DNA of 64,000 nt from Kocuria sp. TGY1127_2 (GTDB taxonomy: Bacteria > Actinomycetota > Actinomycetes > Actinomycetales > Micrococcaceae): positions 744,001-808,000 of the forward strand of contig NZ_AP022834.1 in the NCBI RefSeq assembly GCF_013394385.1. The letters run 5' to 3'. Shown one piece after another: positions 1 to 64,000 of the stretch. A program made the position numbers and the translations under genes. The notes under the pieces were generated by a model. That model did no database searches. It was not told the DNA's origin and worked only from the letters and a program-made list of their open reading frames with translations. The stretch's first letter is position 1; every line of letters starts with the position of its first letter.

Positions 1-391
1 AATGGCTTCCGGAAACAATGGATTCCGTCGTTACAGGTCGTGTACCCGCCAAGATCGAACGAGCCACGACCTGCGCCCCGGCCACGTAGTGAACCGGAAG
101 CGCGAGCAACCAATGGGCACCGCCATCGGTTCCCGTGGCCACCTCGGTCGCAAGTCCGGAGGAACGCAGGGCCCGGGCGCTCAGCACCGTCTTTTTGGGG
201 CGTCCCGTGGAGCCCGAGGTCCCGACGACCAGCGCGGCGACCTCTTCCCCGACTCTGGTCTCTCGGGTGATGATCGCACCGAGACCTCGGTACAACTCTT
301 CCGGCCCGATGGATCCGGGTCCGGCGAGGTGAAGAGCGGCATCGGAAACCGCTGAGGGTGGGGGCGCAGGGGAGAGCGAAGAAAAATCCAT
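1..391 (-). CDS. menE: o-succinylbenzoate-CoA ligase, N-terminal part (runs off the left edge)
   Basis: MenE activates o-succinylbenzoate with ATP and CoA in cytosolic menaquinone synthesis. Only the first 130 residues are in the window; the ATG is at 391 and the frame stays open to base 1. Residues 56-67 read VGTSGSTGRPKK, the Ser/Thr/Gly-rich phosphate-binding motif of AMP-forming ligases. It is followed by an ALPVHYVAGAQ stretch typical of short actinobacterial MenE proteins. The next gene upstream on the same strand is menB, 41 bases away, so the two probably share a transcript. The identification is firm, but completeness cannot be judged. Confidence 0.88.
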   Translation of the reverse strand, partial: MDFSSLSPAPPPSAVSDAALHLAGPGSIGPEELYRGLGAIITRETRVGEEVAALVVGTSGSTGRPKKTVLSARALRSSGLATEVATGTDGGAHWLLALPVHYVAGAQVVARSILAGTRPVTTESIVSGSH

Positions 392-432
392 GACTCCTCC
401 AGCCTAGCCCTGCGCTCCGGTGCACCCCGTGA

Positions 433-1398
433 CTAGAAGTAGTACGGGAAGGAGGACCAATCGGGATCACGCTTGCCCAAGAAGGCGTCTCGCCCTTCCA
501 CCGCCTCGTCCGTCATATACCCCATGCGGGTAGCCTCACCCGCGAAGACCTGCTGGCCGACCATTCCGTCGTCGGGCAGATTGAACGCGAACTTCAGCAT
601 ACGTATCGCTTGCGGGGATTGGCTCGCAATGTCCGCGGCGTATCGAAGAGCGGTCTCTTCCAAGTCGGCATGTGCAACGACCTCATTGACCGCGCCCATC
701 TCGTACATGCGCTGGGCATCGTATTCCCTGGCCAGGAAGAAAATTTCGCGCGCGGCCTTCTGACCGACCTGACGTGCCAGAAGGGCCGAACCGTAACCGG
801 CGTCGAAAGAGCCGACTGTTGCATCGGTCTGTTTGAACTTGCCGAATTCTCGAGAAGCGATGGTCAGATCACATACCACGTGGAGAGAGTGCCCGCCCCC
901 GGCCGCCCAGCCCGAGACCACTGCAACGACGACTTTGGGCATGGTGCGAATCAGCCGCTGAACCTCCAGGATGTGGAGGCGGCCCGCTCTCGCCGGGTCG
1001 ATGGAATCTGCAGTGTCGCCCTCGGCGTAACGGTACCCGTCGCGTCCCCGGATGCGTTGGTCACCGCCCGAACAGAAGGCCCAGCCGCCATCCTTGGGCG
1101 AAGGGCCGTTGCCGGTCAGCAATACAGTTCCCACGTCACTGGTCATGCGTGCATGGTCCAGGGCCCGGTACAACTCGTCCACGGTCCCGGGGCGGAAAGC
1201 ATTGCGAACTTCGGGCCGGTCGAAGGCGATGCGGACGCAAGGGAGGTCCCGAACCACCTGGCCCGACGCGTCCCGCTCGACCTGCCGGTGATACGTGATG
1301 TCCTGGAAGTCGTCGAAGCCTTCGACCTCACGCCACCGGTGAGGATCGAAGGTGTCGGAAACGGACTGGGGCACTGGGAAGTTCTCGCGCGTAGTCAT
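433..1398 (-). CDS. menB: 1,4-dihydroxy-2-naphthoyl-CoA synthase
   Basis: MenB closes the naphthoquinone ring by converting o-succinylbenzoyl-CoA to 1,4-dihydroxy-2-naphthoyl-CoA. The 321-residue crotonase-fold protein has the oxyanion segment CSGGDQ (109-114), the second glycine-rich segment VSGWAAGGGHSL (161-172) and the MenB-specific TDATVGSFDAGYGS stretch (191-204). The length suits the actinobacterial form. There is no clear Shine-Dalgarno sequence; a TTAGAAT element about ten bases before the ATG suggests a very short leader. It lies upstream of menE on the same strand and downstream of the putP hairpin. Confidence 0.96.
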   Translation of the reverse strand: MTTRENFPVPQSVSDTFDPHRWREVEGFDDFQDITYHRQVERDASGQVVRDLPCVRIAFDRPEVRNAFRPGTVDELYRALDHARMTSDVGTVLLTGNGPSPKDGGWAFCSGGDQRIRGRDGYRYAEGDTADSIDPARAGRLHILEVQRLIRTMPKVVVAVVSGWAAGGGHSLHVVCDLTIASREFGKFKQTDATVGSFDAGYGSALLARQVGQKAAREIFFLAREYDAQRMYEMGAVNEVVAHADLEETALRYAADIASQSPQAIRMLKFAFNLPDDGMVGQQVFAGEATRMGYMTDEAVEGRDAFLGKRDPDWSSFPYYF

Positions 1399-1425
1399 CT
1401 TTGCGATTCTAACCGTGTTCTACGC

Positions 1426-1459
1426 GTCCTGCCCGCGGGGAGGACCACGCGGGCAGGAC
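1426..1459 (-). terminator. GC-rich hairpin between putP and menB
   Basis: Two perfect 12-base arms (1426-1437 and 1448-1459) flank a 10-base loop just after the putP stop codon and 28 bases before the menB ATG. No T-run follows, so it may be a Rho-assisted or attenuating terminator. It probably separates putP transcription from menB-menE. Confidence 0.6.
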
Positions 1460-1476
1460 ATCGGGGGCGGTGCAGG

Positions 1477-2991
1477 TCAGCGGGCCGAGGCCAGTTCCTT
1501 GGCCTCCTCGAACTCTCGCTCGACGCGTTCCGACTGCTTGTGGGTCGTCAAGGACACCACGATGCCGACCACGAGCGCGGCCAAGAAGCCGGGGACGATT
1601 TCGTACAGTGCGAGGATGCCCGTGGACTCGGGGTCCTGGAACACGTACCGCCACACGATCGTCACCACGGCGCCGACAATCATCGAGCACAGTCCGCCAG
1701 TTGCGGTGAGCTTTTTCCAGAACAGGGACATCAGCATCAGCGGTCCGAAGGCCGCACCGAAGCCGGCCCAGGCGAAGGCCACGAGCTCGAGCACCGCGGA
1801 ATCCGAGTCGAGAGCGATCAGGGCCGCGATGACCGAAACCGTCAGGACAGCGCCCCGGGACATCCACAGTTGGACCTTGGGGGAAGGCTTGCGCTTGATG
1901 ATCAACATGGCCAGGTCTTCGACCGCGGCCGACGACGAAACCACGAGTTGGGACGAAACCGTGGACATGATCGCGGCGAGCACGGCCGCAAGGACGAAGC
2001 CTGCCGCCAGAGGATGGAACAGGATTTGGGACAGATCCAAGAATACGGTTTCGGCGGATTTGGTGTCCGTGAGGCTTGCCTCAGGGTGCGTCGAGAAATA
2101 CGCGATACCTGTCAGGGCCGTGGCGATGGTGCCCAATACGGAGAGGACCATCCACGAAATTCCGATACGTCGGGCGGTCGGTGCGTCCTTGGGGGCCCGG
2201 AGGGCCATGAAACGGATCACGATGTGGGGTTGGCCGAAGTATCCGAGGCCCCAGGCCAAAGAGGAGATGACGCCGATGACTGTAGCGCCACTGACGAGCG
2301 ACAGAGCGTTCGGATTCGCCTCCGAGACGGCATGGAGAACATGCGATGGGCCGCCGAACTGAATGACGGCGACGACCGGGACCATGATGAGCGCGATCAG
2401 CATCAGCAGACCTTGTGCCACGTCCGTGAAGGTAGCCCCAAGGAATCCGCCGAAGAACGTGTAAAGCACCGTGATCGCGGCAATGACGATCATGCCCAGC
2501 AGATAGTTTCCACCGAACGTGGTCTGGTAAAACTTGCCCCCGGCTACCATGCCCGACGAGACATAGAAAATGAAGAATACAAGAATGATGATTCCGCACG
2601 TTACGCGCAGCACGCGGCTTGAAAGACCGTCGGCTTTGAGGCGATTGTCGAAAAAGGAAGGAATGGTTATCGCATTGCCTGCGACCTCCGAATAAGCGCG
2701 CAGACGTGGGGCGACGAGCTTCCAATTGACCCATGCTCCGATGGTCAGGCCAATAGCGATCCATGCGTCCAGAAGGCCGGAGACGTAGATCGCCCCGGGA
2801 AGGCCCATCACGAGCCAGCCGGACATGTCGGACGCACCGGCGGACAAGGCGGCGACCCCTGGCCTGAGAGAGCGACCGCCGAGCATGTAGTCTTCGTTGT
2901 CGGTGTTCTTGGTGCTGGCCCAGAGGCCGATCACGATCATCCCCAGAAAATATATCCCCAGGGCTATGTACTGAAATGTCTGATCTGACAT
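1477..2991 (-). CDS. putP: Sodium/proline symporter, SSS family
   Basis: This is a 504-residue inner-membrane sodium:solute symporter with about thirteen hydrophobic segments. The N-terminus (ALGIYFLGMIVIGLWAS, then DYMLGGRSL and ALSAGASDMSGWL) is characteristic of PutP proline transporters. The ATG at 2991 is chosen over an upstream in-frame start because GGAG lies about nine bases before it and the first membrane helix follows directly. It is a single-gene unit ending at the 1426-1459 hairpin. Substrate specificity is inferred from family resemblance only. Confidence 0.9.
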   Translation of the reverse strand: MSDQTFQYIALGIYFLGMIVIGLWASTKNTDNEDYMLGGRSLRPGVAALSAGASDMSGWLVMGLPGAIYVSGLLDAWIAIGLTIGAWVNWKLVAPRLRAYSEVAGNAITIPSFFDNRLKADGLSSRVLRVTCGIIILVFFIFYVSSGMVAGGKFYQTTFGGNYLLGMIVIAAITVLYTFFGGFLGATFTDVAQGLLMLIALIMVPVVAVIQFGGPSHVLHAVSEANPNALSLVSGATVIGVISSLAWGLGYFGQPHIVIRFMALRAPKDAPTARRIGISWMVLSVLGTIATALTGIAYFSTHPEASLTDTKSAETVFLDLSQILFHPLAAGFVLAAVLAAIMSTVSSQLVVSSSAAVEDLAMLIIKRKPSPKVQLWMSRGAVLTVSVIAALIALDSDSAVLELVAFAWAGFGAAFGPLMLMSLFWKKLTATGGLCSMIVGAVVTIVWRYVFQDPESTGILALYEIVPGFLAALVVGIVVSLTTHKQSERVEREFEEAKELASAR

Positions 2992-3144
2992 CAAAAAATC
3001 TCCGGTGCGTCTGGATTGATGAGTGTCGCAATCCGCCCCCAAGGTATTCGGGGCAGACTTTGAATCGTTTAGTATGCCAGATCACAGGGATTATATTAAA
3101 TATGAGATAGATGAGCGCACGGTATTTCGGTACGGGCGTCGGTG

Positions 3145-4089
3145 TTATTTCCGGGGAGCCTTGGGCATTTGAGAGGTATGCAGGACCTGGAGGGCTTCGG
3201 TATGCGTCGTGATCATCGCCGCGGAGCGGTTGGCGCGCCAGGTCACGGCGGCGCCCGAAACGACGATCAGCGCGATACCCACGTAGGCCGGAACGGCCAG
3301 TAGCTCACCGAGCAGCACAAGACCGACCAGCGAGGAAACCACCGGGTCCAGGGAGAAGAATACGCCCACAACGGCAGGATTGGTGAGCGTCGCTGCGAAG
3401 GCATCGCACGAGAAAGCCAATGCAAGCCCCACGGCACCGATGAATATTGCGATGCCCCAATCCCCCAGATTCATTCTCGGCACCGCGAGCGCGGTGGCGG
3501 GCGACCATAGGATCGCTCCGATAGCGATGGACACCGACAGCCCGCGGATCCCGGAGGTCGCCTCGGTACCGTTGCCGATCTTTCCCGACAGGAGTGTGTA
3601 TCCGGTCATGGACGCGGCGGCCATGAAGGCGAAGACGTAGCCCAGCAAATCGGTGTTGCCGAAAGTCGGACCTGCGATGAGAACCACACCGGCGAGGGCT
3701 CCGAGCGCGAATAAGCCGTCCTTGATCTTGCGGACACCCATCATGGCCACGGTAAATGCGCCCAGGTATTCGATGGTGACGGCGACGCCCAGCGGAATGC
3801 GATCGACCGCGAGGTAGAAGAAAACATTCATCAAGGATGAGACGACCCCGTAGGCCAGGACCGAGAGCCAGTCTTTCCGGGTGAACCGCCAGAAGCGTGG
3901 TCGCGCGATCAGCAGGAGAACGACCGCGGCCGTCGTCATGCGCAGACCCGAGACCGAAACGGGGTTGAATTTTTCGAAGAGTGTCGAAGCGACAGCGGCT
4001 GTGATCTGGATGCCGGTTGAACCCACGAGCACCGCGAGCAACGCCGTGGTGCCTTTGTGACGGGGTGAGATGCGGTCAACAAGCGGCAC
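3145..4089 (-). CDS. EamA/RhaT-type transporter (DMT superfamily)
   Basis: The protein has 314 residues and ten predicted membrane segments in the usual two five-helix EamA repeats, so it is probably an exporter of amino acids or other small metabolites. The start overlaps the end of gluQ by 14 bases, pointing to translation from the same message. The C-terminal 30 residues are hydrophilic. The substrate is unknown; RhtA-like threonine/homoserine exporters belong to the same superfamily. Confidence 0.85.
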   Translation of the reverse strand: MPLVDRISPRHKGTTALLAVLVGSTGIQITAAVASTLFEKFNPVSVSGLRMTTAAVVLLLIARPRFWRFTRKDWLSVLAYGVVSSLMNVFFYLAVDRIPLGVAVTIEYLGAFTVAMMGVRKIKDGLFALGALAGVVLIAGPTFGNTDLLGYVFAFMAAASMTGYTLLSGKIGNGTEATSGIRGLSVSIAIGAILWSPATALAVPRMNLGDWGIAIFIGAVGLALAFSCDAFAATLTNPAVVGVFFSLDPVVSSLVGLVLLGELLAVPAYVGIALIVVSGAAVTWRANRSAAMITTHTEALQVLHTSQMPKAPRK

Positions 4090-5044
4090 AGGAAGACTCC
4101 ATCAAGGGATCGAGGACAGTCCAGGGATCATGGGATATCGCATCCGGCGAGAAGACCTCGAGCATCTGCTGCGCGGTTTCCGGCAGGTGTGGACCGGTGG
4201 AGCCGCGTACGGGTCGGAGCGGCATTGACTGGGCGATCATCCGCGCGATATCGGCGGAGGAAAGACCCGCATCCCGAAGTCTGGCCATCGTGACGGCGCC
4301 GTCGCGTTTGGCCAGTCGCTTGCCGTCGCGGTTGAGGGCGAGCGGAACATGTGCGTATACGATCTCGTCGAGGCCCAGCAAATGAGCAAGATAGGACTGC
4401 CGAGGCGTCGATGAAAGAAGGTCGTCCCCTCTGACGACCTGGTCGATTCCCTGATGCGCATCATCGACCACCACCGCGAGATTGTATGCCGCCCGCCCGT
4501 CGTTGCGAACAAGCACCATGTCGTCGACGGTGTCCGTGTACCGACCGGCGAAGAGGTCGCATACCGTCCAGTCGCTGGCCTCGGCTCGGAGGCGCAAGGC
4601 TGCGGGCCGGAACAGGGCTTTTTCGGCTCGTTGCTCGTCCGTCAGTTGCCTACAGGTTCCGGGGTAGGCGCCCGGAGCCCCGTGGGGCGCCGAGGCCGCT
4701 TCCTGGATCTCCCGACGAGTACAGAAGCATTCGTAGACCAAACCCCTGGCACGAAGTTCACTTACAGCCACGTCATAGGCATGGGTGCGCTTCGACTGCA
4801 CGAGCGGCTCATCATCCCAATCGATGCCGAGGGACGCGAGATCGTCCAACTGGCGCCGCGCGGAGCCTTCTTGCACGCGATCCAGGTCTTCGACGCGCAG
4901 GACGAAGCGGCGACCGGTTGACCGCGCAAAGAGCCACGCGTAAAGGGCGGTCCGGAGATTGCCGAGATGCAAATCTCCGGAAGGCGACGGTGCGTAACGC
5001 CCCGCTCCTTGGGCGGAAATGTGCTGGTCGGATGGGGTGAACAT
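4076..5044 (-). CDS. gluQ: Glutamyl-Q tRNA(Asp) synthetase
   Basis: GluQ is a short GluRS paralogue that attaches glutamate to queuosine in the anticodon of tRNA(Asp). The protein has 322 residues, without an anticodon-binding domain. The HIGH-like motif is SPSGDLHLGN (20-29), a Zn site is formed by Cys106, Cys108, Tyr127 and Cys131 in the GluQ spacing, and a KMSKS-like KRLAKRDGA lies near the C-terminus. The ATG at 5044 is preferred because the conserved RYAPSPSG segment follows directly. It diverges from the MBL-fold gene and overlaps the EamA gene downstream. No queuosine synthesis genes are visible here. Confidence 0.92.
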   Translation of the reverse strand: MFTPSDQHISAQGAGRYAPSPSGDLHLGNLRTALYAWLFARSTGRRFVLRVEDLDRVQEGSARRQLDDLASLGIDWDDEPLVQSKRTHAYDVAVSELRARGLVYECFCTRREIQEAASAPHGAPGAYPGTCRQLTDEQRAEKALFRPAALRLRAEASDWTVCDLFAGRYTDTVDDMVLVRNDGRAAYNLAVVVDDAHQGIDQVVRGDDLLSSTPRQSYLAHLLGLDEIVYAHVPLALNRDGKRLAKRDGAVTMARLRDAGLSSADIARMIAQSMPLRPVRGSTGPHLPETAQQMLEVFSPDAISHDPWTVLDPLMESSCAAC

Positions 5045-5148
5045 GCTCCCATAGTAACGAGAAGGAGCAAGTGGGCGATCGCGTTGGGCTGACGAGTTTC
5101 CCCGCCGGGATGCCCCGCGAATCACTTCGGATCAAGTACCGTGTGTAT

Positions 5149-6057
5149 ATGGCTCGAACACAGGAAATTGCCGACGGGATCTATGTCATCATGACGGATG
5201 ACTACCGTTTGAACACCGGATTGATCCTTGGCGCGGACAAGGCCATGGTCATCGATACTGGTGCCGGACCGCGGCAAGGCGCAGAAATCTTCCGTGCTGC
5301 CCGCAAAATCACGGACCTTCCCTTCGTGGTCGTCAACACGCACGCGCATTATGACCACTTCTTCGGAAATGCCGTTTTCGCGGCGGACGGAGCTACCGAT
5401 TTCTGGGCCCATCCGAATGCGGAAAGGGCAATGGAACGTTACGCGGACCGTCAGCGCGGTTATGTAGAGACTCTCGAGCCGGAGATGGCTCATCACCAGG
5501 GTCCCAACACGGATATCGTCCCGCCGACGCGTTTACTCCCAGGGGATGGCGGTCGTGCTTCTTTCACGCGCGTCGATCTCGGAGACCGCGCCGTGACGCT
5601 GTTCTACCTGGGCTTGGGGCACACCGACAACGATGTCCTGGCGGGGGTGGACGAAATCCTCTTCACGGGCGACATCGTCGAACAGGGCGCGGACCCCGCA
5701 TTCGACGATTCTTTCCCCGAGGTATGGGTCCAAACCCTGGCAACCGTTGCCGGACTGGACCGGTACCACGTATTCGTTCCCGGGCACGGCACCCCGGTCG
5801 AACGAACATTCGTGCAGCGCCAGTCGGAGACCATGCGTGAGGCGATCGATCGCATCGCGGCTTCGACCTCCAACCCGGATGCCGGCCCGACTACGGCGGC
5901 CATGTACAAGCTGCCGTACGATGCCGGGGTCACGCGTATCCTCCTGGACCGGCTGGCATGGCTGGAGGAAAAGGGAATGATGGGCGAGGACCTGTCCGTG
6001 GAGGACACACCCACCGGAGTTACCGGTCCCATCACCACGGGAGAGCACGCCCAGTAG
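5149..6057 (+). CDS. MBL-fold metallo-hydrolase
   Basis: This 302-residue cytosolic metallo-beta-lactamase-fold protein has the dinuclear metal motif HAHYDH (65-70), followed by GLGHTDND, FTGDIVEQG and FVPGHG, which supply the other metal ligands. The C-terminal 70 residues form a helical domain as in glyoxalase-II or SdsA-like small hydrolases. The ATG at 5149 has no strong ribosome site; in-frame GTG codons at 5140-5145 are alternatives. It ends in a strong bidirectional terminator. The substrate cannot be read from the sequence. Confidence 0.85.
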   Translation: MARTQEIADGIYVIMTDDYRLNTGLILGADKAMVIDTGAGPRQGAEIFRAARKITDLPFVVVNTHAHYDHFFGNAVFAADGATDFWAHPNAERAMERYADRQRGYVETLEPEMAHHQGPNTDIVPPTRLLPGDGGRASFTRVDLGDRAVTLFYLGLGHTDNDVLAGVDEILFTGDIVEQGADPAFDDSFPEVWVQTLATVAGLDRYHVFVPGHGTPVERTFVQRQSETMREAIDRIAASTSNPDAGPTTAAMYKLPYDAGVTRILLDRLAWLEEKGMMGEDLSVEDTPTGVTGPITTGEHAQ

Positions 6058-6068
6058 GTTTGATCTTC

Positions 6069-6115
6069 CATGACAAAAAAGCGGCGGGTACAGCGCCCGC
6101 CGCTTTTTCGTCATG
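6069..6115. terminator. Bidirectional Rho-independent terminator
   Basis: The stem GCGGCGGG (6081-6088) pairs with CCCGCCGC (6096-6103). It is flanked by an A-run on the left and a T-run on the right, and the outer bases CATGAC/GTCATG extend the pairing. It serves both the MBL-fold gene and the convergent PAP2 gene. Confidence 0.9.
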
Positions 6116-6135
6116 TTGTCTGCAGGAACATGCCT

Positions 6136-7077
6136 CTAGTAGGTCCAGACCTTGGTATACGGACGTTCGTCCGCGGGCTGCTTGCGGCGCAGGAGCCAAA
6201 CGTTTAGCGCGGTGGTCAGCAAGCCCACGGAAAAGATCAGACACAAGCTTCCCAAGAGGGCAGCTCCTGTGAAGTGCTGCTGGGTGGCGATCATGTAGGT
6301 AGCCATCGCACAAAAAGCCAGGAAGAGGCCGGAGATGACCATCAGGGGGATGATGAGCATCCCCGTGTGGCGTGTACTCGATGTGTCGTGGTCCTCGGCC
6401 GGGATGAATCGCAGAACCAGCAGGCCGAGTCCGGTCCACGTGCCCACCACGAAGAGCGCGGCCACCACATCGGCTGGCCGGTGCCACTCATTGATGACAG
6501 TCGCAACGCCGGTGAGCGTGCCGAACAGGAACATGATCAGCGAGAGGAACGGCCGCCACTTCTTGGGTGCGGCAAGGAAAAGCGCGGCCCCGGCCGCGGC
6601 GGCGAACGTCGTGTGACCCGAAGGCAGAGAATTCATGGTCGCTTCCTGGACCCCCAAATCGGGCTTGTCCAGGATCAAAGATTTCAGAACTTGCGTCGTG
6701 GCATTTGCGCCGACCGCCATCAGGAGGCCGATCAACGCCGGAAGGAATCTGTGCCGGCGCACGAGAACCAGGACGATGCCGATCACCGCTAGCACTCCGG
6801 AGATCACTGGAAGTGCATTGAGAAGATCGTCGGAACCTTTGCTGTACTGGCGGAAGTTGTTGCTGACTTCCGAGAGTGCGGTTTGGTCGATCCACTGGCC
6901 CGAATAGCTGTAGAGGAAAGTCCAGATCGTTGCGCACAAACCTGCGATCATGACCGCGATCACGACCAGGTGTTTGACGACGATTCCGAAAGTTGGCGGC
7001 TGAAACGGTCTCCGATGCGTCGACGGCCAATCGCGTTCAGGGCCGTTGCCCAATTCTCGCGTTGGCTCGGTACTCAT
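6136..7077 (-). CDS. PAP2-family membrane phosphatase
   Basis: This 313-residue integral membrane phosphatase has six or more hydrophobic segments. The PAP2 signature is present: Lys132 in LKSLILDKPD, PSGHTT (152-157) and EWHRPAD (197-203) with the catalytic His199 and Asp203. The usual SR before the third motif is replaced by TV. Likely substrates are lipid phosphates such as undecaprenyl diphosphate or phosphatidic acid. The ATG at 7077 is chosen because AAAGGGGG lies about eight bases before it. The gene diverges from menC. Confidence 0.86.
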   Translation of the reverse strand: MSTEPTRELGNGPERDWPSTHRRPFQPPTFGIVVKHLVVIAVMIAGLCATIWTFLYSYSGQWIDQTALSEVSNNFRQYSKGSDDLLNALPVISGVLAVIGIVLVLVRRHRFLPALIGLLMAVGANATTQVLKSLILDKPDLGVQEATMNSLPSGHTTFAAAAGAALFLAAPKKWRPFLSLIMFLFGTLTGVATVINEWHRPADVVAALFVVGTWTGLGLLVLRFIPAEDHDTSSTRHTGMLIIPLMVISGLFLAFCAMATYMIATQQHFTGAALLGSLCLIFSVGLLTTALNVWLLRRKQPADERPYTKVWTY

Positions 7078-7228
7078 ACGGCTCGGGCCCCCTTTCTGCT
7101 CATCAATCCACCCCATTTCAGTTCAGGATGCCAGTATCACCTGCCCATTCGTCGGAATTTCCCTGAACGTTTCCTGAGCGCCATGTCATTGCATAGTCTT
7201 GCGCGAGGAAAAGGTGCACAGTGGAGAC

Positions 7229-8269
7229 ATGACCGAGCGAGACTGGCCCAGCCTTGAACAATTGGAAGACACCGCAACGGTAGTTTCCGTGCCGCTCAAC
7301 GTGCGGTTCCGCGGCGTCGATCACCGGGAAGCTCTGCTTTTCCAAGGGCCGGAAGGCTGGGGCGAATTCTGTCCTTTTCTGGAGTACGGACCGACCGAGG
7401 CTTCCCGCTGGCTGGCATCCGCCATAGAGTCCGCATGGGAACCATTCCCCGCCGCGCGCCGGGACAAGGTACCTGTCAATGCAACCGTTCCCGCCATCGG
7501 GCCGGAACGCGTCCCCGAGGTACTCTCTCGGTCTCGCGGTCAAGTGCGTGAAGTCAAAATCAAAGTGGCCGAGCAAGGACAGTCACTTGACGACGATGTC
7601 GCCCGAGTGCGTGCGGTCCAACGAGCCGTTCCTGGGGCCGTTCTGAAGATGGATGCGAATGGCGGATGGAACCACGAATCCGCGTTGGATGCCCTCCGAG
7701 CGCTCGCTGAATTCGCTCCTGCATACATTGAACAACCCGTGCCCACGATCGACGGCCTCGCGAGATTGCGCCAGGCGATTGCTCGCGAAGGTCTTGGCGT
7801 GCGGATCGCGGCGGACGAATCCGTGCGCAAAGAATCGGACCCGTTAAGGGTCGCGGAAGAGGGGGCAGCGGATTTGATCGTGGTCAAGGCCGCGCCGCTG
7901 GGCGGTCCGCGCAATGCACTGGGCATCATCCGCGACGCCGGTCTTCCGGCTGTTGTCAGCTCGGCCCTGGAGACGTCGGTCGGAATGAGTGCGGGTCTTG
8001 CGCTCGCGGCTTCGATTCCTGAGCTGGAGCACGCTTGTGGTTTGGGAACGGCTTCCCTGCTCGCCGGTGACCTGACGAATGAGCCGTTGATTCCCGAGGA
8101 CGGCTATCTGCCGGTCCGACGAGTAGCCCCCGACCCGGCACGACTCGAAGAATTCCGAGCCCCCGGACACCGACGCGACTGGTGGATGGGCCGGCTCCGA
8201 GACAATTACGCCCGGTTGGCCGAGAAGACCGGACACGTCCGGAGGCAACCCAATGGCGAGGAGGAATGA
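7229..8269 (+). CDS. menC: o-Succinylbenzoate synthase
   Basis: MenC dehydrates SHCHC to o-succinylbenzoate in menaquinone synthesis. The 346-residue enolase-superfamily protein carries the catalytic pair Lys110/Lys112 (VKIKV), metal ligands Asp142 (MDANGGW), Glu168 (IEQP) and Asp196 (AADES), and Lys220 (VVKAAPLGG). The ATG at 7229 follows GTGGAGAC. A long hydrophilic C-terminal tail of about 60 residues follows the barrel. The next gene begins two bases after its stop codon, so the two are probably co-translated. Confidence 0.95.
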   Translation: MTERDWPSLEQLEDTATVVSVPLNVRFRGVDHREALLFQGPEGWGEFCPFLEYGPTEASRWLASAIESAWEPFPAARRDKVPVNATVPAIGPERVPEVLSRSRGQVREVKIKVAEQGQSLDDDVARVRAVQRAVPGAVLKMDANGGWNHESALDALRALAEFAPAYIEQPVPTIDGLARLRQAIAREGLGVRIAADESVRKESDPLRVAEEGAADLIVVKAAPLGGPRNALGIIRDAGLPAVVSSALETSVGMSAGLALAASIPELEHACGLGTASLLAGDLTNEPLIPEDGYLPVRRVAPDPARLEEFRAPGHRRDWWMGRLRDNYARLAEKTGHVRRQPNGEEE

Positions 8270-8270
8270 G

Positions 8271-8690
8271 ATGCGAGAGGACTACCGTCTGATCGGGGAT
8301 GCGCCTGACCTCGAGGACTACGTGCGTTTGAGAGCGGAAGCGGGACTGTCTCCGAAGACCCCGGAACAGGCTGCTCCGGCACTGACCGGTTCGTGGGCCT
8401 GGGCGCACGTGAGGCACGTGGAATCGGAGGAGGTTGTGGCCATGGGCAGGGTCCTGGGCGACGGCGGATGGTACTTCCACATCGCCGATATGGCGACGCT
8501 GCCCAACCACCAGGGCAGGGGCATCGGTCGGGAAGTGATCTCTTCTTTGATCCGAAGAATTCGACAGCACGCCCCGGCTGACCCGTACATCACCTTGATG
8601 GCGGACAAACCAGGGCGCGCGCTGTATTACAGCATGGGGTTCAGAGACGCGATGCCCCAATCGATGGGGATGGTCATTCCACGGGACTGA
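8271..8690 (+). CDS. GNAT-family N-acetyltransferase
   Basis: This 139-residue protein has the GNAT acetyl-CoA signature QGRGIGRE around residue 84 and the typical DKPGRALYYSMGF beta6-beta7 segment. The ATG at 8271 is chosen because GAGGAGG inside the end of menC sits seven bases before it; an in-frame ATG at 8253 overlaps menC. Its last 17 bases overlap the convergent PLP-fold gene. The acceptor substrate is unknown. Confidence 0.88.
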   Translation: MREDYRLIGDAPDLEDYVRLRAEAGLSPKTPEQAAPALTGSWAWAHVRHVESEEVVAMGRVLGDGGWYFHIADMATLPNHQGRGIGREVISSLIRRIRQHAPADPYITLMADKPGRALYYSMGFRDAMPQSMGMVIPRD

Positions 8691-9738
8691 CTTTGCCTCC
8701 CCAAAGAACCGACGACCACGGAAGCCTCGGTCGTTCTCCGGGCGAGACCAGGCGGTGAGGTTCGTAGGTGGAGACCTCCCGAACTTTCGCGGCGTTGTCG
8801 TAGACTCCCTTGAGATAGCGATGTCCCGTATCCGGGCACGTCATCAGAACGCAACGCTCCTGAGGATCCTCATGCTGCGTGAGGTAGCGCGCCACTGCGT
8901 AAGCCGCTCCCGAGCTGAGTCCCGCGAAGAGCGCATGCTCCCGGCAGAGAGATATGGTGCCCGACCGTCCCACCTCGTACGAGATCCAATGGATCGAGTG
9001 ATACATATCATGTCGGACGTTTTCGAATTCGATTGAACTGCCGATCCCGGCGATGAGCATGTCCGGATCTTCGACTCCTTCCGAGCCGAAAGTGACCGAG
9101 CCGAAGGGCTGAACACCGACGAGTCGCACATCGAGCCCCGACGATGCCAGACCGAGGGCGAGCGAACCGCTGGAAACCCCCGAACCCACGGGAGCGACGA
9201 GATCAACGGACCGATAACCTCTCTCGAGCAGGAGGCGGCCCGAAGCAGAAGCGACAGGTTCATACCCGAGGTAATGAACCGCGTCGTGGTACTGGCGCAT
9301 CCAGTGCCACTCAGGATGAGCGCTGACCAGCTCCTGGACTCGCGATACACGGCGGTGTTGGTCGGCCCGCAATGATTCGGAAGGAGGCATCTGCTCGAGT
9401 TCGGCCCCCAGGAGGTCAAGCTGTATGCGCAGAGTTTCGTCGATCGTGGTCGAACCGACGATGTAACAGTGCACTCCGAGCTCGTGACATGCGAGAGCCA
9501 AGGCGTACGCGTAGATGCCGCTCGACGAGTCGATGACCGTCGAACCGGCCCGGATCGTGCCGTCTTGCATGAGACGACCCAGAGCCGCACGGGCCGAGCG
9601 TGCCTTCATCACCTCGAATCGCAGAGCGAACAACTGGGGCGCCAGCTCGATCAGGTCGGGGGCACCCAACGACTGACCCGCGTGCCTCGATATCGCTCGG
9701 GGAATGTCGGCATTGTTCGGTGACGCCTCGTCGATCAC
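8674..9738 (-). CDS. Divergent cysteine-synthase-fold (PLP type II) protein
   Basis: The 354-residue protein has the fold-type II architecture of CysK, CBS and SbnA: a DSSSGIYAYALA segment in place of TSGNTG, a GSGVSSGSLA phosphate-binding loop and a conserved CPDTGHRYL near the end. Where family members have SVKDR, this protein reads MKARSARAAL. Lys45 is the only lysine there, so the PLP lysine is displaced or missing. The GTG at 9738 is chosen over a TTG at 9750 because it gives a GTGA overlap with the kinase stop, matching the rest of the operon, and GGGAGA precedes it. SbnA-type enzymes use O-phosphoserine, which would fit the adjacent kinase. This is inference. Confidence 0.8.
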   Translation of the reverse strand: MIDEASPNNADIPRAISRHAGQSLGAPDLIELAPQLFALRFEVMKARSARAALGRLMQDGTIRAGSTVIDSSSGIYAYALALACHELGVHCYIVGSTTIDETLRIQLDLLGAELEQMPPSESLRADQHRRVSRVQELVSAHPEWHWMRQYHDAVHYLGYEPVASASGRLLLERGYRSVDLVAPVGSGVSSGSLALGLASSGLDVRLVGVQPFGSVTFGSEGVEDPDMLIAGIGSSIEFENVRHDMYHSIHWISYEVGRSGTISLCREHALFAGLSSGAAYAVARYLTQHEDPQERCVLMTCPDTGHRYLKGVYDNAAKVREVSTYEPHRLVSPGERPRLPWSSVLWGGKVSPVE

Positions 9739-10733
9739 GGATTCTCCCAAAGTTCGTGGATGGTTGTCGGCAAGCTTAAGTCGGTGAGTTCTCGGCGGGC
9801 TTCGAAGGCGCGCGACGCGACGCCGGGGTCGGTGGCGTCGTACATGATGGAACAGACGTTCCCGCTGTGTGCGATCTGGACTCCCACACCACCCGTCCGA
9901 CCGCAGATATCCAGCACCCGCCCGAGATGGGGTTTGGGCAGATGCCTTTGGTTGATGAGTGCCGAGCGCGTCGCAATCCTCCCCAGGGCCTTGGGATCAC
10001 GCCGGCGAACGGCCCGATCCAAGAGGCCCCGTAGACGATCGAATTCGGTTCGTTCAGAGGTCGAATACCGTGTGGGTCCCATGGAAACCGTGTCGATCGG
10101 TTCGACGTCGAGTCTGCACCCGACCAACCACAGAGGCGGCAGCGGTTGCTCCCACCGTTGCAGGACGTGAGCGTCGCGCTGTGCGAAGAGCACCGGCGTG
10201 GTGTCGAAGGCCAGGGGGTCGGAAGCCGTTTCGGCACGCACAGCGATCGCGCTGACCTCCTTTTCGTCCAGCACCAGGCCGCAACAATCGCAGACAGCAC
10301 GAATCGTTGCCACGACGTCGGCCGTCGAAGAGCCCATTCCCCAACCTCGATGGATGTCACTGCTTAGGTGCAAATGCCCGCCCGTAGGCCGGTTGAGGCC
10401 TCGCCGGGAACACAGTTCCAAGGTCAGTTCGGCTGCTTTCGCCGATTTCGAATGGGCGCCCTGCACACGGACACCGGCCTGAGAATCCCGGGGGCGAAAG
10501 GTCGCGTAGGCCCGCCTGCTGGGTAACGGAAGGGTCAGCAGGCCGGGAACGTACTTGCCGCGGGATCGGTCCCAGAAGCTTCCTTGGAGCAATTCGCCGT
10601 GGTGCCCTATGCACGATCCCCGGCCGGTGATCAGCGTGGGATCGACTTCGGGGGCCGAGACGGAGGCATGTTCCCGGCGAGGCGCGGGAAGCTTGGCAGA
10701 AGACCCGCTGTGAGGCAGGAGAGGATCAATCAT
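9735..10733 (-). CDS. PduX-like GHMP-family kinase
   Basis: The 332-residue protein resembles PduX, the L-threonine kinase of cobalamin side-chain synthesis. It has GHHGELLQG (43-51, compare CGELIQG), the GHMP phosphate loop RGWGMGSSTAD (129-139) and HSGNVCSIM near the C-terminus. It should phosphorylate the hydroxyl of a small amino acid or alcohol with ATP. No cobalamin genes are present, and the next gene is a PLP-type protein, so the product is more likely a phospho-amino acid intermediate. The ATG overlaps the MFS stop codon as ATGA. Enzyme class is well supported; the substrate is not. Confidence 0.82.
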   Translation of the reverse strand: MIDPLLPHSGSSAKLPAPRREHASVSAPEVDPTLITGRGSCIGHHGELLQGSFWDRSRGKYVPGLLTLPLPSRRAYATFRPRDSQAGVRVQGAHSKSAKAAELTLELCSRRGLNRPTGGHLHLSSDIHRGWGMGSSTADVVATIRAVCDCCGLVLDEKEVSAIAVRAETASDPLAFDTTPVLFAQRDAHVLQRWEQPLPPLWLVGCRLDVEPIDTVSMGPTRYSTSERTEFDRLRGLLDRAVRRRDPKALGRIATRSALINQRHLPKPHLGRVLDICGRTGGVGVQIAHSGNVCSIMYDATDPGVASRAFEARRELTDLSLPTTIHELWENP

Positions 10734-11977
10734 GGATTCGCTCCTTCGCGGACTGCGCGAAGATGCCACGCGGCCCTGGCCGCCGCAACGGCTGCACACG
10801 CCGTCACCGCCCCCAAGGCAATCCCCGCGCCGTTCCAACCGGAGAGGGCCAGGCCCAGCCCTGCAATCGAGGCTCCGATGCATACTCCGAGGCTTTGGCC
10901 CGCACCATTGAGCCCGAGGACCGTCCCACGGTGACTTCCTGATTGGCGTACAAGCAGGGTTGTCACCGTGGCGGCCAGAACCGCATGGGACGCCCCCAAG
11001 AGCGTTGTGGCGCCCAGGGCCGAAGCCACGTGATGGGTCCCGAACAGCCACATGATTGCCGCGGTTCCGAGTGCCGCAGCGATCGCGCCGATCCACGCGG
11101 TCATGACCGAATTGGAGATTTTGCGCAGCGCGACACCGCCGAACCAGTTACCGAGGAAGAATGCCAACCCGGAGAGCGTCCAGACCAAGGAAAAGAGCCC
11201 TGGGCCAACCTGGAAGCGCTCGTTGTACAGGACGGCCAGGTAGGCGAGCTGCCCCATGAAGGCCGCCGTCCGCAACATCGAAGCTGTCAGCAACGCCGGA
11301 ATGCAAGGCAGCCCGACGGCTATCTTGAGCGATTGCACGTAACCGGTGTGCAGGCCCTCCTGTCTCGGGGACCGGTCTTCCAACGTGGAACCGATCCCCG
11401 ACTTCAGGGACCACGCCAGTGCGAGGCAGAGCAACGACGTGGCGACGAGGTCTCCTCGCCAGCCCCACCACGCGGCCGGGACTGCCAGAAGGGGTGCCGA
11501 CAACACCGCAGTCAAGGTCATGACGGACGAGACCTGCGTTGCGGCCCGTCCAGATGTCGCCTCGTCGCGGAACCGGTCGGCGGCCATTGCGGAGGCTGCC
11601 GGATTGAGGATCGAGGTGCCCGCTCCGACGAACAGGCAGAAGATTACCCAAGCCCAGGGCGAGCCGATGATCCCGACCAAACAGGCCGACGCCAATAGGA
11701 CCAATGAGACGATCGTGGCCATGCGCCGGGAGATACGGTCCAGAAGAGGCGCGCACGTCAGCCCGACGAGGAGTGCGGCGACGCCCCCTACACCGCGCAG
11801 ACTCCCCATCAGGGTCGCGTGGTGACCGCTGTCCCGGGTGATCTCGACGAGAAAATTGGAATAAACGGTGAAAGGGACTAGTCCGAGGGCGCACGCGCCC
11901 AGAAGCGGCCAGATCCTGGCCACGATCGCTCGGTCAGTCAGTGTTGCATCGGAATCGGTCGGGTGCTCGTGGTGCAT
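10730..11977 (-). CDS. MFS transporter within the metallophore-like operon
   Basis: This is a major facilitator protein of about 415 residues with twelve hydrophobic segments. The A-loop-like DRISRRMA between helices 2 and 3 is typical of drug or siderophore exporters. The ATG at 11977 has GAGGAG five bases upstream; an ATG at 12001 would instead overlap the previous stop as ATGA and add eight residues. The N-terminus is MHHEH, a possible metal-binding tail. In this setting it is most likely the exporter of the cluster's small molecule. That role is inference. Confidence 0.86.
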   Translation of the reverse strand: MHHEHPTDSDATLTDRAIVARIWPLLGACALGLVPFTVYSNFLVEITRDSGHHATLMGSLRGVGGVAALLVGLTCAPLLDRISRRMATIVSLVLLASACLVGIIGSPWAWVIFCLFVGAGTSILNPAASAMAADRFRDEATSGRAATQVSSVMTLTAVLSAPLLAVPAAWWGWRGDLVATSLLCLALAWSLKSGIGSTLEDRSPRQEGLHTGYVQSLKIAVGLPCIPALLTASMLRTAAFMGQLAYLAVLYNERFQVGPGLFSLVWTLSGLAFFLGNWFGGVALRKISNSVMTAWIGAIAAALGTAAIMWLFGTHHVASALGATTLLGASHAVLAATVTTLLVRQSGSHRGTVLGLNGAGQSLGVCIGASIAGLGLALSGWNGAGIALGAVTACAAVAAARAAWHLRAVREGANP

Positions 11978-11997
11978 GTGTGCTCCTCGGTCCTCTG

Positions 11998-12816
11998 TCA
12001 TAGCGCCTTGTACACGTAGAGAGGGGTTTCCTCGGCGCTGAACTGCGAGAAGGGGAAGTGCTCGGCACTCAGGGCCGAAACCCCGCATCCCAAGAACTCT
12101 CTGGCCACTGCGGATCCCGATTGGGCGTAGACCGCGAGCGGGATCCGACGCTCCACGCACCTGTTTCGAATGCGATCGAAGCTCCCGTTTCCCAAGGTCA
12201 TTCCCGTGGCGATGACCGCATCTGCCCGGTCCAGAACCTCTTCCATGTCACGGCTCACAGGATCTCCCCACTGCGTGGTTCGCATTCCGTAATCGCAGGG
12301 CAGTGGCTCTCCGCCGCGCTGCCTGATCGCGGCGATCAAGGGGTTGACCACGCCGATCAGCGCGACCCGATCGCCCGCGGTTATGTCGAGCAGACTTGCC
12401 ACCGCGTGGTCGCGTGCGGCGGCCCGTTCGTCGGGAGTGCCCGTGGGAAGCCGGACGAGCCGCGCCCTCGCATCGTCGCGATGCGGGTTTCGGGCGGCAA
12501 GCCACGCGTCGAGTGCCGCCAATCGAATCGGGGCCGAGCCGTGTTCGAGCAGTTCTCGCACCGGGCTGCCGGACAGCTCGGAAATTTCCGGGCCGAGTTC
12601 CCCGGCCTCGAAAGCACAGGCCCCGAACGCGCCGTCGACCCGGACGAGTACGTATTGATTTCGATAGAGCTGTTCTCCGGCGGCCAGACGCGTGCCGTGC
12701 TGCACATAGAAAACGCTTCGGGCGACGGCAGGAGCCGCGGCGTGGTCTTCCTGAGCGGCTGCCTTTCGAATGACGTCCTCGGTCGAGAGAATTTCGTTTG
12801 GACTGACGAGGCTCAT
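11998..12816 (-). CDS. DUF4213/DUF364 protein (putative heavy-metal chelation family)
   Basis: The 272-residue cytosolic protein has an N-terminal DUF4213-like half (about 10-105) and a C-terminal Rossmann-like DUF364 half containing GDRVALIGVVNPLI and DAVIATGMTLGNGSFDRI. DUF364 proteins often sit beside metal or siderophore ABC importers and are described as putative heavy-metal chelation proteins; no enzyme activity is established. The ATG overlaps the binding-protein stop as ATGA. Its place between importer and biosynthetic-type genes suggests it handles the imported complex or its metal. Confidence 0.8.
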   Translation of the reverse strand: MSLVSPNEILSTEDVIRKAAAQEDHAAAPAVARSVFYVQHGTRLAAGEQLYRNQYVLVRVDGAFGACAFEAGELGPEISELSGSPVRELLEHGSAPIRLAALDAWLAARNPHRDDARARLVRLPTGTPDERAAARDHAVASLLDITAGDRVALIGVVNPLIAAIRQRGGEPLPCDYGMRTTQWGDPVSRDMEEVLDRADAVIATGMTLGNGSFDRIRNRCVERRIPLAVYAQSGSAVAREFLGCGVSALSAEHFPFSQFSAEETPLYVYKAL

Positions 12817-13847
12817 CGCAGACCCCTTCCGTTCAGGTACTCGGACAATTTCTCGGCCGCCTCGATATTTCGAGGACTGGCCACGGCCTCGCCGTAATCC
12901 ATCACATAAATGTTGTCGTGCTTGACGGCAGGAGAGTCCCTGACCGGAGACTGTTCCTTGAGGTACTTGATCTTCTCCTCGACCGGTTGTTTGTTGTAGT
13001 CAACGACGACAATCGCCTGCGGGTTCGCGGTAACAATCGATTCCCAGCCCACGGTGTCCCAGCGGGCATCCAGATCAGAAGTGACGGAGTGGGCACCGGC
13101 CAGGTCCACGATCGAATTGGCGGCAGTCCGACGCCCCGCGGTGTATGGCTCGGTGGTCCCGGAATCGTAGATGAAGACCCGACTCGGATTTTCCGGACGG
13201 GGTGCATCCTTGAGTTTGTCCTTGCGCTGGTTCAGGTCCGAGACCAACTTCTCGGCGCGGTCCTCGACCCCGAAAATCTTTCCGAGATCCTTGAGGTCCT
13301 GGTTGGTGGCTTCCAACGGTTCTGGGTTGGACCGGTCGCCTTTGTAGTTGAAGCACGTCTCGTTCTGCATGTACGACTGGATGCCCACTTTCGCCAAAGA
13401 GTCGGGCGTTACCCCGCGCTCCTCGCTGAATCCGGCCTGCCAACCTGCGAACACCCAATCGGCCTTGGCGCTGACCAACGTTTCCTGTCCCAGAACCGTG
13501 TCCGAGATGGTTTCGACTTTGGAATAGTCATCACGGTAGGGGGACTTGTCGACGACGCTGCTGATCGTCTTTGGCATGACGATTCCGCGCATCCTATCGG
13601 CAAGTCCCAGCGAGAACATTTTCTCGATCGCGGATACATCGTAGGCGACCGGTTTCTGCGGCGTGGGGTAGGTAGCCGACTGACCGCAGTTGGATATGGT
13701 CCTCTCTGAGGCATCGGATGAATCCTCCCGGACTGAGGCTCCGCAACCGGAGAGAAGCAAGATGCCCACGAGTCCGGCCGAACACAGCGTTCCGGAGTGT
13801 CGCCAGCGGGTGGGCCTGCGTTTGGACGGCGTCGGGGTGCGATTCAT
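12813..13847 (-). CDS. ABC transporter substrate-binding lipoprotein, iron-siderophore/cobalamin type
   Basis: The 344-residue protein has a basic N-terminus, a hydrophobic stretch and the lipobox LLSGC, with Cys35 as the lipidated residue. It is therefore anchored outside the membrane. The mature part has the helical-backbone fold of FecB/BtuF proteins, including IVVVDYN and the C-terminal VMDYGEAVASPRN. The ATG at 13847 is chosen because GAGGAG lies seven bases before it; an earlier ATG at 13883 lacks this. It should capture a metal-chelate for the adjacent FecCD-type permease. Confidence 0.88.
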   Translation of the reverse strand: MNRTPTPSKRRPTRWRHSGTLCSAGLVGILLLSGCGASVREDSSDASERTISNCGQSATYPTPQKPVAYDVSAIEKMFSLGLADRMRGIVMPKTISSVVDKSPYRDDYSKVETISDTVLGQETLVSAKADWVFAGWQAGFSEERGVTPDSLAKVGIQSYMQNETCFNYKGDRSNPEPLEATNQDLKDLGKIFGVEDRAEKLVSDLNQRKDKLKDAPRPENPSRVFIYDSGTTEPYTAGRRTAANSIVDLAGAHSVTSDLDARWDTVGWESIVTANPQAIVVVDYNKQPVEEKIKYLKEQSPVRDSPAVKHDNIYVMDYGEAVASPRNIEAAEKLSEYLNGRGLR

Positions 13848-13920
13848 AGGGTTCTCCTCTGGTCGGTTGATCGAAATATTCATGTGGTGCAGCCGCGGGG
13901 TGTTCAGGAGGGCGGCAGCA

Positions 13921-14751
13921 TTACATTGGAAACAGAAAATAGGGTGCCCCGGTATCCGGACGGGCCGTCACCATGGGACGAACCTTGTAGACCTTCTCGA
14001 CGAGGTCCGGATCCAACGTTTCGGCGGGCGGACCGTCGGCGACAATGCGGCCACGGTCCATCACGATGATTCGATCGCATGAGCTGGCGGCGAGATTGAG
14101 ATCGTGAAGGGCCATGACGACGCTGGGTCTCCTCGTCTCGTCGGACGGCGAGGACGCATCATCATCAGGGGCGTCGGCGCTTTCCGTGGAATGAGCGTGG
14201 CTCCTCAAATCCCGGACCAGATCGACCTGGTGTCTCAGATCCAGGTGATTGGTCGGTTCGTCGAGAAGCAAATACGGGGTCTCCTGGGCCAGGGCGCGGG
14301 CGAGCAGGGTCCTCTGGCGCTCGCCGCCAGAAAGATCCAGGAAACTTCTGTGGGCGAATTCCGCAACACCAGTGCGGGCCATCGCGCTCTCGACCGCCTG
14401 ATTGCCTCCTTCACGAGTTGCCGTCGGGTTGGCGAGGGAACCCAGGGAAACGACCTCGGCGACCGTGAAGTCGAGTTCTCCGCGCTCTTCCTGCGGGAGG
14501 GCTGCGATGAGCGAGGCGGACTTCTTGAAGGGCAGTCCCGCCAGATCAGTGCCGTTGACAAGAATCGCACCGTGGCAGGGTTGCAGGGCGCGGTAAAGCG
14601 CTTTGAGCAGAGTCGATTTCCCGCAACCATTGGGACCAACCAGACCGACGACCGAACCCGGGCCGATACCGAGCGAAACCTCGTGCACCACCTCGATGCC
14701 CGCGACTGCGATCGTCACGTCCTGAAGGCTGAGACCGATCCGAGCATTCAT
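13921..14751 (-). CDS. ABC transporter ATPase, FecE/BtuD type
   Basis: The 276-residue nucleotide-binding subunit has Walker A GPNGCGKST (39-47), signature LSGGERQ (140-146), Walker B YLLLDEPT (160-167) and the H-loop ALHDL. An acidic insertion of about 25 residues rich in Asp and Ser lies between Walker B and the H-loop and is unusual for the family. The start codon overlaps the permease stop by four bases. It powers import of the metal-chelate across the cytoplasmic membrane. Confidence 0.92.
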   Translation of the reverse strand: MNARIGLSLQDVTIAVAGIEVVHEVSLGIGPGSVVGLVGPNGCGKSTLLKALYRALQPCHGAILVNGTDLAGLPFKKSASLIAALPQEERGELDFTVAEVVSLGSLANPTATREGGNQAVESAMARTGVAEFAHRSFLDLSGGERQRTLLARALAQETPYLLLDEPTNHLDLRHQVDLVRDLRSHAHSTESADAPDDDASSPSDETRRPSVVMALHDLNLAASSCDRIIVMDRGRIVADGPPAETLDPDLVEKVYKVRPMVTARPDTGAPYFLFPM

Positions 14752-15809
14752 CGCGATCCTCCAAAGACGTAACCTCGACGGCGAATGAGAATGATGAATA
14801 CCGGCACGCCGATGAGCGCCGTGACCACGCCGAGGGGGAGCTCACGCGGAGGCACGGCGATGCGGCTGATCAGATCGACCCAGACCATGAACACGGCCCC
14901 GAACAAGGGCGCCAGGACCACAGCGGTCCGGTGCGCGGGACCGAGCACGATCCGTGTCAGGTGAGGGATGACCAATCCGACGAAGCCTATGGTTCCGGCG
15001 ACCGAGACCAAGGTCGCCGTTCCGAGAACGGTCAGGAAGAAGAGCCGACGCCTGAGTGCCTCCGGATCGACGCCGAGGCTCGCGGACGAGCCGTCGCCCA
15101 TGGACAGGGCATCCAAATCAGGGGCGCGGTGCCAAAGGTAGACAATGCACCCGCATGTGACGACCCCGGCCAGCGGAAGCTGACTCCACGTTGCCCCGCC
15201 CAAAGAACCGAGCATCCAGAACATCACTGTTCGGGCGGCGTCGCCCTTGGCATCGAAGAAGACGATCGCGGACATCAGGGCCTGGAATCCGAAAGACAGA
15301 ACGACGCCGGTCAGGATCAGCCGTACAGGTGCAATACCTCCCGACGATCTCGACAGCCCGTAGACAAGGAACGATGCTGCCAATGCGCCGGCAAATGCCG
15401 CCGAGGACAGCGCGTACACCCCGAGCCCCGAAAGTAGTCCCCAGGACACCACGGCGCTGGCACCGACCGAGGCACCGGAAGAGATGCCCAGAATAAAGGG
15501 ATCCGCGAGCGGATTGCGCACCATGGACTGTGCGGCAATCCCCAGAGCGCTCAGTCCTGCACCGACGACCGCTGCCATGATTGCCCTCGGCGTGCGAATG
15601 TCGATGACGACCGTGTAATCAGTTACGTCGGCGGAGTCGATGGTCCCGCCGGTGACGGCCGCCCACAAGTGGGCCGTCGTACGGTCCAAGGGTATCGAGG
15701 CGGCGCCCCACGAGATGGCGAGCAGTACCGATACGAGGAGCACGGCCGCCAGCCCGAAGGCCAGCAGCACTTGGCGTCGTGGAGTGATTCTGGCGAGTGA
15801 AGGATTCAT
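14748..15809 (-). CDS. FecCD-family ABC permease
   Basis: The 353-residue membrane protein has nine to ten hydrophobic helices and the FecCD hallmarks RTPRAIMA, AQSMVRNPLADP and GLVIPHLTRI. Only one permease gene is present, so the channel is probably a homodimer, as in BtuC. The ATG at 15809 is preferred because the N-terminal helix follows soon after; no clear ribosome site precedes it, and a Fur-family box begins six bases upstream. It is the first gene of the seven-gene operon. Confidence 0.92.
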   Translation of the reverse strand: MNPSLARITPRRQVLLAFGLAAVLLVSVLLAISWGAASIPLDRTTAHLWAAVTGGTIDSADVTDYTVVIDIRTPRAIMAAVVGAGLSALGIAAQSMVRNPLADPFILGISSGASVGASAVVSWGLLSGLGVYALSSAAFAGALAASFLVYGLSRSSGGIAPVRLILTGVVLSFGFQALMSAIVFFDAKGDAARTVMFWMLGSLGGATWSQLPLAGVVTCGCIVYLWHRAPDLDALSMGDGSSASLGVDPEALRRRLFFLTVLGTATLVSVAGTIGFVGLVIPHLTRIVLGPAHRTAVVLAPLFGAVFMVWVDLISRIAVPPRELPLGVVTALIGVPVFIILIRRRGYVFGGSR

Positions 15810-15814
15810 CAGAA

Positions 15815-15833
15815 GTAAATGATAATCATTCTC
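15815..15833. promoter_or_regulatory. Fur-family operator in front of the metal operon
   Basis: The 19 bases match the classical Fur box at 16 positions and contain the near-perfect palindrome AATGATAATCATT. The box lies between the divergent menD gene and the ABC permease, six bases from the permease ATG, so binding would block transcription or initiation. Fur, Zur and related actinobacterial regulators have overlapping AT-rich palindromes, so the sensed metal cannot be fixed from the sequence. It does not resemble the IdeR/DtxR consensus. Confidence 0.75.
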
Positions 15834-15916
15834 ATCTAAAATCCCAAAGCGTCCCCACGCGATCTCCTGAGTCGACGCCTGCTTCATGTGAGACGGTCCG
15901 GCGTAAAATAATTTTG

Positions 15917-17686
15917 ATGACTTCTTCAGACTCCCAGCCGGACGCGTTTTTTACCGCGGTTTCCGTGCTGGACTCTCTTTTTCGGTCCGGTATGCGGCAG
16001 GTAGTTCTGGCTCCCGGGTCCCGGTCTGCACCCCTGGCGTATGCCCTCGCTGCCGCCTCGGAGGCCGGGATTGTTGAGGTTCATGTCCGAATCGATGAGA
16101 GGTCTGCCGCGTTTACGGGGCTCGGTCTGGCCAAAGCCACGGGACGGCCGGTCGGCGTCGTGACGACCTCGGGTACCGCGGTCGGCGAATTGTTGCCGGC
16201 CGTGATGGAAGCAAACCATTCCGAAGTCCCTCTTGCGGTTCTTTCCGCGGATCGCCCGCCGCGGCTACGCGATACCGGTGCCAACCAGACCACGTGGCAA
16301 CCGGGTCTCTACGGCACTCACGTGCGCGCCTGGGCCGACCTCACGTCCTACCCAGAACCGGAGCCGGGGGAGCAGACGGTTGCATTCACCGATTGCCTCG
16401 CCGCGCTGACCGGGCGCGACCCCGAATCCTGGGAGGATGCGTCGCCTAGGCCGCTCGGGCCGGCGCACATCAACGTCGCCTTCGATGCTCCGTTGGCTCC
16501 GGACGCGAGGATGCGCGAAACCTTGCGTGCGTGGGCTTCGTCATTGGCAGATGTGCGCACCCCGGTGGCACCCCGGCTCGTTGACCGCACGGTCCTCGAC
16601 GTCCTCGCCGAGGATGCAGCGGATGGGGCACGGGAAGGGCCCACCCAGCGCACAGTAGTGGTCGCAGGAGACGGAGCCGGCCCCATTGCCAGGCGTTTTG
16701 CGGAAACTGTGGGAGCCCCGTTGCTGGCAGAACCCTCCTCGGGCGCCCGGGGCGGTCCGAATGCTCTGGGCACATACCAATTGCTCCTTGACGGAAAACT
16801 CGGGAAACTCATTGAGCGTGTGGTCCTCTTCGGGCGCCCGACCTTGTCCCGGTCTGTGGACAGTCTTCTCCATCGCCAGGACATCGAGTCGATCATTTAT
16901 CTGCCTCGTCCCGTGGCGTGGGCCCGCCCCGATCGGCGTCCAGAACGTCCTGTACAGACCCTCGAGGACGCCCGGAATTTCGCGGGTCGATGCGCTGCCT
17001 CCTGGCTCGAACAGTGGAGAAGTGAAGATCGTCGCCTCGACCGGTCCCTCAACGGTCTCTTCTCACAGGCCGAAGCCCGCAACGGCGTTCTCAACGGGCC
17101 TGGCGTTGCTCGATTGGTGAGGGAAGCGACCGACAAGGACGGGATAACCCTCGTCTGCGGGTCATCCAACCTCATCCGTGATCTCGACCTTGCCCCCATC
17201 GACGAGACTGTGGACCGTGAAGCGGCAGTCTACGCGAACCGCGGGCTTGCCGGCATCGACGGCACAGTGGCAACGGCAAGCGGCATCGCGCTGGCCGAGC
17301 AAGGACCGGTCCGCCTCCTCCTGGGAGACCTGACGCTCCTTCACGATTCCGGATCGTTGCTCATCGGGCCGGGGGAAACCGTGCCCGACCTACAGATCAT
17401 TGTGTTCAACGACGCGGGCGGCGGGATCTTTTCGACCCTCGAGCACGGCAACGTGGCCCGGGATGAGGGGTGGTCGGGGGCCGTGGAACGTTTCTTCGGG
17501 ACACCGCAGATGGCGGACCTGGAACGCCTTGCTGCCGTGCATCATCACCATTATGTCCGCGCGGACGACGCCGAAGCGCTGAGGTGCGCGCTGTCTTCTC
17601 CGATTCGCGGTATCACCCTGATCGAGGTCCGGGGTACACGGGAGGGACTTGCCGACGAGCGCGTCCTCTGGAAGGAGCGCGTCTGA
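15917..17686 (+). CDS. menD: 2-Succinyl-5-enolpyruvyl-6-hydroxy-3-cyclohexene-1-carboxylate synthase
   Basis: MenD is the thiamine-diphosphate enzyme that joins isochorismate and 2-oxoglutarate. The 589-residue protein has the N-terminal APGSRSAPLA and VRIDERSAAF (with the cofactor-activating Glu), the DRPPRLRDTGANQT segment, and the ThDP/Mg region with NRGLAGIDGTVATA. The ATG at 15917 follows a TAAAATAAT element by only a few bases, suggesting a leaderless or very short-leader message. It diverges from the metal operon and ends against a long inverted repeat. Confidence 0.96.
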   Translation: MTSSDSQPDAFFTAVSVLDSLFRSGMRQVVLAPGSRSAPLAYALAAASEAGIVEVHVRIDERSAAFTGLGLAKATGRPVGVVTTSGTAVGELLPAVMEANHSEVPLAVLSADRPPRLRDTGANQTTWQPGLYGTHVRAWADLTSYPEPEPGEQTVAFTDCLAALTGRDPESWEDASPRPLGPAHINVAFDAPLAPDARMRETLRAWASSLADVRTPVAPRLVDRTVLDVLAEDAADGAREGPTQRTVVVAGDGAGPIARRFAETVGAPLLAEPSSGARGGPNALGTYQLLLDGKLGKLIERVVLFGRPTLSRSVDSLLHRQDIESIIYLPRPVAWARPDRRPERPVQTLEDARNFAGRCAASWLEQWRSEDRRLDRSLNGLFSQAEARNGVLNGPGVARLVREATDKDGITLVCGSSNLIRDLDLAPIDETVDREAAVYANRGLAGIDGTVATASGIALAEQGPVRLLLGDLTLLHDSGSLLIGPGETVPDLQIIVFNDAGGGIFSTLEHGNVARDEGWSGAVERFFGTPQMADLERLAAVHHHHYVRADDAEALRCALSSPIRGITLIEVRGTREGLADERVLWKERV

Positions 17687-17704
17687 TTCGGGGCCGTACG
17701 ACAA

Positions 17705-17766
17705 CGGGGGCGTCTGTCTGCCGTACGCAGGGGAATAACCCCGCGCACGACAGGCAAACGCCCCCG
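17705..17766. terminator. Long inverted repeat between menD and MMPL gene 1
   Basis: Outer arms CGGGGGCGT (17705-17713) and ACGCCCCCG (17758-17766) enclose further imperfect pairing that closes on GGGG-AATAA-CCCC. There is no T-run. Its position between two convergent stop codons makes a bidirectional terminator the likeliest role. Confidence 0.6.
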
Positions 17767-17784
17767 CACCCGGCTCGAACGCTC

Positions 17785-20274
17785 CTAGTCCTTGCGCTCC
17801 AGTGAAGCGCCCTCGACGTCGACGTCCGGCAGGATCTTGTCGACCCAACGCGGCAACCACCACGCCTTCGAGCCCATGAGGTACATGAGCGCGGGGATGA
17901 GCGTCATGCGAACCACGAAAGCGTCGAATAGCACACCCGCTGCCAGTGAGAAGCCGATCGAGGCGATCATGGCTTCGCCGCTGAAGACGAAGCCGAGGAA
18001 GACCCCGGCCATGATCAGTGCGGCTGCCAGGACGACCTTGGCGCTGTGGTTGAAGCCGATGATGACCGACTTCTTGCCTCCGCGCCCGTGGCTGTACGCC
18101 TCGCGCATCGACGAGACCAGGAAGACTTGGTAATCCATGGCGAGTCCGAACAGGATGCCAACCGCAAGAATCGGCAGGAAACTGAGGATCGGGCCGGGGT
18201 CGGTGACCCCGAACAGGGATCCGAGCCAGCCCCACTGGAACACCGCGACCGTCGCGCCGAACGAAGCCAAGAGCGAGAACAGGAACCCTAGGGTCGCCGT
18301 CAGCGGTACGAGGATTGAACGGAAGACCAGGATCAGCACGAGAAGCGAGAGGCCCAAGACGATGGCCAGGTAAATGGGCAGCACCTTGAACAGCTTCTCG
18401 GAGATGTCGATGTTCATCGCTGTCTGCCCCGCCACGCCGAAGGTCACGTCTCCGTCGTCGGTGTGGACCTTGAGGTCACGCAGGTCGTTTACCAAATCAT
18501 TGGTCGAGACGTCGCTGGGTCCGTCCTTCGGAACGATCTGGTACATGACCATGCTGTTGTCCTTGGAGATTGCGGCGGGCACCACGGTCTCCACATCGTC
18601 CTGCTTCTGCAGATCCTGTCCGACGTCGATCTGCAATTGCTTGGCCTGATCCTCGGTGGTTCCCTCCGGAAGCTGAGCGGCCGCGACCATGGTGCTGTTC
18701 CGGCCCGCACCGAACTGCTCCTCGATGGTCTTGTAACTCTTGTAGGCGCCGGAATCAGGGCTGGAGCTCGTGGCATCGGGCAGTCCCAGTCGGATCTGAG
18801 TCATCGGGATGGCGATGATGATCAGCACCAGGGCGGAGACGATGGCGGTGACGATGGGACGCTTGGTGACGAATTTCAGCCACCCGTGCGGCGAGGACTC
18901 GTGTTCCAGATGCGCCTTATGGGCACGGTCCTGAAGTTGCCCGTCACCGACCAGGTTCTCGCTCTGGGCATTCTCCCTGAGCCGTGCACGTCGCTGTATC
19001 GTCTGCCACCGCTTCTTGGTAATGATCCTTCGGCCGATGAGCCCGAGCATGGCCGGCGTCAGAGTCACGGCCACCACGACGGCCAACAGGACCGACGCCG
19101 CGGCGACATTGCCCATCACGGACAGGAACGGAATCCCTACCACGTTGAGCGCGAGCAAGGCGATGATGACTGTGGTGCCGGCGAAGACCACCGCGTTGCC
19201 GCTGGTGCCCGTCGCCAGCGCAACCGAGTCCTTGATGCCCATGCCTCGCACCAGGTTGTTGCGGTGTCTGTTGATGATGAACAGTGAGTAGTCGATGCCG
19301 ACCGCGAGACCCAGCATCGATCCGAGGGCCGGCGTCGTGGAGTTCATTTCGACGACGCCCGATAGCGAGAACGTGCCGAGCATGGCCGCGCCCACGCCGA
19401 CGAGGGCCATGAGAATCGGAAGTCCGGCGGCGATGAATGTGCCCATCATGATGAGCAGGATGATGAAGGCCACGATGACGCCGATGATTTCGGCGGTGGG
19501 CTTCATATCGGGCTGGCCCTCGAGATTTTGATCGAATTGGACGTCGAGGCCCTTGAGAACGGCGTCGGCAAGGTCCGAACGCACCTCGGAAAGCGTGTCT
19601 GGAGAGACCGAGTTGATCTCATCCTTGAAGCTGATGCTGGCCAGGGCCGCCGACTCGTTGTCCGAGACGGAGGAGTACTGGCTCGACATGTCGATTTTGG
19701 CCTTGTTCTGGTCGAACTCGGTCTTCTTCTGCTCGAATTGTGACTTCTGTGCGTCCAGTTCCTTCTGCTTGTCGTCAATCTCCTTATAGGCATCTGACGG
19801 CGCGTTGGAAGATTTGAGCTTCGAGCGAGCTTCGTCGATCTGCTTTTGACCGTCGTCGAGTTTCTTCTGGCCGTCTTCGATCTGCGGGGCGGCTTGTTGG
19901 AGCTGAGCCTTGCCCTGGTCGATCTGCTTCTGCTCGTCGAACGGGTTGGTCGTCGACTCGACGCCGTCGACCTTCCCGACCTTCTGGAGAGCGCTGGCGA
20001 GGGTTTGCTTCTGCTCGTCGGAAATCGCGGAGCCGTCTGCGGTCTTGACGACTGCCTGGCCCGAACCGGCGTTCGCATTGAGGTCGAATTTGTCACTCAG
20101 CTCGTCTTGGAGCTGTTGGGACTTGGTGCCAGGGATCGTGACGTTGGAGCTCAGATCCCCTTTGAACGCGGCGTATGACCCGCCCAAAGCCAGGAGGATC
20201 ACAATCCACAGACTGATGATCACCCATGCCTTGCGCGCGGCGAATCCGCCGATACGGTATAGGAGTTTTGCCAT
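17785..20274 (-). CDS. MMPL/RND-family transporter 1
   Basis: The 829-residue membrane protein has the two-repeat MMPL layout: helix 1 at about 12-32, an extracytoplasmic loop, helices 2-6, a second loop and helices 7-12. The first loop holds a long Gln/Asp/Lys-rich coiled coil (about 115-205) with repeated DDGQKQ-type units. Conserved VGIDYSLFI and FGLAMDYQVFL provide the proton-relay Asp-Tyr pairs. The ATG at 20274 is followed directly by helix 1. It probably exports a lipid or hydrophobic compound under control of the TetR gene 29 bases upstream. Confidence 0.9.
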   Translation of the reverse strand: MAKLLYRIGGFAARKAWVIISLWIVILLALGGSYAAFKGDLSSNVTIPGTKSQQLQDELSDKFDLNANAGSGQAVVKTADGSAISDEQKQTLASALQKVGKVDGVESTTNPFDEQKQIDQGKAQLQQAAPQIEDGQKKLDDGQKQIDEARSKLKSSNAPSDAYKEIDDKQKELDAQKSQFEQKKTEFDQNKAKIDMSSQYSSVSDNESAALASISFKDEINSVSPDTLSEVRSDLADAVLKGLDVQFDQNLEGQPDMKPTAEIIGVIVAFIILLIMMGTFIAAGLPILMALVGVGAAMLGTFSLSGVVEMNSTTPALGSMLGLAVGIDYSLFIINRHRNNLVRGMGIKDSVALATGTSGNAVVFAGTTVIIALLALNVVGIPFLSVMGNVAAASVLLAVVVAVTLTPAMLGLIGRRIITKKRWQTIQRRARLRENAQSENLVGDGQLQDRAHKAHLEHESSPHGWLKFVTKRPIVTAIVSALVLIIIAIPMTQIRLGLPDATSSSPDSGAYKSYKTIEEQFGAGRNSTMVAAAQLPEGTTEDQAKQLQIDVGQDLQKQDDVETVVPAAISKDNSMVMYQIVPKDGPSDVSTNDLVNDLRDLKVHTDDGDVTFGVAGQTAMNIDISEKLFKVLPIYLAIVLGLSLLVLILVFRSILVPLTATLGFLFSLLASFGATVAVFQWGWLGSLFGVTDPGPILSFLPILAVGILFGLAMDYQVFLVSSMREAYSHGRGGKKSVIIGFNHSAKVVLAAALIMAGVFLGFVFSGEAMIASIGFSLAAGVLFDAFVVRMTLIPALMYLMGSKAWWLPRWVDKILPDVDVEGASLERKD

Positions 20275-20303
20275 GACTTCTCTCGATGGTTGATGGTTCA
20301 GTG

Positions 20304-21029
20304 TCAGATGCGAGGGCGGCCATTGGCCACCTGCGCGAAGGCCCAGTTGAGGTCTTCGCGCAGGACTTCCAGGGTGAGCAGATCGATTGCCTCGGCTCCC
20401 TGAATGGTTTGAGTGACACGGGCCTTGCCCGTTGAGCACGGCCCGGATCGGCTGGCATCCAGGATGCCCAACCGGTTGACGCCGTGGAGGAGACCGAAGG
20501 CTATGCCCGTGGTCAGGTTGAAGACATACATCTGGATTTTGACGCCCTGTTCGAAATCCAGGGAGGGGTAGTTCTCGGCGAGGGCTTCCATGAGCTGTTC
20601 GGCGACGCTGGCCAGAGTCCGCAGGATGTGTTGGCCCAACATGTCGAGCATGTCCGGGCTTAGTCGCATGCTCAGCGCCAAGAATCTTGCGAATAGTTCG
20701 TCGGCACCGGGGCGATCGAAGCTCTCGCGGAACTTCCGATCCAGCGCCTCGGGAATTTCGTGCGCGGACAACCTCGCAGGAATGCTCGGTTCGTCCAGGA
20801 GCCGGACGAGGTACGAGCTGACTCTGGCCAGAATGACATCGTGAAGGTTGGGGAAATGGTTGAAGAGGGACCTTTCGGAGATCCCAGCCCGCTCGGCCAG
20901 CGTCCGTGATTTGAGCGCCTCGAACCCATCCTCGAGCACGATGGTCTCCGCGGCATCGAGAATCGCCTTGCGAGTGGCCTCACGCCGAGCATGGCGGCGG
21001 TCACCGGTCGGCAGGGTCGAAGTACTCAT
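20304..21029 (-). CDS. TetR-family regulator 1
   Basis: The 241-residue protein has an N-terminal helix-turn-helix (about 17-63; LAERAGISERSLFNHFPN) and a helical ligand-binding C-terminal domain. The ATG at 21029 is preferred because the DNA-binding domain starts about 14 residues in. It lies between the two MMPL genes and directly upstream of MMPL gene 1, which it probably represses. An AT-rich imperfect inverted repeat (ATTTAC...GCAAAT) just upstream is a candidate operator. Confidence 0.88.
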   Translation of the reverse strand: MSTSTLPTGDRRHARREATRKAILDAAETIVLEDGFEALKSRTLAERAGISERSLFNHFPNLHDVILARVSSYLVRLLDEPSIPARLSAHEIPEALDRKFRESFDRPGADELFARFLALSMRLSPDMLDMLGQHILRTLASVAEQLMEALAENYPSLDFEQGVKIQMYVFNLTTGIAFGLLHGVNRLGILDASRSGPCSTGKARVTQTIQGAEAIDLLTLEVLREDLNWAFAQVANGRPRI

Positions 21030-21099
21030 GTATTTACAGTAATTGCAAATTCTTTTGAGGATCAACGAGTCCTCGTGTGTCCTTGGGCACGTCCAATCG

Positions 21100-23631
21100 C
21101 TACTGCTGGTCTTCTTGGGTCTTCCGTTCGAGGGAAGCGCCCTCGACGTCGACATTCGGCAGGATCTTCTCGAGCCAGCGAGGCATCCACCACGCCGCTT
21201 CGCCGAGCAGATGCATCGCTGCGGGGATCAGGGTCATGCGAATCACAAAGGCATCGAGGAGTACGCCGAAGGCCAAGCCGAAGCCGATGGGGCGGATCAT
21301 GGTCAGTTCGGAGAAGACGAACCCGCCGAACACGCTGAACATGATGATCGCCGCCGCCACCACAACTCGAGCTGATTGGTTGTATCCCATGATGACAGCC
21401 TTGCGAGCAGGTGCTCCGTGGGCATATGCCTCGCGCATTCCGGAGACCAGGAACATCTGGTAGTCCATGGCCAGCCCGAACAGGATTCCCACCGCCAGGG
21501 TCGGCAGGAACGAAAGCACGATCGAAGCATCGTGGACCTGGAAAATCTGCCCGAGCCAACCCCACTGGTAGATCGCGACGACGCCGCCGAACGATGCCAA
21601 CAGAGAGAACAGGAAACCAAGTGTCGCAATGAGAGGAACCAGAATCGATCGGAAGACCAACACCATGATCAGGAACGACAGGCCGAGCACGATTCCGATG
21701 TACCCCGGAAGTGCTTTCGACAGGATCTGGGAAATGTCGATGTTTCCCCCGGTTTGGCCGGTCACGCCCAATGTGACATGGTCCTGGGCCTCGGTGTCCG
21801 AGGAGAGGTCGCGCAAACTGTTGACGAGCTTCTCGGTGGATTCGGCGGCGGGTCCTTCGTCAGGCGTTACCTGGAAGACTTCCACGGATTCATCCTCTGC
21901 GATGGGACCCGGGACCACGGTTTTGACGTCGTCTTGATCTTGGATCTTCTCGGCCAGCTTGATCTGAAGATCTTGTGCGGCGGTCTGATCTGTGTCCGAC
22001 GGCAGTTCGGCCACCACGAGAATGGTGCCATTGGCCCCGGCGCCGAATTTGTCCTCAACCTGCTTGTACGCCTTGTAGTCGGTCGAATCCACGGACTCAG
22101 TCGAGGCGTCCGGGAGGCCGAGTCGCATTGAGGCGGTGGGTATCGCAATGATTCCGAGCACGACAATAGCGCCCAAGATGACGAGAACGGGGTGGCGCGT
22201 GACCGTTTTGGCCCAGCCGCGCGGCTCGTCGAGCCGTTTGAGGTGAACGTGTTTGCCGGCATGCCCGTTGTAGGTGGCCCTCTCGTTCTTGTTCAGGACA
22301 TGCAATTTGATGATCCCCAGAAGGGCAGGGGTTAGCGTCACGGACACCAGAACCGCGATCAGCACGCACATGGCTGCGGTCGTGCCCATGATGCCCAGGA
22401 ATGGAATTCCGACGACGTTCAGGGCCAGCAAAGCGACAATGACCGTCGTGCCCGCGAACACCACGGCATTTCCGCTGGTTCCATTGGCCAAGGCGATGGA
22501 TTGGGAGAGTGCGTGACCCTGCCGAAGGTTGACTCGGTGCCGGTTGAGGATGAACAGGGAGTAGTCGATTCCGACGGCAAGCCCCAACATGAGCCCGAGC
22601 ATCGGTGTGATCTGCTGGATCTCGATGACCGAGGATAGGGCCATGGTGATCAGGACACCGATGCCCACACCGATCAGTGCCGTGACGAGGGGGAGACCCG
22701 CGGCAATGATGGTCCCCAGCATGATCAGCAGGACCACGAGCGCAATCACGACGCCGATGATCTCCGAGGGCCCGGCCAAAGCGCCCAAATCCTGGGCGAT
22801 GGACTGGCTGTAGTTGATATCTACGCCCCGGATCCCGGCATCATCGATGGTTTGTCGCAGCGAATCCTTGGTTTCTTGGCTGATGTTCTGTTCGGTTTCG
22901 TCGAAGGAAATCGATGCGATGGCGGTCGACCCGTCCGTGGAAACCATGGCCGCCGATTCGGATAGCTTGAAGAGTTTCAGATTGCGGTCATACTCACGCT
23001 GCTGGTCCCGGAGCTGATCTCGGCTCTTGTCGAGTTCGTCCTTCTTGCCGTCCAAGGTTTTGCGCTGATCATCCAGCTTCTGCTGTTCCGATTCCAATTG
23101 CCCCTGGGCGGACCCCGGATCAGGTGCCCCAGAGGCTTGTTTCGCGGCCTCGTCCAGTTTTGTCTGCCCCTGGCTCAGCTGCTGGTACCCGTCGTCGAGT
23201 TGCTTCTGTCCGTCGCCCAATTGCCGCCATGCGCCCTCAATCTTGCGGGCTGCATCGTCGAGCTGGGACTTCGAATCCTTGAGCGAGCTCTGTGTCTGGA
23301 AGGGATCGGTCGTCGACGCGACGCCGTCGACCTTGCCCGCATCCGACAATGCGTCCGCCAGCTCGGATTTCTGCGACTCTGTGAAAGGTTTGCCATCTTT
23401 GGTCGAGACGACGGCCTGTCCCATGCCGTGGCTGGCATCGGGGACTTTGTCCTTCAAGAGGTTCTGCAACCGCTCCGTTTCCGAACCGGGCAGGGAAAAG
23501 GCGTTGCTGAGCTGGCCGCCGTAAGCGGCGAAGCTGCCGCCCGCGGCAGCGAGGGCAACGAGCCACACCACAAGCACGAGCCAGGCCTTTCGGGCACAGA
23601 AGCGTCCGATCTTATAAAGCAGCGATGCCAT
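21100..23631 (-). CDS. MMPL/RND-family transporter 2
   Basis: The 843-residue paralogue of the 17785-20274 gene has the same helix order, a coiled-coil first loop (about 115-215, with GDGQKQLDDGYQQL), VGIDYSLFI and FGLAMDYQMFL. It also ends in the same kind of tail (NVDVEGASLERK versus DVDVEGASLERK). The start overlaps the end of TetR gene 2 by 20 bases, so the two are co-translated. It is presumed to be an exporter of a hydrophobic compound; the substrate is unknown. Confidence 0.9.
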   Translation of the reverse strand: MASLLYKIGRFCARKAWLVLVVWLVALAAAGGSFAAYGGQLSNAFSLPGSETERLQNLLKDKVPDASHGMGQAVVSTKDGKPFTESQKSELADALSDAGKVDGVASTTDPFQTQSSLKDSKSQLDDAARKIEGAWRQLGDGQKQLDDGYQQLSQGQTKLDEAAKQASGAPDPGSAQGQLESEQQKLDDQRKTLDGKKDELDKSRDQLRDQQREYDRNLKLFKLSESAAMVSTDGSTAIASISFDETEQNISQETKDSLRQTIDDAGIRGVDINYSQSIAQDLGALAGPSEIIGVVIALVVLLIMLGTIIAAGLPLVTALIGVGIGVLITMALSSVIEIQQITPMLGLMLGLAVGIDYSLFILNRHRVNLRQGHALSQSIALANGTSGNAVVFAGTTVIVALLALNVVGIPFLGIMGTTAAMCVLIAVLVSVTLTPALLGIIKLHVLNKNERATYNGHAGKHVHLKRLDEPRGWAKTVTRHPVLVILGAIVVLGIIAIPTASMRLGLPDASTESVDSTDYKAYKQVEDKFGAGANGTILVVAELPSDTDQTAAQDLQIKLAEKIQDQDDVKTVVPGPIAEDESVEVFQVTPDEGPAAESTEKLVNSLRDLSSDTEAQDHVTLGVTGQTGGNIDISQILSKALPGYIGIVLGLSFLIMVLVFRSILVPLIATLGFLFSLLASFGGVVAIYQWGWLGQIFQVHDASIVLSFLPTLAVGILFGLAMDYQMFLVSGMREAYAHGAPARKAVIMGYNQSARVVVAAAIIMFSVFGGFVFSELTMIRPIGFGLAFGVLLDAFVIRMTLIPAAMHLLGEAAWWMPRWLEKILPNVDVEGASLERKTQEDQQ

Positions 23632-24304
23632 GGGCAGGTCCCTTCAGGACGGAATCGAATGAAATGGTCGTCAGGTAGTCGAGAGCTTCGCGGACCTTGT
23701 CCTGCGTCTCGACGGTCGTCGAGCCCAGGCCGTCATCGCCGAGCGCTTCGTGCAGTGCCACGCAGATGGTGTCGAGCAGTACCCGGCAGAGGATGTGGAC
23801 CCGCATGACCGGAACAGATGGATATGCCCCGCGAACGATCTCGATCAAACGGTTGATCATGCGTTGCATCGAGGACTGTCCCCACGTCGCCAGTCCCTGG
23901 TAGTTCACCATCTGGCTGGCAGTGCTGACGCTCTCCCGTATGTTCTCAAGTACTTCGGGCCGCAGCACGAATTCGGTGAAGGCGTGGGTGACATGAGAGG
24001 TCATGGATTCCTCGTTGTGCCCCGGGCCGATCCGGAACCCATCCGCGAGCCGATCGAAGTCGTCATTGATCTGGGCGAACGCAGCTTCTTCGATCGAGGA
24101 GAAATGATTGAACACTGTCCTGCGAGAAACCCCCGCCCGTGCAGCGAGCTCATCCACGTTCAGGCTCTGCGGCCCTTCGCGACGAACGAGCGCGGCGGCC
24201 GCCGCGGCGATCGCGTGTCGGTTCTGCTCGCGCACCAGGCTCCGACGATCTTGCGTGGCGCCACGGGTCGAGGCAGGTTGAACGCGCGGCGGGACGATAG
24301 ACAT
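23612..24304 (-). CDS. TetR-family regulator 2
   Basis: The 230-residue protein has a helix-turn-helix around residues 45-67 (LAARAGVSRRTVFNHFSS) after a basic N-terminal tail, and a helical effector domain. It overlaps MMPL gene 2 and diverges from menG across about 120 bases, so its operator could also affect menG. It is paralogous in arrangement, though not closely in sequence, to TetR gene 1. Confidence 0.88.
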   Translation of the reverse strand: MSIVPPRVQPASTRGATQDRRSLVREQNRHAIAAAAAALVRREGPQSLNVDELAARAGVSRRTVFNHFSSIEEAAFAQINDDFDRLADGFRIGPGHNEESMTSHVTHAFTEFVLRPEVLENIRESVSTASQMVNYQGLATWGQSSMQRMINRLIEIVRGAYPSVPVMRVHILCRVLLDTICVALHEALGDDGLGSTTVETQDKVREALDYLTTISFDSVLKGPAHGIAAL

Positions 24305-24423
24305 GGGATGAGCTTAGAAGAGTCGGTGCACTGGGTGCAATGAAACGAAGCCACATTATGTATTGCGGCTCATTTCCACAGACCCGGTTCTGGGGCGCGC
24401 TGCCGTCTGACAGAATGGACAGC

Positions 24424-25116
24424 GTGAACCGAGCTGATCTTGATAAGAAGTCCGAGGAAGTCTCCGCGATGTTCGACGGGGTCGCGCCGAAATACGACCT
24501 CATGAACACACTGCTCTCCTTGGGGCAGGACCGTGGCTGGAGAAAGGCCACGGTCAAAGCCGCAGAGCCTGCACCCGGTCAGCGAATCCTGGATATGGCG
24601 GCCGGCACCGGCGCCTCATCCGTTCCGTATGCAGAGGCCGGGCTCGACGTCGTCGCCGCGGACCTTTCCGAGGGAATGTTAGCCGAAGGACGCCGCCGTC
24701 ATCCCGAGATCGACTTTGTCCGTGCCGACGTCACGGATCTGCCGTTCGAAGATGAAGAATTCGATACCGTGACGATGTCGTTTGGCTTGCGCAACGTCGC
24801 CGAATACCCCAAAGCTCTCCGCGAACTGTATCGCGTGACCAAATCCGGCGGAACGCTCGTCATCTGTGAATTCTCTACGCCGACGTGGCCGCCGTTCCGC
24901 AGGATCTACCAGGAATACTTGATGCGAGCGCTTCCCCCTGCCGCTAGCATCTTCTCTTCCAACCCCGAGTCCTATACCTATCTGGCCGAGACCATTCGCG
25001 ATTGGCCGGCTCAGGAGCAGCTCGCCTCGGCCATCGCGGAAGCGGGCTGGCATGGGGTTCAGTATCGCAACCTGACCGGTGGGATCGTGGCGCTTCATAG
25101 GGGTTTCAAGGCATAG
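24424..25116 (+). CDS. menG: Demethylmenaquinone methyltransferase
   Basis: MenG (UbiE) makes the final C-methylation of menaquinone using SAM. The 230-residue protein begins VNRADLDKKSEEVSAMFDGVA, like other actinobacterial MenG proteins, and has the SAM motif ILDMAAGTG (55-63), then MSFGLRN and the C-terminal NLTGGIVALHRG. The GTG at 24424 is chosen over an ATG at 24415 on family alignment; an AGAAT element just upstream suggests a short leader. menJ starts five bases after its stop. Confidence 0.94.
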   Translation: MNRADLDKKSEEVSAMFDGVAPKYDLMNTLLSLGQDRGWRKATVKAAEPAPGQRILDMAAGTGASSVPYAEAGLDVVAADLSEGMLAEGRRRHPEIDFVRADVTDLPFEDEEFDTVTMSFGLRNVAEYPKALRELYRVTKSGGTLVICEFSTPTWPPFRRIYQEYLMRALPPAASIFSSNPESYTYLAETIRDWPAQEQLASAIAEAGWHGVQYRNLTGGIVALHRGFKA

Positions 25117-25120
25117 GCAC

Positions 25121-26455
25121 ATGAAGATACTCGTCGTCGGGTCGGGCCCTGCCGGGGCCACGGCCGCATATTGGCTTGGGCAGGCAGGTCACGAGGTGAC
25201 CGTGCTCGAAAAGACGCGGTTTCCCCGGGAAAAGGTCTGTGGCGATGGGCTGACGCCCCTCGCGGTCCGGGAAATGGACCTCATGGGGCTGCCGCACGGC
25301 ACGGAGCAGGGTTATCACCTGCAGAAGGGTCTGCGCCTGCGAGCTTCCGGCAGAAGCATTGAGGTTCCCTTCGAATCTGCCGGCGACATTCCCGGCTACG
25401 GACTGGTTCGCACACGCTATGGTTTCGACGAAGAGCTCGCGGAGCACGCTCGTGCGGCTGGCGCCGTCGTCTTGGAAGGGCACGCAGGCCACGAGGTTAT
25501 TCGCGCCCAGGAACTGGAGTCGGCTCCGGAAGGAGTCTCCGCTGGCGTTCTGAGCCAGCCGGACCGTATTGTCGGTATCCGAGCGCAGCTTCACGACGAG
25601 CGAGGACGCCGAACCAGCCAGACGCGGGAGTTCTACGCGGACCTCGTGCTGGCTGCGGATGGCAACTCGACTCGGGCCGCAGTCTCCGCCGGACTCGCAA
25701 AGCGTGACGACCGGCCCATGGGAGTTGCCGTTCGCGCTTACTATGACTCACCCCTGGGCGATCTCGACTGGATGGAGGGCTGGCTCGAACTCGAAGGCGA
25801 TCGCAGCGAGTCCTCGGGCAAACCCGAGTTGCTTCCTGGCTACGGCTGGATTTTCGGAGTCGGCGACGGCACGGCGAATGTAGGTCTCGGCATCCTGAAC
25901 ACTTCCCAGCAATTCGGGAAATTGGACTACCGCCAAGTTCTCTCGGACTGGACCGGCGCCATGCCCGATGAGTGGACCCTTGATCCGGAGCACCGGGCGG
26001 GGCGGGTCCTTGGGGCGGCGCTACCCATGGCTTTCAATCGCACCCCGCACTATATCCCGGGGCTGATGCTCCTGGGCGATGCGGGTGGCATGGTCTCTCC
26101 TTTCAACGGAGAAGGCATTGCCAACGCGATGCAGTCGGCTCGAATCGCCGCGGGGGTCATCGAGGATGCAGCCACGGCCAACGGTCCGGCGCAGCGAGAG
26201 CTGATCCTTAACCGATACCCGGACATCATTCGCCAGACCTGGGGTTCGCACTTCACCTTGGGCCGTGCTTGTGCCGAGTTGATAGGTCATCCCGCGCTCA
26301 TGAAGGCGTCGGTGTCGCTGGGCATGCGATGGCCCGCCTTGATGAAAATCGTCGTGGACGTCATGGCGGATCTGACCCCCCAGGATCCGCGGCATCTGGC
26401 AGACAGGGTGGTTCACCTTGTGGAATCCCTGACCCCGGCGACATCGACCCGGTGA
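25121..26455 (+). CDS. menJ: Geranylgeranyl-reductase-family protein, probable menaquinone reductase
   Basis: The 444-residue FAD enzyme has the N-terminal dinucleotide motif VVGSGPAGATAA (5-16), the family motif CGDGLTP and the second FAD motif LLGDAGGMVSPFNGEGI. Members next to menG and a polyprenyl synthase, as in Mycobacterium tuberculosis, reduce one isoprene unit of menaquinone, and the same arrangement here supports that role. It acts at the cytoplasmic face of the membrane. A geranylgeranyl reductase for other lipids remains possible. Confidence 0.88.
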   Translation: MKILVVGSGPAGATAAYWLGQAGHEVTVLEKTRFPREKVCGDGLTPLAVREMDLMGLPHGTEQGYHLQKGLRLRASGRSIEVPFESAGDIPGYGLVRTRYGFDEELAEHARAAGAVVLEGHAGHEVIRAQELESAPEGVSAGVLSQPDRIVGIRAQLHDERGRRTSQTREFYADLVLAADGNSTRAAVSAGLAKRDDRPMGVAVRAYYDSPLGDLDWMEGWLELEGDRSESSGKPELLPGYGWIFGVGDGTANVGLGILNTSQQFGKLDYRQVLSDWTGAMPDEWTLDPEHRAGRVLGAALPMAFNRTPHYIPGLMLLGDAGGMVSPFNGEGIANAMQSARIAAGVIEDAATANGPAQRELILNRYPDIIRQTWGSHFTLGRACAELIGHPALMKASVSLGMRWPALMKIVVDVMADLTPQDPRHLADRVVHLVESLTPATSTR

Positions 26456-26511
26456 ATCCCGCCCGCAGCCAACGGCCCTTGGCCCCGAGAGAAACGGTTA
26501 GTGTTAAGCCC

Positions 26512-27597
26512 GTGACTGATACACATCCCGGACAGCATGACGACCAGCCCGAGAGCGCTTTCGCGCAAGCCTTCGCGGGGTATGAAGACATGCAATTGCC
26601 GTCTGGATTCGAGCTGATCGCTCGTGACGAGATTCTTGGTCCTAAGATCCTTCGTAGCCTCGGTGAAGTCGAAGAACGTCTCGATCGGGCCGTCCACTAC
26701 ACGGATGCCTTGGCCGACGTCGCTTCCCGTCATCTCCTCGAAGCCGGAGGAAAGCGGGTACGGCCGCTCCTGACCCTTTTGGCCGCGGAGATTTCGGGGG
26801 GAATCAATGACGACGCCATCGAGGCCGCGGTCGTCACCGAGCTGACACACCTGGCTACTCTGTACCACGACGACGTCATGGACGACGCCACCAAACGTCG
26901 CGGGGCGGATGCCGCGCACATGATTTGGGGAAACTCCGTCGCGATTCTTACCGGCGACCTGATTTTCTCGCGGGCTTCACTGATCGTCTCCGACCTCGGG
27001 GCTAGGGCTCTGGCGGTTCAGGCCAAGACTTTCGAACGGCTGGTGCTCGGGCAACTGTACGAGACGGCCGGGGCGAATCCGGACGAAGACCAACTGGCTC
27101 ATTACATCAAGGTCATTGAAGGCAAGACCGGTTCGTTGATTGCAGCCGCTTGCGAGTACGGATCACATTTGGCGGGTGCTAGCGAGGAAACCGTGCAAAC
27201 CCTGATTCGTTACGGAGAGTTGGTCGGGGTCGCATTCCAGCTTGCCGATGACGTCATCGACGTCACCGCTTCCCACCAATCCTCCGGGAAGACACCTGGA
27301 ACCGATCTTCGCGAAGGGGTTCCGACGCTTCCCTCGATTCTGGTGCGCAAATCTGCTTCGGATGGGGATGAGGAAGCGCAGCGCGTGGTGGATCTCATGG
27401 ATGCCGACCTCAGCACGGACGAGGCGCTGGCCCGGGCCGTCGAGGCACTGGGAGCCCATCCGGCCACGAGCATGGCCTGGGACATCGCTTACAGGTGGGC
27501 CGACGACGCCATCGGTGCTTTGAATTCTCTGCCTGATACAACCGTCAAGCAAGCTCTCAAGTCCTTCGCAGAAGCCGTAGTGCACCGGGAATCCTGA
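26512..27597 (+). CDS. Trans-polyprenyl diphosphate synthase (menaquinone side chain)
   Basis: The 361-residue protein has the first Asp-rich motif DDVMD (120-124), the second motif DDVID and the usual GGKRVRP segment (79-85). It builds the long isoprenoid tail attached by MenA. GTG at 26512 is the first plausible start after menJ; an internal ATG at 26590 is an alternative. The position after menG-menJ matches the grcC1 gene of mycobacteria, and a nona- or octaprenyl product would be expected. Confidence 0.92.
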   Translation: MTDTHPGQHDDQPESAFAQAFAGYEDMQLPSGFELIARDEILGPKILRSLGEVEERLDRAVHYTDALADVASRHLLEAGGKRVRPLLTLLAAEISGGINDDAIEAAVVTELTHLATLYHDDVMDDATKRRGADAAHMIWGNSVAILTGDLIFSRASLIVSDLGARALAVQAKTFERLVLGQLYETAGANPDEDQLAHYIKVIEGKTGSLIAAACEYGSHLAGASEETVQTLIRYGELVGVAFQLADDVIDVTASHQSSGKTPGTDLREGVPTLPSILVRKSASDGDEEAQRVVDLMDADLSTDEALARAVEALGAHPATSMAWDIAYRWADDAIGALNSLPDTTVKQALKSFAEAVVHRES

Positions 27598-27878
27598 CGG
27601 TTCCTTGCGGTTCCCCGCCCACGGCCCTACGAGCCGCATTACTAATTGTTGTGAATTGCGCTGTTTTCGGTGCCCGATGAGAAGGGCCCCTGGAATCATG
27701 TTCAGGGCCTCGGCCATGGTGTCGAAGGGACTTATTTTCAACGACCGCGTCGGCGCTGGGACCGGAGAGTTCCTCAACAGAAAGCCTGGCACGGAACCGA
27801 CCTTAAGCGGCTCGCCGGAAAGCCGCTGAGCAGCTGGACGCTCACATACGGCAAAGGCAGGATGCGTTTTGGCGCCAG
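27598..27878. other. Intergenic region with no gene seen
   Basis: This 281-base gap lies between the polyprenyl synthase and the convergent GntR gene. The open frames in it lack ribosome sites and family resemblance. A weak hairpin (27683-27710) is the only structure noticed. It marks the left boundary of the catabolic block. Confidence 0.5.
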
Positions 27879-28670
27879 TCACGGACGTGGCCGTTTGCGA
27901 GTGGGTGCTGTTTCACCGGCCTGGGGAAATCTGAGTAGTTCTGACATGTCGATCTGACCTACTGTCAGTGATCGACCGTATTTCAATCGAACTCTGTTGG
28001 CGACCCAGCTGGTCCTGGCCAGTTCGATGAGTTCCCCGGTCTCTCTCAACCTGCTGCATGTGACGAGGGCAAGCAGGGCAGTGTCCCGGGGAATCCCTAA
28101 TAGATGCGCTTGGCTGCGCGTGGCGTAGGAAATTTGTATAGTGCCCACCGCTATCGCGAGAGCGGATGCCGGCTGTTCCACCACGATCTCTTGTTCGCGG
28201 GACGGAACCCACGAGTTTGTGATGGCGATCGGCGTGCCGTCCACCTCTTGCAGATGGAGACCGAAGGTGAATTGTTCGACACTGTCGTTCTCGACGAGAT
28301 ACGCGAGACTGTCGTGGACCTGGCATTCCCGCGAACGCTCCAGCAAACGAGACCTGGCCACATGCCCGCCCGCGAGAAGTTGCTCCCTCCAAGGGCGCAG
28401 CAGATTGACATCGTAGCGGGCCTGATCGAGCCTCGACGCCACGTATATTCCTGACCCGCGCTTGGACTCCAGAACCCCCAGCCGGGCTAGGGACTGAACG
28501 GCACGATGGACCGTCATTCGGCTTACCCCGTAGTAGGCAGCCAGGTCAGTTTCTGAAGGCAGGCGGTCACCCGGTTGAAATTCTTCCGCTTCGATACGCC
28601 TCTGTAGATCTCTTTGCACTTGTCCCCATGTGCTCAGAGGCGACTCCGGGTCGATGCTGAATGAATCCAT
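27879..28670 (-). CDS. GntR/HutC-family regulator with UTRA domain
   Basis: The 263-residue regulator has an N-terminal winged helix (about 14-82; RLPSETDLAAYYGVSRMTVHRAVQSL) and a C-terminal UTRA effector domain (about 95-250). HutC-type regulators commonly sense sugars, amino acids or related catabolites. The ATG at 28670 is chosen because the helix-turn-helix follows at the usual distance. It diverges from the reductase-P450 operon across about 350 bases carrying palindromes, so it probably controls that operon. Confidence 0.88.
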   Translation of the reverse strand: MDSFSIDPESPLSTWGQVQRDLQRRIEAEEFQPGDRLPSETDLAAYYGVSRMTVHRAVQSLARLGVLESKRGSGIYVASRLDQARYDVNLLRPWREQLLAGGHVARSRLLERSRECQVHDSLAYLVENDSVEQFTFGLHLQEVDGTPIAITNSWVPSREQEIVVEQPASALAIAVGTIQISYATRSQAHLLGIPRDTALLALVTCSRLRETGELIELARTSWVANRVRLKYGRSLTVGQIDMSELLRFPQAGETAPTRKRPRP

Positions 28671-28866
28671 GTTCTGACAATATCCCTTTCCGCTCCTGCC
28701 AGCCCCCCCCCCGATCCTCGTCCTGGCGGTCGCCTCTCCGCTGGGGCACCTTCGCTCCTGGTTGACGCACAACGGCTGGAGCGAGCGGCCCTCCAGCCGG
28801 ATCATGCGGTCTGAGGCATAAGGCGATCGTCGCCCCTCTTCATCGGGGTTCTGAGCTGTATGGAAT

Positions 28867-28876
28867 GTTGTACAAC
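28867..28876. promoter_or_regulatory. Perfect palindrome, candidate GntR operator
   Basis: GTTGTACAAC is a perfect 10-base palindrome about midway between the GntR start and the reductase start. A GT...AC core of this form is common in GntR-family sites. A direct repeat of ACCGGT (28887-28892 and 28909-28914) follows. Confidence 0.5.
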
Positions 28877-28922
28877 TACCGACCTCACCGGTCTAACTTT
28901 CTAGGTGAACCGGTCCGAATTA

Positions 28923-28936
28923 TGTGCTAGGGCACA
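28923..28936. promoter_or_regulatory. Inverted repeat TGTGC-TAGG-GCACA
   Basis: This 5-4-5 inverted repeat is about 90 bases upstream of the preferred reductase start and just before AT-rich sequence that could hold a promoter. It is a second candidate operator in the same intergenic region. Confidence 0.45.
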
Positions 28937-29022
28937 ATATGCGTATGTCGTGAGATACATTTTTGTCCACTGAACGGTTTTCAAACCGTCGCATTCCGGC
29001 TCTTGAGGAGGTTGCGAGAATA

Positions 29023-30204
29023 GTGGTGGAATCACCCAATCAAGAGATAAAGGCGGCTATTCAACAGCCGCGGATCGTTATTGTGGGAAGCGGTCCGTCG
29101 GGTTGCTATACCGCCCAATTCTTGCGCAAGAAATGGCGTGAAGCCGAGATAGATATGCTCGATAGGCTGAATTCTCCATATGGGTTGATTCGTTACGGGG
29201 TCGCCCCCGACCATCTGGGTACCAAGGCGATCTCTCATCAGTTCGAACGGCTTTTCACCAAAGAACGAGTGGGGTTCCAGGGGAGCGTGGAGGTCGGACG
29301 TGACATCTCCCTCGAAGAGTTGACCGTTGAATACGATGTCGTCGTCCTGGCCACTGGGCTCTGGGCCGACCGCAAGATCGATGGTTTTCACCGCGCGGAT
29401 GGAGCGCCGAGTCACGAAGGCGTCTACGGGGCAGGGACTATCACGCGCATGATCAACGGGCATCCTGAGCGCCGGACGGACGATGTACGCCTGGGCCGGC
29501 ATGTTGTGGTGGTCGGGAACGGCAATGTGGCCGTCGATCTGGTGCGACTCCTCATTACTCCGCCCGTGAGGCTCGCCCAGCTCGGAGTCCCCACTGACGT
29601 CATCACCGCACTCGATGTGGAAAAGATCACATCCATCGACGTCGTAGGTAGATCTGCGGTATCTCGGGCGAAATTCGATACCACCATGATCCGTGAGCTA
29701 GGGAAAATGCCCGATGTCGGCTTCGGGTGCGATCTTTCGAATTTCTCGTCGGCCGATGAGGAAACCGCTGGCGAGAAGACCGAAGCCATTGCGGACTTGA
29801 TCAAGGGATCCCCCTCTAGCGCGTCCCGGCACGTCAATCTACATTTCGGCTGGACTCCGGATCACCTGGAGGGAGAAAACAGGGTGAGCGAGGCAGTTTT
29901 TCGGAGAACCGCGGGGACCCCGGAGAGATTGAGCCTGGAAGCCGATTCTGTGTGCACCGCGGTGGGGTTCACCGAAATCGCCGACGACGTTCTGAGCCGT
30001 AGGACACTCGAAACTGCTGCTTCCGATATCTCCCGGGGGAAACTCGCCGACGGAATCTATTGCGTCGGATGGTATCGCCGTGGACCTATTGGGACTATCC
30101 CCGACAACCGTGCAGATGCCCGCATGGTCGTGGACTCGATCGTCGAGGACCAAGAGCGCTCCAACGCACAAAGCATCAACAACACCACAGCGATCAACGG
30201 ATGA
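29023..30204 (+). CDS. Ferredoxin/flavodoxin-NADP+ reductase, adrenodoxin-reductase (FprA) type
   Basis: The 393-residue flavoprotein has the FAD motif IVIVGSGPSGCYTA and the NADP motif VVVVGNGNVAVDL, ending with the family segment GWYRRGPIGTIPDNRADA. It should pass electrons from NADPH to the flavodoxin encoded next. GTG at 29023 is favoured because GAGGAGG lies about 11 bases before it; a TTG at 28963 would add 20 residues but has no ribosome site. It is the first gene of a coupled operon with flavodoxin and P450. Confidence 0.88.
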   Translation: MVESPNQEIKAAIQQPRIVIVGSGPSGCYTAQFLRKKWREAEIDMLDRLNSPYGLIRYGVAPDHLGTKAISHQFERLFTKERVGFQGSVEVGRDISLEELTVEYDVVVLATGLWADRKIDGFHRADGAPSHEGVYGAGTITRMINGHPERRTDDVRLGRHVVVVGNGNVAVDLVRLLITPPVRLAQLGVPTDVITALDVEKITSIDVVGRSAVSRAKFDTTMIRELGKMPDVGFGCDLSNFSSADEETAGEKTEAIADLIKGSPSSASRHVNLHFGWTPDHLEGENRVSEAVFRRTAGTPERLSLEADSVCTAVGFTEIADDVLSRRTLETAASDISRGKLADGIYCVGWYRRGPIGTIPDNRADARMVVDSIVEDQERSNAQSINNTTAING

Positions 30205-30215
30205 AGGAGATTGTC

Positions 30216-30677
30216 ATGAATGTACTAGTTCTCTATGGAACTGAGTCAGGGAATGCTGAGACGGTGGCCGACGACATCGTGGACGAGTTTTCCGATCAGG
30301 TGGATATCCGGGCCATCGACATGACCGACGCTGGTCTTGAAGATCTCGCCCTTGAGACTCTTTGCATGGTGGTCTGCTCCACCCATGGTGAAGGCGGCCT
30401 TCCCTCCAGCGCGGTTCCCTTTGCCGAATTGCTCGACGCCGAACGTCCTGAACTTGCGGGAATGAATTATGCGATGTTCGGCCTGGGCGACAGCACATAC
30501 GAGGATACCTATAGCCAAGGCAGTGAGCATATCGACAAACGCCTCACCGCCTTGGGCGCAACGCGGATCGGCACTTATGGCCGCCACGATGCAGGCGATG
30601 GGTCCTTGCCGAATGAGGAGGCTCTGACGTGGGCGCAGGAAGTTCTGGAGGAGATCAATCTGAAGGCGGTGGCCTGA
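30216..30677 (+). CDS. Flavodoxin-like FMN protein
   Basis: The 153-residue protein has the FMN phosphate loop YGTESGNAET (8-17), the STHGEGGLPSSA loop and FGLGDSTYED, as in flavodoxins and the MioC or cindoxin type. It lies between a reductase and a P450 with no ferredoxin gene nearby, so it is the likely electron carrier from reductase to P450. AAGGAGA precedes the ATG at 30216. The P450 gene begins one base after its stop codon. Confidence 0.9.
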   Translation: MNVLVLYGTESGNAETVADDIVDEFSDQVDIRAIDMTDAGLEDLALETLCMVVCSTHGEGGLPSSAVPFAELLDAERPELAGMNYAMFGLGDSTYEDTYSQGSEHIDKRLTALGATRIGTYGRHDAGDGSLPNEEALTWAQEVLEEINLKAVA

Positions 30678-30678
30678 T

Positions 30679-31926
30679 ATGAGTATTACAACGACAGCCC
30701 ACGCCGATCAAAAAGTCGATATTCCTCCGGACCTGACAGTCCACTACGACCCTCTTTCCTATGCGGACTACGACTATCCGTACGACCTCTTCAAGAGACT
30801 CCGAGACGACGCACCCGTCTACTACAACCAAGAACGAGACCTGTACGTGGTCTCCCGGTATGCCGATGTGCGAGCCGGGCTCGGTGACCACGAGAGGCTT
30901 TCCAACCGTTTCGGCAACGACATTGACGGGACCCACGATTCATACGGCGAAGGTATGCTCGTCACCCTCGATCCACCGCGCCACACAGCGCTCCGGGCGG
31001 CGATTCGCCGGACTTTCTCTGCCAGGGCCATTCTCGAGAAAGAAGACGACGTCCGTGCCTATGTCCGCGAGCTATTGCGAAAAATATGGGATGGAGGAGG
31101 CGGAGACTTCGCCACGGATGTCGCGATACCAATGGGCATCGGCATGGGCATCACGCTGTTAGGAGCTCCCCAGGAAGACAACGAAGTATTCACCCACCAC
31201 CTCGAGCGGGCCATGGTCCGCATCGTGGGAGAGTACGGGGTCCCGGCCGATGCAGCGGCAGCGAACCGGGAAACCGAACAGATACTCTCCGACCGATTTG
31301 CCGCCCGGCGAGAACAGGCCGAGTCCGGTGCGAGCAGCAAGGGCTCGGACGCCTTCACGCAGATCCTGCATGCAGTGCACGCCGGAAAGGTACTCCCTGA
31401 GGAACAGGAGGGTCTGGCTCACCTGGTCCTCTCGGCTGCCAGCGACGCACCGGCCTCGTTGATGACCAACTGCATTGCCATCCTGGACCGCTTCCCGGCA
31501 CTGCAACCGTTCCTCAAGGAAAACCCATCGATGATTCCTCAGTTCGTCGAGGAGTCGCTGCGTTACGAGACCCCAGGCCAGAATCTGTCGCGCCAGACGA
31601 ATGAAGATCTCGAATTCGCGGGAACGACTATCCCCAAAGATTCCCGGGTGATGTTCCTGCAAGGGTCGGCCAACAGGGATGAGAGAGTCTACCCGAACCC
31701 TGATGCTTTCGACCTGACCAGGATTTTCACACCGGCCAACCGGATCATGTCCTTCGGCGACGGAATTCACGCGTGCATGGGGGCGCCATTCGCCCGTTTG
31801 GCTGCCCGCATTCTCATCGAGGAGTTGGTCAATGGTCCTGGAATTCGGGTGACCGGAACCCCCGAGCGTTGGAAAAAGCAGCTTGTCCGGGGATTCGGCA
31901 AGCTTCCGGTTGTCTTCACATCATGA
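30679..31926 (+). CDS. Cytochrome P450
   Basis: The 415-residue soluble P450 has the haem-binding loop FGDGIHACMG with Cys366, the ExxR pair Glu292/Arg295 and a class I bacterial layout. The I-helix, normally (A/G)Gx(D/E)T, reads AASDAP at 253-258: Asp256 is kept but the oxygen-activating Thr is Ala257. The same position is non-Thr in P450cin and P450eryF. It is probably a monooxygenase for a small substrate, supplied with electrons by the two preceding genes. Its stop overlaps the next start as ATGA. Confidence 0.94.
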   Translation: MSITTTAHADQKVDIPPDLTVHYDPLSYADYDYPYDLFKRLRDDAPVYYNQERDLYVVSRYADVRAGLGDHERLSNRFGNDIDGTHDSYGEGMLVTLDPPRHTALRAAIRRTFSARAILEKEDDVRAYVRELLRKIWDGGGGDFATDVAIPMGIGMGITLLGAPQEDNEVFTHHLERAMVRIVGEYGVPADAAAANRETEQILSDRFAARREQAESGASSKGSDAFTQILHAVHAGKVLPEEQEGLAHLVLSAASDAPASLMTNCIAILDRFPALQPFLKENPSMIPQFVEESLRYETPGQNLSRQTNEDLEFAGTTIPKDSRVMFLQGSANRDERVYPNPDAFDLTRIFTPANRIMSFGDGIHACMGAPFARLAARILIEELVNGPGIRVTGTPERWKKQLVRGFGKLPVVFTS

Positions 31927-32411
31927 ATACGTCACGGAACGTCGTCATCGAGTGGGGTATACGGAGCAGCTTCGTGTCCTATGTCGAAGCCTTACCGGAT
32001 GGGCGAGTGAAGGTCGGTGATGGCGCTCAGCGTTCCGAGGACCACGCCTTCCTGTTCCCCGGGATACTGCAGCCTACCGGCGATATCCACTGCACCGGCT
32101 TCGTTCGGTTCGGGGGACACCGCGGAATGCTGAGCGTCATGTTCGAAGACTTCAGGATCCATCGCAATCAGGAAGTCTGCGCACACGTGAATGGCGCAGA
32201 TTGCTGCATCGCCACGTTATCAAACGGCCGAGAAGGCCCCGGCGAGCGCTTGGTCTTCGAGAAAGTCACTCTCACGGACGACGGCGCCTTCGTCCTGGGG
32301 GACATTTATCGCCCGGGGGATCGTTTGCGCCCTCTAACAATTCTCCCTCGGGGGCATCCGGCGGAATTCGGCACAGAACGACTATCGAAAGGGATATATG
32401 CAGTACCGTAA
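31923..32411 (+). CDS. Small cytosolic HtaA-like domain protein
   Basis: The 162-residue protein resembles the HtaA domain: VIEWGIRSSFVSYVE at the start, FLFPG, then GFVRFGGHRGMLSVMFEDFRI. HtaA domains are best known from secreted haem-binding proteins of Corynebacterium, yet there is no signal peptide, LPXTG or membrane segment here. The ATG overlaps the P450 stop by four bases and its end overlaps the aldo/keto reductase by 14. That tight linkage suggests a role in the P450 pathway, either as a haem or substrate binder or an unknown enzyme. The domain call is from pattern memory. Confidence 0.65.
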   Translation: MNTSRNVVIEWGIRSSFVSYVEALPDGRVKVGDGAQRSEDHAFLFPGILQPTGDIHCTGFVRFGGHRGMLSVMFEDFRIHRNQEVCAHVNGADCCIATLSNGREGPGERLVFEKVTLTDDGAFVLGDIYRPGDRLRPLTILPRGHPAEFGTERLSKGIYAVP

Positions 32412-33372
32412 CTTTGGCCGCACCGGTTGGAAGGTCAGCGAGATCTCCTTCGGAGGGTGGCAGCTAGGCGGTCAATGGGGAAACGTCGACGACGAAGAAT
32501 CCGTCGATGCCCTCCTCGAAGCCTATGAACGAGGAATCAACTTCGTAGATACGGCAGAGCTCTACGGATCCGGCCATAGTGAGAAGATCATCGGCGAGTC
32601 CCTGCGTCAGTGGGGGACAGAGAAGATCTATGTGGCCACCAAGGTTCAGCCGATCCAGTGGCCCGCGCCCGATCATGACGACCCTCAAATGCGCGGACGC
32701 TATCCCGCTTGGTACCTGCGTGAAAGCGTCGAGGATTCGCTGAATCGACTCGGCGTCGAGAGACTCGATCTGCTCCAACTCCACTGCTGGTTACGATCCG
32801 GTATCGGCGAACTTGATTGGATGGAAACCCTTAACGAGCTGCGTGCTGAAGGGAAAATCGACAAGATCGGCGTCTCCATTCGCGATTACCGGCCTGACGA
32901 AGGGCTACAGCTGGCCGAACTCGGTCTGGTCGATTCGATCCAGGTCATTTTCAATATGTTCGAGCAACGTCCTGCTCAGGAATTATTTCCCGCAGCAGCT
33001 ACCACGGATACAGCAATCATCGACCGCGTGGCTTTCGATTCGGGCTCACTTTCCGGGCTCTGGACTCCCCAGACCTATGACTCCTGGGAAGAAGGCTCGC
33101 AGCAGAAAGAGATGTTCCGGGGAGAGCGATTCGCTGAGACACTTCAACGCGTTGAGGCACTAAAAGAAGTGGTCAGGCCCTACTACTCGAGCCTGGCGGA
33201 AGCTGCTATCAAATACGTCCTTTCCTCACCGGAGGTCTCCACCGTCATCGCCGGGATGAGCAGCTCCCGGAACATTCGGCGAAACATCAGTTATTCCGAC
33301 GGTAAGCCTTTCCCCGAAGAACTGCGTCTGAAGTTGGCCAAGCACGGATGGATCAGGAACTACTACACATGA
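32398..33372 (+). CDS. Aldo/keto reductase
   Basis: The 324-residue (alpha/beta)8-barrel oxidoreductase has the catalytic tetrad Asp51, Tyr56, Lys82 and His129 (DTAELYG, ATKV, LQLHCW). It probably reduces or oxidises a carbonyl/alcohol with NADP(H). It belongs to the subgroup used in sugar and inositol metabolism, judging by NFGRTGWKVSEISFGGWQLGG at the start. The gene overlaps both neighbours, so it is made together with the P450 and the creatininase-family protein. Confidence 0.9.
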   Translation: MQYRNFGRTGWKVSEISFGGWQLGGQWGNVDDEESVDALLEAYERGINFVDTAELYGSGHSEKIIGESLRQWGTEKIYVATKVQPIQWPAPDHDDPQMRGRYPAWYLRESVEDSLNRLGVERLDLLQLHCWLRSGIGELDWMETLNELRAEGKIDKIGVSIRDYRPDEGLQLAELGLVDSIQVIFNMFEQRPAQELFPAAATTDTAIIDRVAFDSGSLSGLWTPQTYDSWEEGSQQKEMFRGERFAETLQRVEALKEVVRPYYSSLAEAAIKYVLSSPEVSTVIAGMSSSRNIRRNISYSDGKPFPEELRLKLAKHGWIRNYYT

Positions 33373-34163
33373 GCCGGCCTCGATACGCACGCGCAGAATT
33401 CCTCAGCTATCAAGAGGTCCAGACGCTGATCGATGCGGCGCCGACCGCTTACATCCCCCTGGGGACATTGGAGTTCCACGGTCCGCACCTGCCCATCGGG
33501 CTGGACGCCCTCACCGCACACGGCGTATGTCTCGAAGCTGCCCGGACCACCGGAGGGATCGTCCTCCCACCGATATTTCAGGGCTTCGGAGGTGGGCATC
33601 GCGATTATCCCTGGACAATCATGATGTCTGACGGGGACGGAATCTCGAGGCACCTGCTACAGACGCTCGTGCGCCTGGAGGAATTGGGCGTCGAGACCGC
33701 CGTCGTCTTCAGCGGACATTTCGCCCCCGAGCAACTGGACATGGTCGACGATGTGACGAGCGTATGGCGCGACCGTGCTTCGGGTTCCCTCCGGCTGGTG
33801 GGTACGGCAGTCAACAGATGTGACACGGCCCCCTTGCCGCCAGACCACGCGGGACGGTTCGAGACGACACTTCTGGCTGGAATTGCGCCGGAGCTTGTAC
33901 ATCTGGAGCGACTTCCGGCCGGTGGGGTCCCAAGCACAGAAGGCCCGGGAGTCGATCCCTACGGCGAATACCGTCACGAGCAGAGCCAACCACTCTGGGG
34001 TGTCTTCGGACCGGACCCGCGCGAGGCGAAGATTGAGGAGGGAACATCTTTGCTGAAGCACCTCGGGGGCTGGTTGGCCGCTCAGACCTCAGATGCCGAA
34101 GGTCAGGCCCCGCACAATTCTGATTCACAATGCACTACGACCGAGCATCACCCAAGGTTTTAG
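33369..34163 (+). CDS. Creatininase-family amidohydrolase
   Basis: The 264-residue protein has the creatininase metal motif GTLEFHGPHLPIGLDA with Glu35, His37 and Asp46. Two other motifs are altered: SGHFAPEQ instead of NGHGGN, and HAGRFETT instead of HAGEWETS. Family members hydrolyse cyclic amides or process small peptides, and one branch (MftE) acts in mycofactocin maturation; no mycofactocin genes are present here. The ATG overlaps the aldo/keto reductase stop. The actual substrate is unknown. Confidence 0.82.
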   Translation: MSRPRYARAEFLSYQEVQTLIDAAPTAYIPLGTLEFHGPHLPIGLDALTAHGVCLEAARTTGGIVLPPIFQGFGGGHRDYPWTIMMSDGDGISRHLLQTLVRLEELGVETAVVFSGHFAPEQLDMVDDVTSVWRDRASGSLRLVGTAVNRCDTAPLPPDHAGRFETTLLAGIAPELVHLERLPAGGVPSTEGPGVDPYGEYRHEQSQPLWGVFGPDPREAKIEEGTSLLKHLGGWLAAQTSDAEGQAPHNSDSQCTTTEHHPRF

Positions 34164-34295
34164 CGTCCTGCCGTTATTGATAGCAATGTCCGGCCACGCG
34201 GAAAAATAGAGCTGTATCCAACTGAAATCACTCAGAATGGGTTATTTAAACAAAAAATTCCATCATTCAAATATCAGAATCCGATTACTAACTAA

Positions 34296-34316
34296 ATCAC
34301 TCCGATGTGGGGTGAT
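34296..34316. promoter_or_regulatory. Inverted repeat in front of the sugar-type MFS gene
   Basis: ATCAC and GTGAT arms, with inner CC/GG extending the symmetry, lie seven bases before the GAGGAG ribosome site of the MFS gene. The preceding 100 bases are markedly AT-rich and could hold a separate promoter. A repressor bound here would block transcription. Confidence 0.5.
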
Positions 34317-34334
34317 ATGACCTGAGGAGTGTAT

Positions 34335-35768
34335 ATGTCAGCCTCATCTGCGAATAACACCACACCCTTGCCTCCGATTACTGCCGGTCCGCACAAAAAG
34401 CGACTCGGCCTCGTCGCCCTCGTCGCCACCTTCGGGGGCCTGCTCTTCGGATATGACACCGGCGTCTCCAACGGAGCAGAGCGTCCGATGCAGACGGAAT
34501 TGGGCCTGACCGACCTGGAGGTCGGCGTGGTTCTCAGCTCCCTCGTCTTCGCGGCTGCCTTCGGGGCGATGATCGGAGGTAGGCTCTCAGATCGGATTGG
34601 ACGGCGTCCGACCATCATCGCCCTCGCCGTACTCTTCTTCCTCGGCACACTGACGGTTGTCTTCTCTCCGGGTTATGCAGTCCTCGTTATCGGGCGCATT
34701 ATGCTCGGGCTGGCGGTCGGAGGCGCATCGACGGTAGTCCCCGTCTTCCTGGCGGAGATGGCGCCTTTCGAGATCCGAGGGTCACTGGCAGGACGCAATG
34801 AACTCATGATCGTCATTGGCCAGCTCGCCGCCTTCGTCGTCAACGCCATCCTCGCTGCCACCTTGGGGCACATCGACGGCATCTGGCGCGTTATGTTCTC
34901 CATTTGTGCCCTGCCCGCCATCGTCCTGTTCTTCGGTATGCTCCGTATGCCCGAATCTCCCCGCTGGCTTATTGAGAAGGATCGCAACGACGAAGCTCTC
35001 GCGGTACTGAAGACGGTTCGCCCCAAGGAACGTGCTGAGGCGGAGATTGTCAAGGTCAAAGAGGTCACCACGGAGGAGGAGCACACCCAGCAGCTCGGCC
35101 TCAAGGCCGTGCTATCCAACAAGAACCTCGTCCTCATCCTGATCATCGGTTGTGTGTTGGGCGTTATCCAACAGTTCTCGGGCGTGAACGCGATCATGTA
35201 TTACGGTCAGCGACTCCTTGCGGAATCGGGCTTTAGCGAGTCGATGCTCGGCTGGGTCAATATCGCTCCCGGAGTGATCGCGGTCATTGGCGGAGCCATC
35301 GCGCTCTCCTTGATGGACCGAATCAACCGCCGCACCAATTTCCTCTACGGAACTGGCCTGACCGCCCTGTCCCACGTGCTCATCGCAATCGCCATGACGC
35401 TCCTGCCCGTCGGTAACGTGGCGCGCCCTTGGGTCTTTCTTGCCCTCATCGTGGTGTTGATCGGTTCGATTCAGCTGTTCTTGAACATCGCAGTGTGGGT
35501 CTATCTCTCTGAAGTCTTCCCCCTGCACATGCGAGGAATCGGTATGGGCATCTCGGTATTCGTCCTATGGGTGGCCAACGGCACTCTTGCTCTGCTTGTA
35601 CCGTCGATTGTCGGAACCCTGGGCATGGGCCTGTTCATTCTCTTCGCGATCGCGAACGTGCTCTCTTTCCTTTTCGTCCTGAAATTTGTGCCCGAGACCC
35701 GTGGGCGTTCCCTCGAGGAACTTGAAGAAGACGTCACGACCGGTGCCATCTATACCGTTCCGCGGTAA
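34335..35768 (+). CDS. Sugar-porter-type MFS importer
   Basis: The 477-residue transporter has twelve helices and the sugar-porter signatures GGLLFGYDTGV, GRLSDRIGRRP, PESPRWLIEK, QQFSGVNAIMYY and the C-terminal PETRGRSLEELE. It probably imports a sugar, polyol or similar compound by proton symport. GAGGAG five bases before the ATG at 34335 fixes the start. It follows the P450 operon after 171 AT-rich bases with its own candidate operator, so it is probably the uptake step for the block's substrate. Confidence 0.92.
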   Translation: MSASSANNTTPLPPITAGPHKKRLGLVALVATFGGLLFGYDTGVSNGAERPMQTELGLTDLEVGVVLSSLVFAAAFGAMIGGRLSDRIGRRPTIIALAVLFFLGTLTVVFSPGYAVLVIGRIMLGLAVGGASTVVPVFLAEMAPFEIRGSLAGRNELMIVIGQLAAFVVNAILAATLGHIDGIWRVMFSICALPAIVLFFGMLRMPESPRWLIEKDRNDEALAVLKTVRPKERAEAEIVKVKEVTTEEEHTQQLGLKAVLSNKNLVLILIIGCVLGVIQQFSGVNAIMYYGQRLLAESGFSESMLGWVNIAPGVIAVIGGAIALSLMDRINRRTNFLYGTGLTALSHVLIAIAMTLLPVGNVARPWVFLALIVVLIGSIQLFLNIAVWVYLSEVFPLHMRGIGMGISVFVLWVANGTLALLVPSIVGTLGMGLFILFAIANVLSFLFVLKFVPETRGRSLEELEEDVTTGAIYTVPR

Positions 35769-35775
35769 GCATTGC

Positions 35776-35798
35776 AGGGCGCACGGGAATCGAACCTC
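35776..35798 (-). other. tRNA T-arm-like sequence
   Basis: On the minus strand this reads GGTTCGATTCCCGTGCGCCC, like the T-loop and 3' acceptor strand of a tRNA. The bases upstream do not pair to form a T-stem and no cloverleaf can be drawn. It could be a fragment left by an integration event or a chance match. Confidence 0.3.
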
Positions 35799-36026
35799 AT
35801 GCCGGCAGCGGCCATCACATCCTAGACGCGGAACCGGAACAGGTTCGGGCGTACTACAGATCGCACCCGGTCCTGTGGCGTCGCCAGAGGTCACGCGGAG
35901 GCTGTTTCCGTACCAGATGCGTGCTCCCGAGAGCTTGCATCTGTCTAGAACCGGTCCTTCTCGTATCTCCGGTCACGCGCGCTTCACCGTGGTCGGAAGA
36001 ACCGGTCCGTGGCGAAACATGCTTGT

Positions 36027-36548
36027 CTATCTCTCGTCGAGAGCTTCCAGGAAGCTGACCTGCTTCGCCTCCGCGAACTGGTGAAGGGAATTGGTGTCCA
36101 TATCCGGTTGGTGTTCCTTGTGCGGCTCCGGGACGGCAGGATTTCCCGTCCAGTCCAACAGTCGACAAACGCGCTTCTGAATACGCCACCCCCTTGAAGT
36201 ACGGACCAACACGTCGTGGTACCAACCATTGCCCACCCAGCTTGGGCCTCCCTCGGCGTCAGCTCGAATGAGGAGCCAGTTCCCGTAGCTGAACGCGTAG
36301 GCCATGTCACCTTTCACATGGACCAGCTGGCCCATCATCGTGTGCTGATGGCTGTCGAGCCGGTCATGGAACTCAGCGAAGGACTTCTTGAAATTCTCCA
36401 GTCCGGTCCATTCGGCCCCAGCAGGCCCGAAATCTGCGCTGACGTCTTCGGTAAACACCCGGTCGAACAGGTGCCATTGGTGTGCGTCGAGTGCGAGGGC
36501 GTAGAGGTTCAGCACCTCAATGATTGCTGCCTTGTCGTTTTCAACCAT
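36027..36548 (-). CDS. NTF2/SnoaL-like fold protein
   Basis: The 173-residue protein has the cone-shaped NTF2-like pattern of the SnoaL_4 group: an N-terminal helix pair (KAAIIEVLNLYALALDAHQWHLFDRVF), HTMMGQLVHV and GNGWYHDVLVRTSRGWRI. Such proteins act as dehydratases, isomerases or small hydroxylase partners in aromatic and steroid catabolism. It is the last gene of a minus-strand group with two VOC proteins and a CocE-type hydrolase. The function is not determined. Confidence 0.8.
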   Translation of the reverse strand: MVENDKAAIIEVLNLYALALDAHQWHLFDRVFTEDVSADFGPAGAEWTGLENFKKSFAEFHDRLDSHQHTMMGQLVHVKGDMAYAFSYGNWLLIRADAEGGPSWVGNGWYHDVLVRTSRGWRIQKRVCRLLDWTGNPAVPEPHKEHQPDMDTNSLHQFAEAKQVSFLEALDER

Positions 36549-36646
36549 TTTAATTGCACCTTTCAGGGCGGTCAGTAGGTCTGACGTCAGAGCCCTTCAA
36601 CATTCGTCGTCTGTAGCTTTTGTCAGAGAGCCGAGGTTCGTCGTAT

Positions 36647-37150
36647 TCACGCTTGTCGATTTGTTGGAATCAAGGGATCCAGACGGTGTTCAATGGCTTC
36701 CAGCACGATGCCGTGGGGGTCTTTGAAGGTCACGATCCGGAAGAATCCGTCAGTGGGAGCCTGGACGGTGGCCGGCTCGCTTAGGATCTCGATGTCGCCG
36801 TGTGCACGAAGGCGTTCGTAAATTGCATCGGCATCGTCGACGTCGAAGGCTATTCGCGTGATGCCGACCTGATTCATACGTCGGTACGGACCTTCGTCGA
36901 CGTCGGTGGTCGGGTTGACGAACTCGATCAGGTCGATGACGGTAGCGTTCTCGGCTTGTTTGCCGCACAGGTGGTTGGCGTGTATTTCGATTTCCTCTCC
37001 GGGGAATCCAAGCATCGCGCCGTCGGACTTTTCGTTCCTCAGGCTGCCCACGGATTGAAGACCGAGCACTCCTTGATAAAACTCGAGCGCCTTCTCGATG
37101 TCAGGCACCGCGATGCAGACGTGGAAGAGTCGGTTGATTTCTTGTGCCAC
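36647..37150 (-). CDS. VOC-family protein 1 (glyoxalase/extradiol dioxygenase superfamily)
   Basis: The 167-residue protein has two beta-alpha-beta-beta-beta units of the VOC fold. FHVCIAVPDIEKALEFY near the start contributes the first metal His, and DPHGIVLEAIE near the end the last acidic ligand. The GTG at 37150 is preferred because AAGGAG lies about seven bases upstream; the longer frame begins with a basic run. It lies 21 bases after VOC protein 2 with clear similarity to it, suggesting tandem duplication. Confidence 0.85.
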   Translation of the reverse strand: MAQEINRLFHVCIAVPDIEKALEFYQGVLGLQSVGSLRNEKSDGAMLGFPGEEIEIHANHLCGKQAENATVIDLIEFVNPTTDVDEGPYRRMNQVGITRIAFDVDDADAIYERLRAHGDIEILSEPATVQAPTDGFFRIVTFKDPHGIVLEAIEHRLDPLIPTNRQA

Positions 37151-37171
37151 TAGTCTTCTCCTTCTTTTCAA

Positions 37172-37666
37172 CTAATCGGTAGGGAGGGGCTCCGTCATCG
37201 TGATGAACACTCCGAAGGGATCTCTGAAACTGAACCACTGTGAGGTGAACGTGGCCTCTGGCTCTTGAATGGAGATTTCTCGGGGTGGGCAAACGATTTC
37301 AGCACCTTCACAAGACCGGATCGTCGTGAACGCATCTTGCACACTGTCTACGACCAAAGACATCCGGCTCAGTCCAGTGTGATTCATCGGAGGGTAGGGG
37401 CCATCGTCAACAACCGATTTGGGTTCGGTGTATTCGACCAGGTTGATCGCAGTGGCTATCTTCGGGTCAGCGCCGACCGTGAGGATGTGATGGGCAGCGA
37501 TGCCTATTCCATCCTGATCAAATCCCAGCAGTCGGCCATCCGCGGTCTCATTTTCCGTCTCGAACACGGACTGGAAACCCAAGACGTCCCGATAGAACGC
37601 CAGCGCCGTGTTGAGCTTGGGCACGGTGATGCACACGTGCTCGAGTTGTCTTACCAGAGCGCTCAT
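37172..37666 (-). CDS. VOC-family protein 2
   Basis: The 164-residue VOC protein begins LEHVCITVPKLNTALAFYRDVLG and ends near DPFGVFITMTE. It shares the YPPMNHTGLSRM/YRRMNQVGITRI segment with VOC protein 1, so the two are paralogues and may form a hetero-pair. AAGGAG precedes the ATG at 37666. Possible roles include isomerase, lyase or ring-cleaving dioxygenase in the catabolic block. Confidence 0.85.
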   Translation of the reverse strand: MSALVRQLEHVCITVPKLNTALAFYRDVLGFQSVFETENETADGRLLGFDQDGIGIAAHHILTVGADPKIATAINLVEYTEPKSVVDDGPYPPMNHTGLSRMSLVVDSVQDAFTTIRSCEGAEIVCPPREISIQEPEATFTSQWFSFRDPFGVFITMTEPLPTD

Positions 37667-37811
37667 GAAGCTCTCCTTTCTAGCCTTGTGCCGGTGCGGC
37701 CGATTGCCCCAGGCGTGATCTTTGGAATTCGCACCTCGGCGAAAGCCTTGTTCCGGCCTTGTCGCTATCAATAGCGCCAGCGATAGATATGAACATCTGC
37801 CGGCCAACCTT

Positions 37812-38513
37812 CTAGGCGGCCAGATCGGCAGCTGCCTGCAAGATCCAGAATCGGAACTCGACAGCGAAGTGCTCGAGATGTTGTTCGATCACGTCGGGCG
37901 CGCACGTCGAGGGCAGCGTGACGGACAGTCTCGCGGTGAACCCGTCTGACTCTTCCTCGAACGCGTTCGCGATCGAACCGATCACGGTCCCGTCGGCGAG
38001 GAGGATGTGTGACCGGCGCTCGGCCGGACGTTCCTCGGCGAGGCCAGGCAACTCTTGGCCACGAACGACGCTGTCATTCCATGGGCGCATGAAGAACGAA
38101 CAGACGTACTCGTCAAGGGTTTCTACGATGTTGACACTCTGGCCGGGTTCGGCGTGGATTGAGTAGTGCTCGGGGTGGCCAGCGATCATGACATCCTCGC
38201 GAGCAAAGGCGCCCGCGAGCCAGATGCCGAACTCCGCGGCCGTGATGCCGTGTGCGCGCAACGTCGTCGTTCCGGTGGTTTCTTCTCCCTCGGACCGCTG
38301 AAGGTGGCTTCGCAGGAATGCCTCACCTGCCTCGATCTCTTCGCTCAGGAGCTCCAACAGACGCTCGCGACCGAGCCTTCGTTTCATGAGCCCTAGCGCC
38401 CGCCGTGCGGAGAACCGCTCGAATTCGTCAATGCTCCGGTCGCTGTCCTGACCGGAGAGGTGAACCCTCGGTTCGGTGAGGCGCGGGGCGGTTGTGGGCA
38501 GGTCAAAATTCAT
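37812..38513 (-). CDS. Uncharacterised protein, possibly DAPG-hydrolase-like
   Basis: I do not firmly recognise this 233-residue protein. It has no signal peptide or membrane segment. The order GIWLAGAF...HPEHYSIHAE...VETLDEY...HLEHFAVEFRFW, with a final His-x3-Glu, recalls the zinc-binding layout of phloretin/2,4-diacetylphloroglucinol hydrolases, which cleave C-C bonds in acylated phenols. This is a weak resemblance. It lies between VOC protein 2 and the CocE-type hydrolase on the same strand, which would suit a role in breaking down an acylated ring compound. Confidence 0.5.
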   Translation of the reverse strand: MNFDLPTTAPRLTEPRVHLSGQDSDRSIDEFERFSARRALGLMKRRLGRERLLELLSEEIEAGEAFLRSHLQRSEGEETTGTTTLRAHGITAAEFGIWLAGAFAREDVMIAGHPEHYSIHAEPGQSVNIVETLDEYVCSFFMRPWNDSVVRGQELPGLAEERPAERRSHILLADGTVIGSIANAFEEESDGFTARLSVTLPSTCAPDVIEQHLEHFAVEFRFWILQAAADLAA

Positions 38514-38630
38514 CAGGGTCGTGCTCCCAGTGCATACGGGTGGGTTTCGGCGGCTGCTTTTCTACAGTCGGTTGACGTCGCCGGCACGAGAAATGCTGAG
38601 TTTCTTCGTGCCGGCAACTTTGGATGTGTG

Positions 38631-40367
38631 TCAGCTGTTTCGGACAGGCAACTGGAGGTGAGACGGGCGATTGCCACCGGTGTGCAGGACATGCTGTCCT
38701 TCATTGGCGCCGACATACTCACGGATCGCGGGCATCAGCGTACCGAGCAAGTTCCGGGAACTCACGACAAAGCGCAATTGTTCGCCCGGATAGAACGCCA
38801 GACCGATCGGCAACAGGTCGATTTCGATCTCGACCACCTCGCCCGCAGAAAGTTTCTCGATGCGGTCGAAACTGTGCACGGGCACATCGTCGGTCGAAAG
38901 CGTTTCGTCGAGATGCCGTGCCGATACACGAAGTCGCCCGTCGGAACCCTTGTACCGGAGGATTGTTGCGCCATGGTCGGTAAGATCGTGGGCCCTCGCG
39001 CTCTGATTCGGAACCGTGAACGCCTGCAGGGGTGTACCGAATCGGTCCAGCTTCTGTACGAGGACGAACAGATCCATGTCCTCGGCGCCGCGAGCTTCGA
39101 CGTAGAGATGAGCCTTCGGGTATCCGACCAGCGTCGTTTCCTTCTCGAATCGGGTGATGAAGGACACCGCGTTCGGATTCGCGTCTACCGCATATGAGGA
39201 TTCGACCGCTTCTGCCGGAGCGGCAGTCGCCAAGGTCCGCGTACGACCGTCGAGATAGTATTTCCTCGATTCGACGCCTTCAGGCGGGAACGACTGCGCA
39301 GGAATCCTGACTTGGTCTCCGCCCTCGAGATCGAGCACGGAGTACCGCACGCGAGGCGTCTGCTCCCATCCATTGTTCTCATCTTTCAGGAAATGGTCGA
39401 AAAACCGACGCAGGTCCTCGACATTCGCTTCATCGTAGTAATCGGGCCATTCCTGACCATTATGGATTCGAAGCCACTTCTCCTCAGATGCAATCCGTCG
39501 CCACGCACGGAAGGTCCCGGCGGTATGCAGAGTATTAGAATAACTGGCCACGACGTACGCGGGTACGGTGATCTTCTCGAACTCCGGAATCTTGTTCTCC
39601 CAGAGATCGGTCATCAGAGGGTAGCGCTCGACCTCGGAGAGGAGATCCTCCTTCTGATTCTTCCCAAAGAAACTTCCTTCTTGAAGCTGCTGAGCGAAGC
39701 CGGTATCAGGCATTCCACCGCGCATCACCAGGTCGCGATAGACATCGCTGACACCTTCCCACGGGTTGATCGCGACGAGGTGCGGCGGCTGCTCGGCGGC
39801 GGTAAACCATTGTGAGACAGCCAGGTAGGAAGTACCGCTCATTCCGACCCTGCCGGAGCACCACTCCTGTTCCGCGAGCCATTCGATCACGTCATAGCAG
39901 TCGCGCCCTTCCTGCCGGTCCCAAATGACGCTGTCCCCTTCCGAGTCCACCACGCCGCGTATGTCAGGGTTGCAAATCGCATAGCCTTTGGCACACCAGT
40001 AGGCCGGATCTGGCGCTTCGAACTTCTCGAGCCCGGAGACCTTCGCATTATCCAGACCCACCAGCCCGAACACGCCCGTCACGCTGGGGGAGGTGCCCTG
40101 ACCTTTGCCATACGGGCTCCACGCGACGATCACGGGTACCGGTTCGGTGCCGACCGGGCGGAATACATCGACATAGAGGGTTGTGCCATCGCGCAACTGT
40201 ACGGCGACGTCCTTGTCCAAGACGATGTCGACCGGTAACGGCTTGAACTGTGGAGCGATCTGGAACCCCGCTTCGAAAGTCCGAGTACCCGGATCGAAAG
40301 GCGTCAGAGAACCTGTCCGCTGGTCGGGAAGGGGGTGGGAGGGTACGTACATCTTCTGATCGGTCAT
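38631..40367 (-). CDS. CocE/NonD-family hydrolase
   Basis: The 578-residue alpha/beta hydrolase has the nucleophile elbow GTSYLA with Ser180 inside GMSGTSYLAVSQW. An X-Pro-dipeptidase-like C-terminal jelly-roll domain runs from about 350, ending FVVSSRNLLG. CocE proteins hydrolyse esters such as cocaine; relatives act on acylated amines and beta-lactam esters. There is no signal peptide, so it acts in the cytosol. It diverges from the TetR gene across a perfect palindrome and is probably the first gene of the minus-strand catabolic group. Confidence 0.9.
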   Translation of the reverse strand: MTDQKMYVPSHPLPDQRTGSLTPFDPGTRTFEAGFQIAPQFKPLPVDIVLDKDVAVQLRDGTTLYVDVFRPVGTEPVPVIVAWSPYGKGQGTSPSVTGVFGLVGLDNAKVSGLEKFEAPDPAYWCAKGYAICNPDIRGVVDSEGDSVIWDRQEGRDCYDVIEWLAEQEWCSGRVGMSGTSYLAVSQWFTAAEQPPHLVAINPWEGVSDVYRDLVMRGGMPDTGFAQQLQEGSFFGKNQKEDLLSEVERYPLMTDLWENKIPEFEKITVPAYVVASYSNTLHTAGTFRAWRRIASEEKWLRIHNGQEWPDYYDEANVEDLRRFFDHFLKDENNGWEQTPRVRYSVLDLEGGDQVRIPAQSFPPEGVESRKYYLDGRTRTLATAAPAEAVESSYAVDANPNAVSFITRFEKETTLVGYPKAHLYVEARGAEDMDLFVLVQKLDRFGTPLQAFTVPNQSARAHDLTDHGATILRYKGSDGRLRVSARHLDETLSTDDVPVHSFDRIEKLSAGEVVEIEIDLLPIGLAFYPGEQLRFVVSSRNLLGTLMPAIREYVGANEGQHVLHTGGNRPSHLQLPVRNS

Positions 40368-40438
40368 CGTGATCTCCTTCGTGCCGAAGCCTGTGTGATC
40401 TCGCTGTTGTATTGAGCGTACGACCGACCCCCTAAAAA

Positions 40439-40454
40439 CTCAACACCTGTTGAG
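40439..40454. promoter_or_regulatory. Palindromic TetR-type operator
   Basis: CTCAACACCTGTTGAG consists of perfect 7-base arms around a CC centre. It lies between the divergent CocE-type hydrolase (start 40367) and TetR (start 40485) genes, 31 bases before the TetR start. Autoregulation and control of the catabolic group by the TetR protein are likely. Confidence 0.7.
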
Positions 40455-40484
40455 AAAAAGGTTGGGCCACGATAGATTTTGGTT

Positions 40485-41126
40485 ATGGCAATCCAACACA
40501 AGAATGAGCAGTCGCCGCGCATCGGGCGACGTTCCGGCCCCAGCAATACGCGCCTGGCTGTACTGGCCGCTGCGAAGGCGCGCTTCGCGAATGACGGGTA
40601 CGCCTCGACCACCATTCGAAACGTTGCCGCCGATGCTGGGGTCGACGCCTCGCTGGTGATGCAGTTCTTCGGTTCGAAAGATGGTCTTTTCGCCGCCGTC
40701 ATGGACGTCCCCGCATCCGCACTCGACCGATTCGATACGGCATTCGACGGACCGGACGAGCAGCTTGGGGAACGGGTCGTCCGCGCATACCTCAGGGCCT
40801 GGGAAGGACCGGCCGAGGAATCCGAACCACTAATGGCCATGCTCCGAGGGGCAATCGTGAACGAACACGCGAAGGCTCAATTGCGGGAATTCATCCAGTC
40901 CCGACTCGAACGCGGAGCAAAGATGGGAGACAGCCAGGACCGGGCGATGCGAGCAGGCATGGCCTCGGCTATGCTGGTCGGCATTATCACCAGCCGTCGG
41001 ATCATTGGCGTTCCGACGTTGGCCGCTGCTGATCACGAATCGATCGTCGCAATGGTTGGCCCTGCGATCCAGTCCATTCTCGTGGAAGGCTCAGACGATG
41101 CCTCCACGGACAATCAGCGGACATGA
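40485..41126 (+). CDS. TetR-family regulator of the catabolic block
   Basis: The 213-residue protein has a helix-turn-helix (VAADAGVDASLVMQFFGSKDGLFAAVM) in its first 75 residues and a C-terminal TetR_C_33-like effector domain. The ATG at 40485 is favoured over a TTG two codons earlier. It diverges from the CocE-type hydrolase gene with a 16-base palindrome between them. It is the right-hand end of the catabolic block. Confidence 0.88.
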   Translation: MAIQHKNEQSPRIGRRSGPSNTRLAVLAAAKARFANDGYASTTIRNVAADAGVDASLVMQFFGSKDGLFAAVMDVPASALDRFDTAFDGPDEQLGERVVRAYLRAWEGPAEESEPLMAMLRGAIVNEHAKAQLREFIQSRLERGAKMGDSQDRAMRAGMASAMLVGIITSRRIIGVPTLAAADHESIVAMVGPAIQSILVEGSDDASTDNQRT

Positions 41127-41226
41127 GCCGCAGTTTACGGTCACCCGCAGGCAGGCCCGCGAGGTACGCCGAATACCGTTAGCTAGCTGTGGCCGCTCAT
41201 CAGGGGTGCCGCAGAGCACCAAAGTT

Positions 41227-41298
41227 GTGTCGCCCGCGACATTCAGCGACACCGGGCGCATGCGAAGACGGTGACGAACCGATACCGGCTCGTCACCG
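41227..41298. terminator. Pair of hairpins between convergent genes
   Basis: GTGTCGC (41227-41233) pairs with GCGACAC (41246-41252). CGGTGACGA (41269-41277) pairs with TCGTCACCG (41290-41298). Neither has a T-run. They lie between the ends of the TetR and DUF6882-like genes and probably end both transcripts. Confidence 0.55.
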
Positions 41299-41309
41299 CC
41301 CGATGTGTT

Positions 41310-42674
41310 CTACAGACCGAAGAAGCGACTGAAGAAGCCCTTCTTCTTGGTCCCCTGATCTTCCTGGTCCTGGGACTCGTCGGTTTCGACGTCGCTGCGG
41401 GCCGATACGCGTTCCTCGCCTGCGGAGGGTAGCTCCGAGGAAGCGGTCGAACCGGTCTCTGCCGGTTCCGATCCTTCTGCCTCGTGAGGCGAGTTGGGGG
41501 TTACGCGGGCGGCTTCGTTCTGCGCCTGTTCGGCACGCAGACGTTCCAGCGCCGATGGCTGATCCTGCTCATCCTGTGCCTCAGAAGGCTCGGACTCGGC
41601 GGGCTTCTCGACAATCGGGTGTGTATCGGTGACCGCTTCATCTTGGCTGACTTGCGGGGAAACGGCAGGCTCGGGAGCCTCTTCCTCCGTGACCACGTGC
41701 GTCGAGACGAGGCCCGGCTCGGCATTCTCGCGGGGTTCCTGATCGAAGGGCAGGTCCTGGCCTTCGGGATGCGTGCGTTCGACGCCTTCCGTGTCCTCGA
41801 GAGATACTGCGGGCTGCTGTTCGGCCCCAGGGGCAACCGCGGCTTCCGTGGCCGCAACGCGTTGCGCCTCCGCCTCTTCACGAGCCTGACGCTGTTGCTC
41901 GGATTCGCGCTGTGCAATCTTGAGCGCGCGACGCGCTTCGTCTCGGAGAGCTTGGCGATGCTGGTCGGCTTCCTGTGCCGCGCGGTCCAGTTCACGTTGG
42001 CCGACGGCGGGTTCGGCCGGCTCGATTCCGGAGATTTTGTTCTCGTCGAACCACAAGCGCAAGGCCCCATCGGTGGCCGTGACGACGGCGCACGCTTCCG
42101 TATCCCACGAGATGTGAGCGCCGCGAAGGCGTGCGTAGGAGTCGACCGCGCGCTGGTGGTGGACGGCCGTATTGGTCTGAAGCGCTTCGGCCATGACCCG
42201 GCCCATACGGTTGACCGTGGGTTCAGGCAATTCGAGCTCTGGTCCATCGACCAGCAGCCAAGCGCGCACGCCGCCGCCGGCAACGGCCGGGTAGTGGGCG
42301 AATACACCGGTGACGGCCTTGGCAGCCAAAGTCAGCCGGCGAGCAAGCCCTTCCGAAAGAACCAATTCGTCGGTGGTCAGTTCCTGAACCCCCAAATGCT
42401 CACCGGCCTCACGGGCCTGGACGGCCGAGGTTACGACGACGTCGGGGAAGTGCCCCAGCTCTTGCCAGGACCAGATCCACGAGCCGCGCTGCTCGGACTC
42501 GGTGCCGAGCAGATAGGGACTCAGGGATACCGAGGGGTCGGACTCAAGAGTGAATGACGGGGCAGAGAAATCCACCGACCAGTCGGAATTGCCGCTGAGC
42601 TCGGCGAGCCGAGCCTGATATTCGGTGGAGATGAAGATCGATTCGTCAATCAAGTCCTGCAGAGTTTTCGTCAT
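41310..42674 (-). CDS. DUF6882-like protein with long acidic tail
   Basis: The 454-residue protein has an N-terminal globular region (about 1-205) with SYLLGTES..WIWSWQELGHFP-type features seen in DUF6882 proteins. A Glu/Gln/Ala-rich coiled-coil and acidic low-complexity tail follow (about 225-440). The last residues, KKKGFFSRFFGL, could form an amphipathic, membrane-touching helix. No catalytic motif is seen. It diverges from the SseB-like gene 126 bases away, and the two may work together. Confidence 0.75.
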   Translation of the reverse strand: MTKTLQDLIDESIFISTEYQARLAELSGNSDWSVDFSAPSFTLESDPSVSLSPYLLGTESEQRGSWIWSWQELGHFPDVVVTSAVQAREAGEHLGVQELTTDELVLSEGLARRLTLAAKAVTGVFAHYPAVAGGGVRAWLLVDGPELELPEPTVNRMGRVMAEALQTNTAVHHQRAVDSYARLRGAHISWDTEACAVVTATDGALRLWFDENKISGIEPAEPAVGQRELDRAAQEADQHRQALRDEARRALKIAQRESEQQRQAREEAEAQRVAATEAAVAPGAEQQPAVSLEDTEGVERTHPEGQDLPFDQEPRENAEPGLVSTHVVTEEEAPEPAVSPQVSQDEAVTDTHPIVEKPAESEPSEAQDEQDQPSALERLRAEQAQNEAARVTPNSPHEAEGSEPAETGSTASSELPSAGEERVSARSDVETDESQDQEDQGTKKKGFFSRFFGL

Positions 42675-42800
42675 GAAAACAGGCTAGCAAGTAAACGCCA
42701 GTGCCGCGGCCTCATGAGTCCGACTCGACTGTGTAGGCTCGAATCAGCAAAGGTCGCCACAGGACGGCGACGCGGCACTTGACCAGCTAAGGAACATTGC

Positions 42801-44243
42801 ATGCCAAGTACAGCCCACGACCACGCGGCGGAGGAACTGCCTGAGGCGGAACGGCAACGACGCACCGGGGAAGCGGTCAACCGCTTGGGGCACTGGTTGC
42901 TGTCTTCGACCACGACCGAACCCGGTTGGGATCAACTCATCGCCGATCTGAAGCCTTCGCGTCGGGAGCCAGGCTCCTACCTCGCTCGCATTACTGAACT
43001 TCGCGGAGAGCGAGAAGTGACCGGGTCTACCGGTCTGGTCGACGAGGACTCGACAGTGGTCCCGATCTTGCGTGAACTCCGCGAAGCAACCTATACGCGG
43101 GCACAAGGTGCCTGGTTGTCGGCGAGCCTCATTATCCAGGCGGAGGGGTGGCCGGATCCCGAATACCAGGTAGGAACGGACCTCAACTTCGACGACGAGC
43201 CGGATACCTGGGGCCAGGAGTCGCCGCTGGCTGCCGAGGACCTCGTGAGTGATTGGGAAACTTTTCCCCGTGATCGAATTAACCTGCCGGAGTGGATGGT
43301 TGAGCGAACACGAGGTTATCTGCCCGAGGACCAGGCCGCCCCGGCCACCGAGACTCCTGGTCACGAACAGAGACCATCTGTGGCTTCGCAGTTCCACGAG
43401 GACGAATTCTCGGTGTCTGAACGGCCGAGTGAGGCCGTGAACCCTCAGGTGGAGCGTGCTTTGTCCCATTTCGCACGGAAACCGACGGAACAGACGATCG
43501 CTAACGTTCTGCGGTGCCTCATGGGAGGCGAGGTTCTTCTGGACATCTCCGGGTCAGATCTGGTCCCGGGGCCCAACGGCGAGCAAGTCGGACCTGGCTC
43601 CCAGGTCCGTGTCCAAGCGGTCCTCGGCAATGACGGCAGACGTTCACTGGCCGTGTATCTTCGTGAGGAAACCGCCCGCCGAGTCATCTCCGGATCGGGT
43701 CGGAACGCCAAAGACCTTGTTCTCAGGAGGGAACCGGGCGTGTCCGTTCTGCAGAATTTCGTCGCGGACGAGACCCTCTCGGACATCATCGTCGAACCCA
43801 ATGCCCCGGACTCTTGCCGCATCGAAGGCCCCCAGGTCGAATGGGCCATGAATACACCACGTAACGATGCTGCAAAGAATGCTCTGTTGGGTAAGAAAAT
43901 GCAGCAACTCACCGGCTCCTTCATGGGACCTGCATCCGTCTTGCTCCTGGGGATGAGGCAGAACGATCAGGGCTTGCGTCCCGTCTTCGCCCAGACCGAG
44001 GGAGACGAAGACCCCCATACGTTCCTGTTGTTTACTTCCGCCCCCGAAGTCGCTGCCCTCGATCCTCGTCTGCAGGTGCGCTCGGTCCCGGCCCTCGATG
44101 CCATGCGACTGGCGGTGGAATCCGGAGCGACTGAGGTCATGATCAATGCCTTCGGCCCCAGCGCACGCTTGCCGATGGCGCAGGTTAAGGAACTGCTAGA
44201 GATCGCGGCGCTTCAGGAGAAGTTGCGGACCAAAAGCTCCTAG
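42801..44243 (+). CDS. SseB-family protein
   Basis: The 480-residue cytosolic protein has an N-terminal region (about 20-130) with WLSASLIIQAEGWPDPEYQVGTD, loosely like YezG/Imm-type domains. After a linker come two SseB-like repeats: one near VERALSHFARKPTEQTIANVLRCLMGGEVLLDIS (about 215-300), the other around 350-475. SseB domains occur in proteins of unclear function, often in ESX/type VII or T3SS-related contexts; neither system is present here. A strong terminator follows. Confidence 0.75.
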   Translation: MPSTAHDHAAEELPEAERQRRTGEAVNRLGHWLLSSTTTEPGWDQLIADLKPSRREPGSYLARITELRGEREVTGSTGLVDEDSTVVPILRELREATYTRAQGAWLSASLIIQAEGWPDPEYQVGTDLNFDDEPDTWGQESPLAAEDLVSDWETFPRDRINLPEWMVERTRGYLPEDQAAPATETPGHEQRPSVASQFHEDEFSVSERPSEAVNPQVERALSHFARKPTEQTIANVLRCLMGGEVLLDISGSDLVPGPNGEQVGPGSQVRVQAVLGNDGRRSLAVYLREETARRVISGSGRNAKDLVLRREPGVSVLQNFVADETLSDIIVEPNAPDSCRIEGPQVEWAMNTPRNDAAKNALLGKKMQQLTGSFMGPASVLLLGMRQNDQGLRPVFAQTEGDEDPHTFLLFTSAPEVAALDPRLQVRSVPALDAMRLAVESGATEVMINAFGPSARLPMAQVKELLEIAALQEKLRTKSS

Positions 44244-44276
44244 GTTTCGCCGGGAGACGACGCCCGTGACCATGAA

Positions 44277-44314
44277 AAGCGGGGCTTCCCACCACATGGT
44301 GGGAAGCCCCGCTT
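44277..44314. terminator. Strong bidirectional terminator
   Basis: Perfect 17-base arms (AAGCGGGGCTTCCCACC and its complement, 44277-44293 and 44298-44314) flank a 4-base loop. A-rich sequence lies on the left and CGTCTT on the right. It separates the SseB-like gene from the convergent catalase gene. Confidence 0.9.
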
Positions 44315-44356
44315 CGTCTTCGGGCGGTTCAGCCCACGCTCAGAGGCAGCGCGTCA

Positions 44357-45856
44357 TTATGCGCCGGGGACGTCGTCGCCCTCGTTCTGCTTGACTGCGG
44401 ACTCGATGCGCTCGCCGACTTCCTGGTCGATGTTCTTCCAGTACTGGATGGCGTTGGAGAGAACCGGTTCCTCGCAATCACCGAGCATTCCGGCGACGGT
44501 CTCGATCAGGCGCTCGCGTGCGCCCTCGTCGTAGACCTCGCGGACCAAGGTGTGTGCCTGGCCGAAATCGTCATCCTCCGAGTGAAGAGTGTAGGCGGCC
44601 CGAACGAGCTCGCCATCGGATTCCCAACCATTCTCCACCGGGCCCTGCTCGTCCTGATATGCACGACCGTAAGAGTTCGGAGCGTAGACCGGAGCGTCAC
44701 CACTGTGGTGGTACTCCATCTGGCCTTCCTTGTCGTACGAATTGGTGCTCACGAGAGGCGCGTTGACCGGCAACTGATTGAAGTTGGTTCCGATGCGGTT
44801 ACGCTGTGCATCCGGGTAGGAAAACACGCGTCCCAACAGCATCTTGTCGGGGGATACGCCGGTTCCCGGAACCGTGTTCGAGGGGCTGAAGGCAGCCTGC
44901 TCGATCTCCGCGAAGTGGTTCCGCGGGTTGCGCGTCAGGGTGAAACGGCCGACGGGGATGCGCGGGTAGTCCTTCTGCGACCAGATCTTGGTCAGATCGA
45001 AGGGGTTGAACCGGTAGGTCTTGGCGTCCTCGTACGGCATGATCTGAATCTCGACTCGCCACGAAGGGTATTCGCCGCGTGCGATCGCGTCGAAGAGATC
45101 ACGACGGTGGTAGTCGCCATCGGAGCCTGCGAGCTCTTCGGCTTCTTCGTTGGTCATGTTCTCCACACCCTGCTCGGTGAGGAAGTGGTACTTGACCCAG
45201 AACTTCTCGCCGGATTCGTTGACCAGCATGTAGGTGTGGGACGAGTAGCCGTTCATGTTGCGCCAGCTGCGGGGCAGACCACGGTCACCCATGAGGTAGG
45301 CGACCTGGTGGGCCGACTCGGGGGAGAGGCTCCAGAAGTCCCACTGCATGTTTGCACTGCGCAGGCCGGAGTCCGGGGTGCGCTTCTGGGAGTGAATGAA
45401 GTCGGGGAATTTCATGGGGTCGCGGACGAAGAACACCGGGGTGTTGTTGCCGACCATGTCGAAGTTGCCATCTTCGGTGTAGAACTTCAGCGCAAAGCCG
45501 CGGACGTCTCGCCACGTATCCGGCGAGCCGAGCTCGCCGGCCACGGTGGAGAAGCGAGCCAGCATCGGCGTCTTGGCACCCTTCTGCAGGAACTTCGCTT
45601 TGGTGTAGCGGCTGATGTCCTCGGTGATCTCGAGTTCGCCGAAAGCACCCGAACCCTTGGCGTGGGGGCTGCGTTCCGGCACGCGCTCGCGGTCAAAGCG
45701 TGCGAGCTTCTCGACGAGGGCGACATCGTGCAGCATCAGAGGGCCGTTGGGGCCCAATGACAATGAATTGGCATCGGACTCGCGAGGTGCGCCCGACTCG
45801 GTGGTCGAGGGCTTCGTCGGATCCGTGGTGCTCTGGTTCGAAACGAACTCAGTCAT
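44357..45856 (-). CDS. katA: Monofunctional haem catalase
   Basis: The 499-residue clade-3-size catalase decomposes hydrogen peroxide in the cytosol. The catalytic His65 lies in [12 protein letters not shown], the distal Asn in [10 protein letters not shown], and the haem-ligating Tyr in [21 protein letters not shown] precedes the ATG at 45856. It lies 50 bases downstream of a Fur-family regulator gene on the same strand, the usual actinobacterial furA-katA arrangement, and is probably co-transcribed and peroxide-induced. Confidence 0.97.
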
Positions 45857-45906
45857 CTGTGATCTCCTTCTTTTGAATGTGCGTGGTTGTGTGGTGATTG
45901 CCGGAC

Positions 45907-46458
45907 TCAGTGAGTGGTGAGCCCGGACAGATGTGGACCCGCGGCCGCTGCCGCAGAGTGTGGACCGTTCGCAGCGGTTGCGGCCCGTTCGGACTGACAA
46001 TCGGCGCAGATTCCGCGGTAGACGACGTCGGCCGCGATGATCGTCATACCGTGGGCATCGCTTGGAGCCAAGCAAGGCGCTTCGCCGACAGCGCAGTCCA
46101 CGTCCTCGACGCGGCCACAGACCACGCACAGGGCGTGGTGATGGTTGTCGGATGCTCGCGTCTCGTAGAGTGCCGGTGTGCTCGGCGGCTGGAATTTCCG
46201 CAGTAATTCGATCTCCGTGAGGTCCGCCAAAACGACGTACACGGACTGGACGGTGATATTCGGCAGTTCGTCCCGCACGTATTCGACGATGTCCTCCGCG
46301 GGGGAATGCTGGTTCCGGTGAACTGCGGACAACACCGCTAGACGTTGCTTGGTAACCCGCCGACCGTGGGAACGGAGTTCGCCGGACCAGTCGGCGCGCA
46401 AGTGATCGAGGGAGCTGCCCTCGGGCGCGTTGCTGGTATTTGGCTGAACCGATGTCAT
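45907..46458 (-). CDS. furA: Fur-family regulator, FurA/PerR/CatR-like
   Basis: The 183-residue repressor has the Fur winged-helix ([29 protein letters not shown]) and the regulatory His cluster NHHHALC. The structural zinc site is formed by CVVCG and CADCQ. The gene order with catalase points to a peroxide-sensing FurA/CatR role rather than global iron control. An Ala-rich tail of about 25 residues follows the second CxxC. A palindrome 17 bases upstream of the ATG indicates autoregulation. Confidence 0.92.
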
Positions 46459-46474
46459 GTTCCTCAGTCTAGCG

Positions 46475-46497
46475 TTATTTTGAGTCGCTCACAATAA
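46475..46497. promoter_or_regulatory. Fur/CatR-type operator of furA-katA
   Basis: TTATTTTGAG (46475-46484) and CTCACAATAA (46488-46497) are inverted copies with a single mismatch around a TCG centre. The AT-rich 10-3-10 palindrome is where a FurA/CatR repressor would bind. It differs from the 15815-15833 box. Confidence 0.7.
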
Positions 46498-46701
46498 GAA
46501 TTCCCTGTGGAAATTCATCGTGTCCACGTGTGCCCAAGCCAAGTCCAGATTTGGCAAGCTCTGCGGTTGGCCCTCGGAAAACACAGTCGTTTCAGGGCGC
46601 GAAGTGCTTTACAGTTGAACCATCTCGAGTCCCTGGGTGATTATTGCGCCCAGGGCTCAGCGCGCCAGAACCCACGGCCACGCAAGGAGATGCGCGGAAA
46701 C

Positions 46702-47598
46702 ATGCACAATCATTTCAATGGACTCAAAACCGTCCTTCTCATGGGCGGGATGTTCGGCGTCCTGCTCGCGGTCGGTGCCGTCCTCTCTGCAGGTAGTGGC
46801 AGCAGCATCTTCATCTGGTTGTTTGCCATCGGCGGCCTGATCGCGACCGCTGTCAGTTACTGGAACAGTGACAAGATCGCCATCGCGTCGATGCAGGCGC
46901 GCCCTGTTTCGAGAGAAGAAGCGCCGGGTATGTACCGGATCGTCGAAGAGCTCTCATCCAAGGCGAACCAGCCCATGCCCAAGTTGTTCATCGCGCCGAC
47001 CATGTCGCCCAATGCTTTCGCGACAGGTCGCAATCCCGAGCATTCTGCCGTGTGCTGCACTGAGGGCATCCTGCAATTGCTCAATGAGAGGGAACTCCGA
47101 GGGGTCCTGGGCCACGAGCTCATGCACGTGTACAACCGGGACATCCTCACATCTTCGATTTCGGCGGCGATAGCCGGTGTGATCACCTCCGTCGCCCAAA
47201 TCATGATGTTCTTCGGCGGGGCATTCGGCGGCCGTGAACGCGGTGGAAATCCCATTGCAGCGATCCTTATGGCGCTTCTGGCACCCTTGGCCGCGACGAT
47301 CATCCAACTTGCGGTGAGCAGGACTCGCGAATACGACGCCGACCAGGACGGTGCTCAGCTGACCGATGACCCGTTGGCGCTCGCCTCGGCGCTCCGAAAG
47401 CTTCAGCAGGGAACTCAGCAGGTCCCGATGGACCCGGAGAACCAGAGAACGGTCAATGCGGCTCACATGATGATTGCCAATCCGTTCCGCATGGCCCAAG
47501 CCCAGAATCTGTTTTCAACGCACCCTCCGATGGACAAGCGCATTGCCCGACTCGAGAATATGGCTGGTTACGGCGGAAACGCCCCGCGTTATAACTAA
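46702..47598 (+). CDS. htpX: Zinc metalloprotease HtpX
   Basis: The 298-residue membrane protease degrades misfolded membrane proteins. It has two N-terminal helices (about 8-55), the zinc motif HELMH (138-142), a third hydrophobic region (about 152-175) and the third ligand Glu210 in SRTREYDADQDG. The start MHNHFNGLKT at 46702 matches other actinobacterial HtpX proteins; an ATG at 46690 lies directly on the AAGGAG sequence and is less likely. In mycobacteria htpX follows grcC1; here they are 19 kb apart. Confidence 0.94.
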   Translation: MHNHFNGLKTVLLMGGMFGVLLAVGAVLSAGSGSSIFIWLFAIGGLIATAVSYWNSDKIAIASMQARPVSREEAPGMYRIVEELSSKANQPMPKLFIAPTMSPNAFATGRNPEHSAVCCTEGILQLLNERELRGVLGHELMHVYNRDILTSSISAAIAGVITSVAQIMMFFGGAFGGRERGGNPIAAILMALLAPLAATIIQLAVSRTREYDADQDGAQLTDDPLALASALRKLQQGTQQVPMDPENQRTVNAAHMMIANPFRMAQAQNLFSTHPPMDKRIARLENMAGYGGNAPRYN

Positions 47599-47631
47599 CG
47601 CGAGGCGTTGACGCCGAAATGCCGGTGATAC

Positions 47632-48123
47632 CTACCGGTAGTTCACGAACTGAAGATCCACGTCGAGGTCCGCGGACTTGAGGGTCGCCATCACGTCTTG
47701 GAGATCGTCCCGAGATTTGGACGAAACTCGCAGCTCGTCCCCTTGAATGGTCGCCTTCACACCTTTGGGGCCCTCGTCCCGGATCAGCTTGGAGATCTTT
47801 TTCGCTTGGTCCTGAGCGATACCCTCCTTGATTGAGGATTCGATGCGGTACTCCTTGCCGGAAGCGAACGGCTCGCCCGCGTCGAGGGACTTGAGTGATA
47901 TTCCGCGTTTGACGAGCTTGGACTTGAAGACGTCGAGGACCGCCTTGGCGCGTTCTTCTGAATTCGCCTTGATCAGGATCTTTTCTCCCGAAAAATCGAT
48001 GGAGGCTCCGACTCCGCGGAAGTCGTATCGCTGGGAAACCTCCTTGGCTGCCTGGTTGAGAGCGTTGGACACTTCCTGCGTGTCGACCTTGCTGACAATG
48101 TCGAATGAGGATTCGCTGGCCAC
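47632..48123 (-). CDS. YajQ-family nucleotide-binding protein
   Basis: This 163-residue DUF520/UPF0234 protein has two repeated RRM-like domains. Motifs include [32 protein letters not shown] at the start and [18 protein letters not shown] near the end. In Xanthomonas a homologue binds cyclic di-GMP, but the role in actinobacteria is unclear. It is convergent with htpX. The length is typical for the family. Confidence 0.93.
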
Positions 48124-48297
48124 GGTGGACTCCTATCGTCGAGGAATGGGATCGGTCCCAGCTTAAAGCACGTGTGCCCCGTGCTCGGACGGGTTCAAAG
48201 TGACGATGCCGCACTGTGAGACAACCTGGACTGAATCGTTATCGAATCGTCATCTGATTCCGGTGGTCCTCACAGGTATGCGTCCCAGACTGGAATC

Positions 48298-48621
48298 ATG
48301 AACACCACCTCGAGATTCAATGGCGGCCCCCGTGGTTCGCGTGCCAACGTCACGAAACGGTATGTCTCGGATCTGACCACATACCGTTCAACGTCCAACC
48401 GCTCGGTCATCATCTCGCATGGTCGCAGGTCCGTCGTGAGTGATGGCGAGGCCGGGCAGAGGCTCGTCAATCCCGAGCTCCTTCATCGGCTCGCCGGGGT
48501 TCGTGAAGATCTTGAAGCTTCACTGGCCCGAGGAGAGATCACCCAGGACCAACTCGAAAAGTTCCTGGCGCGCATGGAGAGTCGGCTTCTCGAAGAGCAG
48601 GCCGCGTCCCCGACCGCCTAG
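48298..48621 (+). CDS. Small hypothetical protein
   Basis: The 107-residue protein is not recognised. It has a basic first half (Arg and Ser rich, RFNGGPRGSRANVTKRYVSDL) and a helical, acidic second half (LLHRLAGVREDLEASLARGEITQDQLEKFLARMESRLLEEQ) that could be a short coiled coil. There is no signal peptide or Cys. The ribosome site is weak. It lies between yajQ and tRNA-Tyr. Confidence 0.5.
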   Translation: MNTTSRFNGGPRGSRANVTKRYVSDLTTYRSTSNRSVIISHGRRSVVSDGEAGQRLVNPELLHRLAGVREDLEASLARGEITQDQLEKFLARMESRLLEEQAASPTA

Positions 48622-48747
48622 ATTGGGGCGAATCCGTGGCTGGCAGGAGGCCCTGACGCGGGACCGCAAGAGTGTGGTTGATCACAAAGCCTTCGGAATA
48701 CGGTAGGCGGTTTGTGTATCTCGCGAGTCTTTGGGTACTGTTGAACC

Positions 48748-48767
48748 CGCTCCCGTTGACGGGAGCG
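48748..48767. repeat. Palindrome upstream of tRNA-Tyr
   Basis: CGCTCCCGT and ACGGGAGCG are perfect 9-base inverted arms separated by two bases, 39 bases before tRNA-Tyr. No T-run follows. It could terminate upstream transcription or be an operator. Confidence 0.45.
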
Positions 48768-48805
48768 CGGTTCCTTACGGTCCTTCTGGGATCGAGGGAA
48801 TGCTC

Positions 48806-48887
48806 GGCAGGTTACCCGAGCGGCCAAAGGGGGCTGACTGTAAATCAGCTGGCACTGCCTACGGGGGTTCGAATCCCTCACCTGCCA
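48806..48887 (+). tRNA. tRNA-Tyr (GUA)
   Basis: A class II cloverleaf can be drawn: acceptor GGCAGGT/ACCTGCC, anticodon loop CTGTAAA with GTA at 48840-48842, a long variable arm and T-loop GTTCGAATC. The discriminator base is A at 48887. CCA is not encoded. A Rho-independent terminator follows. Confidence 0.96.
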
Positions 48888-48898
48888 CCGCTGCGCAC

Positions 48899-48940
48899 AA
48901 GCCGTGAACTCGATCGTCAGTTCACGGCTTGTTTGCTTTT
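48899..48940 (+). terminator. Terminator of tRNA-Tyr
   Basis: AAGCCGTGAACT (48899-48910) pairs perfectly with AGTTCACGGCTT (48919-48930), followed by GTTTGCTTTT. It is a typical intrinsic terminator. Confidence 0.88.
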
Positions 48941-49077
48941 AACGCCCACATCGCCCGCGCGGCCGGGGGCGAAGCTCATATGCATATCGCCACCCGGTTT
49001 TTTGCTACCCCGCCGTTCTGTGAGCTATTGGTGAAAGTCTTTGGGCCGGTTGGCGCGCAATATGTAGTGTCTACGCC

Positions 49078-49488
49078 ATGGCGACTATTGAACTGACGCA
49101 AGAGAATCTCAACGACACGATCGGGAACAACGACATCGTCCTGGTCGATTTCTGGGCCGAATGGTGTGGGCCCTGCAAGCAGTTCGCCCCCGTCTTCGAG
49201 TCCGCTTCGGAGAAGTACGAGGACGTCGTGTTCGGCAAGGTCGATACCGAGGACCAGCAGCAGCTGGCAGCTGCAGCCGGGATCACCTCGATTCCGACTC
49301 TCATGGCTTTCCGCGAGCAGACGCTCGTCTTTGCACAACCGGGTGCCCTCAACGGGTCTCAGCTGGAGCAGGTCATCGAGGCCGTCCAAGGCCTCGACAT
49401 GGACGAAGTCCGCGAGCAGATTGCCCAAGCCGAAAAGGAAGCGGCCCAGCAGGAGAGCCAGCCCGGCGGGGACCCCGGCCAGGCCTAA
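49078..49488 (+). CDS. trxA: Thioredoxin
   Basis: The 136-residue protein has the redox-active site WCGPC (Cys30 and Cys33) and the cis-proline segment SIPTLMAF. It carries a 30-residue Gln/Glu-rich C-terminal extension beyond the usual 105-110 residues. It reduces cytosolic disulfides. The terminator downstream lies inside the end of the convergent glycosylase gene. The acidic extension is unusual but common in some Micrococcales homologues. Confidence 0.93.
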   Translation: MATIELTQENLNDTIGNNDIVLVDFWAEWCGPCKQFAPVFESASEKYEDVVFGKVDTEDQQQLAAAAGITSIPTLMAFREQTLVFAQPGALNGSQLEQVIEAVQGLDMDEVREQIAQAEKEAAQQESQPGGDPGQA

Positions 49489-49529
49489 CCATTCAGGGGC
49501 GCCTGCGCCCCGGTGACCAAAGACTTCAA

Positions 49530-50531
49530 TCAACCGGCGAGAGACCGAGGGGCAACCCTCGGTCCTCGCCGGGGCTCTTTAACGCCGGATAGCCCGAGCA
49601 TCCGCACAACTCGTTGGCGGTTCCCGGCCCACGGCTTGAGGAGCTCGAGCATGCGAGTGTCGTCCCCCCGCTTTCCTTCCAGCGCAAAACAGACACCGTG
49701 CGCCACATGGTAATCACCTACGCTGACGGCGTCGGCCAATCCGTGTGACCTTTGCATGGCTTCCGCAATGGTCCATGGCCCGACTCCGCGGATTCCTGCC
49801 AGTCCGCGGGCTACGGACCCCGGGTCTGCCGTCGCGGTCAGGTCGATCAGGGCGGGAGCGTTATCGGCGACGCGCCGTATCGCATCGGCCCGGTGTGCGT
49901 CGACGCCGGCCCGCCGCCACTCCCACGATGGAATGGACAACCATTTCCTGGGAGTCGGGAAGACTGACATGCCTTCGGGCAATGAGGCGACCCCCGGTGG
50001 GCTGGGCGGTGGGGCGGAACCGTTTCGGCGAACGAGCCGTTGCCAAGCGCCTATTGCTTCGCTTCCGGTCACTCTCTGTTCGAAAACGGCCGTGACCGTT
50101 TGTTTGAAAACCCACCCCGTAGCGCTGAGCCGCAAACCAGGTTTGAGACGATACGCAGAGCGAGCGTGGTGCGGAATAAGTGAGAATTCGGCAGATGCAG
50201 CAAAGGTCGACCAGTCGTCGTCGAGCCCGGTGAGGCGATCGGCGGAAGCCAGGAACTGTTCGACTTCTCGAGGCTCCTCGCCCCACGCGACGATGTCGAT
50301 CGGCGCCCAAGCCACCAGTCCCGAGGTAGCGACCTGCTCGAGGACCGCGGCGACGCCTGAGCCTTCGTGCTCCGGGGCGCGCGCGGTCATGAATACCCGA
50401 GTCCGGCCAGGTGCGGATTCCACGTAGACTGTCGGATCGTGCTTCCCGCGCCTCAGGACCGATAGAGTCCGCGCAAGATCCGCGGGTGCCTGAGGCACCA
50501 GGCGCCGTTCGGATGCATATACGGTGGACAT
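49530..50531 (-). CDS. AlkA/HhH-GPD-type DNA glycosylase
   Basis: The 333-residue protein resembles 3-methyladenine DNA glycosylase II. It has a helix-hairpin-helix followed by the GPD-type catalytic segment LAGIRGVGPWTIAEAMQRS...AVSVGDYHVAH, in which Asp of SVGDY is the likely catalytic residue. It removes alkylated bases in DNA repair. The ATG at 50531 is chosen among three close in-frame ATGs (50543, 50540, 50531). The last 14 codons overlap the thioredoxin terminator. Confidence 0.88.
   Translation of the reverse strand: MSTVYASERRLVPQAPADLARTLSVLRRGKHDPTVYVESAPGRTRVFMTARAPEHEGSGVAAVLEQVATSGLVAWAPIDIVAWGEEPREVEQFLASADRLTGLDDDWSTFAASAEFSLIPHHARSAYRLKPGLRLSATGWVFKQTVTAVFEQRVTGSEAIGAWQRLVRRNGSAPPPSPPGVASLPEGMSVFPTPRKWLSIPSWEWRRAGVDAHRADAIRRVADNAPALIDLTATADPGSVARGLAGIRGVGPWTIAEAMQRSHGLADAVSVGDYHVAHGVCFALEGKRGDDTRMLELLKPWAGNRQRVVRMLGLSGVKEPRRGPRVAPRSLAG
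49534..49580 (+). terminator. Thioredoxin terminator inside the glycosylase coding end
   Basis: CCGGCGAG (49534-49541) pairs with CTCGCCGG (49565-49572). Inside it GACCGAGGG (49543-49551) pairs with CCCTCGGTC (49556-49564) over a GCAA tetraloop. A CTCTTT run follows. The hairpin is fully inside the 3' end of the glycosylase frame. Confidence 0.8.
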
Positions 50532-50612
50532 GCGGTCCATCATCGCATGACGAAACGGTCTGTTCCGACGCGCCAGAGATCCGAATCCACGACAGTCTGC
50601 AGGTCATCCACG

Positions 50613-52136
50613 ATGAGTAGTTCCTCGCCGGTTCGCTCCGTCGGTCGTCGAATCTCCGTATCGCGAGTCATGCCTCGTACACCGGGGCGTTGGCACCCCA
50701 AGGTCGTCGCCGCTCTGATGGGAACTGTTTCCCTGGCTGTCTATGTATTCATGTCCTTGCAGCAGTGGGGGAGGATGCAGACGCCGTCCTGGGACTTGGC
50801 TATTTTCGCCCAAGCGGCCAAGCAGTATGCGAGTTTCTCAGCCCCGATCGTGGATATCAAGGGGGCCGGGTTCAACCTGCTGGGGGATCACTTCCACCCG
50901 ATTCTTGTCCTCTTGGGGCCCCTGTACGCCATGTCGCCATCGGGCCTTACCCTCATGGTCGTCCAAGACGCCTTGCTGGCGACTGCTGTGGCGGTTTTCG
51001 GTTGGTTTGGAACGCGCCACTTGGGCGTTCTGCGTGGCGTGTGCCTTTCGCTGGGGTTCGCGCTGAGTTTCGGTGTACTCGAAGGAATCCGCGTGCAGTT
51101 TCATGAGGTATCTTTCGCAATACCCTTGATGAGCCTGGCGTTGTGCTACCTGTCCACGGGGCGGTTGCGAGCGGCGGTTCTGTGGTCCGTCCCGTTGGTC
51201 TTCGTCAAAGAGGACCTTGGCGTTTCGACGGCTATGATCGGACTGCTCGTCACGGCACGATCGGCCCGCGGAAGAGGGCTCGGCGTTCGGGCGGGCCGCA
51301 TCGTGAATATCCGGACGTTGTGCACAGGGAATGCCCGACGGGGGATGGGGCTCATGCTCTGGGGCTTTGCTTGGAGTGCGCTCGCGGTTTTCGTGATCCT
51401 TCCTTGGCTGAACCCGCACGGTCAATTTGCGTACGGGGACAAAGTGGACATTGTGGGTGCCGTCGCCGATCCCCTGCAGTCTTTCGGCCTGATGTTCTAC
51501 CCTTGGGTCAAAACACAAACCCTGATGATCCTTGTGGTCACAGGAGCCGGAGCCTTTCTTCGTTCGCCGCTCGTCTGGGTCGGCGTTCCAACGCTGGCGT
51601 GGCGATTTCTGTCCAACAATTCGGGCTACTGGGATCCGACATGGCATTACAACCTTGTGCTGATGCCTATCCTCTTCGCAGCGGTTTTCGACGCCGCGTT
51701 GCGGACCAGGGCGGTACGAGGGGGTGTGCTCCGACGAGCTGTTGAACGCATGGCAACCGTGGGACCGGTTCTGTCCGCAGTGGTCGGGCTGGTTCTGGTG
51801 CCGTATTCTCCCTTGGCCGCGACGATCGAGACTGCACAGGCGCCGCTGCCGGAGAATGTCGACGCCAAACAGCGCGCGATCCGTGTGGTTCCCGAGGGCA
51901 CGAGCGTGGCCAGCGATCTTTCGGTTCTCACGTACTTAGTCCCTCGGCACGACGTTCGGTGGATAGGGACGAAGGGTGACCCGGCCCCCGAATTCATCGT
52001 CCTGGACCAGGCGTCGGGAACCTGGAACGGCCCCGGTGCGAAGGGGCCGACAACTGAGGCCGAGGCTCGCTACGGGTCGGAGTACACGATCGCCTTTGAC
52101 AACGATGGGCTCGTGGTGCTCCAGCGCTCTTGGTGA
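50613..52136 (+). CDS. DUF2079 multi-pass membrane protein
   Basis: The 507-residue protein has ten or more hydrophobic segments and the DUF2079 features WDLAIFAQAAKQYA, LLGDHFHPILVLLGPLYA and VKEDLGVS. The family is distantly related to GT-C type membrane glycosyltransferases, and the early Asp and the FHP motif fit that. A polyprenyl-phosphate-sugar-dependent transfer is possible but unproven. ATG at 50613 is used; 50670 is another candidate. The start region faces that of the glycosylase gene. Confidence 0.86.
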   Translation: MSSSSPVRSVGRRISVSRVMPRTPGRWHPKVVAALMGTVSLAVYVFMSLQQWGRMQTPSWDLAIFAQAAKQYASFSAPIVDIKGAGFNLLGDHFHPILVLLGPLYAMSPSGLTLMVVQDALLATAVAVFGWFGTRHLGVLRGVCLSLGFALSFGVLEGIRVQFHEVSFAIPLMSLALCYLSTGRLRAAVLWSVPLVFVKEDLGVSTAMIGLLVTARSARGRGLGVRAGRIVNIRTLCTGNARRGMGLMLWGFAWSALAVFVILPWLNPHGQFAYGDKVDIVGAVADPLQSFGLMFYPWVKTQTLMILVVTGAGAFLRSPLVWVGVPTLAWRFLSNNSGYWDPTWHYNLVLMPILFAAVFDAALRTRAVRGGVLRRAVERMATVGPVLSAVVGLVLVPYSPLAATIETAQAPLPENVDAKQRAIRVVPEGTSVASDLSVLTYLVPRHDVRWIGTKGDPAPEFIVLDQASGTWNGPGAKGPTTEAEARYGSEYTIAFDNDGLVVLQRSW

Positions 52137-52445
52137 GCGATACGTCACCAACGAGCGGCAAAACTCGTTCAATACGGTAAAGTAGACATCAATACCGGGA
52201 TTCCCCGTTTTGTGCCGAGTCAGTCCTGAACTGATAGAAGGACCCGGCCGTTGCATGACGTGTAATAGCTCGCCGCCGTGCTCACCGAAATTCACTGATC
52301 TACGAGATCGGTAGAGGTGCGCCCATAGGAGGAACATTCGGCCCTGAAAACTCAGGGCGTGTTCGCGGGCAGATTCAAGGGGACATAACCGGCCGCCGTC
52401 CATGAGGGACGGTGCGTGCAACCCCAACCCCATAAGGACCAATTG
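52137..52445 (+). promoter_or_regulatory. 309-base structured leader of the DeaD-type helicase gene
   Basis: No gene is seen in this stretch. A probable promoter lies near 52165-52190 (CGGTAAAGTAGAC). Hairpins include GCCCTGA/TCAGGGC (52341-52358) and CCGTCC/GGACGG (52396-52412). A strong AGGAGG at 52328-52333 has no ATG or GTG after it. Long structured leaders are common for cold-responsive helicase genes and suggest post-transcriptional control. Confidence 0.6.
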
Positions 52446-54344
52446 GTGACTGAAACCAACCAGACCCTGCCCGAAATCTCCTCGAACACCGCTGCCGAGA
52501 CGGTAGAAGCCGAGGACAACTCCGTAAAATTCACTGACCTGGGCCTCGACGGCCGAGTGCTCGCCTCGCTCGAAAAGGTCGGCTACGAGAAGCCTTCTCC
52601 GATTCAGGCCGAGACGATTCCGTTGCTGCTCGAAGGGCGCGACGTCGTCGGCCTGGCGCAGACAGGTACCGGCAAGACCGCAGCATTTGCTGTCCCTGCC
52701 CTGTCCCATCTCGCCGAGCTCTCTGATGTGAACGGCCCCAACCGCGACACCCAGGTGCTCGTCCTCGCTCCGACCCGTGAGCTCGCCTTGCAGGTCGGCG
52801 AGGCGTTCTCCTCCTACGCGAGCGAAATGCCTGATTTCACGGTTCTGCCGGTTTACGGCGGATCTCCTTACGGCCCTCAGCTGGCAGGACTGCGCCGCGG
52901 TGCGCAGGTCGTCGTCGGAACCCCCGGTCGTGTGATCGACCACCTCAAGCGCGGGTCGCTCGACCTTTCGAATATCAAGCACCTTGTGCTTGACGAGGCG
53001 GACGAAATGCTTCGCATGGGCTTTGCCGAAGACGTCGAGCAGATCCTGGCGAAAACCCCCAAGACCAAGCAGGTCGCTCTGTTCTCGGCGACCATGCCCA
53101 AAACCATCCGCAAACTCGCGGAAAAGTACCTCAATGACCCCATTGAGGTGCGCGTCGAGTCCAAAACCACCACCGCGGCCAATATCCGTCAGCGGTACAT
53201 GCAGGTCATGCACTCCCACAAGCTGGATGCCATGACCCGCGTGCTCGAGGTCGAGGAGTACGACGGCGTCATCGCATTCGTGCGTACCAAGAAGGAAACC
53301 GAAGAGGTCGCTGAGAAGCTCAAGGCCCGTGGATTCCAGGCCGCCGCCATCAACGGCGATATCCCGCAGAACCTGCGGGAGCGCACCGTGCAGTCGTTGC
53401 GTGACGGACGCGTGGACATTCTCGTTGCGACGGACGTTGCGGCTCGCGGCCTCGACGTCGAGCGCATCAGCCTCGTGGTCAACTTCGACATCCCGCACGA
53501 CACCGAATCCTACGTCCACCGTATTGGTCGTACCGGCCGTGCGGGCCGTGCGGGTGAGGCGATCCTGTTCATGACGCCACGCGAGAAGTACCTGTTGCGC
53601 CAGATCGAGAAGGCGACGCGCCAAAAGGTCGAGCCGATGCACATGCCGACCGCGGACGATGTCAATGCGAATCGCCTGCAGCGCTTCGCACAGCAGATCA
53701 CCGACACCATCGAGTCCGAAGACCTGACCGTCTTCAAGGAACTCGTTGAGAAGTACGAAAACGAGCACGATGTTCCGGCGCAGGATATTGCGGCCGCCAT
53801 TGCAGTGATCGCTCAGAACGGCCGTTCTTTCCTCGTGGACGAACTGCCGACCAAGACGGCAAGCCGTGGGCGCGAAGAACGCGGCGATCGTGGTGATCGT
53901 GGAGGGCGCCCGGAGCGCGGTGGACGCAAACGTAGTGACGAAGGCCTGACCACGTACAAGATTCAGGTCGGACACGAGCAGCGAGTCTCACCCGGCTCGA
54001 TCGTGGGAGCGCTTACGAACGAAGGCGGCCTCGACGGTTCTCAGGTCGGCAACATCGACATCCGTGGCGGATTCTCGCTGGTCGACTTGCCCGAGAACCT
54101 GAACATCAACGAATTCCGGAATATCCAGATCAATGGAAACACGATCGACATTGAACCGGATCGTGGTGGCGGTCAGAACCGGGGCGGAGGAAACCGTGGT
54201 GGTGGCTTCCGTAGCGACCGCGGAGGACGCGGCGGATACCGCGGAGACCGTGGGGGCCGTGGCGGCCCTCGTGAGGACCGTGGTGGCTTCCGTGGCGACC
54301 GGAACGACCGGGGTGCGCGCAAGGGTGGATTCAGGAAGTTTTAA
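52446..54344 (+). CDS. deaD: DEAD-box RNA helicase, CsdA/DeaD type
   Basis: The 632-residue ATP-dependent RNA helicase has the Q motif, Walker A AQTGTGKT (71-78), PTRELA, TPGR, the DEAD box LDEADEM, SAT, and HRIGRTGRAGR. A DbpA-like RNA-binding domain (about 490-570) follows, then an RGG-rich tail with many GGRGG units. It remodels RNA and ribosome precursors, often at low temperature. GTG at 52446 follows AAGGA by seven bases. The leader is about 300 bases. Confidence 0.95.
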   Translation: MTETNQTLPEISSNTAAETVEAEDNSVKFTDLGLDGRVLASLEKVGYEKPSPIQAETIPLLLEGRDVVGLAQTGTGKTAAFAVPALSHLAELSDVNGPNRDTQVLVLAPTRELALQVGEAFSSYASEMPDFTVLPVYGGSPYGPQLAGLRRGAQVVVGTPGRVIDHLKRGSLDLSNIKHLVLDEADEMLRMGFAEDVEQILAKTPKTKQVALFSATMPKTIRKLAEKYLNDPIEVRVESKTTTAANIRQRYMQVMHSHKLDAMTRVLEVEEYDGVIAFVRTKKETEEVAEKLKARGFQAAAINGDIPQNLRERTVQSLRDGRVDILVATDVAARGLDVERISLVVNFDIPHDTESYVHRIGRTGRAGRAGEAILFMTPREKYLLRQIEKATRQKVEPMHMPTADDVNANRLQRFAQQITDTIESEDLTVFKELVEKYENEHDVPAQDIAAAIAVIAQNGRSFLVDELPTKTASRGREERGDRGDRGGRPERGGRKRSDEGLTTYKIQVGHEQRVSPGSIVGALTNEGGLDGSQVGNIDIRGGFSLVDLPENLNINEFRNIQINGNTIDIEPDRGGGQNRGGGNRGGGFRSDRGGRGGYRGDRGGRGGPREDRGGFRGDRNDRGARKGGFRKF

Positions 54345-54424
54345 GACCCTCACGGACCTGTGAGGAACGGCACTCTGTACGGATTTGTCGGACTATCCGC
54401 CTGACTGTATAGTTTTATGTCGTT

Positions 54425-54496
54425 GCCCCGATAGCTCAGTGGTAGAGCGCCATCTTGGTAAGATGGAGGTCCCGGGATCGATTCCCGGTCGGGGCT
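54425..54496 (+). tRNA. tRNA-Thr (GGU)
   Basis: The cloverleaf has acceptor GCCCCGA/TCGGGGC, D-arm GCTCAGTGGTAGAGC, anticodon stem CCATC/GATGG with GGT at 54457-54459, and T-arm around GATCGATTC. The discriminator is T at 54496 and CCA is not encoded. Confidence 0.96.
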
Positions 54497-54550
54497 CTCA
54501 TGTTGAGGGCCTGCGTGGAGCACTTGCTTTACGTGGGCGCTTTCATGCTT

Positions 54551-54624
54551 GGCGGTGTAGCTCAGCTGGTTAGAGCGCACGACTCATAATCGTGAGGTCG
54601 ACGGATCGAGCCCGTCCACCGCTA
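54551..54624 (+). tRNA. tRNA-Met (CAU), elongator type
   Basis: Acceptor GGCGGTG pairs with CACCGCT. The D-arm reads GCTCAGCTGGTTAGAGC and the anticodon loop contains CAT at 54585-54587. The 5' G pairs as a wobble with T, unlike initiator tRNA's C1-A72 mismatch, so an elongator is likely; tRNA-Ile2 (CAU) cannot be excluded. CCA is not encoded. Confidence 0.93.
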
Positions 54625-54631
54625 CAACAAG

Positions 54632-54671
54632 TCCCGTTCGACTCGCTCAGCCGGTCCGGACGGGATTTTTT
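54632..54671 (+). terminator. Terminator after the tRNA pair
   Basis: TCCCGTTCG (54632-54640) pairs with CGGACGGGA (54657-54665), followed by six T residues. It ends the tRNA-Thr/tRNA-Met transcript before hadA. Confidence 0.85.
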
Positions 54672-54894
54672 GTTGATATGCCGGTTAGCCCATGACCTCT
54701 CCGGATTTCTTGTGAGGTTATTCCAAGGCTTTGGCCGGTGCCCTTCACCGGAACGGTCAAGGCGGCCGCGGGCGGACACGAACTCCGGTGTGCGACAGTT
54801 CCGCAGAAACCACGAGTCCAAAGAAGCGGTGGTACGAGCTGCCGGTAATGTGGTTTTCGATAACCATCTACGCACCACTTCAGCAAGGAGTACC

Positions 54895-55353
54895 ATGTCT
54901 GAACATCAGGGCATTGCCGAAGACCTCCAGGGGCGTGTTTACTCGAACGCTCCGGTCTATTCGGTGTCCCGGGAAAAGATCCGCGAATTCTCACGGGCGG
55001 TGAAAGCCGAGTCCCGCGCTCACTTCGATGTCGAGTCGGCTCGGGAACTCGGGTATGCGGACCTGGTCGCGCCGGCGACTTTCGCTATTATCGTCAGTCA
55101 GGCCGCCGATGCCGAACTCATCCAGGACCCGACCGCCGGGATCGACTTTTCACGAGTAGTTCACGCCGACCAGCGTTTTACGCACCACCGCGCCATCGTC
55201 GCCGGAGACGAGCTTTCAGCAACTGTCTACGTCGACGCCGTCCGGGGCATGGGGGCCGGAGCAATGGTGACCACGCGCGAAGAAATAGTAGACGAGAAGG
55301 GCGAACCGGTAGCTACCGCGGTTTCTTCACTTCTCGTCCGGGGTGAGGAGTAG
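54895..55353 (+). CDS. HadA-like (R)-hydroxyacyl dehydratase subunit, MaoC N-terminal type
   Basis: The 152-residue hot-dog-fold protein resembles the HadA/FAS1-DH group: VYSVSREKIREFSRAV near the start, then GYADLVAPATFAIIV and VVHADQRFTHHR. It lacks the catalytic Asp-His motif, which is supplied by the HadB-like partner starting two bases after its stop. Together they would dehydrate beta-hydroxyacyl thioesters in fatty-acid elongation. CAAGGAG precedes the ATG at 54895. Confidence 0.88.
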   Translation: MSEHQGIAEDLQGRVYSNAPVYSVSREKIREFSRAVKAESRAHFDVESARELGYADLVAPATFAIIVSQAADAELIQDPTAGIDFSRVVHADQRFTHHRAIVAGDELSATVYVDAVRGMGAGAMVTTREEIVDEKGEPVATAVSSLLVRGEE

Positions 55354-55355
55354 CT

Positions 55356-55817
55356 ATGCAGAAGCCGACTGTTGAGTCCATCGAAAAGGGCCAGGTCATC
55401 GGATCGCGCGAGATCCACGTGACCCGGGCGGATCTTGTCCGATATGCGGGGGCCAGTGGTGACTTCAACCCGATCCACTGGAACGAACGCTTCGCTAGCT
55501 CCGTCGGGCTGCCCGGCGTGATCGCTCACGGTATGTTCACGATGGGAGCCGCGGTGCAGATCGTGACCGACTGGGTAGGGGACCCTGGCCGGATCGTCGA
55601 CTACCAGACCCGATTCACCAAGCCCGTTCTCGTCCCGGACGCGCAGGGCGACCATACGCCGGACACCGGCGGAAACATCATTACTGTGGAAGGCAAGATC
55701 GGGGCCGTGGACGCAGAAAACGGTACGGCTCGTGTCGACCTCGCGGTTTCGGCCCCCGACGTGGAGGGCAAGACCCAGAAGGTCCTGGTCAAGGCCCAAG
55801 CAATCGTTCGTTTGTAA
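55356..55817 (+). CDS. HadB-like (R)-hydroxyacyl dehydratase, MaoC type
   Basis: The 153-residue hot-dog protein has the hydratase-2 motif YAGASGDFNPIHWNE with catalytic Asp36 and His41, then LPGVIAHGMFTMG. It is the catalytic partner of the HadA-like protein, and the pair is probably a heterodimer acting on acyl-ACP. The location just before murB is common in Micrococcaceae. Confidence 0.9.
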   Translation: MQKPTVESIEKGQVIGSREIHVTRADLVRYAGASGDFNPIHWNERFASSVGLPGVIAHGMFTMGAAVQIVTDWVGDPGRIVDYQTRFTKPVLVPDAQGDHTPDTGGNIITVEGKIGAVDAENGTARVDLAVSAPDVEGKTQKVLVKAQAIVRL

Positions 55818-56068
55818 AACTTCGCCGTATATCCGATGTCTCTTGACTGAGCACGGGGTGCTCGTCTGGAATTAAGAACCGACGCGATAACGTGCCGGCC
55901 CTTTCCCCTTGAAGGTTGTAAGACTCTTTCTCGCAGGGGGCCAGGGGCGGCACGTTTATTTTTTCTCGCGTTCCATCACACCATCCGCACGCGCTTCGCA
56001 CGGAAAGAGGCTCGCTTATCAAGGCTCAGCAGATCTCCACGCGCTCCTGGTTCTATGCTGTTCTCGGC

Positions 56069-57394
56069 GTGTACTTGGCCAGTGGGCTGTCCATTTCCGC
56101 TTGGCTTGTGCGCGTTCCCGCGATCGCACAAGAGCTCGACCTCAGCGCAGGTCCGCTGGGAATTCTGTTGTTGTCCCAGACTCTCGGCGCGTTCCTGTCC
56201 GTATCGGCCTCGGGCATGGTCGTGATGAAGCTCGGTGCGCAGAAGACGCTCTGGCTAACGTTCGTCTTCATGATGCTCGGGGGCCTTGGTCTCGCCGTGG
56301 GCGTTTCTTTCCTGCACTCCGTCCTCGTTGCTGGAATCGGGTTGGCGCTATTCGGACTGGGCCAAGCCACCTTCTCCGTCGCGGCCAATGTGCAAGGCGC
56401 CGCCGTCGAGCGTGCACTGAAGAAGCAGCGTATGCCGTTGATGCACGGCTGCTTCTCGGTCGGTACGGTCATCGGTTCGGTCGTCGGTACCGCGATGACT
56501 GCGATGGACGTCTCGGTCTTCTGGCACATGTTGAGCGTTTACGTGGTCGTGATCGTCCTGGTCGCCGTGGCGATGCGTTACACACGCCACGAGGGCGAGG
56601 ACATCCAACCGGGGACCACCGGCCTGATGGCGATCGTCGACTCCGGCCACGGGACGTTCTCAGTTCGGCACGCTTGGTCCGAGAAGCGGACCGTCCTCCT
56701 CGGGATCTTCGTTCTCGGCATGGCGCTTGCGGAGGGCTCGGCCAATGACTGGGTCGCGTTGGCCCTGACCAACGGGTACGGAGCGAGCGCGTCAGTCGGT
56801 GCCATCGGCTATGGGCTCTTCGTGACCGCAATGACGACCGGACGGCTTCTTGGCACCGGACTCCTGAACGTCTACGGGCGCATCATGGTGATGCGGATTG
56901 CTTGCGTTCTCGCCGTGATCGGTTTGGGGACGTTCGTTGTCTCTCCGTGGATCGGGCTTGGGATGGTCGCGATTTTCGTATGGGGCATCGGTGCAGCACT
57001 CGGCTTCCCCGTAGGGATGTCGGCGGCCGCGGACGACCCGGTGCGGGCCTCCGCGAGGGTCTCCGTGGTTTCGACGATCGGATACGGCGCCTTCCTGGGC
57101 GGTCCGCCCCTTCTCGGAGTCCTCGGGGAAGCCCTCGGAGTCCGCAACGGCCTCGCCGTCGTACTCCTTCTGGTGATCGTGTCCCTGTGCCTCGTGCCGC
57201 AGCTACGCACACCCGAAAAGGCTCGCCGGCGGACCGCTGAACATTCAGAGGACGACTCGACCGCCCATTGGATCAACCAGCCCGATGCCGGCCCCACCAC
57301 AGAGAAGCCGGGAAACTCGGCGCCGCAGATGAGCATGGAAGAGGCTCTTCGCGAGAGGCAATCCCACGACGGAGCCGACGAAGAGGAAGACTAG
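56069..57394 (+). CDS. MFS transporter with uncertain start
   Basis: This is an MFS transporter of the YbjJ/Fuc-permease-like group. It has twelve helices, an R-x-P motif (LVRVPAIA) in helix 1 and a charged C-terminal tail of about 60 residues. GTG at 56069 is the first canonical start in the frame, but it lies inside helix 1. The in-frame sequence upstream (IKAQQISTRSWFYAVLGVYLASG) completes that helix. The frame is open back to 55922 with no ATG, GTG or TTG, and AAAGAGG precedes an ATC at 56018. The true start may be that ATC, or the base may be an error. Confidence 0.8.
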   Translation: MYLASGLSISAWLVRVPAIAQELDLSAGPLGILLLSQTLGAFLSVSASGMVVMKLGAQKTLWLTFVFMMLGGLGLAVGVSFLHSVLVAGIGLALFGLGQATFSVAANVQGAAVERALKKQRMPLMHGCFSVGTVIGSVVGTAMTAMDVSVFWHMLSVYVVVIVLVAVAMRYTRHEGEDIQPGTTGLMAIVDSGHGTFSVRHAWSEKRTVLLGIFVLGMALAEGSANDWVALALTNGYGASASVGAIGYGLFVTAMTTGRLLGTGLLNVYGRIMVMRIACVLAVIGLGTFVVSPWIGLGMVAIFVWGIGAALGFPVGMSAAADDPVRASARVSVVSTIGYGAFLGGPPLLGVLGEALGVRNGLAVVLLLVIVSLCLVPQLRTPEKARRRTAEHSEDDSTAHWINQPDAGPTTEKPGNSAPQMSMEEALRERQSHDGADEEED

Positions 57395-57445
57395 CGTGCC
57401 TTGCGCGGTCTGGGATGCACCTGCAGGCTGGTTAGACTGGAGGGC

Positions 57446-58534
57446 GTGACTGAGACCCTTTTGAGCGAATTGACGACCCTTGGCGTGGGCGGCCCTGCCC
57501 GACGCTACGTGCGAGCAGAAAATGACGACGAGATCGTGAACGCCGTCCAAGAAGCCGATCACGCGGGGGAACGCGTTCTCGTGCTGGGTGGCGGGTCCAA
57601 CCTGGTGGTCGGCGACGCCGGATTCGATGGGACCGTCCTCCACATCGCTTCGCGCGGCACGGACGTCGTCGCCGATGACGATGGCCGCGTGACTCTTCGC
57701 AGCGCGGCGGGCGAACCTTGGGACGGTCTGGTTCGTCACAGCGTGGAATTGGGATTGAGCGGACTCGAAACGCTCTCGGGAATCCCCGGGATCACCGGGG
57801 CGACCCCCGTGCAGAATGTCGGTGCATACGGCACAGAGATCTCGCAGCATTTTCGTGCCGCCCGCGTATACGACCGCAAAACACGGCAACGGCTGACGTT
57901 TACGGGTGATGACCTGGATTTCGCGTATCGTACTTCGATGCTGAAACGAGAGATCCACGACGGCTCACCGAGGTATGTTGTTCTCTCCGTGGATTTCGCG
58001 CTCGAGTCCAACCCCCTCTCGCAGCCGATTCGCTACACGGAGCTTGCCCAGCGCCTAGGCGTCGAAGTCGGGGACCGGGCGGAGGCGAAAACAGTCAGAG
58101 AAACCGTGCTCGGGCTCCGAGCGGGCAAAGGCATGGTCCTCGACCCCCGGGATCGGGACACATTCAGTACAGGATCCTTCTTCACGAACCCCATCATCGC
58201 GGCAGAGACTCAAGAACAGGTGCCGGATGACGCCCCGCGTTACCCGGTGCTCGACCCTTCCGGGCAGGTCGATGAGTCGAAGACCAAGCTTTCGGCGGCA
58301 TGGCTCATTCAGCACGCCGGCTTCGACAAAGGCTACGGCTTGGAGGGTGATTCCGTGTCCGTCGCTGGGGGGCGGGTTTCCTTGTCGACCAAACACACAC
58401 TCGCGATCACAAATCGCGGGGGAGCGCGTGCGGAAGACGTCGTGGCGATCGCCCGCGCTGTCCGTGATGGGGTTCGCGAAAAGTTCGGGGTAACCCTTGA
58501 AGCAGAGCCCGTTCTGGTGGGCACACACCTCTAG
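57446..58534 (+). CDS. murB: UDP-N-acetylmuramate dehydrogenase
   Basis: MurB reduces UDP-N-acetylglucosamine-enolpyruvate in peptidoglycan synthesis. The 362-residue FAD protein has LGVGGPA (12-18), the FAD loop LGGGSNLVV (47-55), SGIPGITGATPVQNVGAYG and the GSFFTNP motif with the catalytic Ser near residue 245. GTG at 57446 follows GGAGGG. The type I length and the C-terminal E-A-E-P motif are normal. Confidence 0.96.
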   Translation: MTETLLSELTTLGVGGPARRYVRAENDDEIVNAVQEADHAGERVLVLGGGSNLVVGDAGFDGTVLHIASRGTDVVADDDGRVTLRSAAGEPWDGLVRHSVELGLSGLETLSGIPGITGATPVQNVGAYGTEISQHFRAARVYDRKTRQRLTFTGDDLDFAYRTSMLKREIHDGSPRYVVLSVDFALESNPLSQPIRYTELAQRLGVEVGDRAEAKTVRETVLGLRAGKGMVLDPRDRDTFSTGSFFTNPIIAAETQEQVPDDAPRYPVLDPSGQVDESKTKLSAAWLIQHAGFDKGYGLEGDSVSVAGGRVSLSTKHTLAITNRGGARAEDVVAIARAVRDGVREKFGVTLEAEPVLVGTHL

Positions 58535-58746
58535 CTCGGGGAATTTCTTCTCATTATCTCGGGCAAATCACAGGTGAAAACGAGATACTCGATGTTCAAC
58601 GCATAAGGATTCGCCGAACATGGCGACTCCTCGTGTTCTGGCTACTAAGCTGGAGAACAGGAAAAGCAGGTCCGCGGGGCGTGCGGCCCCGTGACGGGCC
58701 CGTGCGATCACCGCACCGAATTCCGTCCAGGAGCAGGGGGTGCCCC

Positions 58747-59256
58747 GTGGGAATCGAGAAAGAAATCGAGCAAGGCCAGCGAGAGGGCCGGTTGCATCAC
58801 GCTTTGTACCGTTTCCGGGAATTCACCGGTCGCCACCCCGTGCTGCGTTTATTGCACAAGGTAGTCGTCTCTGCGGTGGGCGGAGTGATTGTGCTCGCCG
58901 GCGTCATCATGTTGGTGACTCCGGGTCCGGGCTGGCTTGCGATCTTCTTGGGCTTGGGGGTATTGGCGACCGAATACCCGATCATTCATCGCTTCAACCA
59001 GTGGGCCAAGTCAAAGGTCGTCGCGGTGTGGCACCGATTCACTGCATGGCGAGCAGCGCGTGCGCTCCGCCGTGAGCGTACCCAGGAGCAGAGAGCCCGA
59101 GCACGCATCGCCAAGAAGCAACACAAGGAATTCTTGGACGCTCAGTTCAGGCGAAGCCACAACTGTGCCCCGCACCGCCCGACGAGTTCGCCTGGGCTGG
59201 TACTGCCTCATGCACAAGGGCGTACACGGCGTATCCGCCGTGTCCCCAAGGTCTAG
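58747..59256 (+). CDS. PGPGW-domain (TIGR02611-type) membrane protein
   Basis: The 169-residue protein has two hydrophobic helices (about 38-75) surrounding the signature TPGPGWLAIFLGLGVLATEYP and a strongly basic C-terminal tail. GTG at 58747 follows GGAGCAGGGGG. The family is widespread in actinobacteria with no known function. Its last four bases overlap the end of the convergent GntR gene. Confidence 0.83.
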   Translation: MGIEKEIEQGQREGRLHHALYRFREFTGRHPVLRLLHKVVVSAVGGVIVLAGVIMLVTPGPGWLAIFLGLGVLATEYPIIHRFNQWAKSKVVAVWHRFTAWRAARALRRERTQEQRARARIAKKQHKEFLDAQFRRSHNCAPHRPTSSPGLVLPHAQGRTRRIRRVPKV

Positions 59257-59708
59257 GGGTGTTCGTCCAGAGGGGACGTCTCGTCAATCACCCGTCGTAG
59301 CAATGCTTCGGCCTCGTTCTGGTGCAACCCAATGTTCTCCAGATCCGCCAGAAACTTGTGGGTGATCTTGAGGGCCTTTTCCTCCAAGCCGGAACCCGCG
59401 CGCACGAAGCTTCCGGCGCGCCCTTTCGTCTCGACGACGCCAGCGGCCTCCAGCTCCTTGTAGGCCTTGGCCACCGTGTTATTGGCCAGGTGAAGCGAAG
59501 CGGCAAGTTTGCGGACCGGTGGCAACCGTGTTCCGGATCCGAGTTCTCCGGTGTGTCTCGCCTCGACGACGCGGCGTCGTAGTTGGGCGTACGGAGGAAC
59601 CCCCGAGTCCAGGCGAACGGCAAAGAATTCGCGCGCTGCGGCGTCGTCATTCCAATCGATGTTCTTCGGGGTGATCGACCCAGTGTCCTTGGGTTCCCGG
59701 TCCGGCAC
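59253..59708 (-). CDS. Small GntR-family regulator (YtrA type)
   Basis: The 151-residue protein has an N-terminal winged helix (about 35-105; GTRLPPVRKLAASLHLANNTVAKAYKEL) and only a short helical C-terminal part, as in the YtrA subfamily, which often regulates ABC transporters. The GTG at 59708 has AGGAGC upstream and lies nine bases after the asd stop, so it is probably co-transcribed with asd. No ABC transporter target is adjacent. Confidence 0.87.
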   Translation of the reverse strand: MPDREPKDTGSITPKNIDWNDDAAAREFFAVRLDSGVPPYAQLRRRVVEARHTGELGSGTRLPPVRKLAASLHLANNTVAKAYKELEAAGVVETKGRAGSFVRAGSGLEEKALKITHKFLADLENIGLHQNEAEALLRRVIDETSPLDEHP

Positions 59709-59717
59709 GACGAGCTC

Positions 59718-60857
59718 CTACAACGTTCCAGTAGCGATATTCAGCATGCGACGGAGGGGTTCTGCCGCTCCCCACAACAACTGGTCTCCGACGGTAAAGG
59801 CCGAGATGTACTCCGGACCCATTGCCAGCTTGCGGATACGGCCCACGGGAATCGAGAGCGTTCCCGACGCCGCGACCGGAGTCAGGGCGTCCATGGTCGC
59901 TTCCTTTGTATTGGGAATGACCCTTGACCATTCGTTGTCCTGATCGATGATGTGCTCGATTTCTTCGACAGGCAGGTCATCGGTCAACTTGATGGTGAGC
60001 GCTTGGGAATGAGAGCGCATGGCCGCAATGCGCACGCACAAGCCGTCCATGATCACTCGCTCGTCGTCCGAGAGACCCAGAATTTTGTTGGTCTCCGCGT
60101 CCGCCTTCCATTCCTCGCGGGACTGACCGTTGCCCAGGTCCGCATCGATCCACGGGATGAGAGAGCCGGCCAGGGGCACACCGAACTGTTGCGTGTCCAG
60201 GTCACCGGAGCGCTGCATGTCAAGCGCCGTCCGGTCGATGTCCAGAATCGCCGATGCGGGATCGTCAAGCTCTGCGGAGACCGCCCCGGCAATGTCCCGA
60301 AAGCCCTTGAGGACCTCCCGCATGTGGCGGGCGCCGCCGCCGGAAGCTGCCTGATAGGTCATGGCCGTGGTCCACTCGACGAGCCCCTCCCGGAAGAGTC
60401 CGCCCAAGCCCATGAGCAGGCAGGAGACCGTGCAATTTCCGCCGACGAAATCCTTGATCCCGCGATCCAGCCCCCGATCGATGACGTCGCGGTTGACGGG
60501 GTCCAGGACGATGACGGAGTCGTCATTCATGCGCAACGTCGACGCCGCATCGATCCAGAGACCGTCCCAGCCGCGCTCGCGCAACTTGGAATGGACGGCC
60601 TTGGTGTAGTCACCGCCTTGGGCGGTCACGATGATGGGGAGTTCGGCGAGCTCATCGATGTCGTACGCGTCCTTGAGCGTGCCGCCCTCCGGCGCGCCCT
60701 GATACTGGGGTGCGGGCCCGCCCGCGTTGGACGTCGAGAAGAATACCGGGGTGATTCCCTGGAAGTCCTTCTCTTCCTCCATGCGCTTCATGAGAACTGA
60801 ACCCACCATGCCGCGCCAACCGACAAAACCTACCGAATCTCCGGACTGAAAAGCCAT
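59718..60857 (-). CDS. asd: Aspartate-semialdehyde dehydrogenase, gammaproteobacterial-type form
   Basis: Asd reduces aspartyl phosphate for lysine, threonine, methionine and diaminopimelate synthesis. The 379-residue protein has the NADP motif [13 protein letters not shown] (11-23), the catalytic Cys142 in [21 protein letters not shown] and the C-terminal [21 protein letters not shown]. This is the long form known from Escherichia coli rather than the shorter form of many actinobacteria. The ATG at 60857 fits the conserved N-terminus. Confidence 0.95.
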
Positions 60858-60970
60858 GTTGTCCAGTGTAGCGAGAGTCGCGACATCTGGTCTCATGTGC
60901 GTGACATACGTCAATCCGGGATTGTCATCTGGTGACCTTGGTTCCGGACCCAGGGCCAGAGAAGGGGAGA

Positions 60971-61591
60971 CTATCTCCGGTACTCGAGGAACCGGAAGGG
61001 AACGGGCCTCGGTTGAAGCGTGCCGGAGGGACCGGCAACTTTGCCTCGTTCATCTATGCCGCCGGTCGCTTCCTCGACGTGCCACTCAGCTCCCAGCTCC
61101 GGAGCCTTGCGGTCTCCCGCGACGTCGATGTCCAGCTCGGTGACCAACACGCGGGTCACTCGGCCGTCGAGGACTCCGGGCACAGCCCTCAACTGAAGAA
61201 TTTGTTCGTAGAGATGCGAACCGCCGATGACCCACAAATCCTCCCCAGAACGGGGAGCTCGTCGGGCCGTTTCGAGGGCCTTGGCGAGGTCACTGGTCCA
61301 GAGCGCACCGTCGTGATAGGCGAGGCCGGTCACAGGGTCGGCAGGGGAAGGCAAAGTCCGGGTGAGGACGATATTGGTTCGTTCGGGCAGAGGGCGAAAC
61401 CGCGCAGGGAAGGACTCCCACGTCGTACGGCCCATGACGACCGGCCCGCCCGAGGTTGCGCGTTTGAAGAACGCCAGGTCAGAAGGGACCGACCAGGGCA
61501 TTGAGCCCTGGCGCCCGATGATTCGTCCTCGAGCTTGCGCCCAAATGGCCGATAATCGTGGCATTGAGTCGTTCGGAACACTCTCGCTCAT
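60971..61591 (-). CDS. folA: Dihydrofolate reductase
   Basis: The 206-residue enzyme reduces dihydrofolate with NADPH to feed thymidylate synthesis. It has [29 protein letters not shown] (active-site Asp in the PSDL segment), [12 protein letters not shown] and the NADPH loop [13 protein letters not shown]-terminal extension of about 40 residues exceeds the usual 160-170. The start overlaps the thyA stop as ATGA. Confidence 0.93.
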
Positions 61592-62427
61592 ACCGCGATG
61601 GGAGCCTTGATCGACGGATGGGGATCGTAGCCTTGAACCGTGAGATCTTCGTACTCGTACAGGTCGATCGAGTCACGGTGCGAGATGTTCAACGTCGGAT
61701 AGGGCCTGGGTTCGCGGGAGAGTTGTAATTCCACTTGATCGCGGTGGTTGTCGTAGATATGGCAGTCCCCACCGGTCCAGACGAACTCTCCGGGACTCAA
61801 ACCCACCTGGTCGGAAACCAGACGAGTCAGCAAAGCGTATGAGGCGATATTGAACGGAACTCCCAAAAACATATCGGCCGAGCGCTGATACAGCTGACAG
61901 GACAGCCTATCCGGACCGCCCTCTACGGGTTCGACGTAGAACTGGAACAGGGCGTGGCAAGGCGGCAACGCCATCTCGTCGACCTCGGCGGGGTTCCACG
62001 CGCTGACAATGTGTCTCCGAGAGTACGGGCTCGCCTTCAACGATTCGATGACCTTGGCTATTTGGTCGATGGACTCGCCGCTCGGAGTCGGCCAGGAGCG
62101 CCATTGCGCACCGTAGACCGGACCCAGATCCCCGTTCTCGTCGGCCCACTCGTCCCAAATATGAACATTGCGATCCTGCAACCACCGAACGTTGGTCGAA
62201 CCGCGGAGGAACCACAACAACTCGAGTGCCACGGCCTTGAACCGAACATTCTTGGTGGTCAGCAAAGGGAAGGAAACCGATAGGTCGTACCGCATCTGTC
62301 GTCCGAAAACCGATGTGGTACCGGTTCCGGTGCGGTCCCCCCGATGGTTGCCGTGGGCCAGGATGTCCCGCAACAAGTCTTCATAGGGAGTGGGTACGGA
62401 GGGAGAGTCAGTCGTCAAAAGGATCAA
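61588..62427 (-). CDS. thyA: Thymidylate synthase
   Basis: ThyA methylates dUMP using methylene-tetrahydrofolate. The 279-residue protein has DRTGTGT with the phosphate-binding Arg, [10 protein letters not shown], the catalytic Cys157 in [12 protein letters not shown], and the DCHIYDNH and DPHP(S)I C-terminal segments. The start is TTG at 62427, overlapping the MutT1-like stop by 20 bases; a TTG at 62418 is an alternative. No ATG or GTG is available before the conserved region. Confidence 0.93.
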
Positions 62428-63352
62428 TCTTTTCTACGGAGATAACGCGTTCACGGTGCTTCAGACTGATGTTGAGCACCAACATCTGCCCGGGTGTCAG
62501 GTATGGATCCTTGGCCGGCAGGGTATCGCGCAGATCCTTGGGGAGGTGGTGATTGATCACTTTGAGGATCGTCGGCAGTACCGGCCGATGGGTGCACAGG
62601 ACCGTCGAATGATGAGATTCGAAAAGCGCTTCCATGAGCTTGGCCGCTTTTGCCGGCTTGCGTTTGTGCTCCGCCTCGGTGAGCCGGTTCTTTTCCTTGA
62701 TGCTCAGCCCATTGGCTTTCGCATAACCGGCGACCGTTTGCATACACCGCAACCACGGACTGGAAACGATTTTTCCTGGTTTCCATGCGTCGAGCAAACG
62801 CCAGACGGCGTGCGCCTGTCGTTTTCCGGTCGCGGCCAACGGCCGGTCACTTTCCGCGCGCGACCACGTGGATCGGGGCTTGGCCTTGGCGTGTCGGACC
62901 ACGATGAGTTGGCGAGTCCGGAGGTCTCCTGACTCGTACAACTCGAGTAACCGGTCGAGAGGGTACCTGTCGGACGAATTGGTCAGGGCCTCGCGGGCAG
63001 CACTCGGGCTCACCCATTCGAGTCGGTCCACCTCGCCTTTGTCTTCCCGCGCCTTCTTTCCAACGGGGATCTCCGCGGCCCAGTAGTGGACATCCTTTTT
63101 GCCGCGCGAAACCTTGTACGTGGTCTTGGCGAGGGGCGGACCCAGGGTGATCTTGAGGCCGACCTCCTCATGCACCTCGCGGACGGCGGTCTCCGGGATG
63201 GATTCACCGTCATCCTGTTTTCCTTTCGGCCATGACCAGTCGTCGTACTTCGGGCGGTGGATGATCAGGACCTCGAGGCCCGCGCTTGCCTCGCGCCAAC
63301 AGATGGCACCAGCAGCTATGACTGCCGGGGAACTTTTCGAATGGTCTGACAT
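62408..63352 (-). CDS. mutT1: NUDIX hydrolase fused to histidine phosphatase (MutT1-like)
   Basis: The 314-residue protein has an N-terminal NUDIX domain with the box GKQDDGES...REVHEEVGL (44-66). A C-terminal histidine-phosphatase domain follows, containing the VVRHAKA motif. The same two-domain form in mycobacteria (MutT1) hydrolyses 8-oxo-(d)GTP and diadenosine polyphosphates. It sits between ppk and thyA-folA, so it belongs to a nucleotide-pool group. It overlaps thyA by 20 bases. Confidence 0.92.
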
Positions 63353-63415
63353 CGAGAATGAATCCTTCGGTGCGGAGCGAACGTGATGCGTGGTCGAATT
63401 CGGATGGAGCCTCGG

Positions 63416-64000
63416 CTACTGGCCCGGGTACATTCCTCGTTTGGCCCGGGACTCCAGGAGCCAGGACTGAATATCTCGGAGGGGTGTTCCGTCCTCCGCC
63501 CGTGAGAAGCGTGTCCACTTGCCGTCCGAGCTGAGATGCCAGTTGGCAGTCTTCTCGGAGATGTACATGGCCATCACTCCCATAAGGTACCGGATATGCA
63601 CTGGATCCTTGATGCGCACAAGCGCTTCGACCCGGCGATCCAAGTTTCGGTGCATCATATCCGCCGAACCTATGTATGCCACGGGCTTGCCACCGTTCTC
63701 GAAGGTGAAAACCCTCGAGTGTTCGAGGAAACGGCCCAGGATCGAGCGCACCTTGATGTTCTCGGACAGCCCAGGCACCCCAGGCCGCAGGGCGCAAATG
63801 CCACGCACGACAATGTTGACTTCGACTCCAGCTTGCGAGGCGCGGTACAACGAATCGATGATGGCCTCGTCCACCATCGAATTGCACTTGATCTGAATTT
63901 GGGCATTCAATCCAGCGCGCTTGTGGGCGATCTCGCGATTGATGCGGTCGATCAGTCCCGACCGCAAGGACCGGGGCGCAACCAACAAGGATTTGTAGGC
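63416..64000 (-). CDS. ppk: Polyphosphate kinase 1, C-terminal part (runs off the right edge)
   Basis: PPK1 makes inorganic polyphosphate from ATP. Only the last 194 residues are present, and the frame is open to base 64000. Conserved segments include [38 protein letters not shown] and [15 protein letters not shown], with a catalytic His in FLEHSR, then [14 protein letters not shown]. The stop codon is 63 bases before the mutT1 start. Confidence 0.95.

Follow-up and report, generated by a model that had tools for sequence, protein, structure and literature searches.

A seven-gene operon on the minus strand of the Kocuria sp. TGY1127_2 genome (G000; 3.0 Mb, two contigs) is best read, with a probability of roughly 70%, as a zinc-starvation-induced metallophore (zincophore) system of the aminopolycarboxylate type. 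The operon lies in the 64,000-nucleotide stretch of DNA analyzed here, referred to as the window, in which the first-pass annotation had proposed a metallophore-like operon; that reading is supported by a recurring gene set and is sharpened to zinc by a Zur-type box found in 56 of 80 homologous loci.

Gene content and layout of the operon

All seven genes of the run were found at 8674..15850, with families assigned by Pfam and NCBIfam. The genes, the regulatory sites, and the flanking genes, which lie outside the system, are as follows.

7199..8269, plus strand, MenC, left flank (o-succinylbenzoate synthase, 414.6 bits, cutoff 288)
8253..8690, plus strand, GNAT acetyltransferase, left flank (family search)
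8674..9738, minus strand, SbnA/cysteine-synthase-fold PLP enzyme (PALP, 98 bits; K45, S73, R130, Y150, S186)
9735..10733, minus strand, GHMP kinase, candidate amino-acid (threonine) kinase (GHMP_kinases_N, 49 bits)
10730..12001, minus strand, MFS transporter, candidate exporter (MFS_1, PF07690, 99 bits)
11998..12816, minus strand, DUF4213/DUF364 protein (PF04016, 38 bits, cutoff 23)
12813..13847, minus strand, lipoprotein substrate-binding protein (Peripla_BP_2, PF01497, 76 bits)
13921..14751, minus strand, ABC ATPase of the siderophore/B12/heme type (ABC_tran, 107 bits)
14748..15809, minus strand, FecCD-family ABC permease (PF01032, 1.6e-84; FecCD, 284 bits)
15820..15834, minus strand, Zur-type box TGAGAATGATTATCA, a 7-1-7 imperfect palindrome upstream of the FecCD gene
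15819..15847, minus strand, sigma-70-like promoter TTGGGA-17-TATCAT (9 of 12 matches), with the -10 element overlapping the box
15917..17686, plus strand, MenD, right flank (337 bits, cutoff 244)

Starts were refined by eye (FecCD at ~15809, receptor at 13847, MFS at 12001, kinase at 10733, and PLP enzyme at 9738); the FecCD frame is open to 15887 and its start was set downstream of the Zur-type box, and the receptor frame opens at 13883. With these starts, five of the six neighboring pairs overlap by 4 bases, and the run thus fits one coupled operon. The best PDB match of the receptor is 4n01, described as a periplasmic binding protein, and the MFS protein has a weak likeness to the Cmx/CmrA efflux proteins (27 bits, cutoff 400). 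As had been noted earlier, neither SbnB nor an NIS synthetase occurs among the seven genes and the three flanking genes scanned, and no NAS-like or opine dehydrogenase gene, peptide synthetase, or lyase was found among the seven. The staphylopine-type dehydrogenase family PF10100 has no match in the genome, and the control genomes were equally without a match.

Conservation of the cassette

The closest named relatives of the PLP enzyme are those of Kocuria sp. 36 (92%) and Rothia koreensis (74%), followed by Curtobacterium sp. S6 and Kocuria massiliensis (67% each). In the genus, a homolog with >60% identity is present in 4 of 25 genomes (this one and 24 others), and the cassette is placed before menD in all four carriers. 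Of the 26 menD loci of the genus that have no operon, 21 have MenC within 1.5 kb, and in the other 5 neither the cassette nor MenC was seen; the cassette therefore behaves as a unit that is gained or lost.

A scan of a species-genome collection returned 266 loci encoding a relative of the PLP enzyme, the best 80 of which were used for counting. DUF364 is present in 72 of these 80 loci, the kinase in 53, FecCD and the receptor in 58 each, and the ABC ATPase in 66, a figure that takes in low-scoring, probably unrelated ATPases. The window-type MFS gene occurs in 41 loci and a second MFS family in at least 26, and methyltransferase-like proteins and Fur-family genes occur in at least 27 and 7, respectively. 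Genes were called roughly for the family counts, which are minimum values; neighbors were counted anywhere in a stretch of up to 10 kb on each side, often cut by contig ends, at a phmmer E value of ≤1e-8. The 80 loci include repeats (L132 and L137 are identical, and L092/L115, L108/L116, L119/L143, and L136/L147 share a genome), and L074, L075, and L077 are probably from the genus genomes G022, G005, and G012. The set recurs in Streptomyces, Pseudonocardia, Nocardiopsis, Amycolatopsis, Corynebacterium falsenii, Kocuria, and others, and this association of the same genes in many genera exceeds chance. The kinase, whose absence from most homologous loci had been named as evidence against the operon reading, is thus retained in the majority of this sample, which was picked by the PLP enzyme. 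Among 396 genomes sampled evenly across the phylum, 5 have the PLP enzyme (E ≤ 1e-60) and 6 have DUF364 (E ≤ 1e-30), and all three strong DUF364 relatives (≥450 bits), including that of this genome, adjoin the PLP enzyme and the kinase. When 396 genomes of the order were searched, this genome was the only one with a kinase match at E ≤ 1e-10.

The composition of the cassette bears on whether a chelator is made or only consumed. In a system devoted to salvage, the importer would take up a foreign chelator, the kinase, PLP enzyme, and DUF364 protein would alter it or break it down intracellularly, and the MFS protein would export a by-product, and both the lack of an encoded large synthetase and the possible breakdown roles of the kinase and PLP enzymes agree with this. 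Such a system is nevertheless unlikely, since SbnA is a synthetic enzyme according to the portion of PMC12414870 available to us, the transporter make-up is like that of zincophore-producing clusters, and 68 of the 80 loci carry an MFS gene from one family or the other.

Several loci show other surroundings. In Streptomyces hyderabadensis (L085), the cluster lies beside a Fur-family gene and a CobW protein (523 bits to ZigA, below the cutoff of 600), and in L089 it lies beside a Fur-family gene and choice-of-anchor M proteins. Six Streptomyces loci (L114, L120, L122, L143, L144, and L153) combine PLP, DUF364, and MFS genes with an SBP_bac_5-type (Opp/Nik) receptor, the receptor family having been verified on L144 and the permease on L114; four have no FecCD gene in the stretch examined, L143 and L144 have both, and a PhyH-type dioxygenase is present in four of the six. 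The kinase-less loci L088, L089, L097, and L115 carry a RimK-like ATP-grasp gene within the importer set, and L119 and L135 carry genes for a divergent kinase (130 to 138 bits), a PLP enzyme, an L-amino-acid-ligase-like ATP-grasp protein, an MFS protein, and a methyltransferase. On Bosea and Aminobacter plasmids (L023 and L027), a kinase-PLP pair without DUF364 adjoins threonine synthase, LuxR-type regulators, and acyl-homoserine-lactone synthases, where the same chemistry may be put to a different use.

A Zur-type box and probable zinc regulation

The box TGAGAATGATTATCA is the sole match in the window to TGANAATNATTNTCA with at most one mismatch (shuffles, mean 0.06), and at this stringency the 3.0-Mb genome has three matching places, compared with none for the reversed control. 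The second place lies ~47 nt before a gene for a CobW_C protein; a match at position 2429172 of the genome lies where an ORF begins (MKIILTV, read by eye) and was taken as chance. When the window is aligned with five related loci, the core of the box, GAAT-ATTATCATT, is invariant at every position but the middle one, with differing flanks. The box agrees with two motifs given in the part of PMC5472717 that was consulted, namely tGaNNatSatNNtCa for Zur of Streptomyces and that of actinobacterial znuA. The promoter prediction is weak on its own, because two such sites occur in the region against a shuffle mean of 1.3.

Across the 80 loci, the motif occurs at 60 sites in 56 loci, 54 of the sites being close to the 5′ end of a cluster gene, and neither the reversed motif nor five Markov resamplings (1.49 Mb) gave a match. 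The remaining 24 loci have no motif with at most one mismatch, which counts against a zincophore. Six other genomes of the genus contain 25 motif places, 3 of which belong to this operon; 15 of the other 22 were examined together with two in this genome (one at 2 mismatches). Zinc genes adjoin 8 of these 17 places: CobW_C genes in G016 (two sites), G000, and G012, znuA in G016, and anchored-repeat surface-protein genes in G016, G005, and G000 (the last at 2 mismatches). A recognized zinc gene is missing at the other nine, again to the detriment of the zinc reading.

IdeR-type iron boxes, searched with a consensus at up to 4 mismatches, occur in just 3 of the 80 loci, and iron (IdeR) was rejected as the main regulator. 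Two Fur-family genes were found in this genome: the first is ~2 kb away from a znuA-family gene, and the second adjoins a catalase in the window. No library model calls the Fur-family proteins Zur at its cutoff, a further point against the zincophore reading. The window gene (45907-46458) adjoins a catalase-like gene (44357-46129, by eye) in a FurA-like arrangement. The metal regulation expected of the operon is thus borne out at the level of a predicted box on the promoter, which points to zinc, not iron; from its occurrence we infer Zur as the regulator and zinc as the metal.

Slightly less probable than pure salvage is that the metallophore binds a metal other than zinc, namely nickel (with Nur as regulator), cobalt, or iron, and is controlled by a Fur-family protein that is not Zur. 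Fur-family boxes resemble one another. In addition, DUF364 neighbors are tied to several metals in the section of PMC2954201 available. Against this, zinc genes of the genus (znuA, CobW-type, and anchored-repeat) have the same motif in front of them, IdeR-like boxes are rare at the loci, and the second Fur-family gene of the genome adjoins catalase.

The PLP enzyme and its kinase

SbnA is the best NCBIfam match of the PLP enzyme (127.6 bits, under the curated TIGR03945 cutoff of 349.95) and its best solved relative by profile and fold. In single-sequence comparison, cysteine synthase (57.3 bits) scores as high as SbnA (56.3 bits), which weakens the zincophore reading. The enzyme has fold type II, the PLP lysine, and a counterpart of the active-site-loop Ser75 of SbnA. 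The residues of SbnA for O-phosphoserine are R132, Y152, and S185 in the available part of PMC12414870. Two of these phosphate-binding residues are kept, as R130 and Y150, in 83 of 83 PLP enzymes, and the third is replaced by Gly in all 83, leaving the O-phosphoserine set incomplete; this change and that of Asn77 to Ile were counted against a zincophore.

Position 186, next to the third phosphate-binding residue, holds Ser in all 56 kinase-linked enzymes and Thr in all 24 kinase-less ones, and it is the only fully separating column among 330. L107, L108, and L116 were omitted from this count because their contigs end 0.1 to 1.2 kb before the PLP gene. L108 and L116 are S-type on a contig without a kinase, in a genome with two kinases near contig starts, and L107 is T-type with a kinase on another contig of its genome; L136, one of the 24, has just 1.7 kb of upstream sequence. 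Several independent kinase losses and S-to-T changes, hinted at by a first tree, were dropped after a one-clade test, in which a tree with the T rows as a single clade was 35.6 log units better (p-AU 0.88), and the two changes may have been one evolutionary event. This possibility counts against the zincophore reading, as do three further observations. Among four kinase-linked enzymes from alphaproteobacteria, one has T; the T-type loci L193 and L194 of the phylum sample have no kinase, DUF364, or motif within 19 kb; and a kinase is encoded elsewhere in 9 of the 24 genomes with kinase-less loci. Of these nine kinases, four stand beside an S-type PLP enzyme of the same family, two have a more divergent PLP gene 3 to 6 kb away, two have none in the stretch read, and one is on broken contigs. 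Absence from the other 15 genomes is uncertain because just 78 candidates were scored in each large genome. In L189 and L192, from two genomes with a T-type PLP enzyme, kinase-family genes have no PLP partner in the stretch read.

Residues G46, E47, Q50, G51, G130, G132, S135, and S136 of the kinase are invariant in 33 rows, including the window. The kinase is a member of the GHMP family (GHMP_kinases_N), and its earlier description as PduX-like is presumed from a motif, no hit to a library model named PduX having been obtained; homoserine and mevalonate kinase were rejected, every curated cutoff being missed.

A kinase and a cysteine-synthase-like enzyme could also make a 2,3-diaminobutyrate-type diamino acid as a building block of a peptide or an antimetabolite, with no chelator involved; trios of these enzymes with a lyase make diaminobutyrate in friulimicin-type antibiotics. 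One Azospirillum oryzae plasmid (L024, 8962-14760) carries a kinase, an SbnA-like enzyme, an ATP-grasp protein, a DMT transporter, and an argH-like lyase in one run, a candidate diaminobutyrate-type pathway. For the Kocuria operon, this role is improbable: its seven genes encode neither a lyase nor a peptide synthetase nor a release enzyme like SbnB, the regulation is of the zinc type, and a chelate-type importer is adjacent. Salvage of corrinoids (B12/cobinamide), in which the kinase would act on threonine in the manner of PduX to help build the nucleotide loop, has a very slight chance. The likeness of the importer to BtuCDF, one of several such resemblances, and the production of phosphothreonine by PduX (PMC9700786, in the part available) speak for it. 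Against it, the SbnA fold of the PLP enzyme is unlike that of CobD, the box is Zur type, and no cobalamin riboswitch reached the gathering score in the window (only tRNAs were found), on which last ground it was rejected.

Proposed pathway

In the zincophore reading, zinc-loaded Zur would bind the box over the -10 region and repress the operon, and zinc shortage would release it. The GHMP kinase would phosphorylate a hydroxy-amino acid, for which L-threonine is the most likely choice. The PLP enzyme would eliminate the phosphate to give an aminocrotonate-type intermediate and join a second amino acid to it through the amino group; SbnA and aspergillomarasmine synthase carry out this kind of reaction on O-phosphoserine. 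The product would be a small EDDS/marasmine-like aminopolycarboxylate; by hand calculation, a simple Thr-derived adduct would be C8H14N2O6 (234.085) with Asp or C9H16N2O6 (248.101) with Glu. The DUF364 protein may finish or modify the chelator, the MFS protein would export it, and the lipoprotein/FecCD/ATPase importer would return the zinc complex.

More tentatively, and with the odds somewhat against it, kinase-primed zincophores may be widespread in actinobacteria, made from GHMP-produced O-phosphothreonine by SbnA-like condensation with an amino acid and finished by DUF364, with S186 and T186 marking phosphothreonine-using and serine-derived lineages, so that the extra methyl group of the product would be readable from the genome. 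If this is true, a class of actinobacterial zinc scavenging has been overlooked because it bears no NRPS, NIS, or nicotianamine-type signature; DUF364, without a proven function since its 2010 structure, would gain a testable (first) function, and a family of small EDDS-like chelators of practical interest would be added. Among the matches listed in the open-access literature, no description of this cluster was found; most subscription papers were outside that search.

Comparison with known systems

The SbnI/SbnA logic of staphyloferrin B in Staphylococcus aureus, to which the operon had been likened, stands at the level of chemistry: in both systems, by prediction for the operon, a dedicated kinase supplies an O-phospho-amino acid, an SbnA-fold PLP enzyme swaps the phosphate for an amino acid, and metal governs expression. 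The likeness does not extend to the kinase, which is of the GHMP family here, whereas SbnI has a different fold. Moreover, SbnB and the NIS synthetases are absent, DUF364 is present, control is of the zinc type rather than by Fur and iron, and relative to SbnA the enzyme has Ser185 changed to Gly, Asn77 to Ile, and Thr186 to Ser. The PLP enzyme is outside the SbnA equivalog, and the operon is outside the staphyloferrin B class. The DUF364 protein exceeds the PF04016 gathering cutoff and has the enolase-N plus Rossmann fold of that family, with 14% identity to Dhaf4260 (3l5o) over the aligned part.

Opine-like zincophores (staphylopine and pseudopaline) have in common with the operon its predicted zinc uptake and its candidate MFS exporter, combined with a FecCD or Opp importer, and their clusters sometimes include a methyltransferase, as described in the part of PMC7438024 available; they differ in their NAS-like and opine dehydrogenase genes, absent among the seven, in place of which other biosynthetic enzymes are found here. 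Likened by description, aspergillomarasmine A synthase is a single PLP enzyme that joins a phospho-amino acid and an amino acid into a zinc-chelating aminopolycarboxylate, although it is fungal and uses O-phosphoserine. Also by description, [S,S]-EDDS of Amycolatopsis japonicum is an actinobacterial, Zur-controlled aminopolycarboxylate zincophore, as the product of the operon is predicted to be, according to the available parts of PMC6103462 and PMC9252823.
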